From positions 1 to 62,632 of the forward strand of contig NZ_CAMQZG010000020.1 in the NCBI RefSeq assembly GCF_947039605.1: DNA of 62,632 nt. Reading direction: 5' to 3'. The notes below the pieces were generated by a model, which saw only the letters and a list, made by a program, of their open reading frames with translations, was not told the origin of the DNA and did not search any database. Every line of letters begins with the position of its first letter. Positions within the stretch are counted from its first letter, which is position 1. Below are positions 1 to 62,632 of the stretch, one piece after another. The position numbers and the translations under genes were made by a program. This stretch comes from an uncultured Clostridium sp. Lineage in GTDB: Bacteria > Bacillota > Clostridia > Clostridiales > Clostridiaceae.

Positions 1-86
1 GCTCTCGCTGCATAAATTGCTGCTGCAAGACCTGCTGGACCTGAACCAACTACAATTATATCAATATTTTTAACTTCTTTACTCAT
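1..86 (-). CDS. Thioredoxin-reductase-like flavoprotein, N-terminal fragment
   Basis: Only the first 28 codons are inside the window; the gene runs off the left edge. The ATG at 86 follows a GGAGG ribosome binding site at about 96-100. The visible protein starts MSKEVKNIDIIVVGSGPAGL and continues AAAIYAARA: a beta strand followed by GxGPAG, the Rossmann fold that binds the FAD ADP moiety. This N-terminus is typical of TrxB, which passes electrons from NADPH to thioredoxin, but related disulfide reductases and ferredoxin-NADP reductases start the same way. The CxxC redox centre lies outside the window, so the exact enzyme is open. Confidence 0.7.
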   Translation of the reverse strand, partial: MSKEVKNIDIIVVGSGPAGLAAAIYAAR

Positions 87-261
87 ACTCTTATCCTCCA
101 TCTCAAATATAATTAATTTTATATATCTCATACTTTTTTACAAATATGCTTTTTACTTATTTTTATTTTTCAAATAATATTTAACTATCTTGTTAAATTG
201 TTTTGTTTTGTTTTGTACTCTTACCTCGACTACATTTTCTATTCTATACCCTTTTGGATAT

Positions 262-310
262 AAAAAAAAGAAGGCACTTTTTAGTAACCAACTTACCATA
301 AAGTACCTTC
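262..310 (-). terminator. Rho-independent terminator after the coiled-coil gene pair
   Basis: Arms 270-280 and 300-310 pair over 11 positions with one G-U, followed on the minus strand by a U-run from the A-tract at 262-269. It lies just downstream of the stop at 338. The rest of 87-337 is AT-rich, and the promoter of the left-edge gene should lie there, but I cannot place it. Confidence 0.8.
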
Positions 311-337
311 ATCTAATTTTATTCAAATAATCATATT

Positions 338-1282
338 TTAAAATCTACTTACACTTACCATAAGATTTTCATTTTTTGCTATTTGTCCATTATAATAACT
401 TATGAATCGTTTAACTTTATTTATATCCGCTGTTGTCCATTCTTTTGGTGGATTCTCAAGTAAATAACTCCAATATGTTTTACTAGCTAATTCAGCTAAT
501 ATATACGCCCTATATATTCCTATTTGATATCCTGTACTATAAATTTTCGGAACCGGTGCATCTACACTCTCTTGTGTTTTATTTACTACTTTATTATATA
601 GCTTTTCATATTTTTCAGGTAATTTAACATTCTGAATTGCCTCTATTTCTGATTTAGGTAATTGAACATGTGATGGTTTAAGTTCATTATCATTATATAT
701 ATACCCTATAATTCCACCTATACTACCTTGTGATGAACTTGCTGCTTTGTTAAATCGCTTATACATGCCTTGTGCACCCTTTATAAATGATTTACTAGCA
801 TTTTTAGGTGGGTTATTATAAATTTTAAACCAATAATTTGCCCAATATGTAGCGACTTGTGTATAGTAAACTTGAGTGTAATAACTATACATATAAGGGT
901 CAGCCTCTATTGGAGTGCTATATAATGCTTTACTTAATTGATACTTTTCTATTGGTGTTAAATAGCCATCTGTAGAATCAGTTTTTTTACTTAATTGATC
1001 CTCTAAATCTGCTATTGTCTTCTTTTGACTATCTATAGTCCCCTTATCAGATTCAATGTTATCATTTAACCCTGAAATTGTTTTTTTATTAGTTGAGATA
1101 GCTCCATTTAAGTCCCCTATCTTATTATTTGCTTCTGTCATTGCTATCTTTGATGAACTTATATAAGCTTGTACATTATTAAAACTATTTTCAAATTCTT
1201 TCTTATGAAATGGTATTATACTAATACCAGCAATCATTAATGTACTAGCTACCACACCAGCTAAAACTTTAACTTTTAACAT
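338..1282 (-). CDS. Unrecognised membrane-anchored coiled-coil protein (314 aa)
   Basis: I do not recognise a family. Residues about 5-24 form one hydrophobic segment (VLAGVVASTLMIAGISIIPF) after two lysines, so it is an N-terminal membrane anchor or uncleaved signal. Residues about 30-100 are a polar coiled coil rich in N, K, D, I and L (GDLNGAISTNKKTISGLND). The C-terminal 200 residues are different: rich in Tyr, Trp and Pro, and probably a folded extracytoplasmic domain. A GGAGG site precedes the ATG at 1282. It lies 12 bases downstream of the gene at 1295-2194 and shares its anchor-plus-coiled-coil layout, so the two are probably one operon. It could be a cell-surface structural or envelope protein; nothing in the sequence gives an activity. 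Confidence 0.75.
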   Translation of the reverse strand: MLKVKVLAGVVASTLMIAGISIIPFHKKEFENSFNNVQAYISSSKIAMTEANNKIGDLNGAISTNKKTISGLNDNIESDKGTIDSQKKTIADLEDQLSKKTDSTDGYLTPIEKYQLSKALYSTPIEADPYMYSYYTQVYYTQVATYWANYWFKIYNNPPKNASKSFIKGAQGMYKRFNKAASSSQGSIGGIIGYIYNDNELKPSHVQLPKSEIEAIQNVKLPEKYEKLYNKVVNKTQESVDAPVPKIYSTGYQIGIYRAYILAELASKTYWSYLLENPPKEWTTADINKVKRFISYYNGQIAKNENLMVSVSRF

Positions 1283-1294
1283 TTATAATTCCTC

Positions 1295-2194
1295 CTATTG
1301 TCCTTTATTTAATATATTTTGTAATTCTGTTACTGTAGGCCTAGCATTTGTAGTATACTCATTTAAATTATTTGCAACTGAAGTTACAAAATTATTTGCT
1401 TTAAGAACCTCATTATATTCATACTCATAACTACTCTTATAACTATTAAGCTTACTAATCACATCACTAGCTTGCTGCTTTGCTTTTGTAGCCTCTGCTT
1501 CTGCTTTTTTAACTTGCTCATTTGCCTCTTTCACTGCATTTTCAGCATCTTTAATCTTCTTTTGTGCATTATCAATTGCAACTTTATTTACTTTTGCTAC
1601 ATCTGAATCACTATTTTTAATTTTCTCATTAGCTTTGTTGATATCTGATATTGAATTATTTATATTTTTAGCGCTTTCTATCTTCGCATTATTAGCATCA
1701 ACAATAGCTTGTTTATCCTTATTAATTGCTATCTCATACTTAGCAATAGCCTTTTTATAATTTGTAAGACTTTGAGTTGCATCATAACTATCTCTCTTAA
1801 TTTTTAATGCTTTTATCTCATTTTCTAAGTTTGTTTTTTCAATATTAAGGTTATTTATTTCATCTAAATCTTTTTGTTTGTTTTTATCAAAGTTATTTAT
1901 ATTCCCATTGATGGCTGCTAGCTTATCAGTTTTTACTTTTAATAAACTATCAGTCTTTTCTAACTCTAAATTCAACCCTTTAAACTTAGCTGTTTCAGAA
2001 GCTAATATTGAATTTGCAATACTTAACTGATTATTTATTTTTTCAATTGGTGACTCTATATAATGGTCTGTTCTAGCATTTGCGACATTTATTGATTTAG
2101 GTTTGTTAAAATATAAAAATAATAATACTATTATGACTGCTATTATAACCCCATATATAAACATTGCTGCTTTTGAGTTTAAATATTTTTGCAT
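1295..2194 (-). CDS. Unrecognised membrane-anchored coiled-coil protein (299 aa), paralogue of the next gene upstream
   Basis: One N-terminal hydrophobic segment (about residues 10-28) is followed by a long charged coiled coil (about 45-250) rich in Asn, Lys and Ile and lacking Pro and Cys. The C-terminus carries YEYEYNEVLKANNFV. This matches YEYEYKQVQIANEFV at the end of the protein at 2302-3210, and both then end in L-Q-N-x-L-N. Shared ends with different middles point to gene duplication followed by divergence of the coiled coil. The start follows a weak AGAGAG site. No enzymatic motif is visible. The orientation suggests an extracytoplasmic rod, perhaps surface or envelope associated, but that is inference. 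Confidence 0.75.
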   Translation of the reverse strand: MQKYLNSKAAMFIYGVIIAVIIVLLFLYFNKPKSINVANARTDHYIESPIEKINNQLSIANSILASETAKFKGLNLELEKTDSLLKVKTDKLAAINGNINNFDKNKQKDLDEINNLNIEKTNLENEIKALKIKRDSYDATQSLTNYKKAIAKYEIAINKDKQAIVDANNAKIESAKNINNSISDINKANEKIKNSDSDVAKVNKVAIDNAQKKIKDAENAVKEANEQVKKAEAEATKAKQQASDVISKLNSYKSSYEYEYNEVLKANNFVTSVANNLNEYTTNARPTVTELQNILNKGQ

Positions 2195-2224
2195 CTAATT
2201 ACTCTCTTTCTTCCTATTTAAAAT

Positions 2225-2279
2225 AAAAATAGAGGGCTTACCTCAATTAAAAATAATTTAAGCTAATCCCTCCATTTTT
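2225..2279 (-). terminator. Terminator between paralogous coiled-coil genes
   Basis: Arms 2225-2240 and 2264-2279 pair over 16 positions with two mismatches (core GAGGG/CCCTC). It follows the stop at 2302. The downstream gene starts at 2194, too close for an obvious separate promoter, so partial read-through is likely. Confidence 0.7.
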
Positions 2280-2301
2280 AAATTTAAATTAATTATTTAA
2301 A

Positions 2302-3210
2302 TTATTTTGTTGTATTTGAATTTAATGTATTTTGTAAATTTGTTAAAGCTGATTGAGCACCTTGAACTGAAGTTGTTAATTTACTAGCTTCTGTCTTAAC
2401 GAATTCATTAGCTATTTGTACTTGCTTGTACTCATACTCATAAGCTGCTTTATAATCGTTAGCTTTGTTCATAGCATCTTGTAAATTACCTTTTGCAGTT
2501 GCTGCATCTGTTTTAGCTTGTGCTGCTGCTTCTGCTGCTGTTTTAGCTTGTGCTGCTGCTTTATCTGCTGCTTGCTTCGCTGCTGCTTTGTCTGCCGCTG
2601 AAGCATCTGCTGCCTTCTTAGCTGCTGCTGCCGCTGCATCTTTAGCTGCTTGAGCTGCTTTCTCTGCATCCGCTGCTTTTGTGTTAGCTGTATCTGCTGC
2701 TGTTTGAGCATCTGATACTTTCTTATCTGCTTTTGCTTGTGCTTCCGCTGCATCTTTTTTAGCTTGTGCTGCTGCTTGTGCTGCATCTTTTGCATCTTGC
2801 TTAGCTTTAGCTAATTGACCTTGTAAATCTTTAACTTGGTTTTGTAGCGCTGCTACTTGACCTTCTAAAGCTGCTTTTTCTTTAGTAAGCTTATCTATTG
2901 TTGCTTGATCTTTAACATTTTGCGCTTTAGCTGTTGTTAACTCTCCGTTTACTTTAGCTAAACTCTTTTGAGCTGCTGTTAAACTAGCTTGAGTATCTGC
3001 TTGCTTGCTTGTAAGATCATTAATTTTTGTTTGATCATTTTTTAGTGTTGTTGTTGCTTGCTCCATTGTCGCTGTTGATGTCTTTATAAAAGCATCAGTT
3101 TTTTGTGTAGCTAATGTTAATGGTGTCCCATCAAATTTAAGTAACGCAATTGCAATTGCACCTGTTACTGCCGCTCCGGCTACTAGCATCATTAATTTAG
3201 ATTTTATCAT
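2302..3210 (-). CDS. Alanine-rich membrane-anchored coiled-coil protein (302 aa)
   Basis: A hydrophobic N-terminal anchor (LMMLVAGAAVTGAIAIALL) is followed by a coiled coil from about residue 40 to 250. Its second half is extremely rich in Ala, Lys, Gln and Asp, with near-repeats of AAxxAKxxAxxA. The C-terminus has YEYEYKQVQIANEFV, shared with the protein at 1295-2194. A good AGGAGTG site precedes the ATG. The low-complexity DNA opens long shadow frames on both strands, which I discount. The Ala-rich helix resembles surface-exposed helical rods and TolA-like spacers, but this composition alone does not show homology. I do not recognise the family. Confidence 0.8.
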   Translation of the reverse strand: MIKSKLMMLVAGAAVTGAIAIALLKFDGTPLTLATQKTDAFIKTSTATMEQATTTLKNDQTKINDLTSKQADTQASLTAAQKSLAKVNGELTTAKAQNVKDQATIDKLTKEKAALEGQVAALQNQVKDLQGQLAKAKQDAKDAAQAAAQAKKDAAEAQAKADKKVSDAQTAADTANTKAADAEKAAQAAKDAAAAAAKKAADASAADKAAAKQAADKAAAQAKTAAEAAAQAKTDAATAKGNLQDAMNKANDYKAAYEYEYKQVQIANEFVKTEASKLTTSVQGAQSALTNLQNTLNSNTTK

Positions 3211-3713
3211 TTGTAATTCACTCCTAAAATATTATTTAATTTTATCCATATAAACAAACTGTTTGTTCCTTGCTTAAACTAATATACAGTAGCTAACCCT
3301 CATTGTAAATTGGTTTTTTTATCCATCTATTTTTCATACTCCGCCTCTATTTTTATTAAAACAATCTTTTTATTTATTATTTAAAGATAATTTAATACCA
3401 AAATATATTTTTATTTATTAAACTATCAAATTACTCACTTAAACTAGTTGTTTATGCATTCTTATTTCTCTTGTCAACTAATAATATACTTTTTTACCAT
3501 TTTACTAGTAATTTACTTGTTAAATTACAAAACTATTTCTTTAGTAACATTTAATTTGCTTATTCATCACATTTATTAAATAAAATTATCATTTTCATAT
3601 TTTTTAGGTATTTATATTATAATAGTAGTTTTTTTAAGAAAATAATTTAGATATATTAATATTATCTTTTACACTTCACATCATTTTGTAATAATTTCAA
3701 ATAATACCAATAA
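3211..3713. other. AT-rich intergenic region with one short palindrome
   Basis: No gene is supported here. The region must hold the promoter of the gene at 2302-3210. A perfect 7-1-7 palindrome, AACAAACTGTTTGTT, lies at 3253-3267, about 43-57 bases before that start codon, where an operator could sit. The rest is nearly all A/T and I see no other structure. Confidence 0.5.
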
Positions 3714-3760
3714 AAAAACACTATAATTTAAAGATTTTCACTTTAAACTATAGTGTTTTT
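3714..3760 (-). terminator. Terminator after the ECF-like gene
   Basis: Arms 3714-3733 and 3741-3760 pair over 20 positions with one G-U, with a 7-base loop and a terminal A/T tract. It begins 13 bases after the stop codon at 3774. Confidence 0.9.
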
Positions 3761-3773
3761 ACTCCTTAGTATA

Positions 3774-4277
3774 TTACTTAAACAAAACATACATATCTTT
3801 TTTCATAGCACTCGCTACCTTATTAAATATTAAAACTGTCAGACCTGCATCTGCTAAATGATGAAGTATTGCACCAACTGCTGTAACAATAACAACCTCA
3901 TACATTGAAAAACCAAAAGGAATTACTACAAGTCCCTCTAAAATCCCATGTAGTATAGAAGTAATTAAAGCTGCATATTTCATACTTTTCTTTTTTTCTA
4001 TTATCTTAGCTCCAATAACTCCAACTGGTATATGCATTAAAGCCCTTGCCACAACAGGTGCTGGCATACCAGCAAGTACAAAGCCCATCCCAGAACCAAA
4101 TCCAACAGCAGCCGCTACCTTAGGCGATATAAGCATAGATACAAACATAGGTATATGTGCCCCTATAGTAGCTGTAAAAGGTCCTATAATAATTCTTAAA
4201 AATCCAAAACTAACCGGAATAATAATAGCCATTGCTATAAGAAGTGATGTAGTAACCATTTTCTTTGTCCTATTCAT
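3774..4277 (-). CDS. ECF-transporter-like substrate-binding membrane protein
   Basis: A 167-residue integral membrane protein with about five or six hydrophobic segments, including GAHIPMFVSMLISPKVAAAV and MPAPVVARALMHIPVGVIGA. Size and pattern fit the small S components of energy-coupling-factor importers. The paired H-I-P motifs and the basic N-terminus (MNRTKKMV) resemble NiaX-type niacin transporters, but the assignment is tentative. S components bind a vitamin and are driven by a shared EcfAA'T module encoded elsewhere. A TTG 18 bases upstream would add six residues, but the AAGGGGG site lies between that TTG and the ATG at 4277, so the ATG is the start. A PnuC transporter at 47097 would serve the same NAD precursor need if the guess is right. 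Confidence 0.6.
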   Translation of the reverse strand: MNRTKKMVTTSLLIAMAIIIPVSFGFLRIIIGPFTATIGAHIPMFVSMLISPKVAAAVGFGSGMGFVLAGMPAPVVARALMHIPVGVIGAKIIEKKKSMKYAALITSILHGILEGLVVIPFGFSMYEVVIVTAVGAILHHLADAGLTVLIFNKVASAMKKDMYVLFK

Positions 4278-4361
4278 CTTAATGTCCCCCTTCAAATTAA
4301 GTTAAATAAAATTAACTCCATAGTTTAAATAATATCATATGTAAATTTTTACAAGCAACAA

Positions 4362-4395
4362 AAAAATCACCCTATTCTACAATAGAGTGATTTTT
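4362..4395. terminator. Terminator-like hairpin
   Basis: Arms 4362-4376 and 4381-4395 pair over 15 positions with one mismatch, with a 4-base loop, flanked by A-runs and T-runs, so it could work in both directions. It ends the stretch downstream of guaA and is the first of the hairpins described for 4400-4822. Confidence 0.7.
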
Positions 4396-4399
4396 AAAG

Positions 4400-4822
4400 A
4401 TTCGTTTAATTTATTAATTCATTAATTTAAATTCGTTTTATCTTTTGTTAATTTATTTATATGTAGTAACCAGATTTACTGGTTACTCTAAATTCAATTT
4501 ATAATTTTTATGAAACTCTATTTAGATTCGTTGGCTAAATAGGTTTTCTATATTTAAAATTGTATTATTTATCTTTATTACTACTACTTTATAATTGCTG
4601 CACTTAGATACTTAACCTTTCGATACAGTATCTAAGCAAATTTACTTATAATAAGGAAAACATCACTATTCCTTTTATAAGTTTTTTGATTTAAAGGAAA
4701 CTCGACTCACATTCGTTCGCTGAGTAAGAATTTATACCCAAATCATAGCTTTAAATGAACACAACCAAACAAGTTGGTTGCGAAAGTTCCACTACCCAAA
4801 TCATAGATTTGGAGTGTCACTT
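4400..4822. repeat. Array of hairpins downstream of guaA
   Basis: This 420-base stretch has no gene but a dense series of inverted repeats. Hairpin arms are 4465-4473/4479-4487, 4518-4525/4535-4542, 4603-4611/4628-4636, 4644-4650/4676-4682, 4705-4709/4721-4725, 4762-4768/4774-4780 and 4796-4801/4807-4812. ATTCGTT occurs at 4400, 4431, 4526 and 4711. Two units, 4512-4542 and 4697-4725, share GAAACTC, then a stem, ATTCGTT, and the other stem arm, with different but still paired stems. TACCCAAATCATAG is repeated directly at 4735-4748 and 4793-4806. This looks like dispersed palindromic repeats or a structured 3' untranslated region; function unknown. Confidence 0.65.
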
Positions 4823-6352
4823 TTATTCCCATTCTATAGTTGCAGGTGGTTTAGAAGTTACATCATAAACTATTCTATTTACTCCTGGAACTTCATTAAC
4901 TATCCTTCTTGATACTACTTCAATTACTTCGTAAGGAATATGATACCAATTAGATGTCATACCATCTGTTGATTTAACTGCTCTAAGACCTACTGTGTGA
5001 CAATAAGTTCTTGCATCCCCCATAACTCCAACTGATTGGATGTTAGGTAAAACTGCAAAGTACTGCCATATATCTTCATCAAGACCTGCATTTGCAACTT
5101 CTTCTCTAAATATTGCATCAGCTTCTCTAACTATTTCAAGTTTTTCTTCAGTTACATCACCAAGAACTCTTATTCCAAGACCTGGTCCTGGGAAAGGCTG
5201 TCTCCATACTAATTTATGTGGAATTCCAAGCTCTTCTCCAACAGCTCTAACTTCATCTTTAAATAATTCTCTTAAAGGTTCAATAAGTTTGAACTCCATA
5301 TCCTCTGGAAGTCCACCAACATTGTGGTGACTCTTAATCACAGCTGATGTTTCAGTTCCACTCTCAACTACATCTGGGTAAATTGTACCTTGAACTAAGA
5401 ACTTAATATCTCCAAGCTTTTTAGACTCTTCTTCAAATACTCTAATAAACTCTTCACCAATTATTTTTCTCTTAGCCTCTGGCTCTGATACTCCAGCAAG
5501 TTTTCCAAGGAATCTCTCCTTAGCATTAACTCTTATAAGATTCATATCAAATTGTTCACTAAAGATTTTCTCAACTTGATCTCCCTCATCTTTTCTAAGT
5601 AAACCATGATCTACAAATATACAAGTAAGTTGCTTACCAACAGCTTTGTGAATCATAACAGCCGCAACTGATGAATCAACCCCACCTGATAAAGCACATA
5701 TAAGTTTTTGATCTCCAACAAGCTCTTTAATTTCCTTAATCTTAGTCTCAGCAAAAGCTGACATTGTCCAAGATTTTTCAAGTCCACATATATCGTGTAC
5801 AAAGTTTGCAAGAAGTTTTCTTCCAAATGGAGTATGCTCTACCTCTGGATGGAACTGAACTCCATAAATTTTCTTCTGTGCATTTTCAATAGCTGCCATA
5901 GGTGAATTCCCTGTTTTAGCAGTTACTTTGAAACCTGTTGGTGCTTCTTCTACATAATCTACATGTGTCATCCAACAAAATTCATTTGCTGAAATCCCTT
6001 TGAATAACTCTGATGTTGTATCAATTTCAATAGCAGTTTTACCATGCTCTCCACTTGGAGCTGTAGTAACCTTTCCACCTAAAGCATGAGCCATTAATTG
6101 CTCACCATAGCATATTCCAAGAACTGGAACACCGATTTCATAGATAGCCTTATCTATTGATGGTGATTTACTATCATAAACTGAATTTGGTCCACCTGTA
6201 AAGATTATTCCTTTTGGGTTTCTTGATTTTATCTTCTCTACCCCATGTGTATAAGGAACTATTTCACAATAAACTCCACACTCTCTAACTCTTCTTGCTA
6301 TAAGTTGACCATATTGTCCACCAAAGTCAACAATTAAAACTAAATCCTTCAT
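4823..6352 (-). CDS. guaA: GMP synthase (glutamine-hydrolysing)
   Basis: Converts XMP, ATP and glutamine to GMP, the last step of guanine nucleotide synthesis. The 509 residues have the usual order: an N-terminal class I glutamine amidotransferase domain with nucleophile Cys81 (GICYGEQ) and His/Glu in [10 protein letters not shown], an ATP-pyrophosphatase P-loop LSGGVDSS near 220, and a C-terminal dimerisation domain ending PPATIEWE. The length is normal. It starts after AAAGGAG, 39 bases downstream of guaB, so the two form one operon under the guanine riboswitch at 8036-8100. Downstream is the hairpin-rich segment at 4362-4822. Confidence 0.98.
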
Positions 6353-6391
6353 AATATAAATCTCCTTTGCACTAATATATTTATCTAAACG

Positions 6392-7861
<1,470 letters not shown>

Positions 7862-7966
7862 CTAAAATATTCTTTAAATTCTATATTGCAAGTTAACTTG
7901 CATGTTATTTTCAAAAGTGAATTTTTAAATTCATAAGTTTCTTTAATAAAATTTTGATTTTTTTCT

Positions 7967-8009
7967 AAAAAAAGACATATTAATCTCCTAAGTGAGTTAA
8001 TATGTCTTT
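7967..8009 (-). terminator. Riboswitch expression platform (intrinsic terminator)
   Basis: Arms 7971-7983 and 7997-8009 pair perfectly over 13 bases and are followed on the minus strand by a U-run (A-tract 7967-7973). It lies between the purine aptamer and guaB, so ligand binding should favour termination. Confidence 0.9.
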
Positions 8010-8035
8010 ACTTTAAAAGTTAGCTATATCAAATC

Positions 8036-8100
8036 ACTCATAGAGGAGAATTAATGGTTCTCCGTAGATACACCTTGCCATATCCAAGATTTATACGAGT
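8036..8100 (-). ncRNA. Guanine-class purine riboswitch aptamer
   Basis: Read on the minus strand, P1 arms are ACTCGTA (8100-8094) and TATGAGT (8042-8036). The core GGATATGGCAAGG and the J2/3 segment TATCTAC match the purine riboswitch consensus. P3 has GGAGAA/TTCTCC arms. The J3/1 segment reads TCTATG, with C at the ligand-pairing position (position 74 in xpt numbering), which selects guanine over adenine; the conserved U51 is also present. With the terminator at 7967-8009 this is an OFF switch for guaB-guaA. Confidence 0.93.
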
Positions 8101-8142
8101 ATTTTAAAAATATTTCTTTTTTTAGTTCGTTGATTTTTATTA

Positions 8143-8172
8143 ATTATATTCTATTCCAATATAGCTTGTCAA
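8143..8172 (-). promoter_or_regulatory. Sigma-A promoter of guaB-guaA
   Basis: On the minus strand a perfect -35 TTGACA (8172-8167) and a perfect -10 TATAAT (8148-8143) are separated by 18 bases. The transcript would start about 35 bases before the riboswitch aptamer. Confidence 0.88.
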
Positions 8173-8351
8173 CCAAATAACTCCCTATTTTAAAATGATT
8201 TTTTTAATTCATCAAAATATTAACTAGACATAAAAGTTGCATAAATCATTCGTTTTTTGAAGTAATCAATATCATTTTGCAATATTAACTTTTAGTATTA
8301 CCTAAAATCCAAAAATAACACACTTTTACTATGTAAAATTAAATTTAACTA

Positions 8352-8399
8352 AAGAAAAAGAGCATAAGGTATGTTAAAAAAACATACTACCTATACTCC
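8352..8399 (-). terminator. Terminator at the end of the pilus locus
   Basis: A long imperfect hairpin (AGCATAAGGTATGTT against AACATACTACCTATACT) is followed on the minus strand by CTTTTTCTTT. It lies 49 bases beyond the stop at 8448. The rest of 8173-8447 is AT-rich with nothing further recognised. Confidence 0.8.
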
Positions 8400-8447
8400 T
8401 TGAAATTTATTTTCTATAATATTGTTCGTGTTTTTTTATTTTAGAAA

Positions 8448-10706
8448 TTAGAAATGTTCTGGTTTATCTACACATTGAACATCAATTCCCCAAAAATCTA
8501 TAGTTTTTTCTAAATCCCCCTCATTAGTAACAGAGTTAACATCTTCTGATATATTTTCTTTAGGTGTTCCACTATCTATATTTATTCCAATCTTAAAACT
8601 TTGTCCGATTAGACTTTGTGTTTTAATCGTATCAATAAATTCTGGTATATATTGATCTATTGTTAATAAATAAGTTTTTCCTGCTTCTAATGTATAACTA
8701 TCTTTTCCTGTATCAATTTGTTTAACTTCCTTATTACTTATATCATATAAAGTTGTTATTCCTAATTTAAAATCAGGATTACTAATTCCTACAATATCTT
8801 TTGTATCTAAGACAGGTTTTATTGTAATTGTATTTGCATTTTCACTTTTCACTGGTAATTTTATTATCATACCAGCTCCAAAATCATTTCCAACTGCAAG
8901 TTCTGCTACTGATAACTCATCTAAAAGATGACTACTCGCCCATTGTACATCTTGAATATCATCTTCTATATCTTTAGGTCTACCTGGTAATTGCTTTCTT
9001 CCATTATATAATCCTGTATTTACTACATAAGGAGCTTCTGCATTGTACCACCATGTTAAAAGATCTTCTCCCTCTTCAAAATCTTTTGGATTATTGAAAA
9101 GAACTTCTATTGTTTCCCCATTATATTCAACAATTAATTTCACTTCTATATTTTTAGGATCTGACATATCAAACCCCAAAGGATCAGCTCCTTTTAAATC
9201 TATAATTTTAACTCTTGTTGTTATAAACTGTTCTACTGGCTGTAATTTTTCATCATATTCAAGCTCTATCTCTCTACTAACATCCTCAGTATGAATTTTA
9301 ATTCCATCATTTTTTGATGTAACATTCAAAGTAGCTTTTATACTTATAGGATTTATTGCCTTACTATTTATTCTTGAAAAATCATCATAATACGGTTTTT
9401 TAATATCTGGTATAATTCCCTCTAATCTTTTAATAGCATCATTCAATACCATTTCTTCACTTGCTATACCATAATTTATTCCATACCATCTTGTATTACT
9501 TTCTTCATTGATAATAACTTCATTAATAACCTGATTAACATATTCTTCTGCCAATACTTCATCTTCAACAACAAATCCATCTTTCTCAATTATTGTTGAA
9601 AGCATTGTTGTATTCCCCTCTGATACTTGAGTATAATAATTAGGATTTTCTGCCGAAACTATAATAATACTATCTTCACTCTCACTATTATTAGATACTA
9701 TTTGTGCTTTTCTTATAGCCTCTCCAAGATTTCCACTTTTATCACTACTCTCAATTTTATCAATTAAAGAACTAAGCTCACTTATTGAAAAAACTTCTTT
9801 ATCATCTATTTTAATAATTTCTGCTTCCTCACCATAAACCACAAGTGAAGCTGTAGAATTACTAGCTGTAATTTCTTCTAAGGATTTTTTTATAGACTCC
9901 CTAGCATTCTCTTCATTTCCACCTTGTATGTCTATAACAGACTTATCTACAACATAAATAAGATTTCTTTTTTCATTATTTAAAGTACTAGCTGGCTCTA
10001 TAACTTCATCCACTACCTTTGATATAACACCTGGATTTATTGAATGCTTTAGTGTAAACTCTCTTCCTAAACCTACTGTTAAAGGTTCTTGTCTTTCTCC
10101 TAATACACTGCCACCTTCATAGTATAAATTTGCAATATTAATTTTAAACTCTGTACTTAATCCTACTGACCTTTTTGTTGATACGTTACTACCATATGCT
10201 AATGTATTATAATTTAATTTTACCTTTCCATTAAAATCAAAATCTTTGGCATTATCAACTTTGTATTTTAAATCAATATAATATTCCGGTCCTACTAACC
10301 TTAAATCTTGTGGAGTTACATCTCCAGTATGGATATATTCTATCTCTCCTAATTCAATAATATTGTTTTTTACTAAAGCATTTTTTTCTGCCCATCTATC
10401 ACTCTTAAAATTCTTATAACGAATATTAGCACTAATAAGCTCCATTCCATCTATAGGATCGACTTCTAAACTATTTTCTATTGACTTTAAACTAGGACCT
10501 GAATTAGCTTGTATCTCACCAGTATTAATTTTAATGCTAATAGTTGATGTTGATTTATTATATATTTCTATAGGATTAATTTTAGCATTAAAGGTCATTT
10601 TTTGATCATTAGGTGCATCTATAGCTTCTGCCATTTTATTAGAAACAAAAAATCCACCTACTCCAACAACTGCTAAAGCTAAAACTCCAATTATAATTTT
10701 TTTCAT
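8448..10706 (-). CDS. Pilus-locus surface protein with von Willebrand A-like domain (752 aa)
   Basis: An N-terminal hydrophobic segment (IIIGVLALAVVGVGGFF, about 4-21) anchors or exports the protein. Residues about 40-220 look like beta-sandwich repeats. Residues about 247-360 read as a Rossmann-like VWA domain: RNLIYVVDKSVIDI, then TASLVVYGEEAEII, GNLGEAIRKA and DSIIIVSAEN. The metal site appears degenerate: DKSVI has D-x-S but lacks the second Ser of DxSxS, and the usual Thr before the following helix is Asn. The remainder is beta-rich and acidic. It is the last gene of the pilus locus, 24 bases after a pseudopilin. By position and domain it could be a tip adhesin like PilY1, but no PilY1 propeller is evident, so this is inference. 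Confidence 0.7.
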   Translation of the reverse strand: MKKIIIGVLALAVVGVGGFFVSNKMAEAIDAPNDQKMTFNAKINPIEIYNKSTSTISIKINTGEIQANSGPSLKSIENSLEVDPIDGMELISANIRYKNFKSDRWAEKNALVKNNIIELGEIEYIHTGDVTPQDLRLVGPEYYIDLKYKVDNAKDFDFNGKVKLNYNTLAYGSNVSTKRSVGLSTEFKINIANLYYEGGSVLGERQEPLTVGLGREFTLKHSINPGVISKVVDEVIEPASTLNNEKRNLIYVVDKSVIDIQGGNEENARESIKKSLEEITASNSTASLVVYGEEAEIIKIDDKEVFSISELSSLIDKIESSDKSGNLGEAIRKAQIVSNNSESEDSIIIVSAENPNYYTQVSEGNTTMLSTIIEKDGFVVEDEVLAEEYVNQVINEVIINEESNTRWYGINYGIASEEMVLNDAIKRLEGIIPDIKKPYYDDFSRINSKAINPISIKATLNVTSKNDGIKIHTEDVSREIELEYDEKLQPVEQFITTRVKIIDLKGADPLGFDMSDPKNIEVKLIVEYNGETIEVLFNNPKDFEEGEDLLTWWYNAEAPYVVNTGLYNGRKQLPGRPKDIEDDIQDVQWASSHLLDELSVAELAVGNDFGAGMIIKLPVKSENANTITIKPVLDTKDIVGISNPDFKLGITTLYDISNKEVKQIDTGKDSYTLEAGKTYLLTIDQYIPEFIDTIKTQSLIGQSFKIGINIDSGTPKENISEDVNSVTNEGDLEKTIDFWGIDVQCVDKPEHF

Positions 10707-10730
10707 TTTATCTCACCCCACTCTTATAAT

Positions 10731-11399
10731 CTATCTTGCATTTCTTAAACTTAATTCAATAGTATGCTCATGTTCTATTTTTTCACCATAATAGTCTTCT
10801 TCTAAAATAAGTTTTAAACTAACACTTTTTTCTTTAGCTACTTGAATTTTTAAATCTTCCTCAAATGATTTTCCATGAGTTGTTGAAACTCCATTTTTAA
10901 TAAAAGTTTTTATTCTTTCATTTTCAATGCTAATTTCTTTCAAGTTTTTTGTAACTGTATTAATTTTATACCAATCTGTCATTGGACTTGTTGGGTTTTC
11001 TGTATCTATTTTTTGTGTATGATGTGCCCATAATTCTAACTCATTAGCATTAGTTCCTGAACCATAAGCTATCTTAGTGACATTGTTATAGTCTGTTTTT
11101 TCATACTCACCTGCATTCAATAAATCAAATACAATTGCTATTATTTCCCCATTATCACTTCCACCTATATAGCCATCAAGTTCATTTATCCCCCTCATTT
11201 CTAAAATATTACTCATCATACTTTCTGTTACTAAAGTTCCTTCAAACTGTAAATCTTGTCTTACATCAAGTTCTCTTGATTTTTTTTGAGTTGTATTTAC
11301 AAAAGAAAATATCAGTGTTATAACCAAACTCATAAGTCCTAGTGCAACAATAAGCTCTAAAAGAGTAAGACCTCTCCTAGTCTTTAAATTACTTTTCAA
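10731..11399 (-). CDS. Type IV pseudopilin (PilW/PulJ-like minor pilin)
   Basis: A 222-residue prepilin-like protein. A short basic leader (KSNLKTRR) ends at G, followed by LTLLELIVALGLMSLVITLI: the prepilin peptidase site with the conserved Glu5 and a hydrophobic helix for packing in the pilus. The rest is a polar domain without Cys. The start is TTG at 11399 with AGGGTGA eight bases upstream; no in-frame ATG gives the leader. It is followed after 24 bases by the VWA-like gene and probably cotranscribed with it. Size and placement fit a minor pilin of the PilW/PulJ/ComGF type that helps initiate assembly; the exact class is uncertain. Confidence 0.8.
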   Translation of the reverse strand: MKSNLKTRRGLTLLELIVALGLMSLVITLIFSFVNTTQKKSRELDVRQDLQFEGTLVTESMMSNILEMRGINELDGYIGGSDNGEIIAIVFDLLNAGEYEKTDYNNVTKIAYGSGTNANELELWAHHTQKIDTENPTSPMTDWYKINTVTKNLKEISIENERIKTFIKNGVSTTHGKSFEEDLKIQVAKEKSVSLKLILEEDYYGEKIEHEHTIELSLRNAR

Positions 11400-11481
11400 A
11401 TCTAAATCACCCTACTTTAAATTATTTCTTTTTATTTATATTTTTAGAAAACAATTTAATTCCTTATTATAAATATCTTTT

Positions 11482-11518
11482 TAAAGAATAAGCTAAAGAA
11501 AACTTAATTTCTTTAGCT
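11482..11518 (-). terminator. Terminator after pilO
   Basis: Arms 11491-11501 and 11508-11518 pair perfectly over 11 bases (AGCTAAAGAAA), with a TTTAAAAAG tract after it on the minus strand. It separates pilMNO from the pseudopilin/VWA pair. Confidence 0.75.
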
Positions 11519-11544
11519 ATTAGCATATATATATAATTAAATTA

Positions 11545-12780
11545 CTATCTGCTTGTATACTGAACATTTCCATCTGTTTCTATCTTAACTCTTGGGTTTG
11601 CTTTATCATCCCCATTTATTTCAACTTCAACCTTCTTGTCAGTAGTATTCTTAACTTTAAGCTTTACAGCAACTCTATCTTCTCCACTACTTCTCTTCTC
11701 TGATGTAACCCCTATCTTGATATTTCCTTTAGGTACAAAGTCTATACCACCTGCTTTAGGGTAAACTTCTGATCCCATTTTATATTTCACAAGATATTTA
11801 TCACCTTCTTGGTAAAACTCTATAATAACTTCTTCTATTTCATTATCATCATTAAGAAGCTTAGTTCTTCCTGTTGGGTCATTTGGTCTTCCAACGCTTA
11901 TTGAAGGCATATCAGAATTAAAAGGTTTTAAAATAACATTCATTGAAACTGCTTCTGAATCTTCATTCTCTACACTATCAATATTTGTATATGCATCATC
12001 AAATGGATTATCTTTCCCACTAGTTCCCTCTGCTTTAAAATCATAGTAATCTCCAAACTCTCCGTTTAATCTTGGAGCTGAGTAGAATTCCATACTTAAA
12101 GTACCTGAAACTTCTCCATTCCCACTTGGTGCCATACTAATATCTGGTATTGCAACAAGGTATTTATAATCCTCTATAAGTTTAATAAACTTAACTACAT
12201 TCTCATACTTTCCCTTAAAACTTCCACTAACCTTCATCTGCTGAACATTAATAGTAGATTCTTCTTCTTTCTTTTCTTCTTTTGGCTTTTTATCTTCTTT
12301 TTTATCTTGTCCATTTTCTTTTTTATACTCAATCTTCTTATCTTCTGGCATTTTAGTATTATACTCTTCAATTAAAGAATCTAAACTATTAGCCATAATT
12401 TGTTCTTCTTCTTTAGATGTAAAATATTCTGAAATTGGTGCATATGTTACTTCTGAATAATTAAAGTTTACATCTATTCCAGCCTTAACTCTTAGATCTG
12501 AAAGTTCTTTTATAAGTTTTGACTGCCATATATCTGGATATATCTTATCATTAGCATCATCGATACTAAATTCTAATAACTTTATATCCTTTTCATTTTT
12601 CTTTATTGCTGCTATCTCTGACTGCTTCTTTGTATACTCTGTTTCTAAAGTAGAAAGTTCAAGTGTCTTTGAATCTATTCTGTCTACATGTGGTTTATAT
12701 CCTAAATAATAATATCCTACTCCTATAGCCCCTATTAAAAGGAACCCAAGCATGACTCTTTCCTTTTCACTAATTTTCAT
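11545..12780 (-). CDS. pilO: Type IV pilus inner-membrane protein PilO-like
   Basis: A 411-residue bitopic protein: short cytoplasmic N-terminus, one membrane segment (MLGFLLIGAIGVGYYYLG, about 9-26), a coiled coil (about 35-75), a very charged Lys/Glu linker (about 150-175) and beta-rich outer domains. PilO pairs with PilN to link the PilM ring to the outer pilus machinery. It is about twice the usual PilO length: the C-terminal part (from about 240) is an extra domain, perhaps replacing outer-membrane partners that a Gram-positive cell lacks. The start overlaps pilN by 11 bases behind AGGAGG, so translation is probably coupled. Confidence 0.85.
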   Translation of the reverse strand: MKISEKERVMLGFLLIGAIGVGYYYLGYKPHVDRIDSKTLELSTLETEYTKKQSEIAAIKKNEKDIKLLEFSIDDANDKIYPDIWQSKLIKELSDLRVKAGIDVNFNYSEVTYAPISEYFTSKEEEQIMANSLDSLIEEYNTKMPEDKKIEYKKENGQDKKEDKKPKEEKKEEESTINVQQMKVSGSFKGKYENVVKFIKLIEDYKYLVAIPDISMAPSGNGEVSGTLSMEFYSAPRLNGEFGDYYDFKAEGTSGKDNPFDDAYTNIDSVENEDSEAVSMNVILKPFNSDMPSISVGRPNDPTGRTKLLNDDNEIEEVIIEFYQEGDKYLVKYKMGSEVYPKAGGIDFVPKGNIKIGVTSEKRSSGEDRVAVKLKVKNTTDKKVEVEINGDDKANPRVKIETDGNVQYTSR

Positions 12781-13339
12781 TATAAACCTCCTCTAGAACA
12801 CAAGTAATTGAAAAACTATATTCTGCTGGTGCTCCAAAATCTGAATTTACACTTGGTATAAATGATTCCTTAACCATTGGAAGTTTATCAAGATTATACT
12901 TCATATCAGCAGCTTCCTTATCACTCTTAGCTGTAACATTCATTACAATTGTTCCACCTTGAATTGCCAAACTCTTCAAGTTAGCTCCACTTGGTACTGT
13001 TGAATTTATTTGCTTAACTATTGCAGTATCAATTATAGTTCTATCAATTATTCCATCATGAACTGTCATAAGAGCTGTATTATACCCTTGCAGAAGTCCT
13101 TTTTCTAAAATAACAAGTTCTGCTTCTTTATGGTCTGCTATAAACTTACTATTATCTAAATTAGTAGTTACAGCTTTTATATCATCAACTAAAGTTTTTT
13201 CTTGGAACATATTATAACCTAAGGTTCCAGATATCCCAATCATAACGACAGCTGCTGTTGCCATTAAAACAGTTTGAGTTGTACTTCTCTCATGCTCCTT
13301 TACATATGGTGCAAAAAAGTTAATGTCTCTTGCTATCAT
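12770..13339 (-). CDS. pilN: Type IV pilus assembly protein PilN
   Basis: A 189-residue bitopic membrane protein. The N-terminus ARDINFFAPY corresponds to the INLLP-type peptide with which PilN inserts into a groove on PilM. A membrane segment (TVLMATAAVVMIGISGTLGYNMF, about 24-46) and a coiled coil follow, then a ferredoxin-like alpha/beta domain (SLAIQGGTIVMNVTAKSDKE), as in other PilN proteins. It lies 15 bases after pilM and overlaps pilO by 11 bases. AAGGGGAGGG precedes the ATG. Confidence 0.9.
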   Translation of the reverse strand: MIARDINFFAPYVKEHERSTTQTVLMATAAVVMIGISGTLGYNMFQEKTLVDDIKAVTTNLDNSKFIADHKEAELVILEKGLLQGYNTALMTVHDGIIDRTIIDTAIVKQINSTVPSGANLKSLAIQGGTIVMNVTAKSDKEAADMKYNLDKLPMVKESFIPSVNSDFGAPAEYSFSITCVLEEVYNEN

Positions 13340-13354
13340 GCCTTATCCCTCCCC

Positions 13355-14530
13355 TTAGAATCTTATTATTGTTCCTATTGCATTTATAAATTGATCTATG
13401 TTCGCTACATTTACATTCTTACCTAAATCTACTCCATCAAATTCATTTATCTTTTCAGTTTCAATATCAAGTCTTTCCTGCATGTATGGAGCAAGTCCCT
13501 TAAGCTTTGCACCACCACCATAGATATAAACCTTTTCTACTCTTTGCTGCTCTTTGTTACCATAGAACTGAGTTATTCTTGTAATATCATCTATCCATCT
13601 ATTGATATAACCCTTAGTAACATCATTGATTTCAACTTGCTCGTCAGTAAGCTCTGTAGCCATAAGATCACATTGCTCTGTTTTTAAAACTTCTGCCTCA
13701 TCATAATGCTTACCAATTCTAAGACCTATAGATCTATCAATTTCATCCTGTGATGCTTCAATACTTCTCATAAATTGAAGTTTACCATCCGCTATAATTG
13801 ATGTATTAAAAGTATTTCTTCCCATATCTATAAATAAATGAACCTTCTTTCTATCAATAGGTTGTCCATTTATAGTTTTTACATGGTTAAAGAACTTTTG
13901 CAATGAATTGTTTGTAACATCAAGCGAACATGGTCTAAGCTTAGCTCCTGTCTCTGAAATAATACCCAAGAAATTCTTTATAAGTTTAATTGGATAAACT
14001 ATAACTAGAACCTTTTGCTTCATAACCCCATCAACCTCAACCTTACCAGCATCAGTAAACTGAATTTGATAATCAGCAAGATTTATAGGAAGATACTGTC
14101 TAAGCTCACTCTCAACAAGCATTTGTCTCTCTGCAATTGTAATTTCATCAGTATCAGCAATAGTAACCTCTCTACTCATAACACTTCCCGCAATACTTGT
14201 GAAAGAAATATCCTTTGCAGAAACATGCCACTTCATAAATGCCATTTTCAAAGCATTTGTAATACTTGGAAGATTTCTAAGCTCTCCCTTTTCCACAATA
14301 TCCGCTGGTGACTCTATCTTTAAAGCAGATATAATCTGAATAGTATCCTTCTTCTTCTTTGCCTCAAGAATCTTGATATACTTGCTTCCTATATCAATAG
14401 AAACCATCTTAACATCAACAATCTTTGGAAGTTTCTTAATCTTTCTCTTCTTCTTGACAACGGGCTTGCTAGTCTCAATATCTTTTTCCTCGACCCCAGT
14501 TTTTATAGCCTCATCTAATTTACCTACCAT
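13355..14530 (-). CDS. pilM: Type IV pilus actin-like ATPase PilM
   Basis: A 391-residue cytoplasmic protein of the actin/FtsA superfamily that forms a ring around the motor and recruits PilN. The phosphate-1 motif VSIDIGSKYIKILE is near residues 43-56. A second phosphate motif, KVHLFIDMGRNTFNTSII, lies near 226, and the adenosine motif VEKVYIYGGGAKLKGL near 340. A basic N-terminal extension of about 40 residues (VVKKKRKIKKLPK) precedes the usual start and is unusual. It heads pilM-pilN-pilO, after the terminator that ends pilB-pilC-pilA. Confidence 0.92.
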   Translation of the reverse strand: MVGKLDEAIKTGVEEKDIETSKPVVKKKRKIKKLPKIVDVKMVSIDIGSKYIKILEAKKKKDTIQIISALKIESPADIVEKGELRNLPSITNALKMAFMKWHVSAKDISFTSIAGSVMSREVTIADTDEITIAERQMLVESELRQYLPINLADYQIQFTDAGKVEVDGVMKQKVLVIVYPIKLIKNFLGIISETGAKLRPCSLDVTNNSLQKFFNHVKTINGQPIDRKKVHLFIDMGRNTFNTSIIADGKLQFMRSIEASQDEIDRSIGLRIGKHYDEAEVLKTEQCDLMATELTDEQVEINDVTKGYINRWIDDITRITQFYGNKEQQRVEKVYIYGGGAKLKGLAPYMQERLDIETEKINEFDGVDLGKNVNVANIDQFINAIGTIIRF

Positions 14531-14638
14531 CTTCTCACCTCTAAAGCCTAATTTAATCTACTTATCTTATACTAATTCCCTTTTAAACCCTTAAAATCTA
14601 TAAATTTAGTTTTATTATTAAAATATAAATTTCTAAAA

Positions 14639-14672
14639 AAAACACCTTAAAATCCTTATTTTAAGGTGTTTT
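14639..14672 (-). terminator. Terminator after pilA
   Basis: Arms 14639-14653 and 14658-14672 pair perfectly over 15 bases with a 4-base loop and flanking A/T runs. It lies 12 bases after the pilin stop codon and would let the pilin message differ in level from pilMNO. Confidence 0.92.
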
Positions 14673-14684
14673 CTTTTTAATTTA

Positions 14685-15218
14685 TTATTTTACTTCCGCA
14701 GAATTACTATCATAAATCTCTGCTCCAACTGTTGTTATAGTATTATCTTCAAATAATAATACTTTTACATCTGGAGACTTCGTACCTAATCCTGTAGCTA
14801 CAATTTCCCATATAGCTTTTTTATCATTTCCTTGTGGCCCTTTTCCATCATTGATAGTTTTTTCTATTTTTTTTATTTCATCAGTCGTAAACATTATCGC
14901 CTCAGCTGTTGAACCCACTTCAACTAAACCTAGTTTTCCATCTGATTTATATCCATATAATCCTGATTTTATATCTTCTGTTTCTGTAGCTGCATCATCA
15001 GTTACCTTACCTGATATACTACCATCTTGAACTAACATAGTTACTGCTTTATCTATTAAATCAGCTCCTCTTTTATCAGAGCTAATTTTTGAATTTTCTC
15101 TGATTTGGTTGAAGTTTGGTATAGCTATTAAAGCTATGATTGCTAATACCGCTAATACTACGATTAACTCGATAAGCGTGAATCCTTTTTTCTTGTTTTT
15201 TAACTTGTTTTTTAACAT
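14685..15218 (-). CDS. pilA: Type IV pilin (probable major pilin)
   Basis: A 177-residue prepilin. The leader MLKNKLKNKKKG is cut before FTLIELIVVLAVLAIIALIA, with the conserved F1 and E5 and a helix that forms the pilus core; the rest is a soluble, Cys-free, acidic head domain. It directly follows pilB and pilC and has its own terminator, as expected for the main pilin, though other pilins may lie elsewhere in the genome. A TTG six bases upstream would add two residues, but it sits only about 2-3 bases after the AAGGGGG site. The ATG at 15218 has proper spacing. Confidence 0.92.
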   Translation of the reverse strand: MLKNKLKNKKKGFTLIELIVVLAVLAIIALIAIPNFNQIRENSKISSDKRGADLIDKAVTMLVQDGSISGKVTDDAATETEDIKSGLYGYKSDGKLGLVEVGSTAEAIMFTTDEIKKIEKTINDGKGPQGNDKKAIWEIVATGLGTKSPDVKVLLFEDNTITTVGAEIYDSNSAEVK

Positions 15219-15297
15219 TGACAAGTCCCCCTTAAATTTTTATTATTTTTTATTTTAAAAACTCACTTGAGTTTTAAAACCAGTTTTATAGATGTTA

Positions 15298-16509
15298 TTA
15301 CATCATTAAGTTATACATTTCAAACATCGGTGTAAGTATTGATATTATTAAGAATCCACATATTACACCCATTGTTACAATCATTAGCGGTTCTATAATT
15401 GAAGTGATTGCTTCAATCGCTCTTTCAAGTTCTTCTTCATAAAAATCTGCTGTTTTATTAAGAATATTATCTAAAGAACCTGACTCTTCACCTATTTTAA
15501 TCATAGAACTAAGCATTAACGGAAATACTCCTGTGTCTCTGATTGGTTCTGCAAGACCTTCACCTTTTAGAATTTTATCTTTTACTGATTTTATTTCATT
15601 CTCAGCAAATCTATTTCCTAAAACTCCACCAACAATCTCAAGTCCATCTATTATAGGAACTCCTGATGTTAGTACCGTAGCTAAACTTCTTGCAAATTTT
15701 GATACAACTGCTTTTTGATTTATATCTTTAAAAGGTGAATATCTTAATTTAAAGATATTATAATACCTTTCTGTTGTTTCAACTTTTCTAGTTAAGTAGT
15801 AGAATACTCCACCCATAACTCCTACTATTCCAATTGCTAAGAAAATATTTTCTCTAAGCCATGTACTCATAGCAAGTGTAAGTTGTGTTGTCCATGGTAG
15901 TTCTCCACCATAATCATCAAACATACTTACAAACATCGGCATAACAAATACAAGAATTATAACCATTACTATTACTGTTACTATTGCAAGTACAGTCGGA
16001 TATATCATTGCATTTTTAATCTTTCCATTTAACTTATGCTGTTTTTCATAATATACAGCCATTCTACTCATCATGGTATCTAACGTACCACTTATCTCCC
16101 CAACTTCAACCATTCTTACTAATAGTTCTGGGAATATTTTTTCATGCTTATACAAACTTGATGAAAGGGACTCCCCTTTTTTTATATCATCTTCTACTTC
16201 TTTTAATATAATCCTTAGTTTCTTACTTGGTATTTGCTCTGATAACATATTTATTCCAGCATTTATTGTAACTCCCGCTTCAAGCATTGTTGAGAACTGT
16301 CTACAAAAAATTGCTATATCTCTAAGACTCACTCCTGAACCAATAGATAAATTCAATTCTTTAGACTGGTTTACTGCTTCAACTTGAAGTGGCATAAGAT
16401 TATTTGAGTTAAGCATAGAATGTACTGCTTCTATCGAATCAGCTTCATATGAATCACTTTCCATTATCTCGCCTGCACTGCTCATAGCTCTGTAAATAAA
16501 CTTTGGCAT
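15298..16509 (-). CDS. pilC: Type IV pilus inner-membrane platform protein PilC
   Basis: A 403-residue polytopic protein, normal length for the PilC/GspF family. Two homologous cytoplasmic four-helix domains (about 65-190 and 265-390; motifs FCRQFSTMLEAGVTINAGI and FARSLATVLTSGVPIIDGL) alternate with hydrophobic helices. The C-terminal helix contains PLMIVTMGVICGFLIISIL. PilC sits at the centre of the machine, turned by the PilB ATPase, and scoops pilins from the membrane. It lies 33 bases after pilB with a GGAGG site. Confidence 0.95.
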   Translation of the reverse strand: MPKFIYRAMSSAGEIMESDSYEADSIEAVHSMLNSNNLMPLQVEAVNQSKELNLSIGSGVSLRDIAIFCRQFSTMLEAGVTINAGINMLSEQIPSKKLRIILKEVEDDIKKGESLSSSLYKHEKIFPELLVRMVEVGEISGTLDTMMSRMAVYYEKQHKLNGKIKNAMIYPTVLAIVTVIVMVIILVFVMPMFVSMFDDYGGELPWTTQLTLAMSTWLRENIFLAIGIVGVMGGVFYYLTRKVETTERYYNIFKLRYSPFKDINQKAVVSKFARSLATVLTSGVPIIDGLEIVGGVLGNRFAENEIKSVKDKILKGEGLAEPIRDTGVFPLMLSSMIKIGEESGSLDNILNKTADFYEEELERAIEAITSIIEPLMIVTMGVICGFLIISILTPMFEMYNLMM

Positions 16510-16542
16510 CTTCTAAATTCCTCCTTCCTTACATTGCTTAAC

Positions 16543-18228
16543 TTAATCTATGAACATAAGTGATACTAGCTCTTCTATAGATGTTTTTCTTTCTAAAACT
16601 AGTTCTTTACAATTCATAGCTAATGTCTTCATTCCTTTTTTTATAGCTAAATCTTTTAGCTCATCTGAGTTTTTTGTAACTAAGATTAAGTCTTTGATTT
16701 CTCTATCTACTTGCAATATTTCGTAAACTCCTATTCTGCCTTTATACCCAAGTTGTCCACAAGCTGTGCAACCATTTCCTCTACTTAACATTATCTCTAT
16801 ATTAGAGTCTATGCCGAGAATCTTCTTTTCATGACTATTTGCAAAATAATCCTCTCTACAACTTGGACAAATTTTTCTAACAAGCCTTTGAGCTATAACT
16901 CCCTTAACAGCTGATGCTGCAAGGAATGGTTCAACTCCCATATCTATAAGCCTTAAAATTGATGATGCTGCATCATTTGTATGAAGAGTGCTTAAAACTA
17001 AGTGACCTGTAATAGCCGCTCTAACCCCTATTTGAGCAGTTTCACTATCTCTCATTTCCCCTATCATTATGATGTCTGGATCTTGTCTTAACATTGATCT
17101 TAGACCTGCTGCAAAAGTAAGACCTGCTTTTGAATTAACATGAACTTGGTTAATTCCCTCAACAGTATACTCAACTGGGTCCTCTATAGTTGTAATATTT
17201 TTTTTACCATCATTTATTTCTGATAAAACTGTATATAATGTAGTAGATTTACCACTACCTGTAGGTCCTGTAACAAGAACTATTCCAAAAGGTGATTTAA
17301 CTATTTTATCAAGTTTCTCTAAAAGTTCTTCGTTCATTCCTAATCTTTCTTTACCTATTTTATAGTTATTTTTATCAAGTATTCTTATAACTACTTTTTC
17401 ACCAGTTATTAAAGGAATACTTGAAACCCTCATATCTACATCCATTCCATTTATCTCAGTAACTATTCTTCCATCCTGTGGAACCCTTCTTTCTGCTATA
17501 TTCATACCCGAAAGGATTTTTATTCTAGTTGTAATAGCACTAAGTGCATTTATATCTATATGAAGAATTTCTTTTAATGTACCATCAAGTCTATATCTAA
17601 CCCTTATAACATCTTCATAAGGCTCGATATGTATATCTGAAACTTTCTGATTAACTGCATCTGCAAGTATCTGGTCAACCATCTTAACTGCTGGTGCATT
17701 TTTAATATCATCAAGTTCTATTTCTTTTTTCTTTTTAGATGCTTGTTTTTCCTTTGAAAGTTCCGTAGCTGCATTTTGAACTTTTCTACCTGAGTAAAAT
17801 CTATCAACTGTACTTTCTATATCCTCTTTTCTTGCTATATATGTTTCTATAGGTGCATTATTAGTAGCAAAACTAATATCATCAATAGCAAACATATTAA
17901 GCGGGTCAGAAAAAGCTATCTTAACCTTTGTTCCATCCTCACTAATTCCAAAAGGGAATACTATGTGTTTCTTACATATTGTCTCATTCAAGAATTTGGT
18001 TACACTTTTATCTATTGGTGTCGAACTTAGGTCAACTCTTTCAATTCCAAGTTGCTGTTCAAGGATAGTCATTATATCATCCTCTGTAACAAGCCCTTTT
18101 TCTATAAAAATCTCACCGAGTCTTTTTCCAGTTCCTTTTTGCTCTTCAAGAGCTTCTATTAACTGAAGATTTGTAATTTTTCTATGATCTATAAGTAAAT
18201 CTCCAATTCTTAGTTTCTTTTTAAGCAT
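16543..18228 (-). CDS. pilB: Type IV pilus extension ATPase PilB
   Basis: A 561-residue hexameric motor of the GspE family that powers pilus polymerisation. An N-terminal MshEN-like domain (about 1-150) with IGDLLIDHRKITNLQLIEAL precedes the motor. Motor motifs are Walker A GPTGSGKSTTLY (near 323), Asp box IEDPVEY, Walker B DIIMIGEMRD and His box STLHTNDAASS. A zinc-binding tetracysteine is formed by CPSC and CTAC near 455 and 490. The MshEN-type N-domain binds cyclic di-GMP in some homologues, so second-messenger control is possible but not shown. The gene heads pilB-pilC-pilA, with a sigma-A promoter at 18272-18300. I see no PilT retraction ATPase in the window. Confidence 0.96.
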   Translation of the reverse strand: MLKKKLRIGDLLIDHRKITNLQLIEALEEQKGTGKRLGEIFIEKGLVTEDDIMTILEQQLGIERVDLSSTPIDKSVTKFLNETICKKHIVFPFGISEDGTKVKIAFSDPLNMFAIDDISFATNNAPIETYIARKEDIESTVDRFYSGRKVQNAATELSKEKQASKKKKEIELDDIKNAPAVKMVDQILADAVNQKVSDIHIEPYEDVIRVRYRLDGTLKEILHIDINALSAITTRIKILSGMNIAERRVPQDGRIVTEINGMDVDMRVSSIPLITGEKVVIRILDKNNYKIGKERLGMNEELLEKLDKIVKSPFGIVLVTGPTGSGKSTTLYTVLSEINDGKKNITTIEDPVEYTVEGINQVHVNSKAGLTFAAGLRSMLRQDPDIIMIGEMRDSETAQIGVRAAITGHLVLSTLHTNDAASSILRLIDMGVEPFLAASAVKGVIAQRLVRKICPSCREDYFANSHEKKILGIDSNIEIMLSRGNGCTACGQLGYKGRIGVYEILQVDREIKDLILVTKNSDELKDLAIKKGMKTLAMNCKELVLERKTSIEELVSLMFID

Positions 18229-18271
18229 ATAACCCTCCTGAATTTTATATTTTTTCCACTTTTATACTTTT

Positions 18272-18300
18272 ATTATATTATTTTACTTTACTTATTACAA
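18272..18300 (-). promoter_or_regulatory. Sigma-A promoter of pilB-pilC-pilA
   Basis: On the minus strand TTGTAA (18300-18295) and a perfect TATAAT (18277-18272) are 17 bases apart, about 44 bases before the pilB start. No riboswitch-like fold lies in the short leader. Confidence 0.75.
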
Positions 18301-18388
18301 CAAAATCTTTATAAGTTTTATCGACATTTTTTACTTAAGTCTTAGCTATATGTTCACTTAATTTTTAATCTTCTTTAATCTCCATTAA

Positions 18389-19150
18389 TTAATACATAAA
18401 TCTTTCTATAAATTCCATCCCTAAAATTAAAACTACATATATAGAAATTGCTATGCTAGGACCAAAAGGCATATAGTCTGTTCTCTTCTTCTTTTTTGTT
18501 AGAATTAAAAGACCACCGATTGCTGCACCTATAATAAATGAGAACAAAATCATAAATATACTAAGCTGCCACCCAAGGAATACTCCTCCAAGAACTGCTA
18601 TTTCTATATCTCCCTCTCCCATTCCGCCTGTAAAGTAGCATATTGCTCCTATTACAACCGCACATATAATCGCACCAAGTATTCCTATAAAAAATTTCTT
18701 TATAGAATCTGTAAATCCTAATGAACCATTAAAACTTTCTAATAAAACAAATATTGTTCCAATAACTATTACCGGCATTGTTGTTACTGAATATACGTCA
18801 GTTGTGTCATAGTCAATCATTGCTATAACTATTAAAAATAAAACTAATATTGCATATTTTAAAAACTCATATCCTATTCCAAACTTTAAATAAACTATTG
18901 TAACTAATACTCCAGTCATAAATTCTATAAATGGATACCTAAAACTTACCTTTGCTCCGCAATATCTGCATTTACCACCTAAAAATAAGTAGCTAAATAT
19001 TGGGAATAAATCTTTCCATCCAAGCTGATGATTACATGACCCACAACTAGATGGTGGATTAACTATTGATTTTTCTGCTGGTATTCTATAAATACAAACA
19101 TTAAGAAAACTTCCTATTGTAACAGCAAAAACAAAAACAAAAAATAACAT
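18389..19150 (-). CDS. pilD: Prepilin peptidase / N-methyltransferase
   Basis: A 253-residue polytopic membrane protease that removes prepilin leaders and N-methylates the new first residue. The N-terminal cytoplasmic domain has the paired zinc cysteines CGSC and CRYC. The aspartyl protease residues are in AMIDYDTTDVY and in GMGEGDIEIA (a GxGD-type motif). About eight hydrophobic helices are visible. It probably processes all prepilin-like proteins encoded here. A GGGAG site precedes the ATG. It sits alone between the PilX/PilV modules and pilB, with AT-rich gaps on both sides. Confidence 0.94.
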   Translation of the reverse strand: MLFFVFVFAVTIGSFLNVCIYRIPAEKSIVNPPSSCGSCNHQLGWKDLFPIFSYLFLGGKCRYCGAKVSFRYPFIEFMTGVLVTIVYLKFGIGYEFLKYAILVLFLIVIAMIDYDTTDVYSVTTMPVIVIGTIFVLLESFNGSLGFTDSIKKFFIGILGAIICAVVIGAICYFTGGMGEGDIEIAVLGGVFLGWQLSIFMILFSFIIGAAIGGLLILTKKKKRTDYMPFGPSIAISIYVVLILGMEFIERFMY

Positions 19151-19378
19151 ATCATTAATCTCCCAATTGAAAACTTTTAAAATTATTTATAATTTAATCT
19201 ATTACTATCTAATTTATATTTAACTCGACTTAATATTAACACATTTATTTTACAATTTTTGGATAAATTATAATAATTTTCATTTTGTTAATATTTTTTA
19301 TTAATGTTACGGAAACTTTATTCAATTTTATTTTCGTTAGTAAAAACTTAAACTTAATACTAAATTTCTATACAAAAA

Positions 19379-19414
19379 AAATACTACTTAAAATTTATAT
19401 TTTAAGTAGTATTT
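19379..19414 (-). terminator. Terminator after the first PilX-like gene
   Basis: Arms 19379-19393 and 19400-19414 pair perfectly over 15 bases, preceded on the plus strand by an A-run (U-run in the message). It lies 11 bases after the stop at 19425. The rest of 19151-19378 is AT-rich and presumably holds the pilD promoter. Confidence 0.92.
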
Positions 19415-19424
19415 GTTCATAATT

Positions 19425-21800
19425 TTATTTCTTTAAATCCCAAACCTTATCTTTAATTAAATCACTTGGATATACAACCGTATTAGATTCTCCAACTACA
19501 ACATCCCCAGTACCATCTCCACCACCAAGAATATTTTCAAATGCACCAAAATCAAAAATTCTTTTGAAGATTATATTAAGTGCCTTACCATCTTGTGAAA
19601 AACTCCCTAAATTCCCTGAACTATTCATTTTATATCTTAAATCTCCTCCACTAAGTATAATTGAATAAATATTTGCAGTAACCTCATCCATAAAAACTTC
19701 TACGCTCTCTTTTGAAATTACAACTGCTATTTCATGTAAAAAATCAGATTTCACATTAATAATATTATTTTTATAACTATCATCTAAATCACTCACCATG
19801 ATTTCTTTATTAGTATTATTAAAAATTAACTTCACTTTTAACCCACTAATATCAGACATTATATTTATATTTAACTTATCTTCTGGCTTAATAGAATCGT
19901 TATGTTTATCCAACTCTATTTGTCCATGTAATAGCTCCGATAATGTCATTTCAGTTGCGAAAATACCAATATTATTTTTAACTTCACTGGGTCCATAATT
20001 AAATCCCTGTTTTTTAAACATTTCCTTTTCTGTTATCTCTCCCTCATGAAGTTTTGATCCTGAATCTCCATCTATTGTATTATATATACTCTGTTTTTTT
20101 ATTAATTTCGAAATGGCATTCCAATTTATAGATTCACTTACATTTATATCTTCTGGTTTATTCCAAAAATCTGTTGGCATATCTGGTTTCTTTGTATTTC
20201 TGTAATATACTTCTTTAACAAATTCTTCTTGCTGATTATCTAAATCAAAATCTGTATTACTTCCATGAGCTTTTCCATTGGCATACCCAACACCTGTAGT
20301 TCTAATATTTCCACTTGTAACCTCGATCCCATTAAACAAATCTTTATCGTTACTTTTCATTTCATTATTTTTTTCATTTGGATTATCAATTTTCAATCCA
20401 TAATGTTTTTCTACTAATTCTATCTTTTCATTAAGATTTAAATCTCTATAATCTTTATCTGCATCTATATATATTTGATCAACAATATGAAGTGGACTTT
20501 TATATTTAAATAAATATTCTTCACGCCCAGCTGCTGTCATACTCTCTAATAGTTGTCTATCAGTATACGGTTTAGTATTTCTATTTATAACAACTGATTC
20601 TCCTGATTGATAATTTTTCAAACCATCCATTGGATTAATACCACCAATATATGCTGTTCCTGATACATACATTTCATCCATTTTTATTTTAGAATTACTT
20701 CCAAAATCTTCTGAATTAACTATTATAGAACTTGATCTTTCAGCTTCACTTAAATCGGCTTCTGTAAAACCAGTTTCATACTCATTTATATCATTTAAAC
20801 CATAATAATTTTTCATATTTAATTTACTATCTACACTTTCAAATACTAAATCATTATAAACATAAATATCTTGTAAAGGTGTTTTAAAATCTGTATTTTT
20901 CTCACTAGTAATTCTGCCATTTATAACATTCCCCTCACCAGTAACCTTAAAGTCTCTTGAATAAGTATTTTCATGAAAATCAATTATAGTATTATTCAAG
21001 CTAATAGCACCTCTTGTTATCACTTTTCCATCAATATTAATATCACCTTTTTGTCCAGTTGGCTTATTTGAACCCCCTTTTATATGAATTCCACGCTCAA
21101 ATCTATCAGTAATACTATCTCTTCCATTTACCCACAAATCACCATATATAGCTGTTGATCCATTTATATCCATATATAAATTCCCATCTGTTGCTATAAG
21201 ATAATCTAATAAATTACTTTTATCACTTACAAATGGCTTTTCGATTGTTTCAACTCCATAATCAGGAATATCTAATGTGTAATTAACACTTACAATCCTA
21301 TCTTTATCTTTATCATCCTTAAAAGATGATTCTAGAGCTACCGCAAAATTTTCAAGCACTTTATCTCCTGCCGTATTATCTATTAAAACTTCTTCAAATT
21401 TTTTCACTGCAACTTTTATTGGTTGTCCCTCTTTTTCATACTTATCATATCTAATCGAAGTTTCTGTTGTATTATCTATTTCTTTCGTAAAATTAACTTT
21501 TATATAATTAGCATACTCATGCCTAAAAACTTCATTTTTTTGCTCATCTGTTAATCCAGTGTAAGACTCTACCTCATCATTTCCTTTTTCAATAGCCTCT
21601 TCAATTAATTCAACTGTTATAGACTCTGCTATGTCAATTCCTGAATCTGCTCCATAAAAGTTCTCTATTCTTGCACTTTCATCTTTCCTAAGTTTAAATC
21701 CACCTGTTGTCATTGTCATAACTGACATAATTAAAATTGATATAAATGCAAACATTGCAACAACTACTATAAGTACATTTCCTTTTTTCTTATTCAACAT
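19425..21800 (-). CDS. Large PilX-like minor pilin, copy 1 (791 aa)
   Basis: The N-terminus is a basic leader followed by a hydrophobic helix (VLIVVVAMFAFISILIMSVM) and RIENFYGADSGIDIAES. This is the PilX N-terminal signature, in which a Phe/Tyr-Tyr-A-D-S-G motif follows the transmembrane helix. The remaining 700 residues are beta-rich and acidic with repeated DGNL/GD/GxI turns that suggest a stacked beta-helix, far larger than a Gram-negative PilX (about 200 aa). It is clearly paralogous to the protein at 23149-25527: both contain NMKN-YGLNDI, SEDFG, GESVVINR and a LFKYK or LYKYK segment in the same order. The start lies 9 bases after the PilV-like gene. It may be a tip-located minor pilin or adhesin. 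Confidence 0.8.
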   Translation of the reverse strand: MLNKKKGNVLIVVVAMFAFISILIMSVMTMTTGGFKLRKDESARIENFYGADSGIDIAESITVELIEEAIEKGNDEVESYTGLTDEQKNEVFRHEYANYIKVNFTKEIDNTTETSIRYDKYEKEGQPIKVAVKKFEEVLIDNTAGDKVLENFAVALESSFKDDKDKDRIVSVNYTLDIPDYGVETIEKPFVSDKSNLLDYLIATDGNLYMDINGSTAIYGDLWVNGRDSITDRFERGIHIKGGSNKPTGQKGDINIDGKVITRGAISLNNTIIDFHENTYSRDFKVTGEGNVINGRITSEKNTDFKTPLQDIYVYNDLVFESVDSKLNMKNYYGLNDINEYETGFTEADLSEAERSSSIIVNSEDFGSNSKIKMDEMYVSGTAYIGGINPMDGLKNYQSGESVVINRNTKPYTDRQLLESMTAAGREEYLFKYKSPLHIVDQIYIDADKDYRDLNLNEKIELVEKHYGLKIDNPNEKNNEMKSNDKDLFNGIEVTSGNIRTTGVGYANGKAHGSNTDFDLDNQQEEFVKEVYYRNTKKPDMPTDFWNKPEDINVSESINWNAISKLIKKQSIYNTIDGDSGSKLHEGEITEKEMFKKQGFNYGPSEVKNNIGIFATEMTLSELLHGQIELDKHNDSIKPEDKLNINIMSDISGLKVKLIFNNTNKEIMVSDLDDSYKNNIINVKSDFLHEIAVVISKESVEVFMDEVTANIYSIILSGGDLRYKMNSSGNLGSFSQDGKALNIIFKRIFDFGAFENILGGGDGTGDVVVGESNTVVYPSDLIKDKVWDLKK

Positions 21801-21809
21801 ATATTCCCC

Positions 21810-22766
21810 CTACCTTTCTAGGTAAAATTGTGAAGTTGTTGATTCTACTACCTCACCTTTTTTTGATATATCTAAATTAACTGTATATAAGCCTTTTTTA
21901 CTATTTGTCGAATCATATATTATATTTTGATATCTATTTATATCTTCACCAAACTTTATATTAAGCCCTTCATCATAATTTTCCTTACTCACTTTAATAT
22001 CTCGTAATATCTGTACTTCTTTTATTATCCCTGTTGTATTCATGATATCAATATCAATAGTAGGTTTTTTTATTATGCTAGCTCCTGTCCCTTCATTTAT
22101 TGAAATAACATCACTTATATAAATTAAAACTACGCCATTTAATTTACTTACTGGTTGAACAAATCCCACTTCTCCATCAACAATCAAATTAATATTATTT
22201 TCTGATATATTAATATCTAAATTTAATACACTGCTATTAATTACTGTTTTAGCTGCACTATTACATTCACTCATTAACGCTTTAATATCTTTTGTGCCTG
22301 TTGGGTTCTCTACAAAGCTTAAAATTATTTTCCCATCTTCATTCCTATCTATATTTATATATAATCCTATCTGTTTTTCTATTCCCGAATTTTCATAACT
22401 ATCTTCATTTATAGATATAACATTTTCTTCTTTTATTTTCCCATTTAGTTCATACCCATTTACATCTCCAACTGATTTAATACCATATTCTATATCAGTT
22501 GTTCCTGGAATTATTGTCCCACCTTGTATGGATAATTTTTCATTACTATAAAATGGAATATCTGTATTGCCATTTATAGTATTTTGTATTTTTAGAGTTT
22601 CAATAGCTTGTTGTCCCATCAACTTAGCTTCTTGTGTTTCTTCACCTTTTTTATTAATCTTAACCGATGTCAATAATCCATTCGCCAATGGTATCAGCAT
22701 AATCCCGATGATTCCCATTGCTACAATAACTTCTAAAATAGTCATCCCCTTTTTAACTTTCTTCAT
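21810..22766 (-). CDS. PilV-like minor pilin, copy 1 (318 aa)
   Basis: The leader MKKVKKG is followed by MTILEVIVAMGIIGIMLIPL, a class III prepilin site with Glu5, then a segment EAKLMGQQAIETL near 45-57. The C-terminal 250 residues are beta-rich. It is the first gene of a pair with the PilX-like gene 9 bases downstream, and paralogous to the protein at 25528-26415, which has EAKLIGQQVVENL in the same place and a similar C-terminal GLY(T/S)V/IDL segment. The start follows AAGGGG. By size and position it resembles PilV/GspI-type minor pilins that prime assembly and recruit a large GspK/PilX-like partner. Confidence 0.82.
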   Translation of the reverse strand: MKKVKKGMTILEVIVAMGIIGIMLIPLANGLLTSVKINKKGEETQEAKLMGQQAIETLKIQNTINGNTDIPFYSNEKLSIQGGTIIPGTTDIEYGIKSVGDVNGYELNGKIKEENVISINEDSYENSGIEKQIGLYINIDRNEDGKIILSFVENPTGTKDIKALMSECNSAAKTVINSSVLNLDINISENNINLIVDGEVGFVQPVSKLNGVVLIYISDVISINEGTGASIIKKPTIDIDIMNTTGIIKEVQILRDIKVSKENYDEGLNIKFGEDINRYQNIIYDSTNSKKGLYTVNLDISKKGEVVESTTSQFYLER

Positions 22767-23104
22767 AAAATCAATCCCCTTAACACTTTATTTAATGTTA
22801 TTTTTTTCTATTTATATATAATATTACCATAGTAATCTTTTTATTTTTACAAACAAATTTATTATTTCCAATTTTTTAACATCTTTTATTGTTAAAAATA
22901 GCTAATTAACATATCACCATTCGTTAATATATTTATATTCTACTTTTTAAGACTTAAATTGATTACTATTTTTACCTTGCCCTCCTTTTAAATTTATTCT
23001 TCCTAGTTCCCTTCTCTCCCCACTAATTTATCGTTCTTTTCTCTTTATAAATTTATATAGTATAAAAATTTGTATCTATAATATTTATTAAAGTAATACA
23101 AAAA
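22767..23104. other. AT-rich spacer between the two minor-pilin modules
   Basis: No gene is supported. The stretch must hold the promoter of the downstream module, but several A/T hexamers could serve and I cannot choose. Nothing else was seen. Confidence 0.5.
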
Positions 23105-23140
23105 AAATAACACTTAGAGAATATTCTCTAAGTGTTATTT
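23105..23140 (-). terminator. Terminator after the second PilX-like gene
   Basis: A perfect 36-base dyad with arms 23105-23122 and 23123-23140 and further A and T runs outside, 8 bases after the stop at 23149. Confidence 0.92.
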
Positions 23141-23148
23141 TTATAAAT

Positions 23149-25527
23149 TTATTTATTAAGTTTCCAATTTCCTTTTTTAATCAAATCTTCAGCATTTACT
23201 ATCTTTTCAATTGACTCTGATGTTGTTCCACCAATAATATCTCCAAGAACTAAATCACCAAGGCCTCCCTCTGCAAAAAACTTTTTAAATAGTTCATTAA
23301 GATTTGTATCTATTGGTGAATAGTTACCTACATTACAAGGCCCATCATTTATATCAAACTTTAAATTACTAGCTGAATATACTAATGCTGTAAATTCCAT
23401 ATTTCCACTTCCTCCAGCTCCCTTAATTCTTTCCACCGTTACAGGTCCTTTAGAAATAACAAGAGTTGGTGTCATATTATGATTATGCACTTTATCTAAA
23501 TTTATATATATCTTCTTCTCTTCTTTTTCCTCTATACTAAAAGGTTGATTATGTCTTAAAACTAATTCATTATCACTATAATTAAAGATTATATTAATCT
23601 TATCTTCGGCTGGAAATATACCTATTGGTCTCCCTAAAATTGTAGTTGCTAAGGTCTTTGTTGATATTCCTTTAAATATAGCACCACCATTGCTTAAATT
23701 ATGCTCATTATTTTCACGTTCAAATAAAATAGTTTTTTTATCTGTATCATATATATGACCAGACTCTACAATTTTTCTTATAGCGTTCCAATTAAAATTA
23801 TTTACTACAGTAGTTTCAACATTTTGCTTTGAAAAATCCTCTTCAGTTACACTTGCCTTTGCATCTCCCATAAAATAAACTTCTCTAGCAAATTCTTTTC
23901 TTTTACCTTCTATGGACCTACTCATTGTATAATTTTTTAAATTTACTAACTTACCATTATTATAAACCACACCAGCTGTATAAATTTTATTACTATTTAA
24001 ATTCATACCTTTAGCAAGCCCCTCTATCTCATTCTCTTTATTTGTATCTTTTATTTGACTATTATAAAACTCTTCAACTATATTTACTTTTTCATGTATT
24101 TTCAAATCTTGATATTCACCATCTTTATAAAGTTTATCTATCATGTGAAGATTATTTTTATACTTATACAAATACTTTTCTTCTGTATATCCTCTATATG
24201 TATAAGGTGATGAATGTCTATTAATAACAATAGATTCACCAGTTTTAAAAAACTCATTTTTACTAAGTGGTGTTTCAGAAAGATTTAAATATGCCGTTCC
24301 AAGAATCATGGTATCACTAGCTATATTTATTTTTGATGATGCTAAATTATTAGCACTATCCTTACCAAAATCTTCTGACTCAATAATCATAGAACTTGCA
24401 ACCTTTGGCTTCCCATCATTATTAATTCCACTAGCATCTGTTATATCATTTAATCCATAAAAGTTTTTCATATTTATATCTGTATTAGTTCCATCAAAGA
24501 TAAAATCATTATAAACATGAAGGTTAAGTCCTTCATTGCTAGGATTGGTATACTCATCTTCTAATGGTATTGGATTAAATAAATCACGTTTTTTTTCAGG
24601 GTTACCAACATACCTAAAATCATTCGCATAAATATTATATCCCATCTCAACATTTGGGTCGGTACTATCTCTATTATTGTTATTAGGTATTGATAAATTA
24701 GCATTTTGTATATCAAAAGTACCATTTGTCGCAATATCACCATGCCATGTTAATGTTGAGTTTATACCTTTATCTCTAATTAAAATACCACTACTAAGTG
24801 GGTCATTTATATCTCTAAGTTCTTCACCTTTTACCCACATATCTCCTAGCACATTAAATGATGAATCTAGTTCTATATCTAAATTTCCATCTGCTGCAAA
24901 GATATAATCAAAAATATTATCATTTCCACTTACTTCTTCTAAAACTTCTTTTATTCCATAGTCAGGAACCTCTATATCATAGTCAACTTCAACAGCTCTA
25001 CTTTTATCATCTTCATCTGTAAATGTAGCTTTTAAGTTTACTGGAAGTAATTCTTTTTTTTCATTTTGAATTTCCTCATGCAGTTGTGCTGCAACTTGCA
25101 CTACTTGCTCATCTCTATTAAACTCATCATAGATAATACTATTATGTGTTACATTATCTATAGCTATTTCAATATTATCTTTTAAATACTTTTTATAAGT
25201 TGTTTGAAATACTTTATTATCCCAACCCTCTTCTCCTATATTAACAAGCTTTTGCTCTGTATTAATACCTCCACCTGCTGCTTTTAGCCTTTCAACTTCT
25301 GCATACCCACTATCTATAGCATTTTTTATAACACTAAGTATTTCATTATAAGCAATTTCAAGTCCTGAATCTGCTGAATAAAAAGTTTCTATTCTATTAT
25401 TAGCATTTCTAGTTAACTGATGTGAGGCCATTGTTCCATTTATCATTGTTACAATAAGAATAGACATTATTGCAAACATACCAACTACTGTTAAAAGTGC
25501 ATTTCCTTTTCTTTTTGTATACTTCAC
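23149..25527 (-). CDS. Large PilX-like minor pilin, copy 2 (792 aa)
   Basis: Same architecture as the 791-residue protein at 19425-21800: basic leader, hydrophobic helix (LLTVVGMFAIMSILIVTMI), then RIETFYSADSGLEIAYNEI, and a large beta-rich acidic ectodomain with ADGNL, GDMWVKG, NMKNFYGLNDI, SEDFG and GESVVINR in matching order. The near-equal length and shared motif order indicate duplication of the whole gene. The start is GTG, immediately after the TAG of the PilV-like gene, behind GGAGGTGG, so translation is coupled. It is probably a pilus tip component, with specificity possibly differing from copy 1. Confidence 0.8.
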   Translation of the reverse strand: MKYTKRKGNALLTVVGMFAIMSILIVTMINGTMASHQLTRNANNRIETFYSADSGLEIAYNEILSVIKNAIDSGYAEVERLKAAGGGINTEQKLVNIGEEGWDNKVFQTTYKKYLKDNIEIAIDNVTHNSIIYDEFNRDEQVVQVAAQLHEEIQNEKKELLPVNLKATFTDEDDKSRAVEVDYDIEVPDYGIKEVLEEVSGNDNIFDYIFAADGNLDIELDSSFNVLGDMWVKGEELRDINDPLSSGILIRDKGINSTLTWHGDIATNGTFDIQNANLSIPNNNNRDSTDPNVEMGYNIYANDFRYVGNPEKKRDLFNPIPLEDEYTNPSNEGLNLHVYNDFIFDGTNTDINMKNFYGLNDITDASGINNDGKPKVASSMIIESEDFGKDSANNLASSKINIASDTMILGTAYLNLSETPLSKNEFFKTGESIVINRHSSPYTYRGYTEEKYLYKYKNNLHMIDKLYKDGEYQDLKIHEKVNIVEEFYNSQIKDTNKENEIEGLAKGMNLNSNKIYTAGVVYNNGKLVNLKNYTMSRSIEGKRKEFAREVYFMGDAKASVTEEDFSKQNVETTVVNNFNWNAIRKIVESGHIYDTDKKTILFERENNEHNLSNGGAIFKGISTKTLATTILGRPIGIFPAEDKINIIFNYSDNELVLRHNQPFSIEEKEEKKIYINLDKVHNHNMTPTLVISKGPVTVERIKGAGGSGNMEFTALVYSASNLKFDINDGPCNVGNYSPIDTNLNELFKKFFAEGGLGDLVLGDIIGGTTSESIEKIVNAEDLIKKGNWKLNK

Positions 25528-26415
25528 CTAGTTGCCACCTCCAACATTAAATTGATATTCTAACCTTTCAATCACTTCTGTATCTTTACTTACTGTTAAA
25601 TCTATAGAATATAAACCTTTTGTCCTATGCTTATGATCATATAAAACATTTTCTACTCTCTTAACTTTATTACCTATAAAATCTATTCTCTCTTTTACAA
25701 AGCCTTCCTCCGCGGTTATCTTATTACTTCTAAATCCATATGAAGTAATATCTTGACCTGTATTATTCAAAGTTATTTTATGGTCTGATTTATCATGGAT
25801 TATAAATGCTATTTCTTTTCCTGTTCCACCTAAGTTTCCATTCCAAATAACATTACCCTCTGATTTCAAACTTAACTTTCCATTATTCACTTCAAGTTCT
25901 ATCTCAGATGTAATATCTGCAATTTTATGATTCCATTCTTTCTCTTCTTTATAAAACTGCGCAAATGTTCTGTAAGCTGGAATTGCCTCTTTATAATACA
26001 TCTCATTTTTATTTACTACTAAAAATCCCCCAACTTCCATATTATAATATTCATTTGATAGAATTTCGCTTTCTTTAATTATTTCACCATCAACAGTAAA
26101 ACCATTAATTTCACTTAAACTTTCAACATCAAATCTATTTTTAACGCCTCTTGAGCTTATTCTAAGTTCATTATTATTTAATCTAAGAATCTGCCCACTC
26201 TCTATAATATCCTGATTCCTTAAATTTTCTACTACTTGTTGCCCTATAAGTTTTGCTTCTTTTAAATCTTCTGATTTTTTATTAAATGTAACTGATTGTA
26301 AAACTGAATTCATTATCGGAACCATCATTATAGATATAATCGCAAGTGCAATTATAACCTCTAACAGTGTAGCACCGTTCTTTTTCTTCTTAAGTTCAAT
26401 ACCCCATAACTTCAT
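25528..26415 (-). CDS. PilV-like minor pilin, copy 2 (295 aa)
   Basis: The leader MKLWGIELKKKKNG precedes ATLLEVIIALAIISIMMVPI. The cleavage site has the conserved Glu5, and a hydrophobic helix and EAKLIGQQVVENL follow. It is paralogous to the protein at 21810-22766 and precedes its own PilX-like partner. The ATG at 26415 has GGGGTG seven bases upstream; an in-frame GTG at 26430 would extend the protein by five residues but has no site. A tiny reading frame encoding nearly the same first residues overlaps this start (26412-26438). The leader is longer than that of copy 1. Confidence 0.82.
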   Translation of the reverse strand: MKLWGIELKKKKNGATLLEVIIALAIISIMMVPIMNSVLQSVTFNKKSEDLKEAKLIGQQVVENLRNQDIIESGQILRLNNNELRISSRGVKNRFDVESLSEINGFTVDGEIIKESEILSNEYYNMEVGGFLVVNKNEMYYKEAIPAYRTFAQFYKEEKEWNHKIADITSEIELEVNNGKLSLKSEGNVIWNGNLGGTGKEIAFIIHDKSDHKITLNNTGQDITSYGFRSNKITAEEGFVKERIDFIGNKVKRVENVLYDHKHRTKGLYSIDLTVSKDTEVIERLEYQFNVGGGN

Positions 26416-26438
26416 AAGCTCACACCCCACAATTTCAT
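26412..26438 (-). CDS. Possible 8-residue leader peptide duplicating the pilin start
   Basis: ATG at 26438 opens a frame encoding MKLWGVSL and stopping at TGA, which overlaps the next ATG as ATGA. The pilin that follows starts MKLWGIEL. The DNA is a local tandem duplication of about 23 bases around the start codon. It may be translated and couple initiation, or may be a neutral duplication. I see no clear ribosome binding site for it. Confidence 0.3.
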   Translation of the reverse strand: MKLWGVSL

Positions 26439-26516
26439 AATCTCAAACTTCACACTTATCTTGTTATCGGCATCTTATCTTGAGTATTTAGTATTTTTTT
26501 TAATTTTTACAAAAAA

Positions 26517-26549
26517 AATAATACCTAGAGAATTTCTCTAAGTATTATT
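26517..26549 (-). terminator. Terminator after groEL
   Basis: Arms 26517-26532 and 26534-26549 pair over 16 positions with two mismatches, with an A-run at 26511-26518 giving a U-run on the minus strand. It lies 22 bases after the groEL stop. Confidence 0.85.
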
Positions 26550-26570
26550 TGTATATTTTCTATATTTTAA

Positions 26571-28190
<1,620 letters not shown>

Positions 28191-28209
28191 CTATAAACCC
28201 TCCCTTTTT

Positions 28210-28512
<303 letters not shown>

Positions 28513-28567
28513 CTAAACTTTTCTTCTAAATTTCTATATATTTTATTATAATATATTTTTTTGAAAT

Positions 28568-28596
28568 TTTATACTAAAGTAAGTGTAACTTGGCAA
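28568..28596 (-). promoter_or_regulatory. Probable sigma-A promoter of groES-groEL
   Basis: On the minus strand TTGCCA (28596-28591) and TATAAA (28573-28568) are 17 bases apart. The transcript would start about 65 bases before groES. No TTAGCACTC/GAGTGCTAA repeat is present around it. Confidence 0.7.
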
Positions 28597-28638
28597 TAAT
28601 CTAGTTAAATTAAGAATTACGAAAGGATTATTACCATT

Positions 28639-29304
28639 ATGAAAAATAAAAAACATTTTCTATTTGCATCTTTAAGCTTTATCTTACTTATCTGTACTAA
28701 TATAATAATTTTATTTAACAGTAAGTTTTTATTCAAATACTTTAGTTTATCAAATGAAACTGCAAAAACTCTTGCAATACCATTTGAAAGTTTAATGACC
28801 GAATACGAAAAAATAATTGTGTACCTTAGAAATCCACTTATCACAAAACTTAACTTTAATTATTTCAGCTTAAGCTCAAATGGACAAAAACATTTTTTTG
28901 AAGTAAAAATATTACTTACCTATCTATTTATGATTGCCGCTAGCATAGGTGTATTCTTAAGTTTATATCTTGTATACAAAAGATTTTTCTACCAAAAAAC
29001 TGTATTACACAAAAAGATGCAACAAAATCTATTAGTTTGTAAAAAGTATTTCAATAGAATCCTTTTAGCAACAGTAGGCTTTCTTGGACTTTTCATAATA
29101 ATTGATTTTAATAAAGTTTTTCTATTATTCCATAACATTGCTTTTGACAATGACCTTTGGATATTTAATGAAACAACTGACTCAATTATAAAAATACTCC
29201 CTGAGAACTATTTTATGCTATGTGCAGTCTTTATATTAATAATGCTTTTAATAGAATCCATAATAATAAATATATCTATAAAAAAAGATGTTGAGAGAAC
29301 TTAA
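28639..29304 (+). CDS. DUF1461 (TIGR01906) integral membrane protein, Lit-like
   Basis: A 221-residue membrane protein with hydrophobic segments near 8-27, 92-113, 141-160 and 193-213. Family landmarks are QKHFFEVKILL (His85), FHNIAFDNDLWIF (His165) and a following TTDSIIKILPENYF. DUF1461 includes Lit, the lipoprotein intramolecular transacylase of low-GC Gram-positives that moves an acyl chain from glycerol to the N-terminal Cys of lipoproteins, giving lyso-form lipids that reduce TLR2 detection. Whether this member has that activity is not shown. It is one of two plus-strand genes. The start follows AAAGGA, and the stop overlaps the convergent TVP38 gene by four bases. Confidence 0.75.
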   Translation: MKNKKHFLFASLSFILLICTNIIILFNSKFLFKYFSLSNETAKTLAIPFESLMTEYEKIIVYLRNPLITKLNFNYFSLSSNGQKHFFEVKILLTYLFMIAASIGVFLSLYLVYKRFFYQKTVLHKKMQQNLLVCKKYFNRILLATVGFLGLFIIIDFNKVFLLFHNIAFDNDLWIFNETTDSIIKILPENYFMLCAVFILIMLLIESIIINISIKKDVERT

Positions 29305-29317
29305 TCCTCAACATCTT
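29285..29317. terminator. Terminator embedded in two overlapping convergent gene ends
   Basis: Arms 29285-29295 and 29307-29317 pair perfectly over 11 bases (GATGTTGAG core). The loop holds both stop codons (29301-29304). The A-run at 29281-29286 gives a U-run for the minus strand; the plus side is weaker. Confidence 0.8.
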
Positions 29318-30062
29318 CCTTTAATTTATTTACAAATTTTCTAGAAATAAATAATGCTATACCAACTATTATAAATAGGACTGCTGCCCCACCTATCCAT
29401 AGCCACATATTTTCGCCTGTAAATTCGTCCTTTAAAAGTTCTAACTTATCTCCAAAAAAACAAGATATAAACAAAGCTGGTGACCTTGCAAGAGTTGATA
29501 CAATTAGAAACTCTTTTAAACTTATATCAGCAATTCCACTAATATACCCAAGTATATCCTTTGGAATCCCTGGTATCATATATAAAATAAATATTATAGT
29601 TTTAGGATGTCTTTTCTTCTTTTTATGTGGATGTGTTTCCTCTCTATGATGCTTTGCAGTCTCAATCTTTTTAATAATCCAAAGACTATCTTTACTTACA
29701 ATTTTCTCTACAAAAGGTTTTCCAAACTTTCTAGAAATAGAAAATGTTATAGCACTACCTATCACAACTCCTATGATACATAAAAGAAAACTTAGATACG
29801 GTCCAAATATGTAACCACCAGCAAACTGAACTACTTCACCTGGAATAAAGAATATAATTATTTGTATTATTTGAAGAAATACAAATACTAACATACTATA
29901 ATGACCATAACTTAATACAAGCTCTTTTATTTTATTTGGATCACTTAAAAAATGCATCCATTTATCAAAATTCATAATAATAGGCACTAACACAGTTACA
30001 ACTATTATTATCCCAATTATCCATTTCAAATACTTAGTATATTTCTTTTTCTTATTGTCCAA
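29301..30062 (-). CDS. TVP38/TMEM64 (SNARE-associated, DedA-like) membrane protein
   Basis: A polytopic protein of about 253 residues with the family core FIPGEVVQFAGGYIFGPYLS, then GSAITFSISRKFGK and a second re-entrant half YMIPGIPKDILGYISGI and ARSPALFIS. Members are proposed lipid scramblases or transporters for polyprenyl phosphates and related lipids; the substrate here is unknown. The TTG at 30062 has AAGGGGTGG seven bases upstream and is the likely start. An ATG 27 bases earlier (30089) is in frame but has no ribosome binding site. A His/Lys-rich loop (HHREETHPHKKKKRH) near 118-133 is unusual and could bind metal. It is convergent with the DUF1461 gene. Confidence 0.85.
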   Translation of the reverse strand: MDNKKKKYTKYLKWIIGIIIVVTVLVPIIMNFDKWMHFLSDPNKIKELVLSYGHYSMLVFVFLQIIQIIIFFIPGEVVQFAGGYIFGPYLSFLLCIIGVVIGSAITFSISRKFGKPFVEKIVSKDSLWIIKKIETAKHHREETHPHKKKKRHPKTIIFILYMIPGIPKDILGYISGIADISLKEFLIVSTLARSPALFISCFFGDKLELLKDEFTGENMWLWIGGAAVLFIIVGIALFISRKFVNKLKEDVED

Positions 30063-30308
30063 ACTACTTCCACCCCTTGTATTAATCATTAACTTTACAT
30101 TTCAATCTGCTAAAATACTATATATTCTTATTATTGCTATTTAATTTAATCTAAATACTACCTTTACTAAATATAGTAAACTAATTTCCTTACTTTTTTC
30201 TTTCTATTTTTCTTACAATTATCTTATACTATTTTTTGTCTTAATTTAATTATAACTCTTATCCTTTATAATAACTATATTCTCAATTGATACTAAGTAA
30301 AATAAAAA

Positions 30309-30342
30309 AACTGAGCTATAGCATATTTACTATAACTCAGTT
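30309..30342 (-). terminator. Terminator after the GltD/Hdr-like gene
   Basis: Arms 30309-30321 and 30330-30342 pair over 13 positions with one mismatch, with an A-run at 30304-30310 giving a U-run on the minus strand. It lies 8 bases after the stop at 30350. Confidence 0.88.
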
Positions 30343-30349
30343 AAATATC

Positions 30350-32968
30350 TTATTTTAAATTTTCAAGTCTTGTTTTTGTTTCAAGCCTATTAGCCCACAT
30401 TTCTTCCTCAGTTGTGTATCCTCTATCCTTAGCATCACTTGCCATATAAGCTTTATCACCAAACATAAGGTCTAATATGTGAATAGAATCCTTACCTGCT
30501 GCCTGCATAGTTCCTCTACATGACCCACAATATGTTACTATATGCTCACTATCAAAGTCTTTTGCTCTTCTCTCATAAACAGCTTTATAAAGTTTAGGTT
30601 TAGAACTACAAACCATTCCACCAACACCACAACATCTTGTATCTTTACCATTTCTCTCAACTTCTGACCAATTATAGCCCATCTCATCAAGAATCCATCT
30701 AACACTTTCATGGTGTGAAATTATATCTCTTGTAACACAAGAATCATGAATATTAAATACTACATCAGAACCTTCTCCAATGCCTCTAGCATTGTTTGGA
30801 ACTCCAATTAAATTCTTCATTAAGTCCCAATATGAGATAACTCTTTTGCCTTTTGCAGTTTTACTAAAATCAGCATAACATGATGGACAAATAGTTATAA
30901 TAACCTCTGCACCCATCTCATCAAGAATATCATTAGCTTTCTTATTTCTAACTTCATACATCTCATTCTCACCAATTAAATAAGTAACCTTACCACAACA
31001 TTGAAGCATAGCACCAACATTTTCTGCACCAAGACTATCTCTTAAGTGCTTTAATGTATTCTCCACCCCAGCTGGTGTGTAAGCTGGCACTGTACATCCT
31101 GGTACAAAAACATATTTAGTTTTTTTCTTTAACATATTATTATTCATCTCTACTCTTTCCTCTTTTGACTTAGCATCAACAGTTGTGCAATACTCATCAT
31201 CACAATCTTTTTCCTGAATTGCATCACTTGGTTGTAATTCTTTTATAGGCACTAAACCTTTATTTTTCTTAGCTAAATCTTCTTTAATAAATCTAAAATT
31301 TGCTTTAATATCAAATTTTTTTGGACAAACTATTGTACATTGATTGCACTCGTTACATGAATAAGCAATCATCTCATCCATATTTTCAATTCCCTTATCT
31401 AAATACTCTTTAAATAAAGTTTTTGGACAATCTGTATATTCATTAAGCATTATACACTCACCCATACAGCCCTTACATTGGCATTGTTTACATCTATCCG
31501 CCTCTTTTTTAGCCTCTGCTTTTGTATAACCAAGTGCCACTTCATCAAATGATTTAAGTCTTTCTAAAACTTCAACTTCCTTCATATCTTCTCTAGTTTC
31601 AGGGAACTTAGACCAATCTATTGGTTTTTTAAGTTTTGATTCAAATGTCCAAGTATCATCAAGACTTCTGCCCTCAGTTAAGTTTTCTCCATTTAAGAAT
31701 CTTATAACTGACTGTGCTACCCTTCTACCTGTAGCCATTGCTTGAATAACTATAACTGACTCCCCAGAAGCATCACCAGCTACAAACACTTTCTCATTAG
31801 AACTTGATTGCAGCGTTTGTTTATCACACTCAAATGTTGAATTTGGTCTTTGAACTAAAATATCTTTAGCAAAATCACCTTCAACACCTTGCCCTATAGC
31901 AAAAACTATAGTATCTACTTCAATCATCTTAGTATCATCTGCATCAAATGTTGGTGCAAATCTTCCCTGTGCATCAAACATTGAAAGACATCTTTTTAAA
32001 ACTACAGAAGAAACTCTTCCCTTTGAATCAACATTAATTGTCTTAATTGCCTTTGCATGATTAAAGAATATCCCCTCAGCCTTAGCACCTTGAATCTCAT
32101 GATTTGATGAAGCCATTGTATCAAAACTATTCTCAAGACAAATTGAATAAACATCATTCACTCCATTTATTCTTCTAGCAGTTCTACAACAATCCATTGC
32201 TACATCACCACCACCAACAACAAGAACTTTCATCCCTGCATCTTCAATATTTGAAGTTAAAGCAGCTTCTTTTAAGAAACCCTGTGCACTAAAAATACCT
32301 TTAGCATCAAAATTAGCAAGACTTCTATCAACTCTGCCTTGGTGCTTTCCAACCGCAACCACAATACTATCAAATTCATTTACTATATCACTAAACTTTG
32401 CATCTTTACCGATTTCAAAATTCATTTTAAATTCTACACCTAGTTTATCTAGGTAATTAACTTCTTTTTCAATTATATCTCTTGGAAGTCTGTAAGCTGG
32501 TATCCCAACTGCCATCATTCCACCTCTAACTGGAAGTTTCTCAAAAACAGTTACACTGCATCCCTCTTTTCTTAAATCAAGAGCTGCTTGAAGACCCGCT
32601 GGCCCTGCACCTATAACTGCAACTTTTTTTCCATTACTTTCTTTAATTGTCATGTCCCAATTTTCTTCTTTATCAAAATTATCTGCGGCATATCTTTTTA
32701 AAGATGCAATAGAAATTGGATTCTTTGCCTCATTCCATTTACATTTCCCTTCACATGGATGAGCACAAATTCTCCCTAACACCCCTGGTATAAAAAGTTT
32801 TTCCCTTATAACTTTTATAGCTTCTTCGCCTTTATCTTCTCTTATAAGTTTCACATAGCTTTTAACGTCTGTGTGCATAGGACAAGTAGCAACACAAGCT
32901 GCCTTTTCATCCCCTAAACAGTTATCAACTATATTTTTCATATTTTCTAAAACTTCGTGCTTTCTCAT
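30350..32968 (-). CDS. Multidomain FAD/iron-sulfur oxidoreductase (GltD-like plus Hdr-like CCG domains)
   Basis: An 872-residue fusion. Residues 1-110 are the GltD-type helical Fe-S domain (C17, C25, C29, then C68, C72, C76). Residues 110-430 hold two dinucleotide folds (VAVIGAGPAGLQAAL and VLVVGGGDVAMDC). Near 490-560 are ferredoxin-like clusters (CKQCQCKGCMGEC and CNECNQCTIVCPKK). Near 630-840 are two CCG domains (QCCGKVTYLIG and RCCGVGGMVCSS), as in HdrB/HdrD and glycolate oxidase subunits, which carry non-cubane clusters. The layout implies electron transfer from NAD(P)H through FAD and Fe-S centres to a disulfide or other two-electron acceptor. The substrate is unknown. It appears monocistronic, with GGAGG at the start. 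Confidence 0.85.
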   Translation of the reverse strand: MRKHEVLENMKNIVDNCLGDEKAACVATCPMHTDVKSYVKLIREDKGEEAIKVIREKLFIPGVLGRICAHPCEGKCKWNEAKNPISIASLKRYAADNFDKEENWDMTIKESNGKKVAVIGAGPAGLQAALDLRKEGCSVTVFEKLPVRGGMMAVGIPAYRLPRDIIEKEVNYLDKLGVEFKMNFEIGKDAKFSDIVNEFDSIVVAVGKHQGRVDRSLANFDAKGIFSAQGFLKEAALTSNIEDAGMKVLVVGGGDVAMDCCRTARRINGVNDVYSICLENSFDTMASSNHEIQGAKAEGIFFNHAKAIKTINVDSKGRVSSVVLKRCLSMFDAQGRFAPTFDADDTKMIEVDTIVFAIGQGVEGDFAKDILVQRPNSTFECDKQTLQSSSNEKVFVAGDASGESVIVIQAMATGRRVAQSVIRFLNGENLTEGRSLDDTWTFESKLKKPIDWSKFPETREDMKEVEVLERLKSFDEVALGYTKAEAKKEADRCKQCQCKGCMGECIMLNEYTDCPKTLFKEYLDKGIENMDEMIAYSCNECNQCTIVCPKKFDIKANFRFIKEDLAKKNKGLVPIKELQPSDAIQEKDCDDEYCTTVDAKSKEERVEMNNNMLKKKTKYVFVPGCTVPAYTPAGVENTLKHLRDSLGAENVGAMLQCCGKVTYLIGENEMYEVRNKKANDILDEMGAEVIITICPSCYADFSKTAKGKRVISYWDLMKNLIGVPNNARGIGEGSDVVFNIHDSCVTRDIISHHESVRWILDEMGYNWSEVERNGKDTRCCGVGGMVCSSKPKLYKAVYERRAKDFDSEHIVTYCGSCRGTMQAAGKDSIHILDLMFGDKAYMASDAKDRGYTTEEEMWANRLETKTRLENLK

Positions 32969-33048
32969 AACAAATTCCTCCTAAGTTTAAAACAAACTCT
33001 ATAATCATCTACAAAATTAAACCAAACTTTTCTCTTAATAGCAAGATA

Positions 33049-33071
33049 GTTAGGCTCATCTAGAGCCTAAC
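33049..33071 (-). terminator. Hairpin after the DMT transporter
   Basis: Arms 33049-33057 and 33063-33071 pair perfectly (GTTAGGCTC/GAGCCTAAC). It is a terminator-like stem just after the stop, but the U-run is poor. Confidence 0.6.
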
Positions 33072-33075
33072 CTTC

Positions 33076-34116
33076 TTAATTATTTACTATCTCATCAGTA
33101 GATTCCTCTACTTTCTTATCTTTTTTAAACATTGCAGGGTCTATTGCAAAAATAAACACTCCAATGACTATAACTACACACCAAATTGCAACTGATGGGT
33201 CAAACTGTCCAAATAATATTGCTGTAAATACTATTGACCAGAAAGCTGCTGTACTATTTAAAGCAGTTCCCATAGCAGCACCAATTAAATCAACTGCTTT
33301 ATACCATGAAAGGTAAGTAATAGCACCGAGTGTTGCTATTAAAGCAATTTTAAATACCATGCCTGAACTTATAACATATCCTGCAAGACCAAAACCATCA
33401 ATCATTGGTAAAATAAATAAACCATATGAAAGCATAGCTATAAAATATCTTAATCCTAAGAATTGTTGTGGTGTAGCTTGTACATGGTCTTCATCTTTAA
33501 TATGTTTCATAGCAAACCCTACTATAACGCCTTCTAAAGCCCAACCTAAAACTGCTACTAAAGAGAATGCAACACCAAGCATAAATGTTTCTGGAACATC
33601 CCCTGGTTTTAACCCAAGCATTATTGAACCAAATAAACTCACCGCTATACCTACAATAGCTCTCTTATTTAATTTTTCTTTTAATATTAAGTAAGCAAGG
33701 ATAGCTCCTACCCCTGGATATATAACTGAAATACTAGCAGCATAAGGTGCACTAGCATATTTAATTCCTAAAAGATAAGCTCCCATACCTATTGGAGAAC
33801 CTACTAATGCTGCAATAGCAATTGCTTTTCCCTTTTTAGTTTTAAATAATAAATAAAACATATGTTTTAATTGCTTATTAAATGCTAAATATATTGCAAT
33901 CCAAAAGAATGCAAATGATTCATGAAAAAAACCAGTAACAAGTGGCGCATACTCTACACTTTTTGTACTAATACCAAGTGTTTCATATGTACTTAAAAAA
34001 CTGCTTGAAGTAAATACTTCCTGAACTTTTCCTAATAAAACTCCATCAAGTCCCCAAGCTAGTCCAACTAATATTCCAAACATTAGACCTTTCTTCATAT
34101 TCTCTTTAGTAATCAT
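33076..34116 (-). CDS. DMT-superfamily (EamA-like) transporter
   Basis: A 346-residue membrane protein with about ten hydrophobic helices in two EamA-type halves. The second helix pair of each half has the expected Gly/Ala/Pro-rich form (APYAASISVIYPGVGAILAY in the first half, GAAMGTALNSTAAFWSIVF in the second). The N-terminal helix contains GILVGLAWGLDGVLLG. Such carriers export or import small metabolites with protons; the substrate is not predictable. A GTG four codons upstream overlaps the GGGAG site, so the ATG at 34116 is the start. Its neighbours (Fe-S oxidoreductase, Ogg) give no functional hint. Confidence 0.85.
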   Translation of the reverse strand: MITKENMKKGLMFGILVGLAWGLDGVLLGKVQEVFTSSSFLSTYETLGISTKSVEYAPLVTGFFHESFAFFWIAIYLAFNKQLKHMFYLLFKTKKGKAIAIAALVGSPIGMGAYLLGIKYASAPYAASISVIYPGVGAILAYLILKEKLNKRAIVGIAVSLFGSIMLGLKPGDVPETFMLGVAFSLVAVLGWALEGVIVGFAMKHIKDEDHVQATPQQFLGLRYFIAMLSYGLFILPMIDGFGLAGYVISSGMVFKIALIATLGAITYLSWYKAVDLIGAAMGTALNSTAAFWSIVFTAILFGQFDPSVAIWCVVIVIGVFIFAIDPAMFKKDKKVEESTDEIVNN

Positions 34117-34343
34117 ATTTAATTTCACTCCCTATTTTGACTTTTTTCGTCCCTCTATACCAGTATTTTATTATATCGTTAAATTTTTTTCAATATAAAT
34201 TCTTATTTTCTACATAATTCTTGTTTTTGTTTGCAAATTTTCTATATTTTTAACTATTTATATATTATTTTTCCAAATTTAAGCACTTAACTTCTCTACT
34301 CTGTATCCAACGTTGTTATTTTATTAACTATTAAAAGCAAAAA

Positions 34344-34376
34344 AAGGTTATATATAGAAAATCTATATACAACCTT
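34344..34376 (-). terminator. Terminator after ogg
   Basis: Arms 34344-34358 and 34362-34376 pair over 15 positions with one mismatch, with an A-run (34340-34345) giving a U-run on the minus strand. It lies 7 bases after the stop at 34384. Confidence 0.9.
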
Positions 34377-34383
34377 ATATTTT

Positions 34384-35316
34384 TTATAATAATATTCCTT
34401 TTTCCTTTGCATAATAGAATAGATATTGTTGTGCTGCACCTGCAAACTCACCAAATCTTTCTCTAGCAAAAACTCTAATCTTTGGAAGTGACAAATCTCC
34501 TGCACCATAAAAATGCATCATTGCTCTTTTTACCCATCTATCAACAGGAAATCCTGATGTTTTTTCCATTGAAAATAACATTATACAATCTGCAACCTTT
34601 GCACCTATTCCTGAATAGTTTTGCAATGCCTTATGACACTCATCAGCATCAAGGGCTCTAATAGTTTCTAAATCATATTTTGCTAAAAAAGCATTATTAT
34701 CTTCAACAGACAACAATCCTTCTTTTATAAATTCGCAATTAGTTATTTTATCTGAAGTATCAATAATATATCTACTTCTAAAAGAACCACCTGCATCTTT
34801 CATTTCAATTTCTGTAATACTAGCTAAAACTTCTTTTTTGGGAAACTCATAATAATCTTTTCCCTTGTATTCTATCTTCTTACCCCACCTTCTTGAAATT
34901 TCATTTACTGTCTTACTTATCATAGGAACACTATTCCTTGCAGATATAATAAATGAAATTACAAGTTCAAATGGTTCTTGATTTAAAACTCTAATTCCTG
35001 AACCATACTCAATTGCTTTGCTTAGTGTAGCATCCTGAGATAATTTTTCTTTAATTTCAGTATAATCTGTATCTAAATTAAAATACTTCAGCCATATTTT
35101 ATAAAACTCATCTTCATTAGTATTATGTAAAATAACATCATTACCAACTTGTTCAATTTCTAGTACTCTACCAAAAGCAACTCCAACATATATATTATCA
35201 GCTACTTTCTCCCACCTAAAACATTGACCGCATTCAAGAGTCTGCTTTATATCAAAATTTTTAACTCCTTTTAAAGTAACAGAGTTATCGTCACTCTCTA
35301 TTTTTAAATAATCCAT
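34384..35316 (-). CDS. ogg: 8-oxoguanine DNA glycosylase/AP lyase (OGG1 type)
   Basis: A 310-residue HhH-GPD glycosylase that removes 8-oxoguanine opposite C and nicks the abasic site. The N-terminal OGG_N beta domain (TLECGQCFRWEK) precedes the helix-hairpin-helix YSGIGAKVADCIMLF, which holds the catalytic Lys; the Asp follows in GFPVDRW. This is the eukaryote-like Ogg1 form known from Clostridium acetobutylicum rather than MutM. It carries its own ribosome binding site (AAGGATGG) and terminator, with no obvious partner gene. Confidence 0.93.
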   Translation of the reverse strand: MDYLKIESDDNSVTLKGVKNFDIKQTLECGQCFRWEKVADNIYVGVAFGRVLEIEQVGNDVILHNTNEDEFYKIWLKYFNLDTDYTEIKEKLSQDATLSKAIEYGSGIRVLNQEPFELVISFIISARNSVPMISKTVNEISRRWGKKIEYKGKDYYEFPKKEVLASITEIEMKDAGGSFRSRYIIDTSDKITNCEFIKEGLLSVEDNNAFLAKYDLETIRALDADECHKALQNYSGIGAKVADCIMLFSMEKTSGFPVDRWVKRAMMHFYGAGDLSLPKIRVFARERFGEFAGAAQQYLFYYAKEKGILL

Positions 35317-35479
35317 TAGGTCACCATCCTTAAATACGTATTTTCTACATATGTAATTATTCTTTCCCTAAAGACATCTTATATGTTCTCTAGAATTTAC
35401 TTAATATATTTCATGCTTTAATTGTATACTAAAGTGCATAATAAATAAACATTATTTTCTAATATAATTTATCATAAAA

Positions 35480-35508
35480 AAAGAAGACATGAAAATCATG
35501 TCTTCTTT
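35480..35508 (-). terminator. Terminator after amtB
   Basis: Arms 35480-35492 and 35496-35508 pair perfectly over 13 bases with an AAA loop and flanking A and T runs, 8 bases after the amtB stop. Confidence 0.93.
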
Positions 35509-35515
35509 AATATAT

Positions 35516-36727
35516 TTACTCGTCAACTTCAGAGTACTCTCCAAGTAAAGCTAAGTCTAGACCTCGCTCCTGCTCTTCTTTAGTAGTTCTGATTGAACCA
35601 GTTAAATCTGCAATTTTAAATACTATAAATGTAACAACTATTGTATAAACAGTAACTATTACTATTCCTAGTAATTGAATTAAAATTTGGTGTATTCCAG
35701 CTTGAACTCCGTTAACAGCTCCATTTGCGAAGATACCGATTAAGAATGTTCCTGTAAGACCACCCATACCGTGAACTCCCCAAACATCTAAAGCATCATC
35801 CCACTTCATCTTCTTAGCAAAAGCTACGCAGAAGAAGCAAACTATAGCAGCAATAGCACCTATTGCAGCCGCTGATAATGGTGTAACATAACCAGCCGCT
35901 GGTGTGATTGTTGCAAACCCTGCAACAGCACCTGTCATAATTTCTAAGAATGAGAATCTTTTGTGTTCGATGTAAGCAATGATCATCCAAACAACCATAG
36001 CTACAGCTCCAGCAACTGCTGTATTAGTGAATGCGATTGCAGCAGTTTGACCACTTGCAAGAGCTCCACCTGAGTTAAATCCAAACCATCCAAATAATAG
36101 TAAAGCTGTACCGATAGCAACTAATGTTAAGTTACCAGGTCCTTTTTTAGGCTTAACAGCTCTTTTTCCGAAGTACCATACTCCAACCAATCCAGCAAAT
36201 CCTGCTGTGATATGGATAACAGTTCCTCCAGCATAGTCAACGAATCCTAATTTTTGTAAGAATCCACCACCCCAGACCCAGTGAGCTACTGGGAAGTAAA
36301 CTAATAATGTCCAAAGTATTAATACTTTTATCCATCCACCAATTTTAATTCTGTTAGCAAAAGCTCCAGTCATTAAAGGTGCAGTGATAATTGCGAACAT
36401 TAATTGATACATAAAGAACATTAAGAATGGTATATGTGACCCATAACTTGAATTTATTGAAAAATTCATCCCATTAAATGCGAAGAATTGTCCTGGGTTA
36501 CCTATAACCCCACCTATATCCTGTCCAAATACTAAACTAAATCCTCCGAAAACCCACATTACTGTAACTACCCCGATTGATATGAATGATTGGAACATCA
36601 TTGTTAATGAGTTCTTCTTTTCAACTAATCCACCGTAGAAGAATGCAAGACCTGGAGTCATTACAGCAACAAGAACTGTTGCGATAATCATAAATGCTAC
36701 GTCTCCGTGATTTATAGCGTGCATCAT
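35516..36727 (-). CDS. amtB: Ammonium channel AmtB
   Basis: A 403-residue trimeric ammonium/ammonia channel with about 11 hydrophobic helices. The conserved Asp and first pore His occur in VDYAGGTVIHITAGFAGLVG; the second pore His is in VWGVHGMGGLTGTFLIG. The N-terminus GDVAFMIIATVLVAVMTPGLAFFYGG is typical. There is no cleavable signal peptide and no GlnK gene next to it, so its PII regulator must be elsewhere. It lies downstream of the urease operon in the same direction but is separated by a strong terminator and 560 bases, so it is a separate unit. The two are functionally linked by ammonia supply. Confidence 0.97.
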   Translation of the reverse strand: MMHAINHGDVAFMIIATVLVAVMTPGLAFFYGGLVEKKNSLTMMFQSFISIGVVTVMWVFGGFSLVFGQDIGGVIGNPGQFFAFNGMNFSINSSYGSHIPFLMFFMYQLMFAIITAPLMTGAFANRIKIGGWIKVLILWTLLVYFPVAHWVWGGGFLQKLGFVDYAGGTVIHITAGFAGLVGVWYFGKRAVKPKKGPGNLTLVAIGTALLLFGWFGFNSGGALASGQTAAIAFTNTAVAGAVAMVVWMIIAYIEHKRFSFLEIMTGAVAGFATITPAAGYVTPLSAAAIGAIAAIVCFFCVAFAKKMKWDDALDVWGVHGMGGLTGTFLIGIFANGAVNGVQAGIHQILIQLLGIVIVTVYTIVVTFIVFKIADLTGSIRTTKEEQERGLDLALLGEYSEVDE

Positions 36728-37236
36728 AATTTATTCCTCCTTTTATTTATCTTTTGTCTAAATAAAAAGGCTAAAAATATGTATAATTTCTATTTAATTT
36801 TTAAACAGCCTTTGTATTTTACGTGACTTAAAAAATATGTAGAAATAAATATAGAATTAAACTCATCATTAAAATTATCATATTTTAATCAAAACTTTAA
36901 TTATATATCATTTGCTTATTTAAGTAAATATTTTTCTTTAACTCACATATTGATTTTACAACATATTTAAGGTTTTTTCAATTATTTTTCGCATTTTATA
37001 TCATTTTTAGACAATTCATTAAGTTTCCTTATATTTACTAATATTTTTATGCTTAATTTTTTTTAGCATTGATATTTTAACTATTTTGTCTCTAAATTTT
37101 TATTAAATTTGTAATTACACTTATTTTTATTTTTCAATTAAATATCATTTGTTGAATTTAATGTATCTTTTCTTAATTTTTTTGGTAATTTATCTAATCT
37201 TATTTTCTTCTTAATCTATCTTAAATATTCATTCTA
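36728..37236. other. AT-rich spacer upstream of amtB
   Basis: No gene is supported in these 509 bases. They should hold the amtB promoter and any nitrogen-control site, but the composition is so A/T-rich that I cannot place either with confidence. No GlnR-type or NtrC-type palindrome was evident by eye. Confidence 0.5.
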
Positions 37237-37292
37237 AAAGAAAAAACTTAGTGCGGATAGTTTTTAAACTATCCGCACTAAGTTTTTTCTTT
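37237..37292 (-). terminator. Very strong terminator of the urease operon
   Basis: Arms 37237-37263 and 37266-37292 pair perfectly over 27 bases with a 2-base central loop, including GTGCGGATAG. It overlaps the ureD stop codon by two bases. Confidence 0.95.
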
Positions 37293-38136
37293 ATCTTTTA
37301 CCTAATTCTAACTCATTAGAACCAAATTTTTCTTTTCTTATATAATTTATACAAGCAAATATTGCTTTTTCTAAATCTTGAGTTAAATTTCCTAAAACTC
37401 TTAAAACAAACCCGTTGCATTCAAGTTTTGTTATTCCTGCTTTTATATCTAACTTCAAATCTTTTATTTTACCTCTTAACGTATCTATAAGTTTTGCATC
37501 TACTAAACTATCTATAACTATTAATGAACTGTAATTTGAATACTCTTCAAAAAAGCCAAGCGAATCCATTTGGTCTACTCTTGTATCAAGCTTTAAATTA
37601 TCAAGCATTATTGGCTTATCATTTAAAAACATTCTAAGCTTCATCTGAACACTAGAATATTGAAATCTTTTTCCATCTGGTGACCACCCTGATGTTAAAC
37701 CTTCCGTATACATAAGTGTAGATGTATCTCTTAACCTTATAGTTGTATCTTGTCTAAACATAGCATCTTTATACAAAATTACATTATCTGTTACAAATTC
37801 TAAAACTGAATTTTCTTCAAGTTCAATTTCATTTCTTTGATAAGAAGGTAATTCATTCATACACTTATATACCTTTGTAGCTGCCTGAGTAGTGACTATC
37901 GCTCTTGCATTTTCTTTTACATGAATAGCATTTCTAAACTTTTCATTTTCTACATATCCACCACCAAGTTGCATTAAATAATAACATGGTATTCCATCCG
38001 TGTCTAAATATAATGCTCTTGCAAGTTTTGCTATACCTGTAAAATATGCTTTTTCAGCTTTATGTTTCTCTCCACTTTTTGCTATTGTAAGTTCACTATT
38101 AGCTGCATATTCTTTTTCATTTATAGGTTTAAACAT
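37291..38136 (-). CDS. ureD: Urease accessory protein UreD (UreH)
   Basis: A 281-residue scaffold that binds apo-urease and recruits UreF and UreG for nickel insertion. Family features are YYLMQLGGGYVENEKFRNAI near 54-73, then ARAIVTTQAATKVYK, and FRQDTTIRLRDTSTLMYTE near 127-145. The ATG directly follows the ureG stop (TAGATG), so translation is coupled. It is the last gene of ureABCEFGD, an order with ureD at the end as in several Firmicutes. Its stop lies inside the operon terminator. Confidence 0.93.
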   Translation of the reverse strand: MFKPINEKEYAANSELTIAKSGEKHKAEKAYFTGIAKLARALYLDTDGIPCYYLMQLGGGYVENEKFRNAIHVKENARAIVTTQAATKVYKCMNELPSYQRNEIELEENSVLEFVTDNVILYKDAMFRQDTTIRLRDTSTLMYTEGLTSGWSPDGKRFQYSSVQMKLRMFLNDKPIMLDNLKLDTRVDQMDSLGFFEEYSNYSSLIVIDSLVDAKLIDTLRGKIKDLKLDIKAGITKLECNGFVLRVLGNLTQDLEKAIFACINYIRKEKFGSNELELGKR

Positions 38137-38751
38137 CTACTTATTTATCCCTTCTAATAGACAATTTTTCTTTACCCAATCTATTACTTTTTGAATACCT
38201 TCATCAGTTTTAAGATTTGTGAATATAAAGCTATCTTCATTTCTAAATACCATAGTATCTCTTTTCATTACTTCAAGGTCAGCTCCTACATAAGGTGCAA
38301 GATCAATTTTATTTATAACAAACAAATCACTCTTAATCATACCTTGCCCTGCTTTTCTTGGAATTTTCTCACCTTGCGCAACATCTATTATGTATGCTGA
38401 AAAATCCACTAAATCTGGACTAAATGTAGCTGCTAGATTATCTCCACCACTCTCTACAAATATTATATCTAAATCATCAAATCTACTTTTAAGTTCTTCT
38501 ATAGCAGAGAAGTTCATTGATGCATCTTCTCTTATTGCTGTATGAGGGCACCCCCCTGTTTCTACACCAATAATTCTCTCTTCTGGCAGAACTGAATTTG
38601 TAGCCATAAATTTAGCATCCTCTTTTGTGTAGATATCATTTGTGATAACTGCACATTTATATTCACCTTCCATGACTCTTGTTAATCTCTCTATTAATAG
38701 AGTTTTTCCAGCCCCAACTGGGCCACCTATTCCTATTACAACTGGTCTCAT
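38137..38751 (-). CDS. ureG: Urease accessory GTPase UreG
   Basis: A 204-residue SIMIBI GTPase that delivers nickel to urease. P-loop [10 protein letters not shown] (near 10), NDIYTKEDA, the metal-site Cys-Pro-His in [16 protein letters not shown] (near 68), the Walker B-like ESGGDNL and the base-recognition [11 protein letters not shown] are all present. AGGAGTG precedes the ATG. It lies between ureF and ureD. Confidence 0.97.
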
Positions 38752-38794
38752 CTTTAAGACACTCCTTTCATTTTCGCAAAATTTAATTTATTTT

Positions 38795-39496
38795 TTAAGA
38801 CATAAATAATCTAAATACTTGTGTTTCATGTTTTATTTGTGCCATTTCTAATCCTGGAATGTTAGCTCCAAAATCATCTTCTGTAAGCATTTCTATTTTT
38901 AAGTACAGATTTTCAAAATCATCAGCAAATTCTTTTAAAATTAACTGACCATCTTTTTGCCCTAAAGGTATGGTTCTAACTGCATTTTGAACTAAAGTAG
39001 AAATTGTTGCATACATATGATACATTGTTGCTCTTTTTAATGGAACTTCTAATTTATGCATAAGCATTGCAAATACAATTGCTGGATGTCCATAAGATTC
39101 TTTCTTTTTAATTCTAGCTTGATAAGCACTTATTATTTCTGAATCATATAAATCTAGCAAAAGCTCACACATTCTTCTTCCTACAAGCTTCCCAGCATTT
39201 CTTGTTTCCATTGGTATGCTTTGTACTGTCATCCATTCATCAAGCACCCAAATTTCTTTAACTTCTTCTCTTGCTAAAATATCATATACAAATCTTATAG
39301 CTAATGCATCATTTTGACTAAATGAATCTTTTAAAAAAGCTCTAACCCATACTTTCAAACTGTCTGCGCTATTTACTTTTTCTGTTCTTAAATAATTTTC
39401 CATTCCATATGAATGATTAAATGATCCCACTGGGAATTGTGAATCGCATAACTGTAACATACTTAATATTTCTAATGAATTTACTTCCTTACACAT
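38795..39496 (-). CDS. ureF: Urease accessory protein UreF
   Basis: A 233-residue all-helical protein that bridges UreD and UreG and acts as fidelity check on GTP-dependent nickel loading. The N-terminal LQLCDSQFPVGSFNHSYGME is the family hallmark, and NAVRTIPLGQKDGQ matches the conserved later segment. The start overlaps the ureE stop. I prefer the ATG at 39496, which is eight bases before that stop; a TTG at 39508 is also in frame. Neither has a strong ribosome binding site, so initiation probably depends on coupling to ureE. Confidence 0.92.
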   Translation of the reverse strand: MCKEVNSLEILSMLQLCDSQFPVGSFNHSYGMENYLRTEKVNSADSLKVWVRAFLKDSFSQNDALAIRFVYDILAREEVKEIWVLDEWMTVQSIPMETRNAGKLVGRRMCELLLDLYDSEIISAYQARIKKKESYGHPAIVFAMLMHKLEVPLKRATMYHMYATISTLVQNAVRTIPLGQKDGQLILKEFADDFENLYLKIEMLTEDDFGANIPGLEMAQIKHETQVFRLFMS

Positions 39497-39995
39497 GTTT
39501 ATGTCCAAACTCTACATGTCTAAATGCTTTTTCAAGAGTAATATCCTCTCTAGAATAAGGAATTCTTTCTTCTTTTAATAAATCTTCTACAAGACTATCA
39601 TATTCTAATATCATCACATCATCCTTAAACTGTGCTGGTAGATGTCTGTTACCTAAGTTATGTGCTATTCTTCCCATTTCTGTGATAGTTTGTGGCTTTA
39701 TTATTAGTACATTATCTGATTTAACACTAACAACAACCATGTTTTTTTCATCTTTAAATAAGATATCTCCATCTTTTAAAACCGCTTCTTTACTTAATGA
39801 TATTCCATATTCATGACCATGGTCTGAAGTAACTCTATTTATTCTTTTTAGTAATTCATCACTTCTTAAATAAAGTTTTTCAATATGCATGTGGTTTTCA
39901 TGTAAGTGTTTCCCCTCCCCCTCTTCATGTGAGTGAGTATGTTCATCATGGATATGCATATCATTTATATTCCCTAATATTTTATCTAGTATCAT
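39489..39995 (-). CDS. ureE: Urease accessory nickel metallochaperone UreE with N-terminal His-rich insert
   Basis: A 168-residue nickel chaperone. MILDKILGNIND is the normal UreE start. It is interrupted by a His-rich segment (residues 14-37, nine His, e.g. HIHDEHTHSH and HLHENHMH), after which the usual N-domain continues (KLYLRSDELLKRINRVTSDHGHEYGI). The C-terminal domain (MGRIAHNLGNRHLPAQF) carries the conserved metal-binding His, and the end is VEFGHKHV. Most His-rich UreE proteins carry the tail at the C-terminus, so the position is unusual. The ATG at 39995 has AGGAGA nine bases upstream; an upstream in-frame ATG at 40013 has no such site. Confidence 0.93.
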   Translation of the reverse strand: MILDKILGNINDMHIHDEHTHSHEEGEGKHLHENHMHIEKLYLRSDELLKRINRVTSDHGHEYGISLSKEAVLKDGDILFKDEKNMVVVSVKSDNVLIIKPQTITEMGRIAHNLGNRHLPAQFKDDVMILEYDSLVEDLLKEERIPYSREDITLEKAFRHVEFGHKHV

Positions 39996-40092
39996 ATCAA
40001 TTCTCCTAACCATTTTTATATTGTTAAATCCTTATTTTAATAAATATCTAACATGATTTAACCCATGCTAGATATTATCTCTCTTATTTAAA

Positions 40093-41808
40093 TTAGAATA
40101 ATAAGTATCTTTGTGTTAATGGTAATTCTGTAGCTGGCTCACATCTTATTGCAACACCATCTACTGAAACTACATAACTTTGAGAATCAACTTCTATTTT
40201 AGGAGTTGCATCATTAAATATCATATCTTTTTTAGATAAGTTTCTTATACCATGAACTGGTAATACTTGCTTATCAAGTTTTAGTTCTTCTTTAATTCCA
40301 TTTTCATAAGCAACTTTTGATACGAATGTTATACATGTATCTCCAGGACCTTTTCCACCTGCATAGTACATATCTCTAAGTACTCTTGGTTGTACAGTTG
40401 GGATTGATGCATTAGCATCTCCTGAAACTGCCATAACTGTTAATCCTTTTTTGATTATAGCTTCTGGTTTAGCTCCAAAGAATTGTGGTGTCCACATTAC
40501 TAAGTCAGCATATTTGCCTACTTCAACTGAACCGATATAATCTGAAATACCTTGAGTTATAGCTGGGTTGATTGTATATTTAGCAACATATCTTTTAATT
40601 CTGTTATTATCGTTAAATTCACTATCTCCTTCTAATACTCCTCTGTGATTTTTCATATGGTGAGCTACTTGCCATGTTCTAGTAATAACTTCACCAATTC
40701 TACCCATTGCGATAGCATCTGAACTTGTCATACTAATAACACCCATATCGTGAAGAACATCTTCAGCTTCGATTGTTTGGTGTCTGATTCTTGAGTCAGC
40801 AAAAGCTACGTCCTCAGGAATTTTATTATCTAAGTGGTGACAAACCATAAGCATATCTAAGTGCTCAGCAATTGTGTTCACTGTGTATGGAAGTGTTGGG
40901 CTTGTTGATGATGGTAATACATAGTCGTATTGTGCAGCCTTGATAATATCAGGAGCATGACCTCCACCAGCACCTTCTGTATGGAATGTATGTATAACCC
41001 TTCCATCAATAGCTTCCATAGTATTTTCTAAGAATCCACACTCATTTAATGTATCTGTGTGTATTGATACTTGAATATCATATTTATCAGCTATTTCTAG
41101 TGCTTTATCAATACACCCTGCAGTAGCACCCCAGTCTTCGTGTATTTTAAGCCCAGCAGCACCAGCTTCTATTTGCTCAGCTCCTGGAGCTTCTGTATAA
41201 GCCGCAGCTTTTCCTAATATACCAACATTTATTGGGAAACTATCATGTGCTCTTAACATTTCTTTAATGTGGTAAGGTCCTGGTGTAGCTGTAACGGCAT
41301 TTGATCCATCATTAGGGCCAGTTCCTCCACCAAATATTGTTGTTATTCCACCTTGTAAAGCAACCTTAATTAAATCAGGGTTGATCATGTGAACGTGTGA
41401 ATCTATTCCACCAGCAGTGATTATAAATCCTTCTCCAGCTAAAGCTTCTGTAGCAACACCAACGATGAAATCTACATCATCCATAAGATCTGGATTTCCA
41501 CCTTTACCAATAGCAAGGATTTTTCCATCTCTAATACCGATATCAGCTTTATAAACTCCTGTATAATCTATAATTGTAGCTCCTGATATTATTAAGTCAG
41601 CTACTAATGGATTATTTCTTGATTCTGTTATGTTCATTCCCATACCAGCTCTAAGTGTTTTTCCACCACCAAACTTTGCCTCATCTCCGTGCTTAGTTAA
41701 GTCTTTTTCTATCGCTGCAAATAAGTTGGTGTCACCTAATCTAAAACTATCTCCAACTGTTGGTCCAAACATATCTACGTATGATTTTCTATTCATTTCA
41801 AAACTCAT
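40093..41808 (-). CDS. ureC: Urease subunit alpha (catalytic)
   Basis: A 571-residue amidohydrolase holding the dinickel centre; hydrolyses urea to ammonia and carbamate. Nickel ligands and catalytic residues are visible: HVH in [13 protein letters not shown], the carbamylated Lys in GLKIHEDWG, His in [10 protein letters not shown] and [14 protein letters not shown], the mobile flap Cys-His in MVCHHLDNK, and the Asp ligand in [12 protein letters not shown]. The length is standard. AGGAGGT precedes the ATG. It lies in ureABCEFGD with separate A and B subunits. Confidence 0.99.
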
Positions 41809-41836
41809 TATCCTGACCTCCTCTTATGATTGTTTT

Positions 41837-42169
41837 CTATTTAGTTTTTAATATTTTTTTATAATCTAAGTTTCCGTTAACTTTATCATTCAAGCCGTAA
41901 ACATTTCTATCTCCAGTCATTTCGATTAATTGAACTTCTTTCTCATCACCTGGTTCAAATCTTACAGCTGTTCCTGATGGAATGTCTAATCTCTTTCCAT
42001 AAGCTGCTTCTCTATCAAATTCTAATCCTGTATTTACTTCATAGAAGTGGTAGTGTGAACCAATTTGAACTGGTCTATCACCTGTATTGACAACTCTTAG
42101 GCTTATAGTTTCTGAACCTTCATTCATTAAAACTTTACCTTCTGCTAATTTGTATTCTCCTGGTATCAT
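41837..42169 (-). CDS. ureB: Urease subunit beta
   Basis: A 110-residue structural subunit of the UreABC trimer. The start [18 protein letters not shown], the core [20 protein letters not shown] and [20 protein letters not shown] match the family along its length. AGGAGG precedes the ATG. It lies 22 bases after ureA and 28 before ureC. Confidence 0.98.
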
Positions 42170-42191
42170 AATCGTAAACCTCCTTTTAAAA

Positions 42192-42494
42192 TTATCTTAT
42201 TGGGTCGTGAACTGTTACAAGCTTAGTTCCATCTGGGAATGTAGCTTCTATTTGAATAGCGTGTATCATTTCTGGAACACCTGCCATAACTTCATCTGCT
42301 GAAAGTACATTTCTTCCTGTTGACATAAGTGTTTCAACACTTACTCCATCTCTAGCACCTTCCATAAGGAAATCTGTTATTATAGCAACAGATTCTGGAT
42401 AGTTAAGTTTTAAACCTCTATCCCTTCTTTTACTAGCAATATCAGCAGCAACAACCATCATTAATCTTTCTTGCTCTCTTAATGTAAATTTCAT
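42192..42494 (-). CDS. ureA: Urease subunit gamma
   Basis: A 100-residue structural subunit, exactly the usual length. It has [10 protein letters not shown]-type helices (here [18 protein letters not shown]), [20 protein letters not shown], and the end [20 protein letters not shown]. An upstream in-frame start would add 24 unrelated residues, but AAAGGAGGAG sits just before the ATG at 42494, which fixes the start. It is the first gene of the urease operon. The promoter must lie in 42495-42649, which is AT-rich; I could not choose a convincing one. No nickel transporter gene is adjacent. Confidence 0.98.
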
Positions 42495-42649
42495 TTTTTC
42501 TCCTCCTTTATTTAATCTATTAAACATTATTAAAATAACTTTTTTAAAATTCTTTACCTCGGTCAATAAATAGTTTAACCATTATATATTCAATTATTCT
42601 AAGTATTTTTTTTAAGTTATGTATAAAAAATGCTTTATATAAAACAAAA

Positions 42650-42688
42650 AAAAGATACTCCCCCCTAACCTTAAAGGGAATATCTTTT
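42650..42688 (-). terminator. Terminator after nfnB
   Basis: Imperfect hairpin (AAAAGATACTCCC at 42650-42662 against GGGAATATCTTTT at 42675-42687) with an A-run at 42645-42653, about 35 bases after the nfnB stop. Confidence 0.8.
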
Positions 42689-42721
42689 ACTTTAAAATCT
42701 TTCAATAAATATATTGAAAAT

Positions 42722-44110
42722 TTATTTATTTTTTATATATTTATCTATTCCTATAGCTGCTTTTTTACCAGCTCCCATAGCAAGTATTACTGTCGCAGCA
42801 CCTGTCACAGCATCACCACCCGCAAATACTCCTTCTCTTGAAGTAGCTCCATTTTCTTCATCAGCTATAATGCATTCCCACTTATTTATATCAAGCCCCT
42901 TAGTTGTAGAACTGATAAGTGGATTTGGAGAGGTTCCAAGTGACATTATTACAGCATCAACTTCCATAATAAATTCTGAACCTTCAACTACTACAGGTCT
43001 TCTTCTACCTGAAGCATCTGGCTCGCCAAGTTCCATTCTCACACACATCATTCCTTTAACCCATCCATTTTCATCTTCTAAAATTTCTGTTGGATTAGTT
43101 AAAACATCAAATATAACTCCTTCTTCTTTAGCATGATGAATCTCTTCTCTTCTTGCTGGAAGTTCTGCATCACTTCTTCTATAAACTATATGAACTTCTG
43201 AACCAAGTCTTAAAGCAGTTCTTGCAGCATCCATAGCAACATTTCCACCACCTACAACTGCTATTTTATTAGCTTTTGTAATTGGCGTATCATAACTTGA
43301 ATCATAAGCTTTCATAAGATTACTTCTTGTAAGGAACTCATTAGCTGAGAAAACTCCATTAGCATTCTCTCCATTTATCCCCATGAACTTAGGAAGCCCT
43401 GCACCCGAACCTACAAATACTGCCTCAAAGCCTTCTTCATTTAAAAGTTCATCAATGGTAACAGTTCTACCAACTATAACATTAGTTTCAATCTTAACTC
43501 CAAGCTTTTTAACATTCTCAATTTCTGTTTTAACAACAGTTTCTTTTGGAAGTCTAAACTCTGGAATACCATAAACTAAAACTCCACCAGCTTCATGCAA
43601 TGCTTCAAATATAGTCACATCATAACCCATTTTAGCAAGGTCACCTGCACAAGTAAGGCCTGCTGGACCACTACCTACAACTGCAACTTTTTTATTATTT
43701 TTATCTATCTCTATATTAATCTCAATATTATTTTCTCTAACATAGTCTGCAACAAACTTTTCAAGCTTTCCTATTGCAACAGCCTCACCTTTAATTCCAA
43801 GAACACATTTACCCTCACATTGACTTTCCTGTGGACAAACTCTTCCACAAACTGCTGGAAGTGCTGAATCTCTAGCTATAACCTCTGCCGCACCTTTTAT
43901 ATCTCCAACTTTCACTCTATTAATGAACTCTGGAATATTAATAGCAACAGGGCAATCACCTACACACTTAGGTTTTTTACACCCAAGACATCTGTTTGCT
44001 TCTTCAATTGCTAGTTCTAAAGTATATCCCTGACATACCTCTTCAAAATTAGTAGCTCTAACTTTTGCATCTTGCTCCCTTACAGGAGTTCTATTTAAAT
44101 TCAGTGCCAT
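42722..44110 (-). CDS. nfnB: NADH-dependent ferredoxin:NADP+ oxidoreductase, subunit B (NfnB)
   Basis: A 462-residue GltD-like flavoprotein. The N-terminal Fe-S domain (CLGCKKPKCVGDCPV near 42-56 and CGRVCPQESQCEGKC near 89-103) precedes FAD and NADP folds (VAVVGSGPAGLTCAGDLAKM and IAVVGGGNVAMDAART). It is adjacent to the NfnA subunit, with overlapping stop and start (TAATG). That pairing identifies the electron-bifurcating Nfn transhydrogenase, which makes two NADPH from NADH and reduced ferredoxin, rather than glutamate synthase: no large GltB subunit is present. Confidence 0.9.
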   Translation of the reverse strand: MALNLNRTPVREQDAKVRATNFEEVCQGYTLELAIEEANRCLGCKKPKCVGDCPVAINIPEFINRVKVGDIKGAAEVIARDSALPAVCGRVCPQESQCEGKCVLGIKGEAVAIGKLEKFVADYVRENNIEINIEIDKNNKKVAVVGSGPAGLTCAGDLAKMGYDVTIFEALHEAGGVLVYGIPEFRLPKETVVKTEIENVKKLGVKIETNVIVGRTVTIDELLNEEGFEAVFVGSGAGLPKFMGINGENANGVFSANEFLTRSNLMKAYDSSYDTPITKANKIAVVGGGNVAMDAARTALRLGSEVHIVYRRSDAELPARREEIHHAKEEGVIFDVLTNPTEILEDENGWVKGMMCVRMELGEPDASGRRRPVVVEGSEFIMEVDAVIMSLGTSPNPLISSTTKGLDINKWECIIADEENGATSREGVFAGGDAVTGAATVILAMGAGKKAAIGIDKYIKNK

Positions 44111-45000
44111 TATTTATCACCTCCGCAATTTCCACAGCCACCATGATGTGTTTTACCCTCTATAGCTTTAAGCATTCTTCTTCCTTCTTCAGTTTTATAA
44201 ATTTGATGTCTTCTCATAGCTTCATCAAAGTTTACTAAATGACCATCAAACTCGGGGCCATCAACACAAGCAAATTTAACTTTATCTCCAACTGTAACTC
44301 TACAAGCACCACACATACCTGTACCATCAACCATTATTGGATTCAAACTTACTATTGTAGGAATATCAAGCTCTTTTGTAAGCTTACAAACAAACTTCAT
44401 CATTATCATTGGTCCTATAGCTATAACTTCATCATATTTTTTATTTTGATTCTTAACTAAATCTTCTATAACATTAGTTACAAGCCCCTTAACTCCAGCT
44501 GAACCATCATCTGTGGCTATATATAAATTATCTGCAACGTATCTCATTTCATTCTCTAATATAAGCATATCTTTATTTTTAGCACCAACTATAACATCTG
44601 CTTTAATTCCATTCTCATGTAACCATTTAACTTGTGGATAAACTGGTGCTGTCCCAACTCCACCAGCTACAAAAAGAACTTTTTTATTTTTAAGATGCTC
44701 TATATCTTCATTGATAAATTCTGACTCTCTACCAAGTGGTCCAACAAAATCTCTAAATGAATCACCTTTATTTAATTTTGCCATTTTTAGTGTAGACTCC
44801 CCAAGTGTTTGGAATACTATACTAACTGTACCAATTTCCTTATTATAATCACAAATAGTAAGCGGAATTCTTTCCCCTTTTTCATCCATCTTTACTATTA
44901 CAAACTGTCCTGGATTTGCAGATTTAGCAACTCTTGGTGCCTCTACCTCCATAAGATATATGTTATTTGTTAGCTCTTCTTTTCTAGTAATTTTATACAC
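44110..45000 (-). CDS. nfnA: NADH-dependent ferredoxin:NADP+ oxidoreductase, subunit A (NfnA)
   Basis: A 296-residue ferredoxin-NADP reductase-like subunit. An FAD-binding barrel (NPGQFVIVKMDEKGERIPLT), an NAD-binding fold (VLFVAGGVGTAPVYPQVKWL) and a [2Fe-2S] site in GTGMCGACRVTVGDK plus FACVDGPEFDG are visible. The C-terminus ends in a short Cys/Gly-rich tail (HHGGCGNCGGDK). The start is GTG at 45000 after GGGGGG. It is cotranscribed with nfnB. The same fold occurs in PyrK and in the sulfide dehydrogenase subunit, but the partner gene decides for Nfn. Confidence 0.9.
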   Translation of the reverse strand: MYKITRKEELTNNIYLMEVEAPRVAKSANPGQFVIVKMDEKGERIPLTICDYNKEIGTVSIVFQTLGESTLKMAKLNKGDSFRDFVGPLGRESEFINEDIEHLKNKKVLFVAGGVGTAPVYPQVKWLHENGIKADVIVGAKNKDMLILENEMRYVADNLYIATDDGSAGVKGLVTNVIEDLVKNQNKKYDEVIAIGPMIMMKFVCKLTKELDIPTIVSLNPIMVDGTGMCGACRVTVGDKVKFACVDGPEFDGHLVNFDEAMRRHQIYKTEEGRRMLKAIEGKTHHGGCGNCGGDK

Positions 45001-45092
45001 CCTAATCCCCCCTAATTTATAAATTAATTAAAATTATACATTTTTTCCAATATTTTATCAATTAAATATATAATTTTTTATTAATTTTATAT

Positions 45093-45584
45093 TTAGGTTG
45101 TCTTTTTAGCTATAAATGATATAAATTCAGCATTAAATAAATTACCATACATCACTGCGTTCTGAAGGTTTATTTCTGTACTATAACCTGGCGCTCCTTC
45201 TACTATCCCCCCAGATGAACTTGATACAATTTCGTTTACTAATATATATCCTTTTGGAATTTTTATTATTGGTGCATTTTTAAACTGTTTTTGAGTTCCT
45301 TTAAAAGCTAACTCTTTTGGAATTATTACTTTACCATTTTCATCTTTCACTTCTATATATATGCTATCTACTCCCGGTTTAAAATTCTTTAATTTAGTTT
45401 GGGCTTCTTTATACTGAGCATTATTAGTACTATTATCTACCTTGCTTGTTACTCCTGGTATATTTATTATCGGCGGAACTTCTGATTTCTTTGAATTATG
45501 GTTCATAATTAAATTTCCGCCTATTATAACAGCTATCACAATTGCAACTCCGCCTATTATAGTTATTAAAGTATCTTTCTTCAT
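45093..45584 (-). CDS. Unrecognised membrane-anchored protein (163 aa)
   Basis: The N-terminus has two Lys, then a hydrophobic segment (LITIIGGVAIVIAVIIGGNLI, about 6-26), so the rest (27-163) lies outside the membrane. It contains IYIEVKDENGKVIIPKEL and a Ser/Gly-rich loop (VSSSSGGIVEG). The latter resembles the flexible C-terminal part of SAF or CpaB-like pilus proteins only superficially. It has AGGTTAAG upstream and sits alone between nfnA and an alcohol dehydrogenase. I do not recognise the family. Confidence 0.65.
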   Translation of the reverse strand: MKKDTLITIIGGVAIVIAVIIGGNLIMNHNSKKSEVPPIINIPGVTSKVDNSTNNAQYKEAQTKLKNFKPGVDSIYIEVKDENGKVIIPKELAFKGTQKQFKNAPIIKIPKGYILVNEIVSSSSGGIVEGAPGYSTEINLQNAVMYGNLFNAEFISFIAKKTT

Positions 45585-45693
45585 TTGCTTAACCTCATCT
45601 AAATATATTTTTTCTTTACTTAAACTAAGTTACCTTAACTAGAATATTTTTACACTAAAATTTAGCTACAAATTAAATACTAAAATTTAATTT

Positions 45694-45730
45694 AAAAAGT
45701 TCAACTCCTTTTATAAGAAGTTGAACTTTT
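45694..45730 (-). terminator. Terminator after the alcohol dehydrogenase
   Basis: AAAAGTTCAACT (45695-45706) pairs perfectly with AGTTGAACTTTT (45719-45730), 8 bases after the stop at 45739. Confidence 0.9.
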
Positions 45731-45738
45731 ATTATTAT

Positions 45739-46938
45739 CTAAAAATCTACTTTTGTTCCGTAGAATGTAGCTTCATAAACTTTTTGCATCTCTTCATTAG
45801 AAATTGATCTTGGATTAGAGAATGTACAAGCATCTAAAACAGCTCTTTCAGATATTAAAGTAACTTTAGCCTTAAACTCATCTTCATTAATTCCAAATTC
45901 TTTAATAGTTGCTGGAATATTCATTTCCTTATTCATATCTTTAATCATAGTTGTTAAAGCATCAACTAATTCTTCATCAGTTGAACCTGTAAGTTCTAAT
46001 CTTTTTGCTATTGTCGCATATCTATCCATACAAGCTTTTTTATTAAAATCTATTATATAAGGAAGGTATATTGCATTAGCACATCCATGTGGGATATGTT
46101 GTAATTGATTAGTTTCAACACCCTCTTCATGGAATATAGCACCTGATTTATGAGCCATTGAATGTGTAATTCCAAGTAAAGCATTTGAGAATGCCATTCC
46201 TGCCATACACTGTGCATAGTGCATTTGCTCTCTTGCATCCGTATCACCATTAAATGACTTTATTAAATTTTCTTTTATCATTAAAATAGCTTCCATTGCA
46301 AGTGGATTTGTAAATGGTGAATTAAGTGTTGCAACATAAGCTTCTATCGCATGTGTTAAAGCATCCATCCCTGTGTACGCTACAAGTTTTGCAGGCATAG
46401 TCTGTGCAAGATCTGGGTCAACTATTGCTATGTCAGGAGTTATATTATAATCTGCAAGTGGGTACTTAATTCCCTTTGAATAATCAGTAATTACAGAAAA
46501 AGCTGTAACCTCTGTTGCAGTCCCTGAAGTTGATGGAATTGCTAAAAATTTAGCTTTTTTTCTAAGCTCTGGAATTGTAAATGGATCTTTTATATCATCA
46601 AAAGTTTTTTCTGGATGCTCATAAAATACCCACATAGCTTTAGCTGCATCTATTGGAGAACCTCCACCTACTGCAACTATCCAATCAGGCTTAAACTCAC
46701 TCATAAGTTTTGCACCTTTTAAAACTGTTTCAACTGATGGGTCTGGTTCTACTCCATCTATAATTTGAGTTTCTATCCCAGCCTCTGTAAGATACGAAAT
46801 TATCTTATCTAAGAATCCAAATCTTTTCATTGAACCACCACCAACAACTACGCTAGCTTTAGTTCCTTTTAATGTTTTTAAATACTCTAATGACCCTTTC
46901 TCAAAGAAAGTATCTCTTGGTAATGTAAATCTTTTCAT
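45739..46938 (-). CDS. Iron-containing alcohol dehydrogenase
   Basis: A 399-residue group III dehydrogenase. The NAD(P)-binding motif is VGGGSPIDAAKAM (near 92). The metal ligands are Asp and His in GMDALTHAIEAYV and two His in GITHSMAHKSGAIFH and LQHIPHGCANAIYLP. The closest type is butanol/ethanol or 1,3-propanediol-like dehydrogenase; the natural alcohol cannot be read from the sequence. In a butyrate-type clostridium it probably reoxidises NAD(P)H by reducing aldehydes. AGGAGG precedes the ATG. It is monocistronic, and no Rex box was found upstream. Confidence 0.92.
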   Translation of the reverse strand: MKRFTLPRDTFFEKGSLEYLKTLKGTKASVVVGGGSMKRFGFLDKIISYLTEAGIETQIIDGVEPDPSVETVLKGAKLMSEFKPDWIVAVGGGSPIDAAKAMWVFYEHPEKTFDDIKDPFTIPELRKKAKFLAIPSTSGTATEVTAFSVITDYSKGIKYPLADYNITPDIAIVDPDLAQTMPAKLVAYTGMDALTHAIEAYVATLNSPFTNPLAMEAILMIKENLIKSFNGDTDAREQMHYAQCMAGMAFSNALLGITHSMAHKSGAIFHEEGVETNQLQHIPHGCANAIYLPYIIDFNKKACMDRYATIAKRLELTGSTDEELVDALTTMIKDMNKEMNIPATIKEFGINEDEFKAKVTLISERAVLDACTFSNPRSISNEEMQKVYEATFYGTKVDF

Positions 46939-47055
46939 TTTTCTTCATAACCTCCTATAAAATCAAATATCCCTTATATATTTATTATTCTACATAGATA
47001 CATATAATTCCTTTTTTTCAACAAAAATACTTTTAAAAAAATTTAATAATAAAAA

Positions 47056-47085
47056 AAATCGAACCGTACTAATACGATTCGATTT
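47056..47085 (-). terminator. Terminator after pnuC
   Basis: Arms 47056-47068 and 47073-47085 pair over 13 positions with one mismatch (AAATCGAA core), with an A-run at 47051-47058 giving a U-run on the minus strand. Confidence 0.9.
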
Positions 47086-47096
47086 CTTATTATATA

Positions 47097-47885
47097 TTAA
47101 GCAGCTTTTACATCGCCACCATGTTGTTCTTTTCCAATCTTCTTCCACACTATTAATCCATAGATAGCATTTACTGTGAATTGAATCCACATCATTGCCC
47201 CTGATAATGTTGCAAATGAGAAACTTGAATGTTGTGTAAGTGCAATTATATAAAGTGCTATCCCTACACCATCACCAACAATCCAGAAGTACCATGTTTC
47301 TTTATATCTAAGTGTTGATACTACAACCGCAAATATTGTAATTGTTGCTGTAAATGAGTCAATGTACCATACATGATCTCTTGGAATTGAAATTCCAGCA
47401 ACACTTTGTAATATTTCTGGTAGGTAGTAAACAAATGTTGCATAAGCAGCCCATACTACTATTATACCTATTATTATAGCAACCCAAGTTGAAGGTTTTA
47501 AACTTTTAACTTCTATAGTTGAAGTTGACTCTCCATCTGTTTGTTTAGCTGCTCTAGCACTTTGTCTCCATGCAAAGAACCCATAAACATTCATTGGTAA
47601 CATATAAATTATATATAAAATAATTTCTGCATACATATGGTTAGAAATTGATATTACAATATAAAATAATGTATTGATAACTCCCCACACATAAGCTGCA
47701 ACCTCTGCCCTAGCAGTGTAAATAGCTGCAAACAGCCCTGAAATTGAAACAATAATTCCTACAATTCCCATCATTGAAACACCTTTACCCTGTGCTATAG
47801 GCATAAAGAATATTATTAAGTTGAAAATTAAGAATACTGCAAAGTATATTTTATGAAATATTGAGTATTTTGAAAAAAAGTTCAT
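47097..47885 (-). CDS. pnuC: PnuC-family nicotinamide riboside transporter
   Basis: A 262-residue membrane protein with about seven helices, a SWEET-like fold that takes up nicotinamide riboside by facilitated diffusion driven by phosphorylation inside. Family features are GFFAWRQS at the first half-repeat boundary, WYIDSFTATITIFAVVVSTL and ETWYFWIVGDGVGIALYII near the C-terminus. Relatives PnuT and PnuX carry thiamine or riboflavin; no TPP or FMN riboswitch lies upstream, so the NAD precursor role is favoured. AGGAGG precedes the ATG. Confidence 0.9.
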   Translation of the reverse strand: MNFFSKYSIFHKIYFAVFLIFNLIIFFMPIAQGKGVSMMGIVGIIVSISGLFAAIYTARAEVAAYVWGVINTLFYIVISISNHMYAEIILYIIYMLPMNVYGFFAWRQSARAAKQTDGESTSTIEVKSLKPSTWVAIIIGIIVVWAAYATFVYYLPEILQSVAGISIPRDHVWYIDSFTATITIFAVVVSTLRYKETWYFWIVGDGVGIALYIIALTQHSSFSFATLSGAMMWIQFTVNAIYGLIVWKKIGKEQHGGDVKAA

Positions 47886-48191
47886 TAGTACCTCCTAAAA
47901 TTGCTTTTCTTTTGTTTTTGTATATCCTATTTAAAGAACATTATTATTATTATGTTAATGTATAATTATAATCTTTTTCTGCATACGCCTCTATTTTAAC
48001 TTGTCCAAGCTAATTCATTGCTTAAGACTATGTTAAAGGTTTACATACATCTTTAAAAAAATAGAATTTTGTTAATATTTTGTATGTATTATTTAAATTA
48101 ATTTAATTTTATATCAATTTCTTCAAAATATCAATAGTAAATTTAACATTTTTTTATTTTTTTTTGTTAATATAGTATAACTCATATCAAA
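47886..48191. other. AT-rich region upstream of pnuC
   Basis: No gene is supported. A pair of inverted 8-mers, TACATACA at 48042-48049 and TGTATGTA at 48081-48088, could be operator half-sites or a weak stem. No riboswitch core was recognised. Confidence 0.4.
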
Positions 48192-48228
48192 ATAAGCATA
48201 TATCACTGTTCAAGTAACATATGCTTAT
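48192..48228. terminator. Hairpin after the PAP2 gene
   Basis: Arms 48192-48201 and 48219-48228 pair perfectly over 10 bases (ATAAGCATAT), just after the stop at 48238. A T-run follows on the plus strand and a weaker one on the minus strand. Confidence 0.7.
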
Positions 48229-48237
48229 AAATTTTTT

Positions 48238-48822
48238 TTAATGTTTACTACGATATTTTTCTATCTTTAATCCTCTTAAAATTCCCATAAAATATCTCTT
48301 TAAGATTATTCTATAGAAGAAGAAAGCTAAAATACTACTAACTATCCCTATTATGGCCCCTGCTATAACATCAGTTGGATAATGTACTAATAAGAATGGT
48401 CTTGATACTGCAATTGCTATCGCAAGTAAATAAACTGGAATTGCCCATTTCTTAAAGTAATACGCTAATATAAAAGCTCCAACAAAAGCTGCTGATGCAT
48501 GCCCTGATGGGAAGGAATAAGAATGTGGTGCTACTCCTATGACACTGTTCAATAGTTCTGGATGTGTTAAAAATGGTCTAGGTTCCTTCACTATATGCTT
48601 GAAAAACTCAACTAAAACTAAGTTTATACTTGATGCAAAGAAAATCATAAATCCGACTTTTCTGTGTTTAACTGTTATAAGAAGTATTAAACCTATTATT
48701 AAAAATACAAGACCATCTGTTCCAATCCTTGTGAATGCAAGCATTATCTTGTCTATGATAGGTCCATGCCAATCCTTAAATTGGTTTAAAATTGCCATAT
48801 TAAAAGTATCTAAAAAGCCCAT
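48238..48822 (-). CDS. PAP2-family membrane phosphatase, copy 1
   Basis: A 194-residue polytopic phosphatase with the three PAP2 motifs: KEPRPF, SFPSGHAS and SRPFLLVHYPTD, carrying the catalytic His of PSGH and the His/Asp of the third motif. Likely substrates are undecaprenyl diphosphate or phosphatidylglycerol phosphate; the sequence does not decide. It is paralogous to the protein at 50889-51434 over its whole length (both have FTxIG near the N-terminus and PRPFLT). A TTG four codons upstream is part of the TTGGAGGG site, so the ATG at 48822 is the start. Confidence 0.92.
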   Translation of the reverse strand: MGFLDTFNMAILNQFKDWHGPIIDKIMLAFTRIGTDGLVFLIIGLILLITVKHRKVGFMIFFASSINLVLVEFFKHIVKEPRPFLTHPELLNSVIGVAPHSYSFPSGHASAAFVGAFILAYYFKKWAIPVYLLAIAIAVSRPFLLVHYPTDVIAGAIIGIVSSILAFFFYRIILKRYFMGILRGLKIEKYRSKH

Positions 48823-48923
48823 ATTTCCCTCCAAATTTCATCTTTTGTTATTAATTTTTTCTATTTATTGTCTATGTAATTTTATAATACTTTTAATATA
48901 TTGTCCATATTTCAACAAATATA

Positions 48924-48970
48924 AAAATACTCCCATCTAAGTCCTTTAAATACTTAAATAAGAGTATTTT
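48924..48970 (-). terminator. Terminator after the ABC exporter
   Basis: AAAATACTC (48924-48932) pairs with GAGTATTTT (48962-48970) around a looser inner stem, 4 bases after the stop at 48975. Confidence 0.75.
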
Positions 48971-48974
48971 ATTT

Positions 48975-50675
48975 TTATAATGAATTTAACATTGCATAAA
49001 TCCCATCATTATCTAAAAGTTCTGTGTGAGTTCCTCTTTCCCTTATACCCTCTTTGCCTATTACAATAATTTCATCAGCATTCTGAATTGTTGTAAGTCT
49101 ATGTGCAACAACAAGTGTTGTTCTATCCTTACTAAGTGACTCTAAAGCTTTTTGAATTTCTTTTTCTGTTACATTATCAAGTGCTGATGTAGCCTCATCT
49201 AAGATAAGTATTGCTGGGTTCTTTAAAAATACTCTAGCTATTGAAATTCTTTGTTTTTGCCCCCCAGATAACTTAACCCCTCTCTCTCCAATAAATGTAT
49301 CATATCCATCTTTAAGTTCCATTATAAAATCATGTAAACTCGCATTTTTAGCTGCACTAATTATTTCCACTTTAGTTGCACCAATTTTTCCATAAGCAAT
49401 ATTTTCTCTAATGCTTCCAGTAAATAAAAATACATCTTGTTGAACTACTCCAACTTGCTTTCTAAGAGATTCAAGTTTAACATCTTTTATACTTGTCCCA
49501 TCAATTTTTATATCTCCACTATCAAATTCATAAAACCTTGGAATTAGATTACATATAGTAGTTTTTCCACCACCAGATGAACCTACTAAAGCTATCATCT
49601 TCCCTGCTTCTATCTCTAAATCAAAATTATCTAAAATCTTTGAATTATCTTCATATTTAAAATTAACTTTTTCAAATTTTATATGACCTTTAACATTTTC
49701 TAATTCTACCGCACTCTCTGATTCTACTTCTTCTTCCTCATTGATTAATTCTTGGAATCTTGCAAAGCCGGTCATCCCATTTTGAACCATCTCATTAAAG
49801 TTTATAAGTTTTCTAATTGGCTGCAAGAACATCTTTATATAAAGAATATAAGCTGCAAAATCTCCAAAAGTTATTCTACCTAAATAAGTAAAATATCCTG
49901 CTGATATTAAAACTATAAGCTCTAATAAATCTATAAAAAGAAACATACCAGAAAAATATTCTGCCATTACTTTATATGCTTTTTTTCTAGCACTTTTGAA
50001 AGTCTCATTAGACTCACTAAATCTATTTATCTCATACTTATCATTAAAAAATGATTTAGTAACTCTTATTCCAGATATACTATTTTCTATAGCTGCATTT
50101 ACTTCCCCTGTTTTTTCCCTTGTTTCTTTAAAAGCACTTATCATCTTCTTTCTTTTTCTTAAAGTAAAATATATACCTAAAGGTAAAAGTGCAAAAACAA
50201 TTAAAGTAAGCTCAAGATTTATAGAACTTAATACTCCAAATGAACCAAATATCATAACTATTGCCATAAATAAATCTTCAGGTCCATGATGTGCAAGTTC
50301 TGAAACTTCATTTAAATCATTGATAATTCTAGACATTATTACCCCTGTTTTATTATCATCAAAATATTTATTTGGTAACTTTTGCAATTTTTTAAATACA
50401 TCATCTCTCATATCACCTTGCATTTGTACACCAACAACATGACCTTGATATTGCATAAAGTAATTAAGTCCTGCTCTTAAAAAGAATATTCCAAGAAGCG
50501 TTATTGCAAATATAGCAAGTAATCTTAAATCTTTATTTGGAATCACATTATCAATGATTTCTCTTGTAATCATTGGATAAAACAAATCACAAACTGCAAC
50601 AAAAAATGCAGCTAATAAATCTAAGAAAAATGTTTTTTTGTATGGTTTATAATATTTTATAAATTCTTTTATCAA
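48975..50675 (-). CDS. ABC exporter, fused permease and ATPase (MsbA/multidrug type)
   Basis: A 566-residue half-transporter that should dimerise. Residues 1-300 hold six hydrophobic helices, and the cytoplasmic part has Walker A VGSSGGGKTTICN, Q-loop VGVVQQDVFLF, signature VKLSGGQKQR, Walker B AILILDEATSAL and H-loop VVAHRLTTI. The substrate is unknown; lipids, peptides or drugs are all possible. The start is TTG at 50675 with GGGGGG six bases upstream. A longer in-frame reading to 50744 must be wrong, because a consensus promoter (50716-50744) lies inside it. It is flanked by two PAP2 phosphatases, which may hint at envelope lipid traffic. Confidence 0.93.
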   Translation of the reverse strand: MIKEFIKYYKPYKKTFFLDLLAAFFVAVCDLFYPMITREIIDNVIPNKDLRLLAIFAITLLGIFFLRAGLNYFMQYQGHVVGVQMQGDMRDDVFKKLQKLPNKYFDDNKTGVIMSRIINDLNEVSELAHHGPEDLFMAIVMIFGSFGVLSSINLELTLIVFALLPLGIYFTLRKRKKMISAFKETREKTGEVNAAIENSISGIRVTKSFFNDKYEINRFSESNETFKSARKKAYKVMAEYFSGMFLFIDLLELIVLISAGYFTYLGRITFGDFAAYILYIKMFLQPIRKLINFNEMVQNGMTGFARFQELINEEEEVESESAVELENVKGHIKFEKVNFKYEDNSKILDNFDLEIEAGKMIALVGSSGGGKTTICNLIPRFYEFDSGDIKIDGTSIKDVKLESLRKQVGVVQQDVFLFTGSIRENIAYGKIGATKVEIISAAKNASLHDFIMELKDGYDTFIGERGVKLSGGQKQRISIARVFLKNPAILILDEATSALDNVTEKEIQKALESLSKDRTTLVVAHRLTTIQNADEIIVIGKEGIRERGTHTELLDNDGIYAMLNSL

Positions 50676-50715
50676 AACTATCCCCCCTTTTGATAAAACT
50701 CTGCCTATTTCACCA

Positions 50716-50744
50716 ATTATAACGGAATTAATTACTACTTTCAA
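50716..50744 (-). promoter_or_regulatory. Consensus sigma-A promoter of the ABC exporter
   Basis: On the minus strand TTGAAA (50744-50739) and a perfect TATAAT (50721-50716) are exactly 17 bases apart. Transcription should begin about 33 bases before the TTG start codon at 50675. Confidence 0.85.
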
Positions 50745-50888
50745 TGATAATATAGTTTATTTGTTATTAATTTGATAATAAATATACACTTTTTATTATT
50801 TAAGTCTTAATTCCTTCCCCACTCTTATATAGACACCCCCTACTAAATCAATTAAGATGATATTATAACTTGTTTAAGGGGTGTTTAA

Positions 50889-51434
50889 ATGATTAATTTG
50901 ATACAAAATTTTGATGCATCATCAATGTATGCTATTCAAGAATTACATAATCCAATATTAAATTTTATTATGATTTTCTTTACTAAAATAGGTGACCTTG
51001 GTGCTATTTGGCTTTTAATAGGATTCATATTTTTCTTCTTTAAAAAACTTAGAAAAGTCGGAATACTTATTTACTTATCTCAACTTCTAAATATAATTGT
51101 TATAACAATATTAAAGGATTTAATACAAAGACCAAGACCGTTTCTAACTCTTACTAATTTACATCCTTTAATATCGTTACCAACATCGTATTCATTCCCA
51201 TCAGGACATGCTTCATCAGCTTTTGCAGGTGCTCTTATAATTGCATATATGCTTAAAAAGTGGGCTATTCCAGCTTATATCACAGCAATATTAATAGCTT
51301 TTTCTAGAGTTTATGTAGGTGTTCACTATCCTTCAGATATAATTATTGGAAGCATTCTTGGAACTATAAGTTCAGTTATTATAATTGTCTTTTATAAAAA
51401 GTTTCTCTCTAAAAAACATAAAATATTTTTATAA
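50889..51434 (+). CDS. PAP2-family membrane phosphatase, copy 2
   Basis: A 181-residue PAP2 phosphatase with RPRPFLTL, SFPSGHASS and SRVYVGVHYPSD, and four or five hydrophobic helices. The last motif matches the BcrC/YodM style more closely than the copy at 48238, whose middle position is FLLVHYPTD. It is one of two plus-strand genes in the window and divergent from the ABC exporter. AAGGGGTG precedes the ATG. It ends in a bidirectional terminator shared with hbd. Confidence 0.92.
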   Translation: MINLIQNFDASSMYAIQELHNPILNFIMIFFTKIGDLGAIWLLIGFIFFFFKKLRKVGILIYLSQLLNIIVITILKDLIQRPRPFLTLTNLHPLISLPTSYSFPSGHASSAFAGALIIAYMLKKWAIPAYITAILIAFSRVYVGVHYPSDIIIGSILGTISSVIIIVFYKKFLSKKHKIFL

Positions 51435-51456
51435 AAACTTAAAACTGAATAAAATA

Positions 51457-51494
51457 AAACAGCCTCCCCTTCACTATGAAGAGTAGGCTGTTTT
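51457..51494. terminator. Bidirectional terminator between PAP2 and hbd
   Basis: Arms 51457-51466 and 51485-51494 pair perfectly (AAAACAGCCT/AGGCTGTTTT), with an inner CTTC/GAAG stem and A and T runs on both sides. Confidence 0.93.
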
Positions 51495-51507
51495 TTATAC
51501 TAAAATA

Positions 51508-52356
51508 TTATCTTGCGTAGTTGTGGAATCCTCTTCCAGTTTTTCTACCAAGTTGTCCAGCTCTAACATATTTTCTTAAAAGACTATGGGCTCTATATTT
51601 ACTATCACCTGTTTCTTTGTATAAAACATCCATTATAGCAAGACATACATCAAGACCTATTAAATCTCCAAGAGCTAATGGTCCCATTGGGTGAGCTGCT
51701 CCAAGTTTCATAGCTGTATCAATATCTTCCTCTGTTGCGATACCTTCAGCTAATATTCCTGCTGCTTCATTTATCATTGGAATAAGAATTCTGTTTACAA
51801 CAAATCCTGGAGCTTCAGCAACTTCTACTGGGCTTTTTCCAATGTTTTCTGAAATAGTTTTAACCTTTGCAAAAGTTTCCTCTGATGTAGCCATACCTTT
51901 GATAACTTCAACAAGCTTCATTACTGGAGCCGGGTTAAAGAAGTGCATTCCTATAACTTTATCAGGTCTGTTAGTTGCTGTTGCAACCTCTGTGATTGAT
52001 AATGATGATGTATTTGTAGCAAGAATAGTTTCTCCCTTACATATTTTACCAAGTTCTGCAAATATTTTCTTTTTGATTTCCATATTCTCAACAGCAGCTT
52101 CTACTACTAAATCACAATCAGCAGCCATGTTCATATCAACTGTTCCTGTAATTCTTGTAAGTATCTCTTCTTTAACTTCTTCTGTCATTCTTTCTTTAGC
52201 AACAAGCTTTGATAAGCTTTTGTTGATTCCAGCAATTCCTTTATCAACGAACTCTTGCTTAATATCTCTTACTACAACTTCATGACCTTTTTGTGCGAAA
52301 GCTTGAACAATTCCAGCTCCCATAGTTCCTGCACCAAGTACAAAAATCTTTTCCAT
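51508..52356 (-). CDS. hbd: 3-hydroxybutyryl-CoA dehydrogenase
   Basis: A 282-residue dehydrogenase, exactly the clostridial length. Reduces acetoacetyl-CoA to 3-hydroxybutyryl-CoA with NAD(P)H. The Rossmann start [20 protein letters not shown], the catalytic His region [17 protein letters not shown] (near 137-153) and the C-terminal domain ([18 protein letters not shown], then [13 protein letters not shown]) are typical. A longer in-frame start at 52377 would place the GGGGG site inside the gene; the ATG at 52356 is correct. Last gene of the butyrate operon; thiolase is not in the window. Confidence 0.97.
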
Positions 52357-52394
52357 AATTAAAAATCCCCCATTCATCTCATTTTTATTATGAT

Positions 52395-52421
52395 AAAGGG
52401 GCTAATACCCAAAGCCCCTTT
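52395..52421 (-). terminator. Intercistronic hairpin between etfA and hbd
   Basis: Arms 52395-52403 and 52413-52421 pair perfectly (AAAGGGGCT). There is no strong U-run, so it may be an attenuator or RNA-processing stem rather than a full terminator. Confidence 0.6.
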
Positions 52422-52476
52422 ACCTTTAAATTAATTTCATTCCATAAATTGAAATTTTAAAAATCTAATTTATACC

Positions 52477-53484
52477 TTAGTTTTCTTCTTTTATTTTCTT
52501 AAATTGTCCAATAAATTCTGGAAGAACCTTAGCTACATCACCAACAATTGCATAATCTGCAACTTTCATGATTGGAGCTGTTTCATCTTTATTTATAGCA
52601 ATTATCATATCTGATTCTTGCATACCAGCTACGTGTTGGATTGCTCCTGAAATACCACAAGCGATATAAATATTAGGTCTTACTGTCTTACCTGTTTGTC
52701 CAACTTGATAATCCTTATCTACCCAACCTTTTTCTATCGCAGCTCTTGATGCAGCTATTGACCCACCAAGTTCTTCTGCAAGTTCCTCAAGAAGTTTGAA
52801 GTTTTCTTTTGAACCAACTCCTCTTCCACCAGCAACTAAAACTGTAGCTTCTGATATATCAGCTATATCTTTATGCTCTTTAATTATTTGAATAACTTTA
52901 GTTCTGATATCACTATCTTTTAAAGTTACTTCTAAATTAGAAACTGTATAATCTGTGTTTGTTCCTGGAAGTTTTGAAAAAACACCAGGTCTTATTGTAG
53001 CCATTTGAGGTCTGTGATCTGGACATGCTATTGTAGCCATAAGATTTCCACCAAACGCTGGTCTTGTAGCAAGAAGGTCACCATTCTCAACTTCAACATC
53101 AAGAATTGTACAGTCAGCTGTTAACCCGGTTGAAAGTCTAGCTGCAACTCTAGGACCTAAATCTCTCCCTACAAAAGTTGCTCCTATGAATAATATTCCT
53201 GGTTTTCTCACATTTGCAATTTCACAAATTGCTGTTGTGTATCCATCAGTTGTATAGTTTTTAAGAAGTGGATTATCCACAACTAAAACCTCATCAGCAC
53301 CGTAAGCTCCAAGAACTTCTCCAAGACCTCCGATATTATCTCCTAAAACTAAAGCTGTAAGTTTTGCTCCTAATTTATCCGCAAGTTTTCTACCTTCTCC
53401 TAAGATTTCAAGAGAAACTTTTTGAAGTTCTCCTTCTCTTTGTTCAGCAAAAACCCAAACTCCATTATAATCTGCTAAATTCAT
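52477..53484 (-). CDS. etfA: Electron transfer flavoprotein, alpha subunit
   Basis: A 335-residue subunit that binds FAD. The C-terminal signature GISGAIQHVAGMQESDMIIA (near 275-294) continues INKDETAPIMKVADYAIVGD. RGVGSKENFKLLEELA lies near 220-235. With EtfB and Bcd it forms the electron-bifurcating complex that couples crotonyl-CoA reduction to ferredoxin reduction in butyrate-forming clostridia. It lies 21 bases after etfB with GGGAGG. Confidence 0.97.
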   Translation of the reverse strand: MNLADYNGVWVFAEQREGELQKVSLEILGEGRKLADKLGAKLTALVLGDNIGGLGEVLGAYGADEVLVVDNPLLKNYTTDGYTTAICEIANVRKPGILFIGATFVGRDLGPRVAARLSTGLTADCTILDVEVENGDLLATRPAFGGNLMATIACPDHRPQMATIRPGVFSKLPGTNTDYTVSNLEVTLKDSDIRTKVIQIIKEHKDIADISEATVLVAGGRGVGSKENFKLLEELAEELGGSIAASRAAIEKGWVDKDYQVGQTGKTVRPNIYIACGISGAIQHVAGMQESDMIIAINKDETAPIMKVADYAIVGDVAKVLPEFIGQFKKIKEEN

Positions 53485-53505
53485 AACTTAATACCTCCCT
53501 TAAAA

Positions 53506-54285
53506 TTAGATATAGTGCTTTTCTTTTAATTTTGATAAAACATAAGAAACTGCTTCGTTAGCTGATTGATTAACTATCTCACCTTTACCTTTTGGCTCTT
53601 TAGTCATTGACTTCTTAACCTTAGTTGGCGAACCTTTTAATCCAAGTTCTGCTTTATCAACTTCTATATCATCAGCTGTCCATACTGTTACTTCTTTATT
53701 TTTTGTAGCAAATATGCTTTTAACATTCATATATCTTGGATGATTAAGCTCTTTGATAGCTGTTAAAAGAACTGGTCCTTGAACTTTTATAAGTTCATAT
53801 CCATCTTCTAAAGCTCTATTTATTAAGAATCCATCCTCTTCAACTGTAACACCCTGAACATAAGTTACCTGTGCTATGTCTAAATGCTCTGCTATTTCTG
53901 GACCAACCTGTGCTGTATCTCCATCAATCGCTTGTCTTCCAGCGAAAACTATATCATACTCTAATCTTTTTAATGCTCCTGCTAAAGCTTTTGATGTAGC
54001 AAGTGTATCCGCCCCTGCAAATGCTCTATCTGTTATAAGAACTGCTTCATCAGCTCCCATACATAATGCTTCTCTTAAAGCTGCTTTAGCTTGAGGTGGC
54101 CCCATGCTAAGAACTGTAACAGTCGCACCATTTTTTTCTTTAAGGCATAAAGCTGCTTCTAAAGCATGCTTATCCTCTGGATTTATGATTGATGGAACTC
54201 CATCTCTTATTAATGTACCTTTTACTGGATCTATCTTAACAGCTGTAGTATCTGGTACTTGCTTTAAACAAACTACTATATTCAT
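53506..54285 (-). CDS. etfB: Electron transfer flavoprotein, beta subunit
   Basis: A 259-residue subunit of the ETF. VCLKQVPDTTAVKIDP at the N-terminus, VTVLSMGPPQAKAALREALC and the FAD/AMP-binding GRQAIDGDTAQVGPEIAEHL are conserved. In clostridial bifurcating ETFs this subunit holds the bifurcating flavin and the NADH site. It follows bcd closely and precedes etfA. Confidence 0.97.
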   Translation of the reverse strand: MNIVVCLKQVPDTTAVKIDPVKGTLIRDGVPSIINPEDKHALEAALCLKEKNGATVTVLSMGPPQAKAALREALCMGADEAVLITDRAFAGADTLATSKALAGALKRLEYDIVFAGRQAIDGDTAQVGPEIAEHLDIAQVTYVQGVTVEEDGFLINRALEDGYELIKVQGPVLLTAIKELNHPRYMNVKSIFATKNKEVTVWTADDIEVDKAELGLKGSPTKVKKSMTKEPKGKGEIVNQSANEAVSYVLSKLKEKHYI

Positions 54286-54307
54286 CTTTTAATGTCCCCC
54301 TCTTAAA

Positions 54308-55447
54308 TTATCTTAAAACACTACCTGCGATAACCATTTTTTGAACCTCTGAAGTTCCTTCATAGATTTCAGTTATCTTAGCATCTCTCATCATTCTTTC
54401 TACTGGGTACTCTTTAGTGTAACCATATCCACCAAAGATTTGAACTGCTTTAGTTGTTACTTCCATAGCAACTTCTGAAGCATATAACTTTGCTCTTGCA
54501 GCTTCTACTGAATAAGGAAGCTTAGCTTCTTTAAGGAATGCTGCCTTATAAACAAGATTCTTCGCTGCTTCAACTTTAGTATCCATATCAGCTATCATCC
54601 ATTGTAATCCTTGGAATGCTGATAAAGGTCTACCAAATTGTTTTCTTTCTTTCATGTAATTAACTGCTTCTTCTAAAGCACCCTCTGCGATTCCAAGAGC
54701 TTGAGCTGCAATACCTATTCTTCCTCCATCAAGAGTTTTCATAGCTACTCCAAATCCTTTACCCTCTCTACCGATTAAGTTTTCTTTTGGAACTATACAA
54801 TTTTCCATGATAAGTTCTGTTGTAGATGAAGCTCTAATTCCAAGCTTATCTTCTTTTTTACCAATAGAGAAACCTGGGAAATCTTTTTCAACTATGAAAG
54901 CAGAAATTCCTCTTGTTCCTTGAGATTTATCTGTCATAGCAAATATGATAAACGTCTCAGCATATCCACCATTTGTGATAAATATTTTACTTCCATTAAG
55001 AACATAATTGTCTCCATCAACTTTTGCAGTAGTCTGTTGACCAGCTGCATCTGTTCCAGCACCTGGCTCTGTAAGTCCAAAAGCACCAAGTTTTTTACCC
55101 GTTGCAAGGTCTTTTAAATACTTAGCTTTTTGAGCTGGATTACAGAATTCATTTATAACTGAAGCACATAAAGATGTGTGTGCTGAAAGGATAACCCCTG
55201 TAGTACCACAAACTTTTGATAACTCCTCAACAGCGATAATATATGATAATACATCTCCGCCAGCTCCACCGAATTCTTCACTAAATGGAATACCCATCAT
55301 TCCAAGCTCTGCCATTTTCTTTACATTTTCCATTGGAAATCTTTCTGTTTGATCAATCTCCGCCGCTATTGGTTTTACTTCATTTATAGCAAACTCTCTA
55401 ACCATTTGTCTTACTAAATCTTGCTCTGTAGTTAATTGAAAATTCAT
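54308..55447 (-). CDS. bcd: Butyryl-CoA dehydrogenase
   Basis: A 379-residue acyl-CoA dehydrogenase that reduces crotonyl-CoA to butyryl-CoA. FAD-binding and substrate loops FGLTEPGAGTDAAGQQTTAK and FITNGGYAETFIIFA are seen. The catalytic Glu lies in KITEIYEGTSEVQKMVIAGS near the C-terminus, and GGYGYTKEYPVERMMRD is the second family signature. Its place between crt and etfBA marks it as the ETF-linked bifurcating enzyme. Confidence 0.98.
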   Translation of the reverse strand: MNFQLTTEQDLVRQMVREFAINEVKPIAAEIDQTERFPMENVKKMAELGMMGIPFSEEFGGAGGDVLSYIIAVEELSKVCGTTGVILSAHTSLCASVINEFCNPAQKAKYLKDLATGKKLGAFGLTEPGAGTDAAGQQTTAKVDGDNYVLNGSKIFITNGGYAETFIIFAMTDKSQGTRGISAFIVEKDFPGFSIGKKEDKLGIRASSTTELIMENCIVPKENLIGREGKGFGVAMKTLDGGRIGIAAQALGIAEGALEEAVNYMKERKQFGRPLSAFQGLQWMIADMDTKVEAAKNLVYKAAFLKEAKLPYSVEAARAKLYASEVAMEVTTKAVQIFGGYGYTKEYPVERMMRDAKITEIYEGTSEVQKMVIAGSVLR

Positions 55448-55504
55448 TTAATGTAACCTCCCCATTATTTAAATGCAATATAAAAAATCCATTAATGGAT
55501 CTTA

Positions 55505-56290
55505 TTATTGATTTTTAAAATTCTTCTCACTTCTTCTTTCCATGAATGCAGTCATACCTTCTGTCTGATCCTCTGTTAAGAAACACTTACCAAAATCTTC
55601 AGCCTCTATTATGATAGCCTTGTCCATATCCACTTGTGTTCCTCTGTTTATAGCATCTTTGCATAACTTTACAGCTATCGGAGCATTACTAGCTATCATT
55701 TTAGCCATTTTCATTGCTTCATCTATTAAAGTTTCAGGCGCTACAACCTTATTAACTAATCCAATTCTTAAAGCTTCATCAGCTTTAATTATTTTACCTG
55801 TATATATTAATTCCTTAGCCATTCCAGATCCAACTATTCTTGGAAGTCTTTGAGTTCCCCCAAAACCTGGAGTTATTCCAAGTCCAGCTTCTGGTTGTCC
55901 AAACTTAGCTTTTTCGCCTGCGATCCTTATATCACATGACATAGCAAGTTCACACCCACCACCTAAAGCAAATCCTGAAATAGCAGCTATTACTGGCTTG
56001 TCTAAGTTTTCTAATCTTCTAAATACGTTATTACCTAAAATCCCAAAGTTTTTACCCTCTTCTTCATTAAGGTCCTTCATTTGCGCTATATCAGCCCCGG
56101 CAACAAAAGATTTATCCCCTGCTCCTCTTAAAACTACAGCATATACATCTTTATCTTCTTCAAGATTTGCTATTACTGTGTCTAAGTCTTTTAAAGTTTC
56201 TGAGTTTAAAGCATTTAAAGCCTTTGGTCTATTGATAGTTACTATAGCGATATTACCTTCTTTTTCAAGAAGAACGTTTTTTAACTCCAT
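55505..56290 (-). CDS. crt: 3-hydroxybutyryl-CoA dehydratase (crotonase)
   Basis: A 261-residue enoyl-CoA hydratase that dehydrates 3-hydroxybutyryl-CoA to crotonyl-CoA. The oxyanion-hole and active-site segments GDKSFVAGADIAQM (near 59) and ISGFALGGGCELAMSCDIRI (near 105), plus the catalytic Glu region FGQPEAGLGITPGFGGTQRL (near 130), are intact. First gene of crt-bcd-etfB-etfA-hbd, with a Rex box at 56335-56352 just upstream. Confidence 0.98.
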   Translation of the reverse strand: MELKNVLLEKEGNIAIVTINRPKALNALNSETLKDLDTVIANLEEDKDVYAVVLRGAGDKSFVAGADIAQMKDLNEEEGKNFGILGNNVFRRLENLDKPVIAAISGFALGGGCELAMSCDIRIAGEKAKFGQPEAGLGITPGFGGTQRLPRIVGSGMAKELIYTGKIIKADEALRIGLVNKVVAPETLIDEAMKMAKMIASNAPIAVKLCKDAINRGTQVDMDKAIIIEAEDFGKCFLTEDQTEGMTAFMERRSEKNFKNQ

Positions 56291-56334
56291 TTTTTAAAAT
56301 TCCTCCTCAATACCCTTTAATATGACAAACCCAT

Positions 56335-56352
56335 TTGTTATAAACTTAACAA
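56335..56352 (-). promoter_or_regulatory. Rex operator upstream of crt
   Basis: TTGTTATAAACTTAACAA matches the Rex consensus TTGTTAANNNNTTAACAA at all but one fixed position, 45 bases before the crt start. It predicts repression of the butyrate operon when NADH is low. Confidence 0.85.
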
Positions 56353-56367
56353 ACTAGGCAAAAAAAA

Positions 56368-56395
56368 TAATTGAAGCTTTTTCAAACTTCAATTA
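56368..56395 (-). terminator. Terminator after rex
   Basis: Arms 56368-56376 and 56387-56395 pair perfectly (TAATTGAAG), followed on the minus strand by U8 from the A-run at 56360-56367. It isolates rex from crt. Confidence 0.92.
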
Positions 56396-56465
56396 AATTA
56401 TAATGTCTATTTCTTCCATTTGCAATATATTTTTGGTATTTTAGAAAAATTATCCATTTTTAGTT

Positions 56466-57107
56466 TTATTTTTTGTTTTCTTTTTCATTCAGTAAATATA
56501 TTAAAGTTAGCATACTTTCACTCAAATGAACGTTTTCTACTGTTACATCACTTGGAACCTCTAAATCTAAAGGTGCAAAGTTCCAGATTCCTTTTATGCC
56601 CCTTGATATAAATCTATCTGCTACTTTTTGTGCATTAACTTTAGGAACACATATAACTCCAATATCTATACTATTATGTTCTAAGAAACCTTCTAAATCA
56701 TCTATATCTTGTATTTCTATATCTCTAATTTGAATTCCTGAAAGCTTTGGATTAGCATCAAAAATACCTTCAACTACAAATCCTAATTTTCCAAACTGAT
56801 TGTAATTAGCAATTGCTTGCCCAATATTTCCAGCACCTACGATTACTAATTTATAAGCTCTATCAAGTCCAAGTATATTACTTATCTCATTGTATAAAGC
56901 TTTTACATTATATCCATACCCTTGCTGACCAAAATCACCAAAACAATTTAAATCCTGACGTATCTGTGAAGCTGTAAATCCTATCTTTTCACTTAATTCT
57001 TTAGATGATATTCTATCTACATCATTATCCATAAGTTCTCTTAAATATCTATGATATTTTGGGAGTCTTTTGATAACAGCCATAGATATAGTCTTTCTTT
57101 TTTCCAT
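56466..57107 (-). CDS. rex: Redox-sensing transcriptional repressor Rex
   Basis: A 213-residue repressor that releases DNA when NADH binds. An N-terminal winged helix (ISMAVIKRLPKYHRYLREL and SKELSEKIGFTASQIRQDLN) precedes an NAD(H) Rossmann fold (LVIVGAGNIGQAIANY, near 88) and a C-terminal swapped helix. An in-frame upstream start at 57167 would add 20 residues, but the AGAGGTG site precedes the ATG at 57107, and family length agrees. It lies immediately upstream of the butyrate operon but has its own terminator. A Rex-like box at 57133-57150 suggests self-control. Confidence 0.97.
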   Translation of the reverse strand: MEKRKTISMAVIKRLPKYHRYLRELMDNDVDRISSKELSEKIGFTASQIRQDLNCFGDFGQQGYGYNVKALYNEISNILGLDRAYKLVIVGAGNIGQAIANYNQFGKLGFVVEGIFDANPKLSGIQIRDIEIQDIDDLEGFLEHNSIDIGVICVPKVNAQKVADRFISRGIKGIWNFAPLDLEVPSDVTVENVHLSESMLTLIYLLNEKENKK

Positions 57108-57132
57108 TAAATTCACCTCTTTTAACTCAAGC

Positions 57133-57150
57133 TTGTTAAATATATAACAT
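57133..57150 (-). promoter_or_regulatory. Probable Rex operator upstream of rex
   Basis: TTGTTAAATATATAACAT agrees with TTGTTAANNNNTTAACAA except at two positions, 26 bases before the rex start codon. Confidence 0.65.
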
Positions 57151-57274
57151 ACTGTATATTTTAACACATATATCTTTTGTTTATCTATAATTTAACAAAA
57201 TTTTCAACTTATTATTTTTCTCGCTAACATTCTTCTGCTTAAAACCTATTTTTATCTAAATAAAAATATAGAAA

Positions 57275-57319
57275 ATGAGGCTTATACACAACAACCTTAA
57301 AGTTATGTATAAGCCTCAT
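57275..57319 (-). terminator. Terminator downstream of the metal-pump gene
   Basis: Arms 57275-57287 and 57307-57319 pair perfectly over 13 bases (ATGAGGCTTATAC). It lies 145 bases after the stop at 57465. Confidence 0.85.
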
Positions 57320-57464
57320 TAAGATAAATAGTATAACCGTTATACGCATCTACCTGAACATATTCTTATAAATACAATTATATTAATTTTTTGTTAAATT
57401 GTCAATATTTTTTCGCCATTTTTTTTACTTTCGACAATTTTTTATTACTATATTTGTAATTTTA

Positions 57465-59855
57465 TTACTTTTTAACTCTCAAAACCCTCATTGCATTTAA
57501 AACAGCTAAAATAGCAACTCCTACATCTGCAAAAACAGCTTCCCACATTGTAGCCATTCCACCTGCTGCAAAAACTAAAACAATTAACTTAATTCCTAGT
57601 GCAAAAATAATATTTTGCCAAACTATTTTTCTTGTTCTTTTTGCAATTTTAATTGCATCTATTATTTTACTTGGCTCATCTTTCATGATTACAACATCTG
57701 CCGCTTCTATAGCTGCATCTGATCCTACGCCCCCCATTGCAATACCAATATCAGCTCTTGCAAGAACTGGTGCATCATTTATTCCATCACCAACAAATAT
57801 AACATTTTCTTTTTCCTTTTTATTAGAAAGTATATTTTCTAATCTTTCTACTTTATCTTGTGGTAATAATTCTGTATAAATTTCATCAAGCCCAAGCTCT
57901 TTTCCAACTATCTCTCCAGCCTTTTTATTATCACCTGTTAACATAACAGTTTTAATTCCAAGAGCTTTAAGTTTTTTAATTGCTTCTCTAGAATCATCTT
58001 TAATTTTATCACCAATTAAGATACTTCCAACAAACTCTCCATCTACTGCAAAATAAATTATTGTTCCTACTTCATTTATTTCAAAATAAGAAATATTATT
58101 TTCTATCATTAATTTAGCATTTCCTGCTAAAACTTTTTTATCTGATATATTTAAAGATATTCCTCTTCCTGCTATTTCTTCATAATCAGTAATTATATCT
58201 TTATTTATCTTTCCTTTAAATTCCTCAAGTATAGATTTTGCTATTGGGTGATTAGAAAGATACTCACTATATGCTGCAAGTTCTAATAATTCTTCCTTTT
58301 CCATCCCAGTTGGTTTTATATCTAAAACTTTAAATTTCCCCTCTGTAAGTGTACCTGTCTTATCAAATACAACAGTTTTAACTGAATTTAATGCTTCTAA
58401 ATAATTTCCACCTTTAATAAGAATTCCATTTTTAGATGCTGCACCAATCCCTCCAAAGAACCCTAGTGGAATTGATACTACTAAAGCACAAGGGCAAGAT
58501 ACCACAAGGAATACTAGTCCTCTTTCAAGCCACTCTTTAAAACTACCATCTTGCAAAATAAATGGTGGTACTATTGCAAGCATTGCTGCTATTATAACAA
58601 CTACTGGTGTATAATATCTTGAGAATTTAGTTACAAACTTCTCTGTTGGAGCTTTTTTATTTCCTGCATTTTCTACAAGTTCTAATATTTTTGATAATGT
58701 AGATTCTTTAAATATATTTACAACTCTAAGCTTTATCACACCATTTAAATTTATACATCCTGCTAAAACCTCATCATTTAGTCTAGCAGTTCTAGGTACT
58801 GATTCTCCTGTAAGTGCTGATGTATCAAGGCTTGTATTACCCTCTATTAGAACACCATCAAGTGGAACTCTCTCACCTGCTCTTACTAAAATTATTTCAT
58901 CAACTTTAACACCATAAGGTGAAATTGTTTTTTCTTCATTATCTCTTATAACCCTTGCAAAATCTGGTTTAATATCCATAAGTGATGATATTGATTTTCT
59001 TGAGTTATTAACTGCATAACCTTGGAACATCTCACCAATCTCATAGAACATTATAACTGCAACGGCTTCTGGGTGTTCCCCTATAAGAAATGCACCTATA
59101 CTCGCAATAGTCATAAGGAAGTTTTCATCAAAAATATTCTTAGCTCTAAATATATTCTTAACTGCTTTCCATACTGTTGGGTATCCTAAAATAACATAAC
59201 TGACTACAAATATTCCATCATTAACTTTATCACTAAAGCCTGAAAGCTGTGCTACTAAGAATAATATAACCCCAATAACAAATCTTGTTATATTAAAAAC
59301 ATTAAGACTTGATTCAACTTTAAATTCTTTTGGTTCCTCTGATATTTCTATCTCTTCATCATAATTTATTTCTAGTTCATCTATCACCTTTACATCTGGT
59401 TCAAGTTTAAATATTATATCTCTTATTTCTTTTTTTACTTTATCTATATCCTTTGCATCATTAAGCTTTACAGCTAATGTTTTTACTGTAAAATTTAATG
59501 TCGCTTCTTTAACTTCGCTAAGTGCATTAGTCTTTTCTTCTATTTTACCTGCACATCCTGCACAATTTAAATCTTTTAATGTAAGTTTAAAATTCTTTGA
59601 TATATTTAATTTCTCAACTACATTTTTTTCTTCTTCCCTAACTTTAACATCTGGTTCTAATTTATATATAATATCTTTAACTGTTGATATAATTTCGTCT
59701 TCATCTTTTCTGTCATTCAATTCAATTAATAGTGTCTTAGTTGTAAAATTTAAGCTTGCTTCTTTAACCTTTAAAAGTTTTGAAGTTTTATCTTCTATCT
59801 TTCTAGCACAACCAGCACAATTAAGACCATCTAAGTAAAGTTTTACCTCACTCAT
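57465..59855 (-). CDS. cadA: P1B-type heavy-metal-exporting ATPase (Zn/Cd/Pb, CadA/ZntA type)
   Basis: A 796-residue pump with two N-terminal HMA domains, each with a CxxC metal site (GLNCAGCARKIEDKT near 10 and DLNCAGCAGKIEEKT near 96). Then come eight hydrophobic helices, the membrane metal motif SCPCALVVSIP, the phosphorylation site VFDKTGTLTEG, HP motif SNHPIAKS, TGDNKKAG and GDGINDAPVLARADIGIAMG. The Gly-Val-Gly-Ser-Asp stretch after that motif and the Lys/Asp in the last helices (IIFALGIKLIVL and VFADVGVAILAVLNAMRV) are typical of Zn/Cd/Pb rather than Cu pumps. It is paired with an ArsR-family repressor upstream. AGGAGG precedes the ATG. Confidence 0.93.
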   Translation of the reverse strand: MSEVKLYLDGLNCAGCARKIEDKTSKLLKVKEASLNFTTKTLLIELNDRKDEDEIISTVKDIIYKLEPDVKVREEEKNVVEKLNISKNFKLTLKDLNCAGCAGKIEEKTNALSEVKEATLNFTVKTLAVKLNDAKDIDKVKKEIRDIIFKLEPDVKVIDELEINYDEEIEISEEPKEFKVESSLNVFNITRFVIGVILFLVAQLSGFSDKVNDGIFVVSYVILGYPTVWKAVKNIFRAKNIFDENFLMTIASIGAFLIGEHPEAVAVIMFYEIGEMFQGYAVNNSRKSISSLMDIKPDFARVIRDNEEKTISPYGVKVDEIILVRAGERVPLDGVLIEGNTSLDTSALTGESVPRTARLNDEVLAGCINLNGVIKLRVVNIFKESTLSKILELVENAGNKKAPTEKFVTKFSRYYTPVVVIIAAMLAIVPPFILQDGSFKEWLERGLVFLVVSCPCALVVSIPLGFFGGIGAASKNGILIKGGNYLEALNSVKTVVFDKTGTLTEGKFKVLDIKPTGMEKEELLELAAYSEYLSNHPIAKSILEEFKGKINKDIITDYEEIAGRGISLNISDKKVLAGNAKLMIENNISYFEINEVGTIIYFAVDGEFVGSILIGDKIKDDSREAIKKLKALGIKTVMLTGDNKKAGEIVGKELGLDEIYTELLPQDKVERLENILSNKKEKENVIFVGDGINDAPVLARADIGIAMGGVGSDAAIEAADVVIMKDEPSKIIDAIKIAKRTRKIVWQNIIFALGIKLIVLVFAAGGMATMWEAVFADVGVAILAVLNAMRVLRVKK

Positions 59856-59880
59856 AAAAAAAACCTCCTCTCTAAAATAT

Positions 59881-60176
59881 GGTCAAATATACCCTGTTAT
59901 ATATTTAGGTACATTCTTGCGGGGATTTTTCTTCTCGCCAATGACAATATATCGCGCATGTGATTAGGTGTTTGACATCAGGACAATAGAAGTCGGTCAT
60001 CCTTCCTCACTCTTAGAGCCTCAAACTGAAAATACATTCAAGGGTAAGTCTTTAGCTAAATATATAATCGGAGTTCACAGTGCAACAAACTTTCGCTACG
60101 TAGCACTCACTAAGGCTTGAAACCTACCAACAAGTATATAGATAAATATATTTGCCCACATTTTTCTATATTTGCC
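59881..60176 (-). ncRNA. Candidate structured RNA or small repeat element between repressor and pump
   Basis: About 300 bases without a gene, near 40 percent G+C in its core (24 and 23 of 60 bases at 59941-60000 and 60001-60060), while surrounding spacers are nearly pure A/T. The ends can pair: minus-strand TATACTTGTT (about 60140-60131) with AACAGGGTATA (about 59896-59886) and TAGGT with ACCTA next to it, enclosing local hairpins such as GTGCTAC/GTTGCAC. TATATTTGCC is repeated at 60147-60156 and 60167-60176, and its inverse-like GGTCAAATATA starts at 59881. It matches no riboswitch core I know. It may be a metal-responsive leader, a small RNA or a mini transposon. Confidence 0.45.
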
Positions 60177-60204
60177 TATATAATAGACTACTTATTGATT
60201 AGTC

Positions 60205-60576
60205 CTATTCGTTTATATGATTTAATCCCTCATTAAATATGTGTTTAACATGATCGTCGTCTAATGAATAATACACAGCTTTTCCTTCTTTTCTAAACTT
60301 TACAAGCTTTGCATTCTTTAGAACTCTAAGTTGATGAGATACTGCTGATTGGCTCATTCCAAGTGTTGTTGCTATATCACAAACACACATTTCAGCTTCA
60401 AATAAAGAGCATAAAATTTTTATTCTTGTGCTATCCCCAAATACTTTGAATAGTTCTGCTAAGTCATATAAAGTTTCTTCTTTTGGAAGCTTCTCTCTAA
60501 CTCTTAAAACTACTTCACCATGAATTGCGTTCTCTTCACATCTATCTATGCATTTATCTATATTCTCATTACTCAT
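60205..60576 (-). CDS. cadC: ArsR/SmtB-family metal-responsive repressor (CadC-like)
   Basis: A 123-residue winged-helix repressor. Metal sites of two kinds seem present: N-terminal cysteines (CIDRCEE) with CVCD in EAEMCVCDIATTLGMSQ (the alpha-3 Cd/Pb/Zn site) and the C-terminal DDDHVKHIFNEGLNH (alpha-5 site). The recognition helix is SQSAVSHQLRVLKNAKLV and the wing FRKEGKAVYYSLDD. A longer in-frame start at 60615 lies inside the operator; the ATG at 60576 has GGAGGG seven bases upstream and gives the family length. It should repress itself, and probably the pump gene, until zinc, cadmium or lead binds. Confidence 0.92.
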   Translation of the reverse strand: MSNENIDKCIDRCEENAIHGEVVLRVREKLPKEETLYDLAELFKVFGDSTRIKILCSLFEAEMCVCDIATTLGMSQSAVSHQLRVLKNAKLVKFRKEGKAVYYSLDDDHVKHIFNEGLNHINE

Positions 60577-60596
60577 TGTTTTCCCTCCAATTGTTT

Positions 60597-60618
60597 CATA
60601 TGAATGATTGTTCATATG
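60597..60618 (-). promoter_or_regulatory. ArsR/SmtB-type operator of the repressor gene
   Basis: A perfect palindrome with arms CATATGAA (60597-60604) and TTCATATG (60611-60618) and a six-base spacer, the usual 12-2-12 form for this family. It lies just downstream of the -10 box at 60630-60635, covering the expected transcription start. Confidence 0.88.
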
Positions 60619-60629
60619 TTCATACTTTC

Positions 60630-60658
60630 ATTATATGCATCTTCTTCCAAATGGTCAA
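60630..60658 (-). promoter_or_regulatory. Sigma-A promoter of the ArsR-family gene
   Basis: On the minus strand TTGACC (60658-60653) and a perfect TATAAT (60635-60630) are 17 bases apart, immediately before the operator. Confidence 0.88.
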
Positions 60659-60684
60659 TACTTTGTTGATTTTTTTCGCAAAAA

Positions 60685-60710
60685 AAGAAGCATAGTTTCC
60701 TACACTTCTT
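60685..60710 (-). terminator. Terminator after the phospholipase-C-like gene
   Basis: Minus-strand AAGAAGTGTAG and CTATGCTTCTT pair over 11 positions (two G-U) around a GAAA tetraloop, then U7. It overlaps the stop at 60709. Confidence 0.93.
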
Positions 60711-61302
60711 AGTTATATATTTTATTAGTAAATTTAATAGCAACACTGCTATTAAATTCTATTGAGTCCATTACATATTGTACAACGCTATTACATATAT
60801 AAGCTGCAAACACTAAATCATTAGAATATGATTCTGATTTTAAATATAATTTATGAGTATCTAATATAAATTGTTTTATACTAAAAAAACCAAATACTTT
60901 TATTCTATCATCAGAAAAAGCAAATGTTTTTGCAAAACCTGCAAGTTCCTTTTCATACTTAACATGCTTATTCATGCTATGTTTAAACTCCCACCTTTGA
61001 CTATGTGGCACACAAAAGAAATCACATAGAAAGTGGCATATAACACCAAGTTCTTGACTAAACCTAACTGTAGCACTCATCTTATTTATCTCATTATCAG
61101 ACAATGCACTAAGTGCTTTTATCTTATCAATTATCATATCAAAAGATTCATCCATATAGTGTTTTTTTAGCTTATACTTTGAAACCATATCTGGCTTCAC
61201 ATTTCCATAAAGGAAATTGTTATAGCTAACTTTTTCTCTTTTAGTAATATCTAGATTAAAATATACCTTTCTAGCTATCATTAAATGTGTATTAGCCATC
61301 AT
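60709..61302 (-). CDS. Zinc-dependent phospholipase C-like protein
   Basis: A 197-residue all-helical protein with the family pattern of zinc-binding His/Asp residues: NTHLMIARK at the N-terminus, NNFLYGNVKPDMVSKYKLKK then HYMDES, ELGVICHFLCDFFCVPHSQR and MNKHVKYEKEL. These match small clostridial relatives of phospholipase C/S1-P1 nuclease. There is no signal peptide and no C-terminal C2/PLAT domain, so it is not a secreted alpha-toxin; its substrate and location are unknown. GGAG lies about ten bases before the first ATG, and a second ATG follows directly. Confidence 0.8.
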   Translation of the reverse strand: MMANTHLMIARKVYFNLDITKREKVSYNNFLYGNVKPDMVSKYKLKKHYMDESFDMIIDKIKALSALSDNEINKMSATVRFSQELGVICHFLCDFFCVPHSQRWEFKHSMNKHVKYEKELAGFAKTFAFSDDRIKVFGFFSIKQFILDTHKLYLKSESYSNDLVFAAYICNSVVQYVMDSIEFNSSVAIKFTNKIYN

Positions 61303-61353
61303 ATTAAAGCAACTCCACTCTTTTTAATTTAAAGAGATTTAACTAGCTTATTC

Positions 61354-61950
61354 TTAGTATATATAATTTTGAATATTTCCACATAACTCTATGTTTATAG
61401 TATCATCCTTTAATGTCTTTTTATAAGAACAAAGGAATTCATTTAGTTCATTATCACTAAGACTAATATCTTTTATACTCTTTATAAATACAGTATTCCC
61501 ATCTAATTGTATTTCTATATCATTTATACTATTCTTTATTTTATATGTTGTTAAAGACTTTTTAGCGATTCTAGCCTTATACTTTTCTTCAAATCCCATT
61601 ACTTGTCTAAGCTCTTCGTAGCTTTCTTGTACATTAGCATTTTTAAACATTTTAGGATCTACTCCCATGTTTTTAAATGTACTTGGGTCCATATTTGCCA
61701 TTTGTTCTGATACATCATCCATGCTCATACCATACTTCGCTAACATTTCTTTTTGTATGTTTATAAGTTTTTCTTGTGAAATATTATTCTCTTGCATATA
61801 TGTGCTTATCTCTACAGATAATTGCATCATACTCATTTTACCTTCAGCCATTTTATAATATAAATCATATATATAATTTTCAAAACTATTTATATCTTTA
61901 TCTCTTACCTTATCTTTTAATTTACCAAAGTCTACTATGTTGTTATCCAT
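61354..61950 (-). CDS. DUF3867 family protein (function unknown)
   Basis: A 198-residue cytoplasmic-looking protein without membrane segments. The start IVDFGKLKDKVRDKDINSFE continues NYIYDLYYKMAEGKMSM; a middle Met-rich helical part (MDDVSEQMANMDPSTFKNMG) and the end LNEFLCSYKKTL fit the DUF3867 family, which I know only from clostridia. No catalytic pattern stands out. GGGAGGG precedes the ATG. It lies 51 bases before the phospholipase-C-like gene and may be cotranscribed with it. Confidence 0.8.
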   Translation of the reverse strand: MDNNIVDFGKLKDKVRDKDINSFENYIYDLYYKMAEGKMSMMQLSVEISTYMQENNISQEKLINIQKEMLAKYGMSMDDVSEQMANMDPSTFKNMGVDPKMFKNANVQESYEELRQVMGFEEKYKARIAKKSLTTYKIKNSINDIEIQLDGNTVFIKSIKDISLSDNELNEFLCSYKKTLKDDTINIELCGNIQNYIY

Positions 61951-62075
61951 GAAAAATCCCTCCCACTTTTAAAAAATATTATTTACTCTATCTTATCATA
62001 GTCTATAATAAATTCCCTACAATTAATTTATACTTGCCAAATTTTATATTTATTATACTCCTTCTTGAAAAAAAG

Positions 62076-62104
62076 AAAAAGGACTGATTTTCTCAGCCCT
62101 TTTT
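62076..62104 (-). terminator. Terminator after manC
   Basis: Arms 62076-62087 and 62093-62104 pair over 12 positions with one mismatch (AAAAGG-CTGA), with A and T runs on both sides, 16 bases after the stop at 62121. Confidence 0.9.
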
Positions 62105-62120
62105 TCTTTCCCTACAATCC

Positions 62121-62632
62121 TTATAAATAGTCCTTATATTCTTTGTTTTCACTTATTTTACTCAATAAATGTTTAATCTCTTGATCCTTATTTTTATCCA
62201 TAACGAGAAGTACATCACCAGTATCAACTATGACAAGATCTTTAAGTCCAAAACCTATAACAAGTCTTTTATTGCCAAATACACAACAATTTTCTGACTC
62301 ATCTAAGTAAACTTTCTCACTAACCGCGTTGGTATCTTTTGTTTCTAAGAATCTACTAAGTGCTGTAAAACTTCCTATATCATCCCAAGAGAAATCACAT
62401 TTAATAACAGTAGCCTTTCTTGTTTTTTGCATAACACCAAAATCAATTGATATTCCATCAACTAATGCATACTGCTCTTTTGTGACTCTTTCCTCATCTT
62501 CTTGCCCAATATGTCTATAAATTTCACTAAGGCATTTACTAAGCTGAGGAATATACTTATTTATTTCCCTTATAATTGTATCTGCTCTCATTATAAACAT
62601 ACCACTATTCCACAAATAAGTTCCTTTTAATA
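62121..62632 (-). CDS. manC: Mannose-1-phosphate guanylyltransferase, C-terminal part
   Basis: The reading frame is open to the right edge, so only about the last 170 residues are seen; the first residues visible are LKGTYLWNSGMFIMRADTII, which belong to the middle of a GDP-mannose pyrophosphorylase. SIDFGVMQKTRKATVIKCDF and WDDIGSFTAL follow, which are family motifs for sugar and phosphate binding. The end (DVLLVMDKNKDQEIKHLLSKI) lacks the extra phosphomannose isomerase domain of type II enzymes, so it is the short form. The product GDP-mannose would feed capsule or cell-wall glycan synthesis. Confidence 0.9.
   Translation of the reverse strand, partial: LKGTYLWNSGMFIMRADTIIREINKYIPQLSKCLSEIYRHIGQEDEERVTKEQYALVDGISIDFGVMQKTRKATVIKCDFSWDDIGSFTALSRFLETKDTNAVSEKVYLDESENCCVFGNKRLVIGFGLKDLVIVDTGDVLLVMDKNKDQEIKHLLSKISENKEYKDYL

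Follow-up and report, generated by a model that had tools for sequence, protein, structure and literature searches.

Mini-elements of the IS200/IS605 type and of the IscB type keep the ends of a transposable element while the coding gene is missing, and they are often multi-copy. IscB nucleases are related to the ancestor of Cas9. They take HEARO RNA as their guide, and only few HEARO nucleases are found together with TnpA (PMC9755519). Here, we analysed a 62,632-nt stretch of a contig of an uncultured Clostridium sp. (hereafter the window), in which a segment lying between a metal-sensing repressor gene and a metal pump gene resembles these mini-elements in its apparently kept ends and missing coding gene, but differs from them in being single-copy in its genome. 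Quite probably, this segment derives from an IscB (HEARO-type) transposable element that inserted, oriented like the operon, into the pump gene's Shine-Dalgarno sequence, lost its IscB gene by deletion and is now a non-autonomous, RNA-only passenger, immobile and co-transcribed.

The segment had been singled out in a sequence-only reading, which placed it correctly between the two genes. Its core at 59923-60114 is indeed richer in G+C than the whole window (0.40 vs. 0.31). The pairing of its ends noted in that reading is real, with 10 matching positions when one mismatch is allowed, but modest, being equalled by 21 of 1000 random pieces of the window. Similarly, the local hairpins are present, but the folding energy is ordinary: compared with 200 shuffles, the z score is −1.20 for the plus strand, with 26 of the shuffles folding as well, and −0.35 for the minus strand, with 71 doing so. 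Folding energy, significant on neither strand, was thus rejected as evidence for structure, and it is homology and covariation that support the structure of the segment. The natural unit extends beyond the segment first described, to about 59867-60203, and is read in the minus-strand sense (Table 1). Both neighbouring genes are on the same strand, about 350 bp apart. Near the listed smtB start, an inverted repeat, CATATGAATGATTGTTCATATG, is found at 60597-60618, which we take to resemble an ArsR/SmtB operator; translation of smtB may in fact begin at an internal ATG.

Table 1. Features of the element and its surroundings; positions are those of the window.
Feature	Positions	Strand	Basis
Whole inserted element	59867..60203 (337 bp; left end 60203, right end 59867)	-	Left junction: about 20 related copies; right end predicted from related right ends and Shine-Dalgarno model
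OmegaRNA scaffold core	59920..60120	-	Model R1 positions 1-201 of 201, 133.4 bits; Rfam HEARO 59923-60114, 33.8 bits, cut-off 83
Closing stem P1, left-end strand	60189..60202	-	12-pair stem over 11 copies; also in predicted fold of the window's left end
Closing stem P1, partner strand just before core	60124..60136	-	Stem count over 11 copies; predicted fold
Presumed right-end tail CATATTTTAGAGAGG	59867..59881	-	Resembles, by eye, L107 right end CATACTTTAGAAAGG
Guide segment predicted for the RNA, should it ever be used (end of smtB)	60204..60223	-	OmegaRNA architecture
cadA Shine-Dalgarno AGAGAGGAGG after insertion	59864..59873 (host half 59864-59866)	-	Sequence
smtB/arsR-type metal repressor gene (ORF as listed; an internal start is possible)	60205..60615	-	PF01022, 3.3e-19
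Heavy-metal P-type ATPase, cadA/zntA-like pump	57465..59855	-	PF00122, PF00702, two HMA domains
Promoter-like site ahead of smtB (TTGACC-17-TATAAT, 11 of 12)	60630..60658	-	Number of such sites in region at chance level

At gathering scores, the Rfam scan of the window gave nothing in the segment. No riboswitch family reached threshold there, in agreement with the earlier statement that known riboswitch cores are not seen, and riboswitch, 6S, tmRNA and T-box readings of the segment were rejected, no such Rfam match being found in it. Elsewhere in the window, Rfam matches a Purine riboswitch at 8021-8118 on the minus strand (67.5 bits) and 5_ureB_sRNA at 41364-41627 on the plus strand (61.8 bits). 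The latter is antisense to the urease alpha-subunit frame at 40093-41808 and probably reflects conserved coding sequence rather than an RNA gene. A permissive Rfam scan of 59600-60400, of the kind that the sequence-only reading had proposed, gave HEARO (RF02033) on the minus strand, with 33.8 bits and an E value of 3.6e-5. This match covers the full model (positions 1-211 of 211) and shares its core elements, but it remains below the gathering score of 83 bits.

A family-level HEARO search matched 16 of 206 genomes at E ≤ 0.001, and 11 of those were above the cut-off. Weak-scoring copies lie directly upstream of IscB frames of 374–432 aa, in the 5′ leader of these genes, and they form a divergent clade to which the window RNA belongs; the window differs from them in having no IscB gene beside the RNA. 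Three IscB proteins of the weak-scoring group all carry PF14239 and HNH domains in Pfam, and these three together with one canonical IscB (4/4) reach the cut-off of NF040563 (guided_IscB). The solved protein nearest to the IscB of one relative, L101, is HfmIscB (PDB 9k2z; E 7.9e-195, residues 17-425). This likeness is one of the L101 protein; the window has the RNA only.

A covariance search, also suggested beforehand, was made with a model (R1) of 18 clade RNAs from which the window RNA had been left out. The window RNA scored 133.4 bits over its full length, with an E value of 9.1e-31 for the whole genome. In an order-wide search with R1, 14 of 225 genomes matched, the window's own among them, and no match was found in the six other genomes of its genus. 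By blastn, the window copy is 85% identical to L099 over 143 nt and 69% identical to L061 over 275 nt. Five copies outside the model scored 156, 147, 135.5, 134 and 113 bits. Long IscB frames accompany the three highest-scoring ones (L125, L126, and L127); the fourth (L128) has a short IscB remnant only, and the last (L133) lacks the 3′ end of the RNA and the initial portion of IscB. The window RNA thus scores like the poorer or defective copies of the clade. In the best-registered alignment, which was obtained with a looser gap penalty, it retains 82 of the 87 strongly conserved columns and 73 of the 76 that are invariant, and each of the other 17 copies misses at most four and two of these, respectively. 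At other settings, the counts of conserved columns for the window are 74/87 (default), 77/91, and 78/86; default alignments misplace one extra window base near GTGAACT, and the copy then looks more decayed. It departs from more conserved columns than any other copy. Judged by its sequence and structure homology to RNAs directly upstream of IscB genes, the window RNA is a divergent HEARO-type RNA, namely the omegaRNA scaffold of IscB nucleases, encoded on the minus strand.

Exact-pattern scans for the clade gave nine genome and five viral loci, some of which are records of insertions already found. No other copies were found in plasmids, and the phage collection gave one copy, L061. Because none of six scanned clade loci reaches the HEARO gathering score, standard annotation misses at least these. 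The L061 copy, located at 4468-4990 of the faecal phage record MT835533.1, matches the left 395 nt and the right 151 nt of L101 without most of the IscB gene; from these matches, it is an internal-deletion derivative of the same clade's element. L096 is also defective, being without the left end and part of the HNH region. Near one IscB element of genome G075, a T-box leader (126 bits) is found at L093 2685-2914 on the minus strand. G075 also has canonical HEARO RNAs, L034 and L052, without an adjoining IscB-like frame of at least 80 aa. Like the window RNA, these orphans have no neighbouring nuclease, but IscB genes occur elsewhere in G075 and were not found in the genome of the window.

Copies of the window's sub-clade start with ACTAAYTGTTAAG or a similar sequence directly after a host GG, and this left-end sequence pairs with the segment just before the core. 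Over 11 copies and 12 pairs, 98.5% of the 132 cells are paired, and four of the 12 pairs are changed on both sides. The covariation score of this closing stem was reached by none of 500 shuffles, and the pairing falls to 26–50% when the partner strand is slid by 1–3 columns. The alignment was made by sequence, and the stem itself was picked from the same sequences. Three pair types occur in the window copy alone, and the covariation thus stems in part from the tested copy itself. The window element has an intact left end with a covarying stem. At the left junctions of L101 and L106, the left-end GACTAA appears, by eye, to give the interrupted upstream gene a stop codon.

At other smtB loci, the two genes are much closer. 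In all 29 other displayed loci (26 found by a script motif and three by eye), a heavy-metal-domain gene starts about 10–76 nt after smtB without the segment; in one of them, L082, this gene encodes a short domain protein rather than a pump. In the sister genome G200, which has the closest SmtB, the smtB stop overlaps the Shine-Dalgarno sequence and the junction reads AATAAGGAGG. The window reads GAATAGG, the element, and then AGGTTTTTTTTATG, from which we place the element at 59867-60203, within the pump gene's Shine-Dalgarno sequence, which it splits. The exact position of its right end is an inference, because no empty site for its sub-clade was found among viral contigs and phages. The last bases of the element itself appear to restore the Shine-Dalgarno sequence AGAGAGGAGG, 8 nt before the cadA ATG, and the insertion was thus probably nearly harmless to the pump gene. 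Among three sdaA homologues, one (L176) has a Shine-Dalgarno sequence that lies partly within the end of the preceding gene; this agrees with a split site without proving it.

These loci also bear on the earlier suggestion that the segment is a metal-responsive leader RNA, i.e., a riboswitch controlling the pump. Its position before a metal-pump gene, the raised G+C and the hairpins would suit such an RNA. However, no riboswitch matches in the segment, the 29 smtB loci are all without it, and its homologues, which are IscB omegaRNAs, precede unrelated genes, e.g., glgA, ilvD and an HU-like gene. Having found neither a known aptamer nor a recurring place before metal genes, we regard a metal riboswitch as hardly credible.

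Returning to the IscB-derived element, no IscB frame lies next to the window RNA. A protein search of the window's genome for IscB gave none (best E 0.038, 32% over 53 residues), and neither did a Pfam search; none of 14 control genomes rang in that search, though the model does match proteins of the clade. The genome is a draft of 99 contigs. Since no remnant of an IscB frame is left in the element, we can only infer that the gene was lost by internal deletion. The other possibility raised in the sequence-only reading, a mini transposon, was right in substance, the element being of the IscB kind, but its many dispersed copies were not borne out: only the element itself is above noise in its own genome, where a MITE-like element would have several copies, and no target-site duplication is seen at the one readable empty site of a relative.

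Could a host Y1 transposase still mobilise the element in trans, so that it would count as a living mini-element? The left end is kept and the right end is plausible, HEARO nucleases are in any case seldom found with TnpA, and the genome has one intact Y1 transposase frame of 135 aa (G000 C37:7784-8149) as well as fragments. Broken or partial Y1 frames are located at C5:92303-92642 and C85:5368-5514 of the same genome. Nevertheless, the element is a single copy, its conserved columns are partly decayed, and nothing shows that the host Y1 transposase recognises its ends, and so we consider continued mobility unlikely and an immobile passenger the better description.

The smtB-cadA interval contains no terminator-like site. 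The best promoter-like site precedes smtB, with such sites occurring in the region at chance number. The element is thus probably co-transcribed with the smtB-cadA operon. By analogy with omegaRNA architecture, the guide of the window RNA would be the last 20 bases before the insertion, and, with up to three mismatches allowed, these bases are found nowhere in the genome but at their own place. The RNA would therefore bear the end of smtB as its guide and would be active only if IscB came in trans; it would then mark element-free smtB-cadA alleles for cutting.

An orphan RNA of this sort might also have been adopted by the host, either acting in cis within the smtB-cadA message or guiding a nuclease that other elements provide. 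The scaffold is largely kept despite the missing nuclease gene, the closing stem has the three paired changes of the window's own, and the RNA lies in sense orientation in the operon with no terminator-like site between the genes. All the same, a recent loss of the gene explains this state equally well, the absence from the six other genomes of the genus gives no conservation to back a function, and no IscB was found in the genome for the RNA to guide. Host adoption is accordingly very improbable in our view.

The placement in a Shine-Dalgarno sequence is shared by other members of the clade. For the ilvD insertion of genome G127 (ACTAGGG, element, AGGTTAT), the element-free sequence in two near-identical genomes (98.5 and 97.0%) is ACTAGGGAGGTTAT: the insertion is clean (AGGG^AGG), without target duplication. 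This trait of the IS200/IS605 type is thus seen in a relative, the window's own species having given no empty allele. At glgA, 16 loci of other genomes of the G075 genus are purine-rich where G075 carries the insertion. Among 20 distinct readable insertions, 18 have a start codon 5–8 nt after AGG (16) or AG (2) at the right junction, the exceptions being L104 and L112; 17 of these 18 open a frame of at least 45 aa, and that of L107 is 11 aa. As a yardstick, 129 of 2613 AGG sites in 15 of the source sequences of these insertions meet the start-codon and 45-aa rule. The junction strings, including that of L133, were chosen by eye, and the 20 leave out L105, L111, L113 and L114, which end before the junction, L127 and L128, which have no recognisable right end, and duplicate records. 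At the left side, AGG or GGG stands just before the end in 23 of 24 copies as read by eye, L128 being without it; no left end was in hand for L096 and L104. Directly before model position 1 of canonical HEARO copies, AGG is found in none of 21 and GGG in one (L036). The members located in sense-direction Shine-Dalgarno motifs are L061, L093-L101, L106, L107, L115, L117, L125, L126, L133, and positions 59864-60203 of the window.

From these flanks, an AGG target-adjacent motif is predicted for the clade, somewhat like the NGG motif of Cas9. Measurements on other IscB or IsrB proteins gave different motifs, such as NTAAA and NTGA (PMC13180657, PMC9581776). It is possible, and we propose it tentatively, that this IscB clade is specialised on ribosome-binding sites: it would split AGG^AGG in the sense direction, leave or restore the host Shine-Dalgarno sequence, take its guide from just upstream and use an AGG-type target-adjacent motif, and the RNA-only derivative in the window, transcribed with a metal-controlled operon, would let an incoming IscB of the clade defend the place of the element. 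The kind of element is already known from a relative with a solved structure (HfmIscB), and the ribosome-binding-site targeting is the interesting part: in our literature search it appeared in no title or abstract start, and it stands unchecked against the founding HEARO, ISC and IscB papers, which are outside the coverage of that search.

With this reading, a transposon derivative would account for an orphan structured RNA in a metal-resistance operon, and the IscB guide RNAs of a clade overlooked by standard RNA annotation come into view. The clade would expose a strategy of mobile elements, that is, landing in Shine-Dalgarno sequences while keeping them usable, and this strategy gives a testable prediction of the target-adjacent motif for IscB nucleases that have a solved relative.
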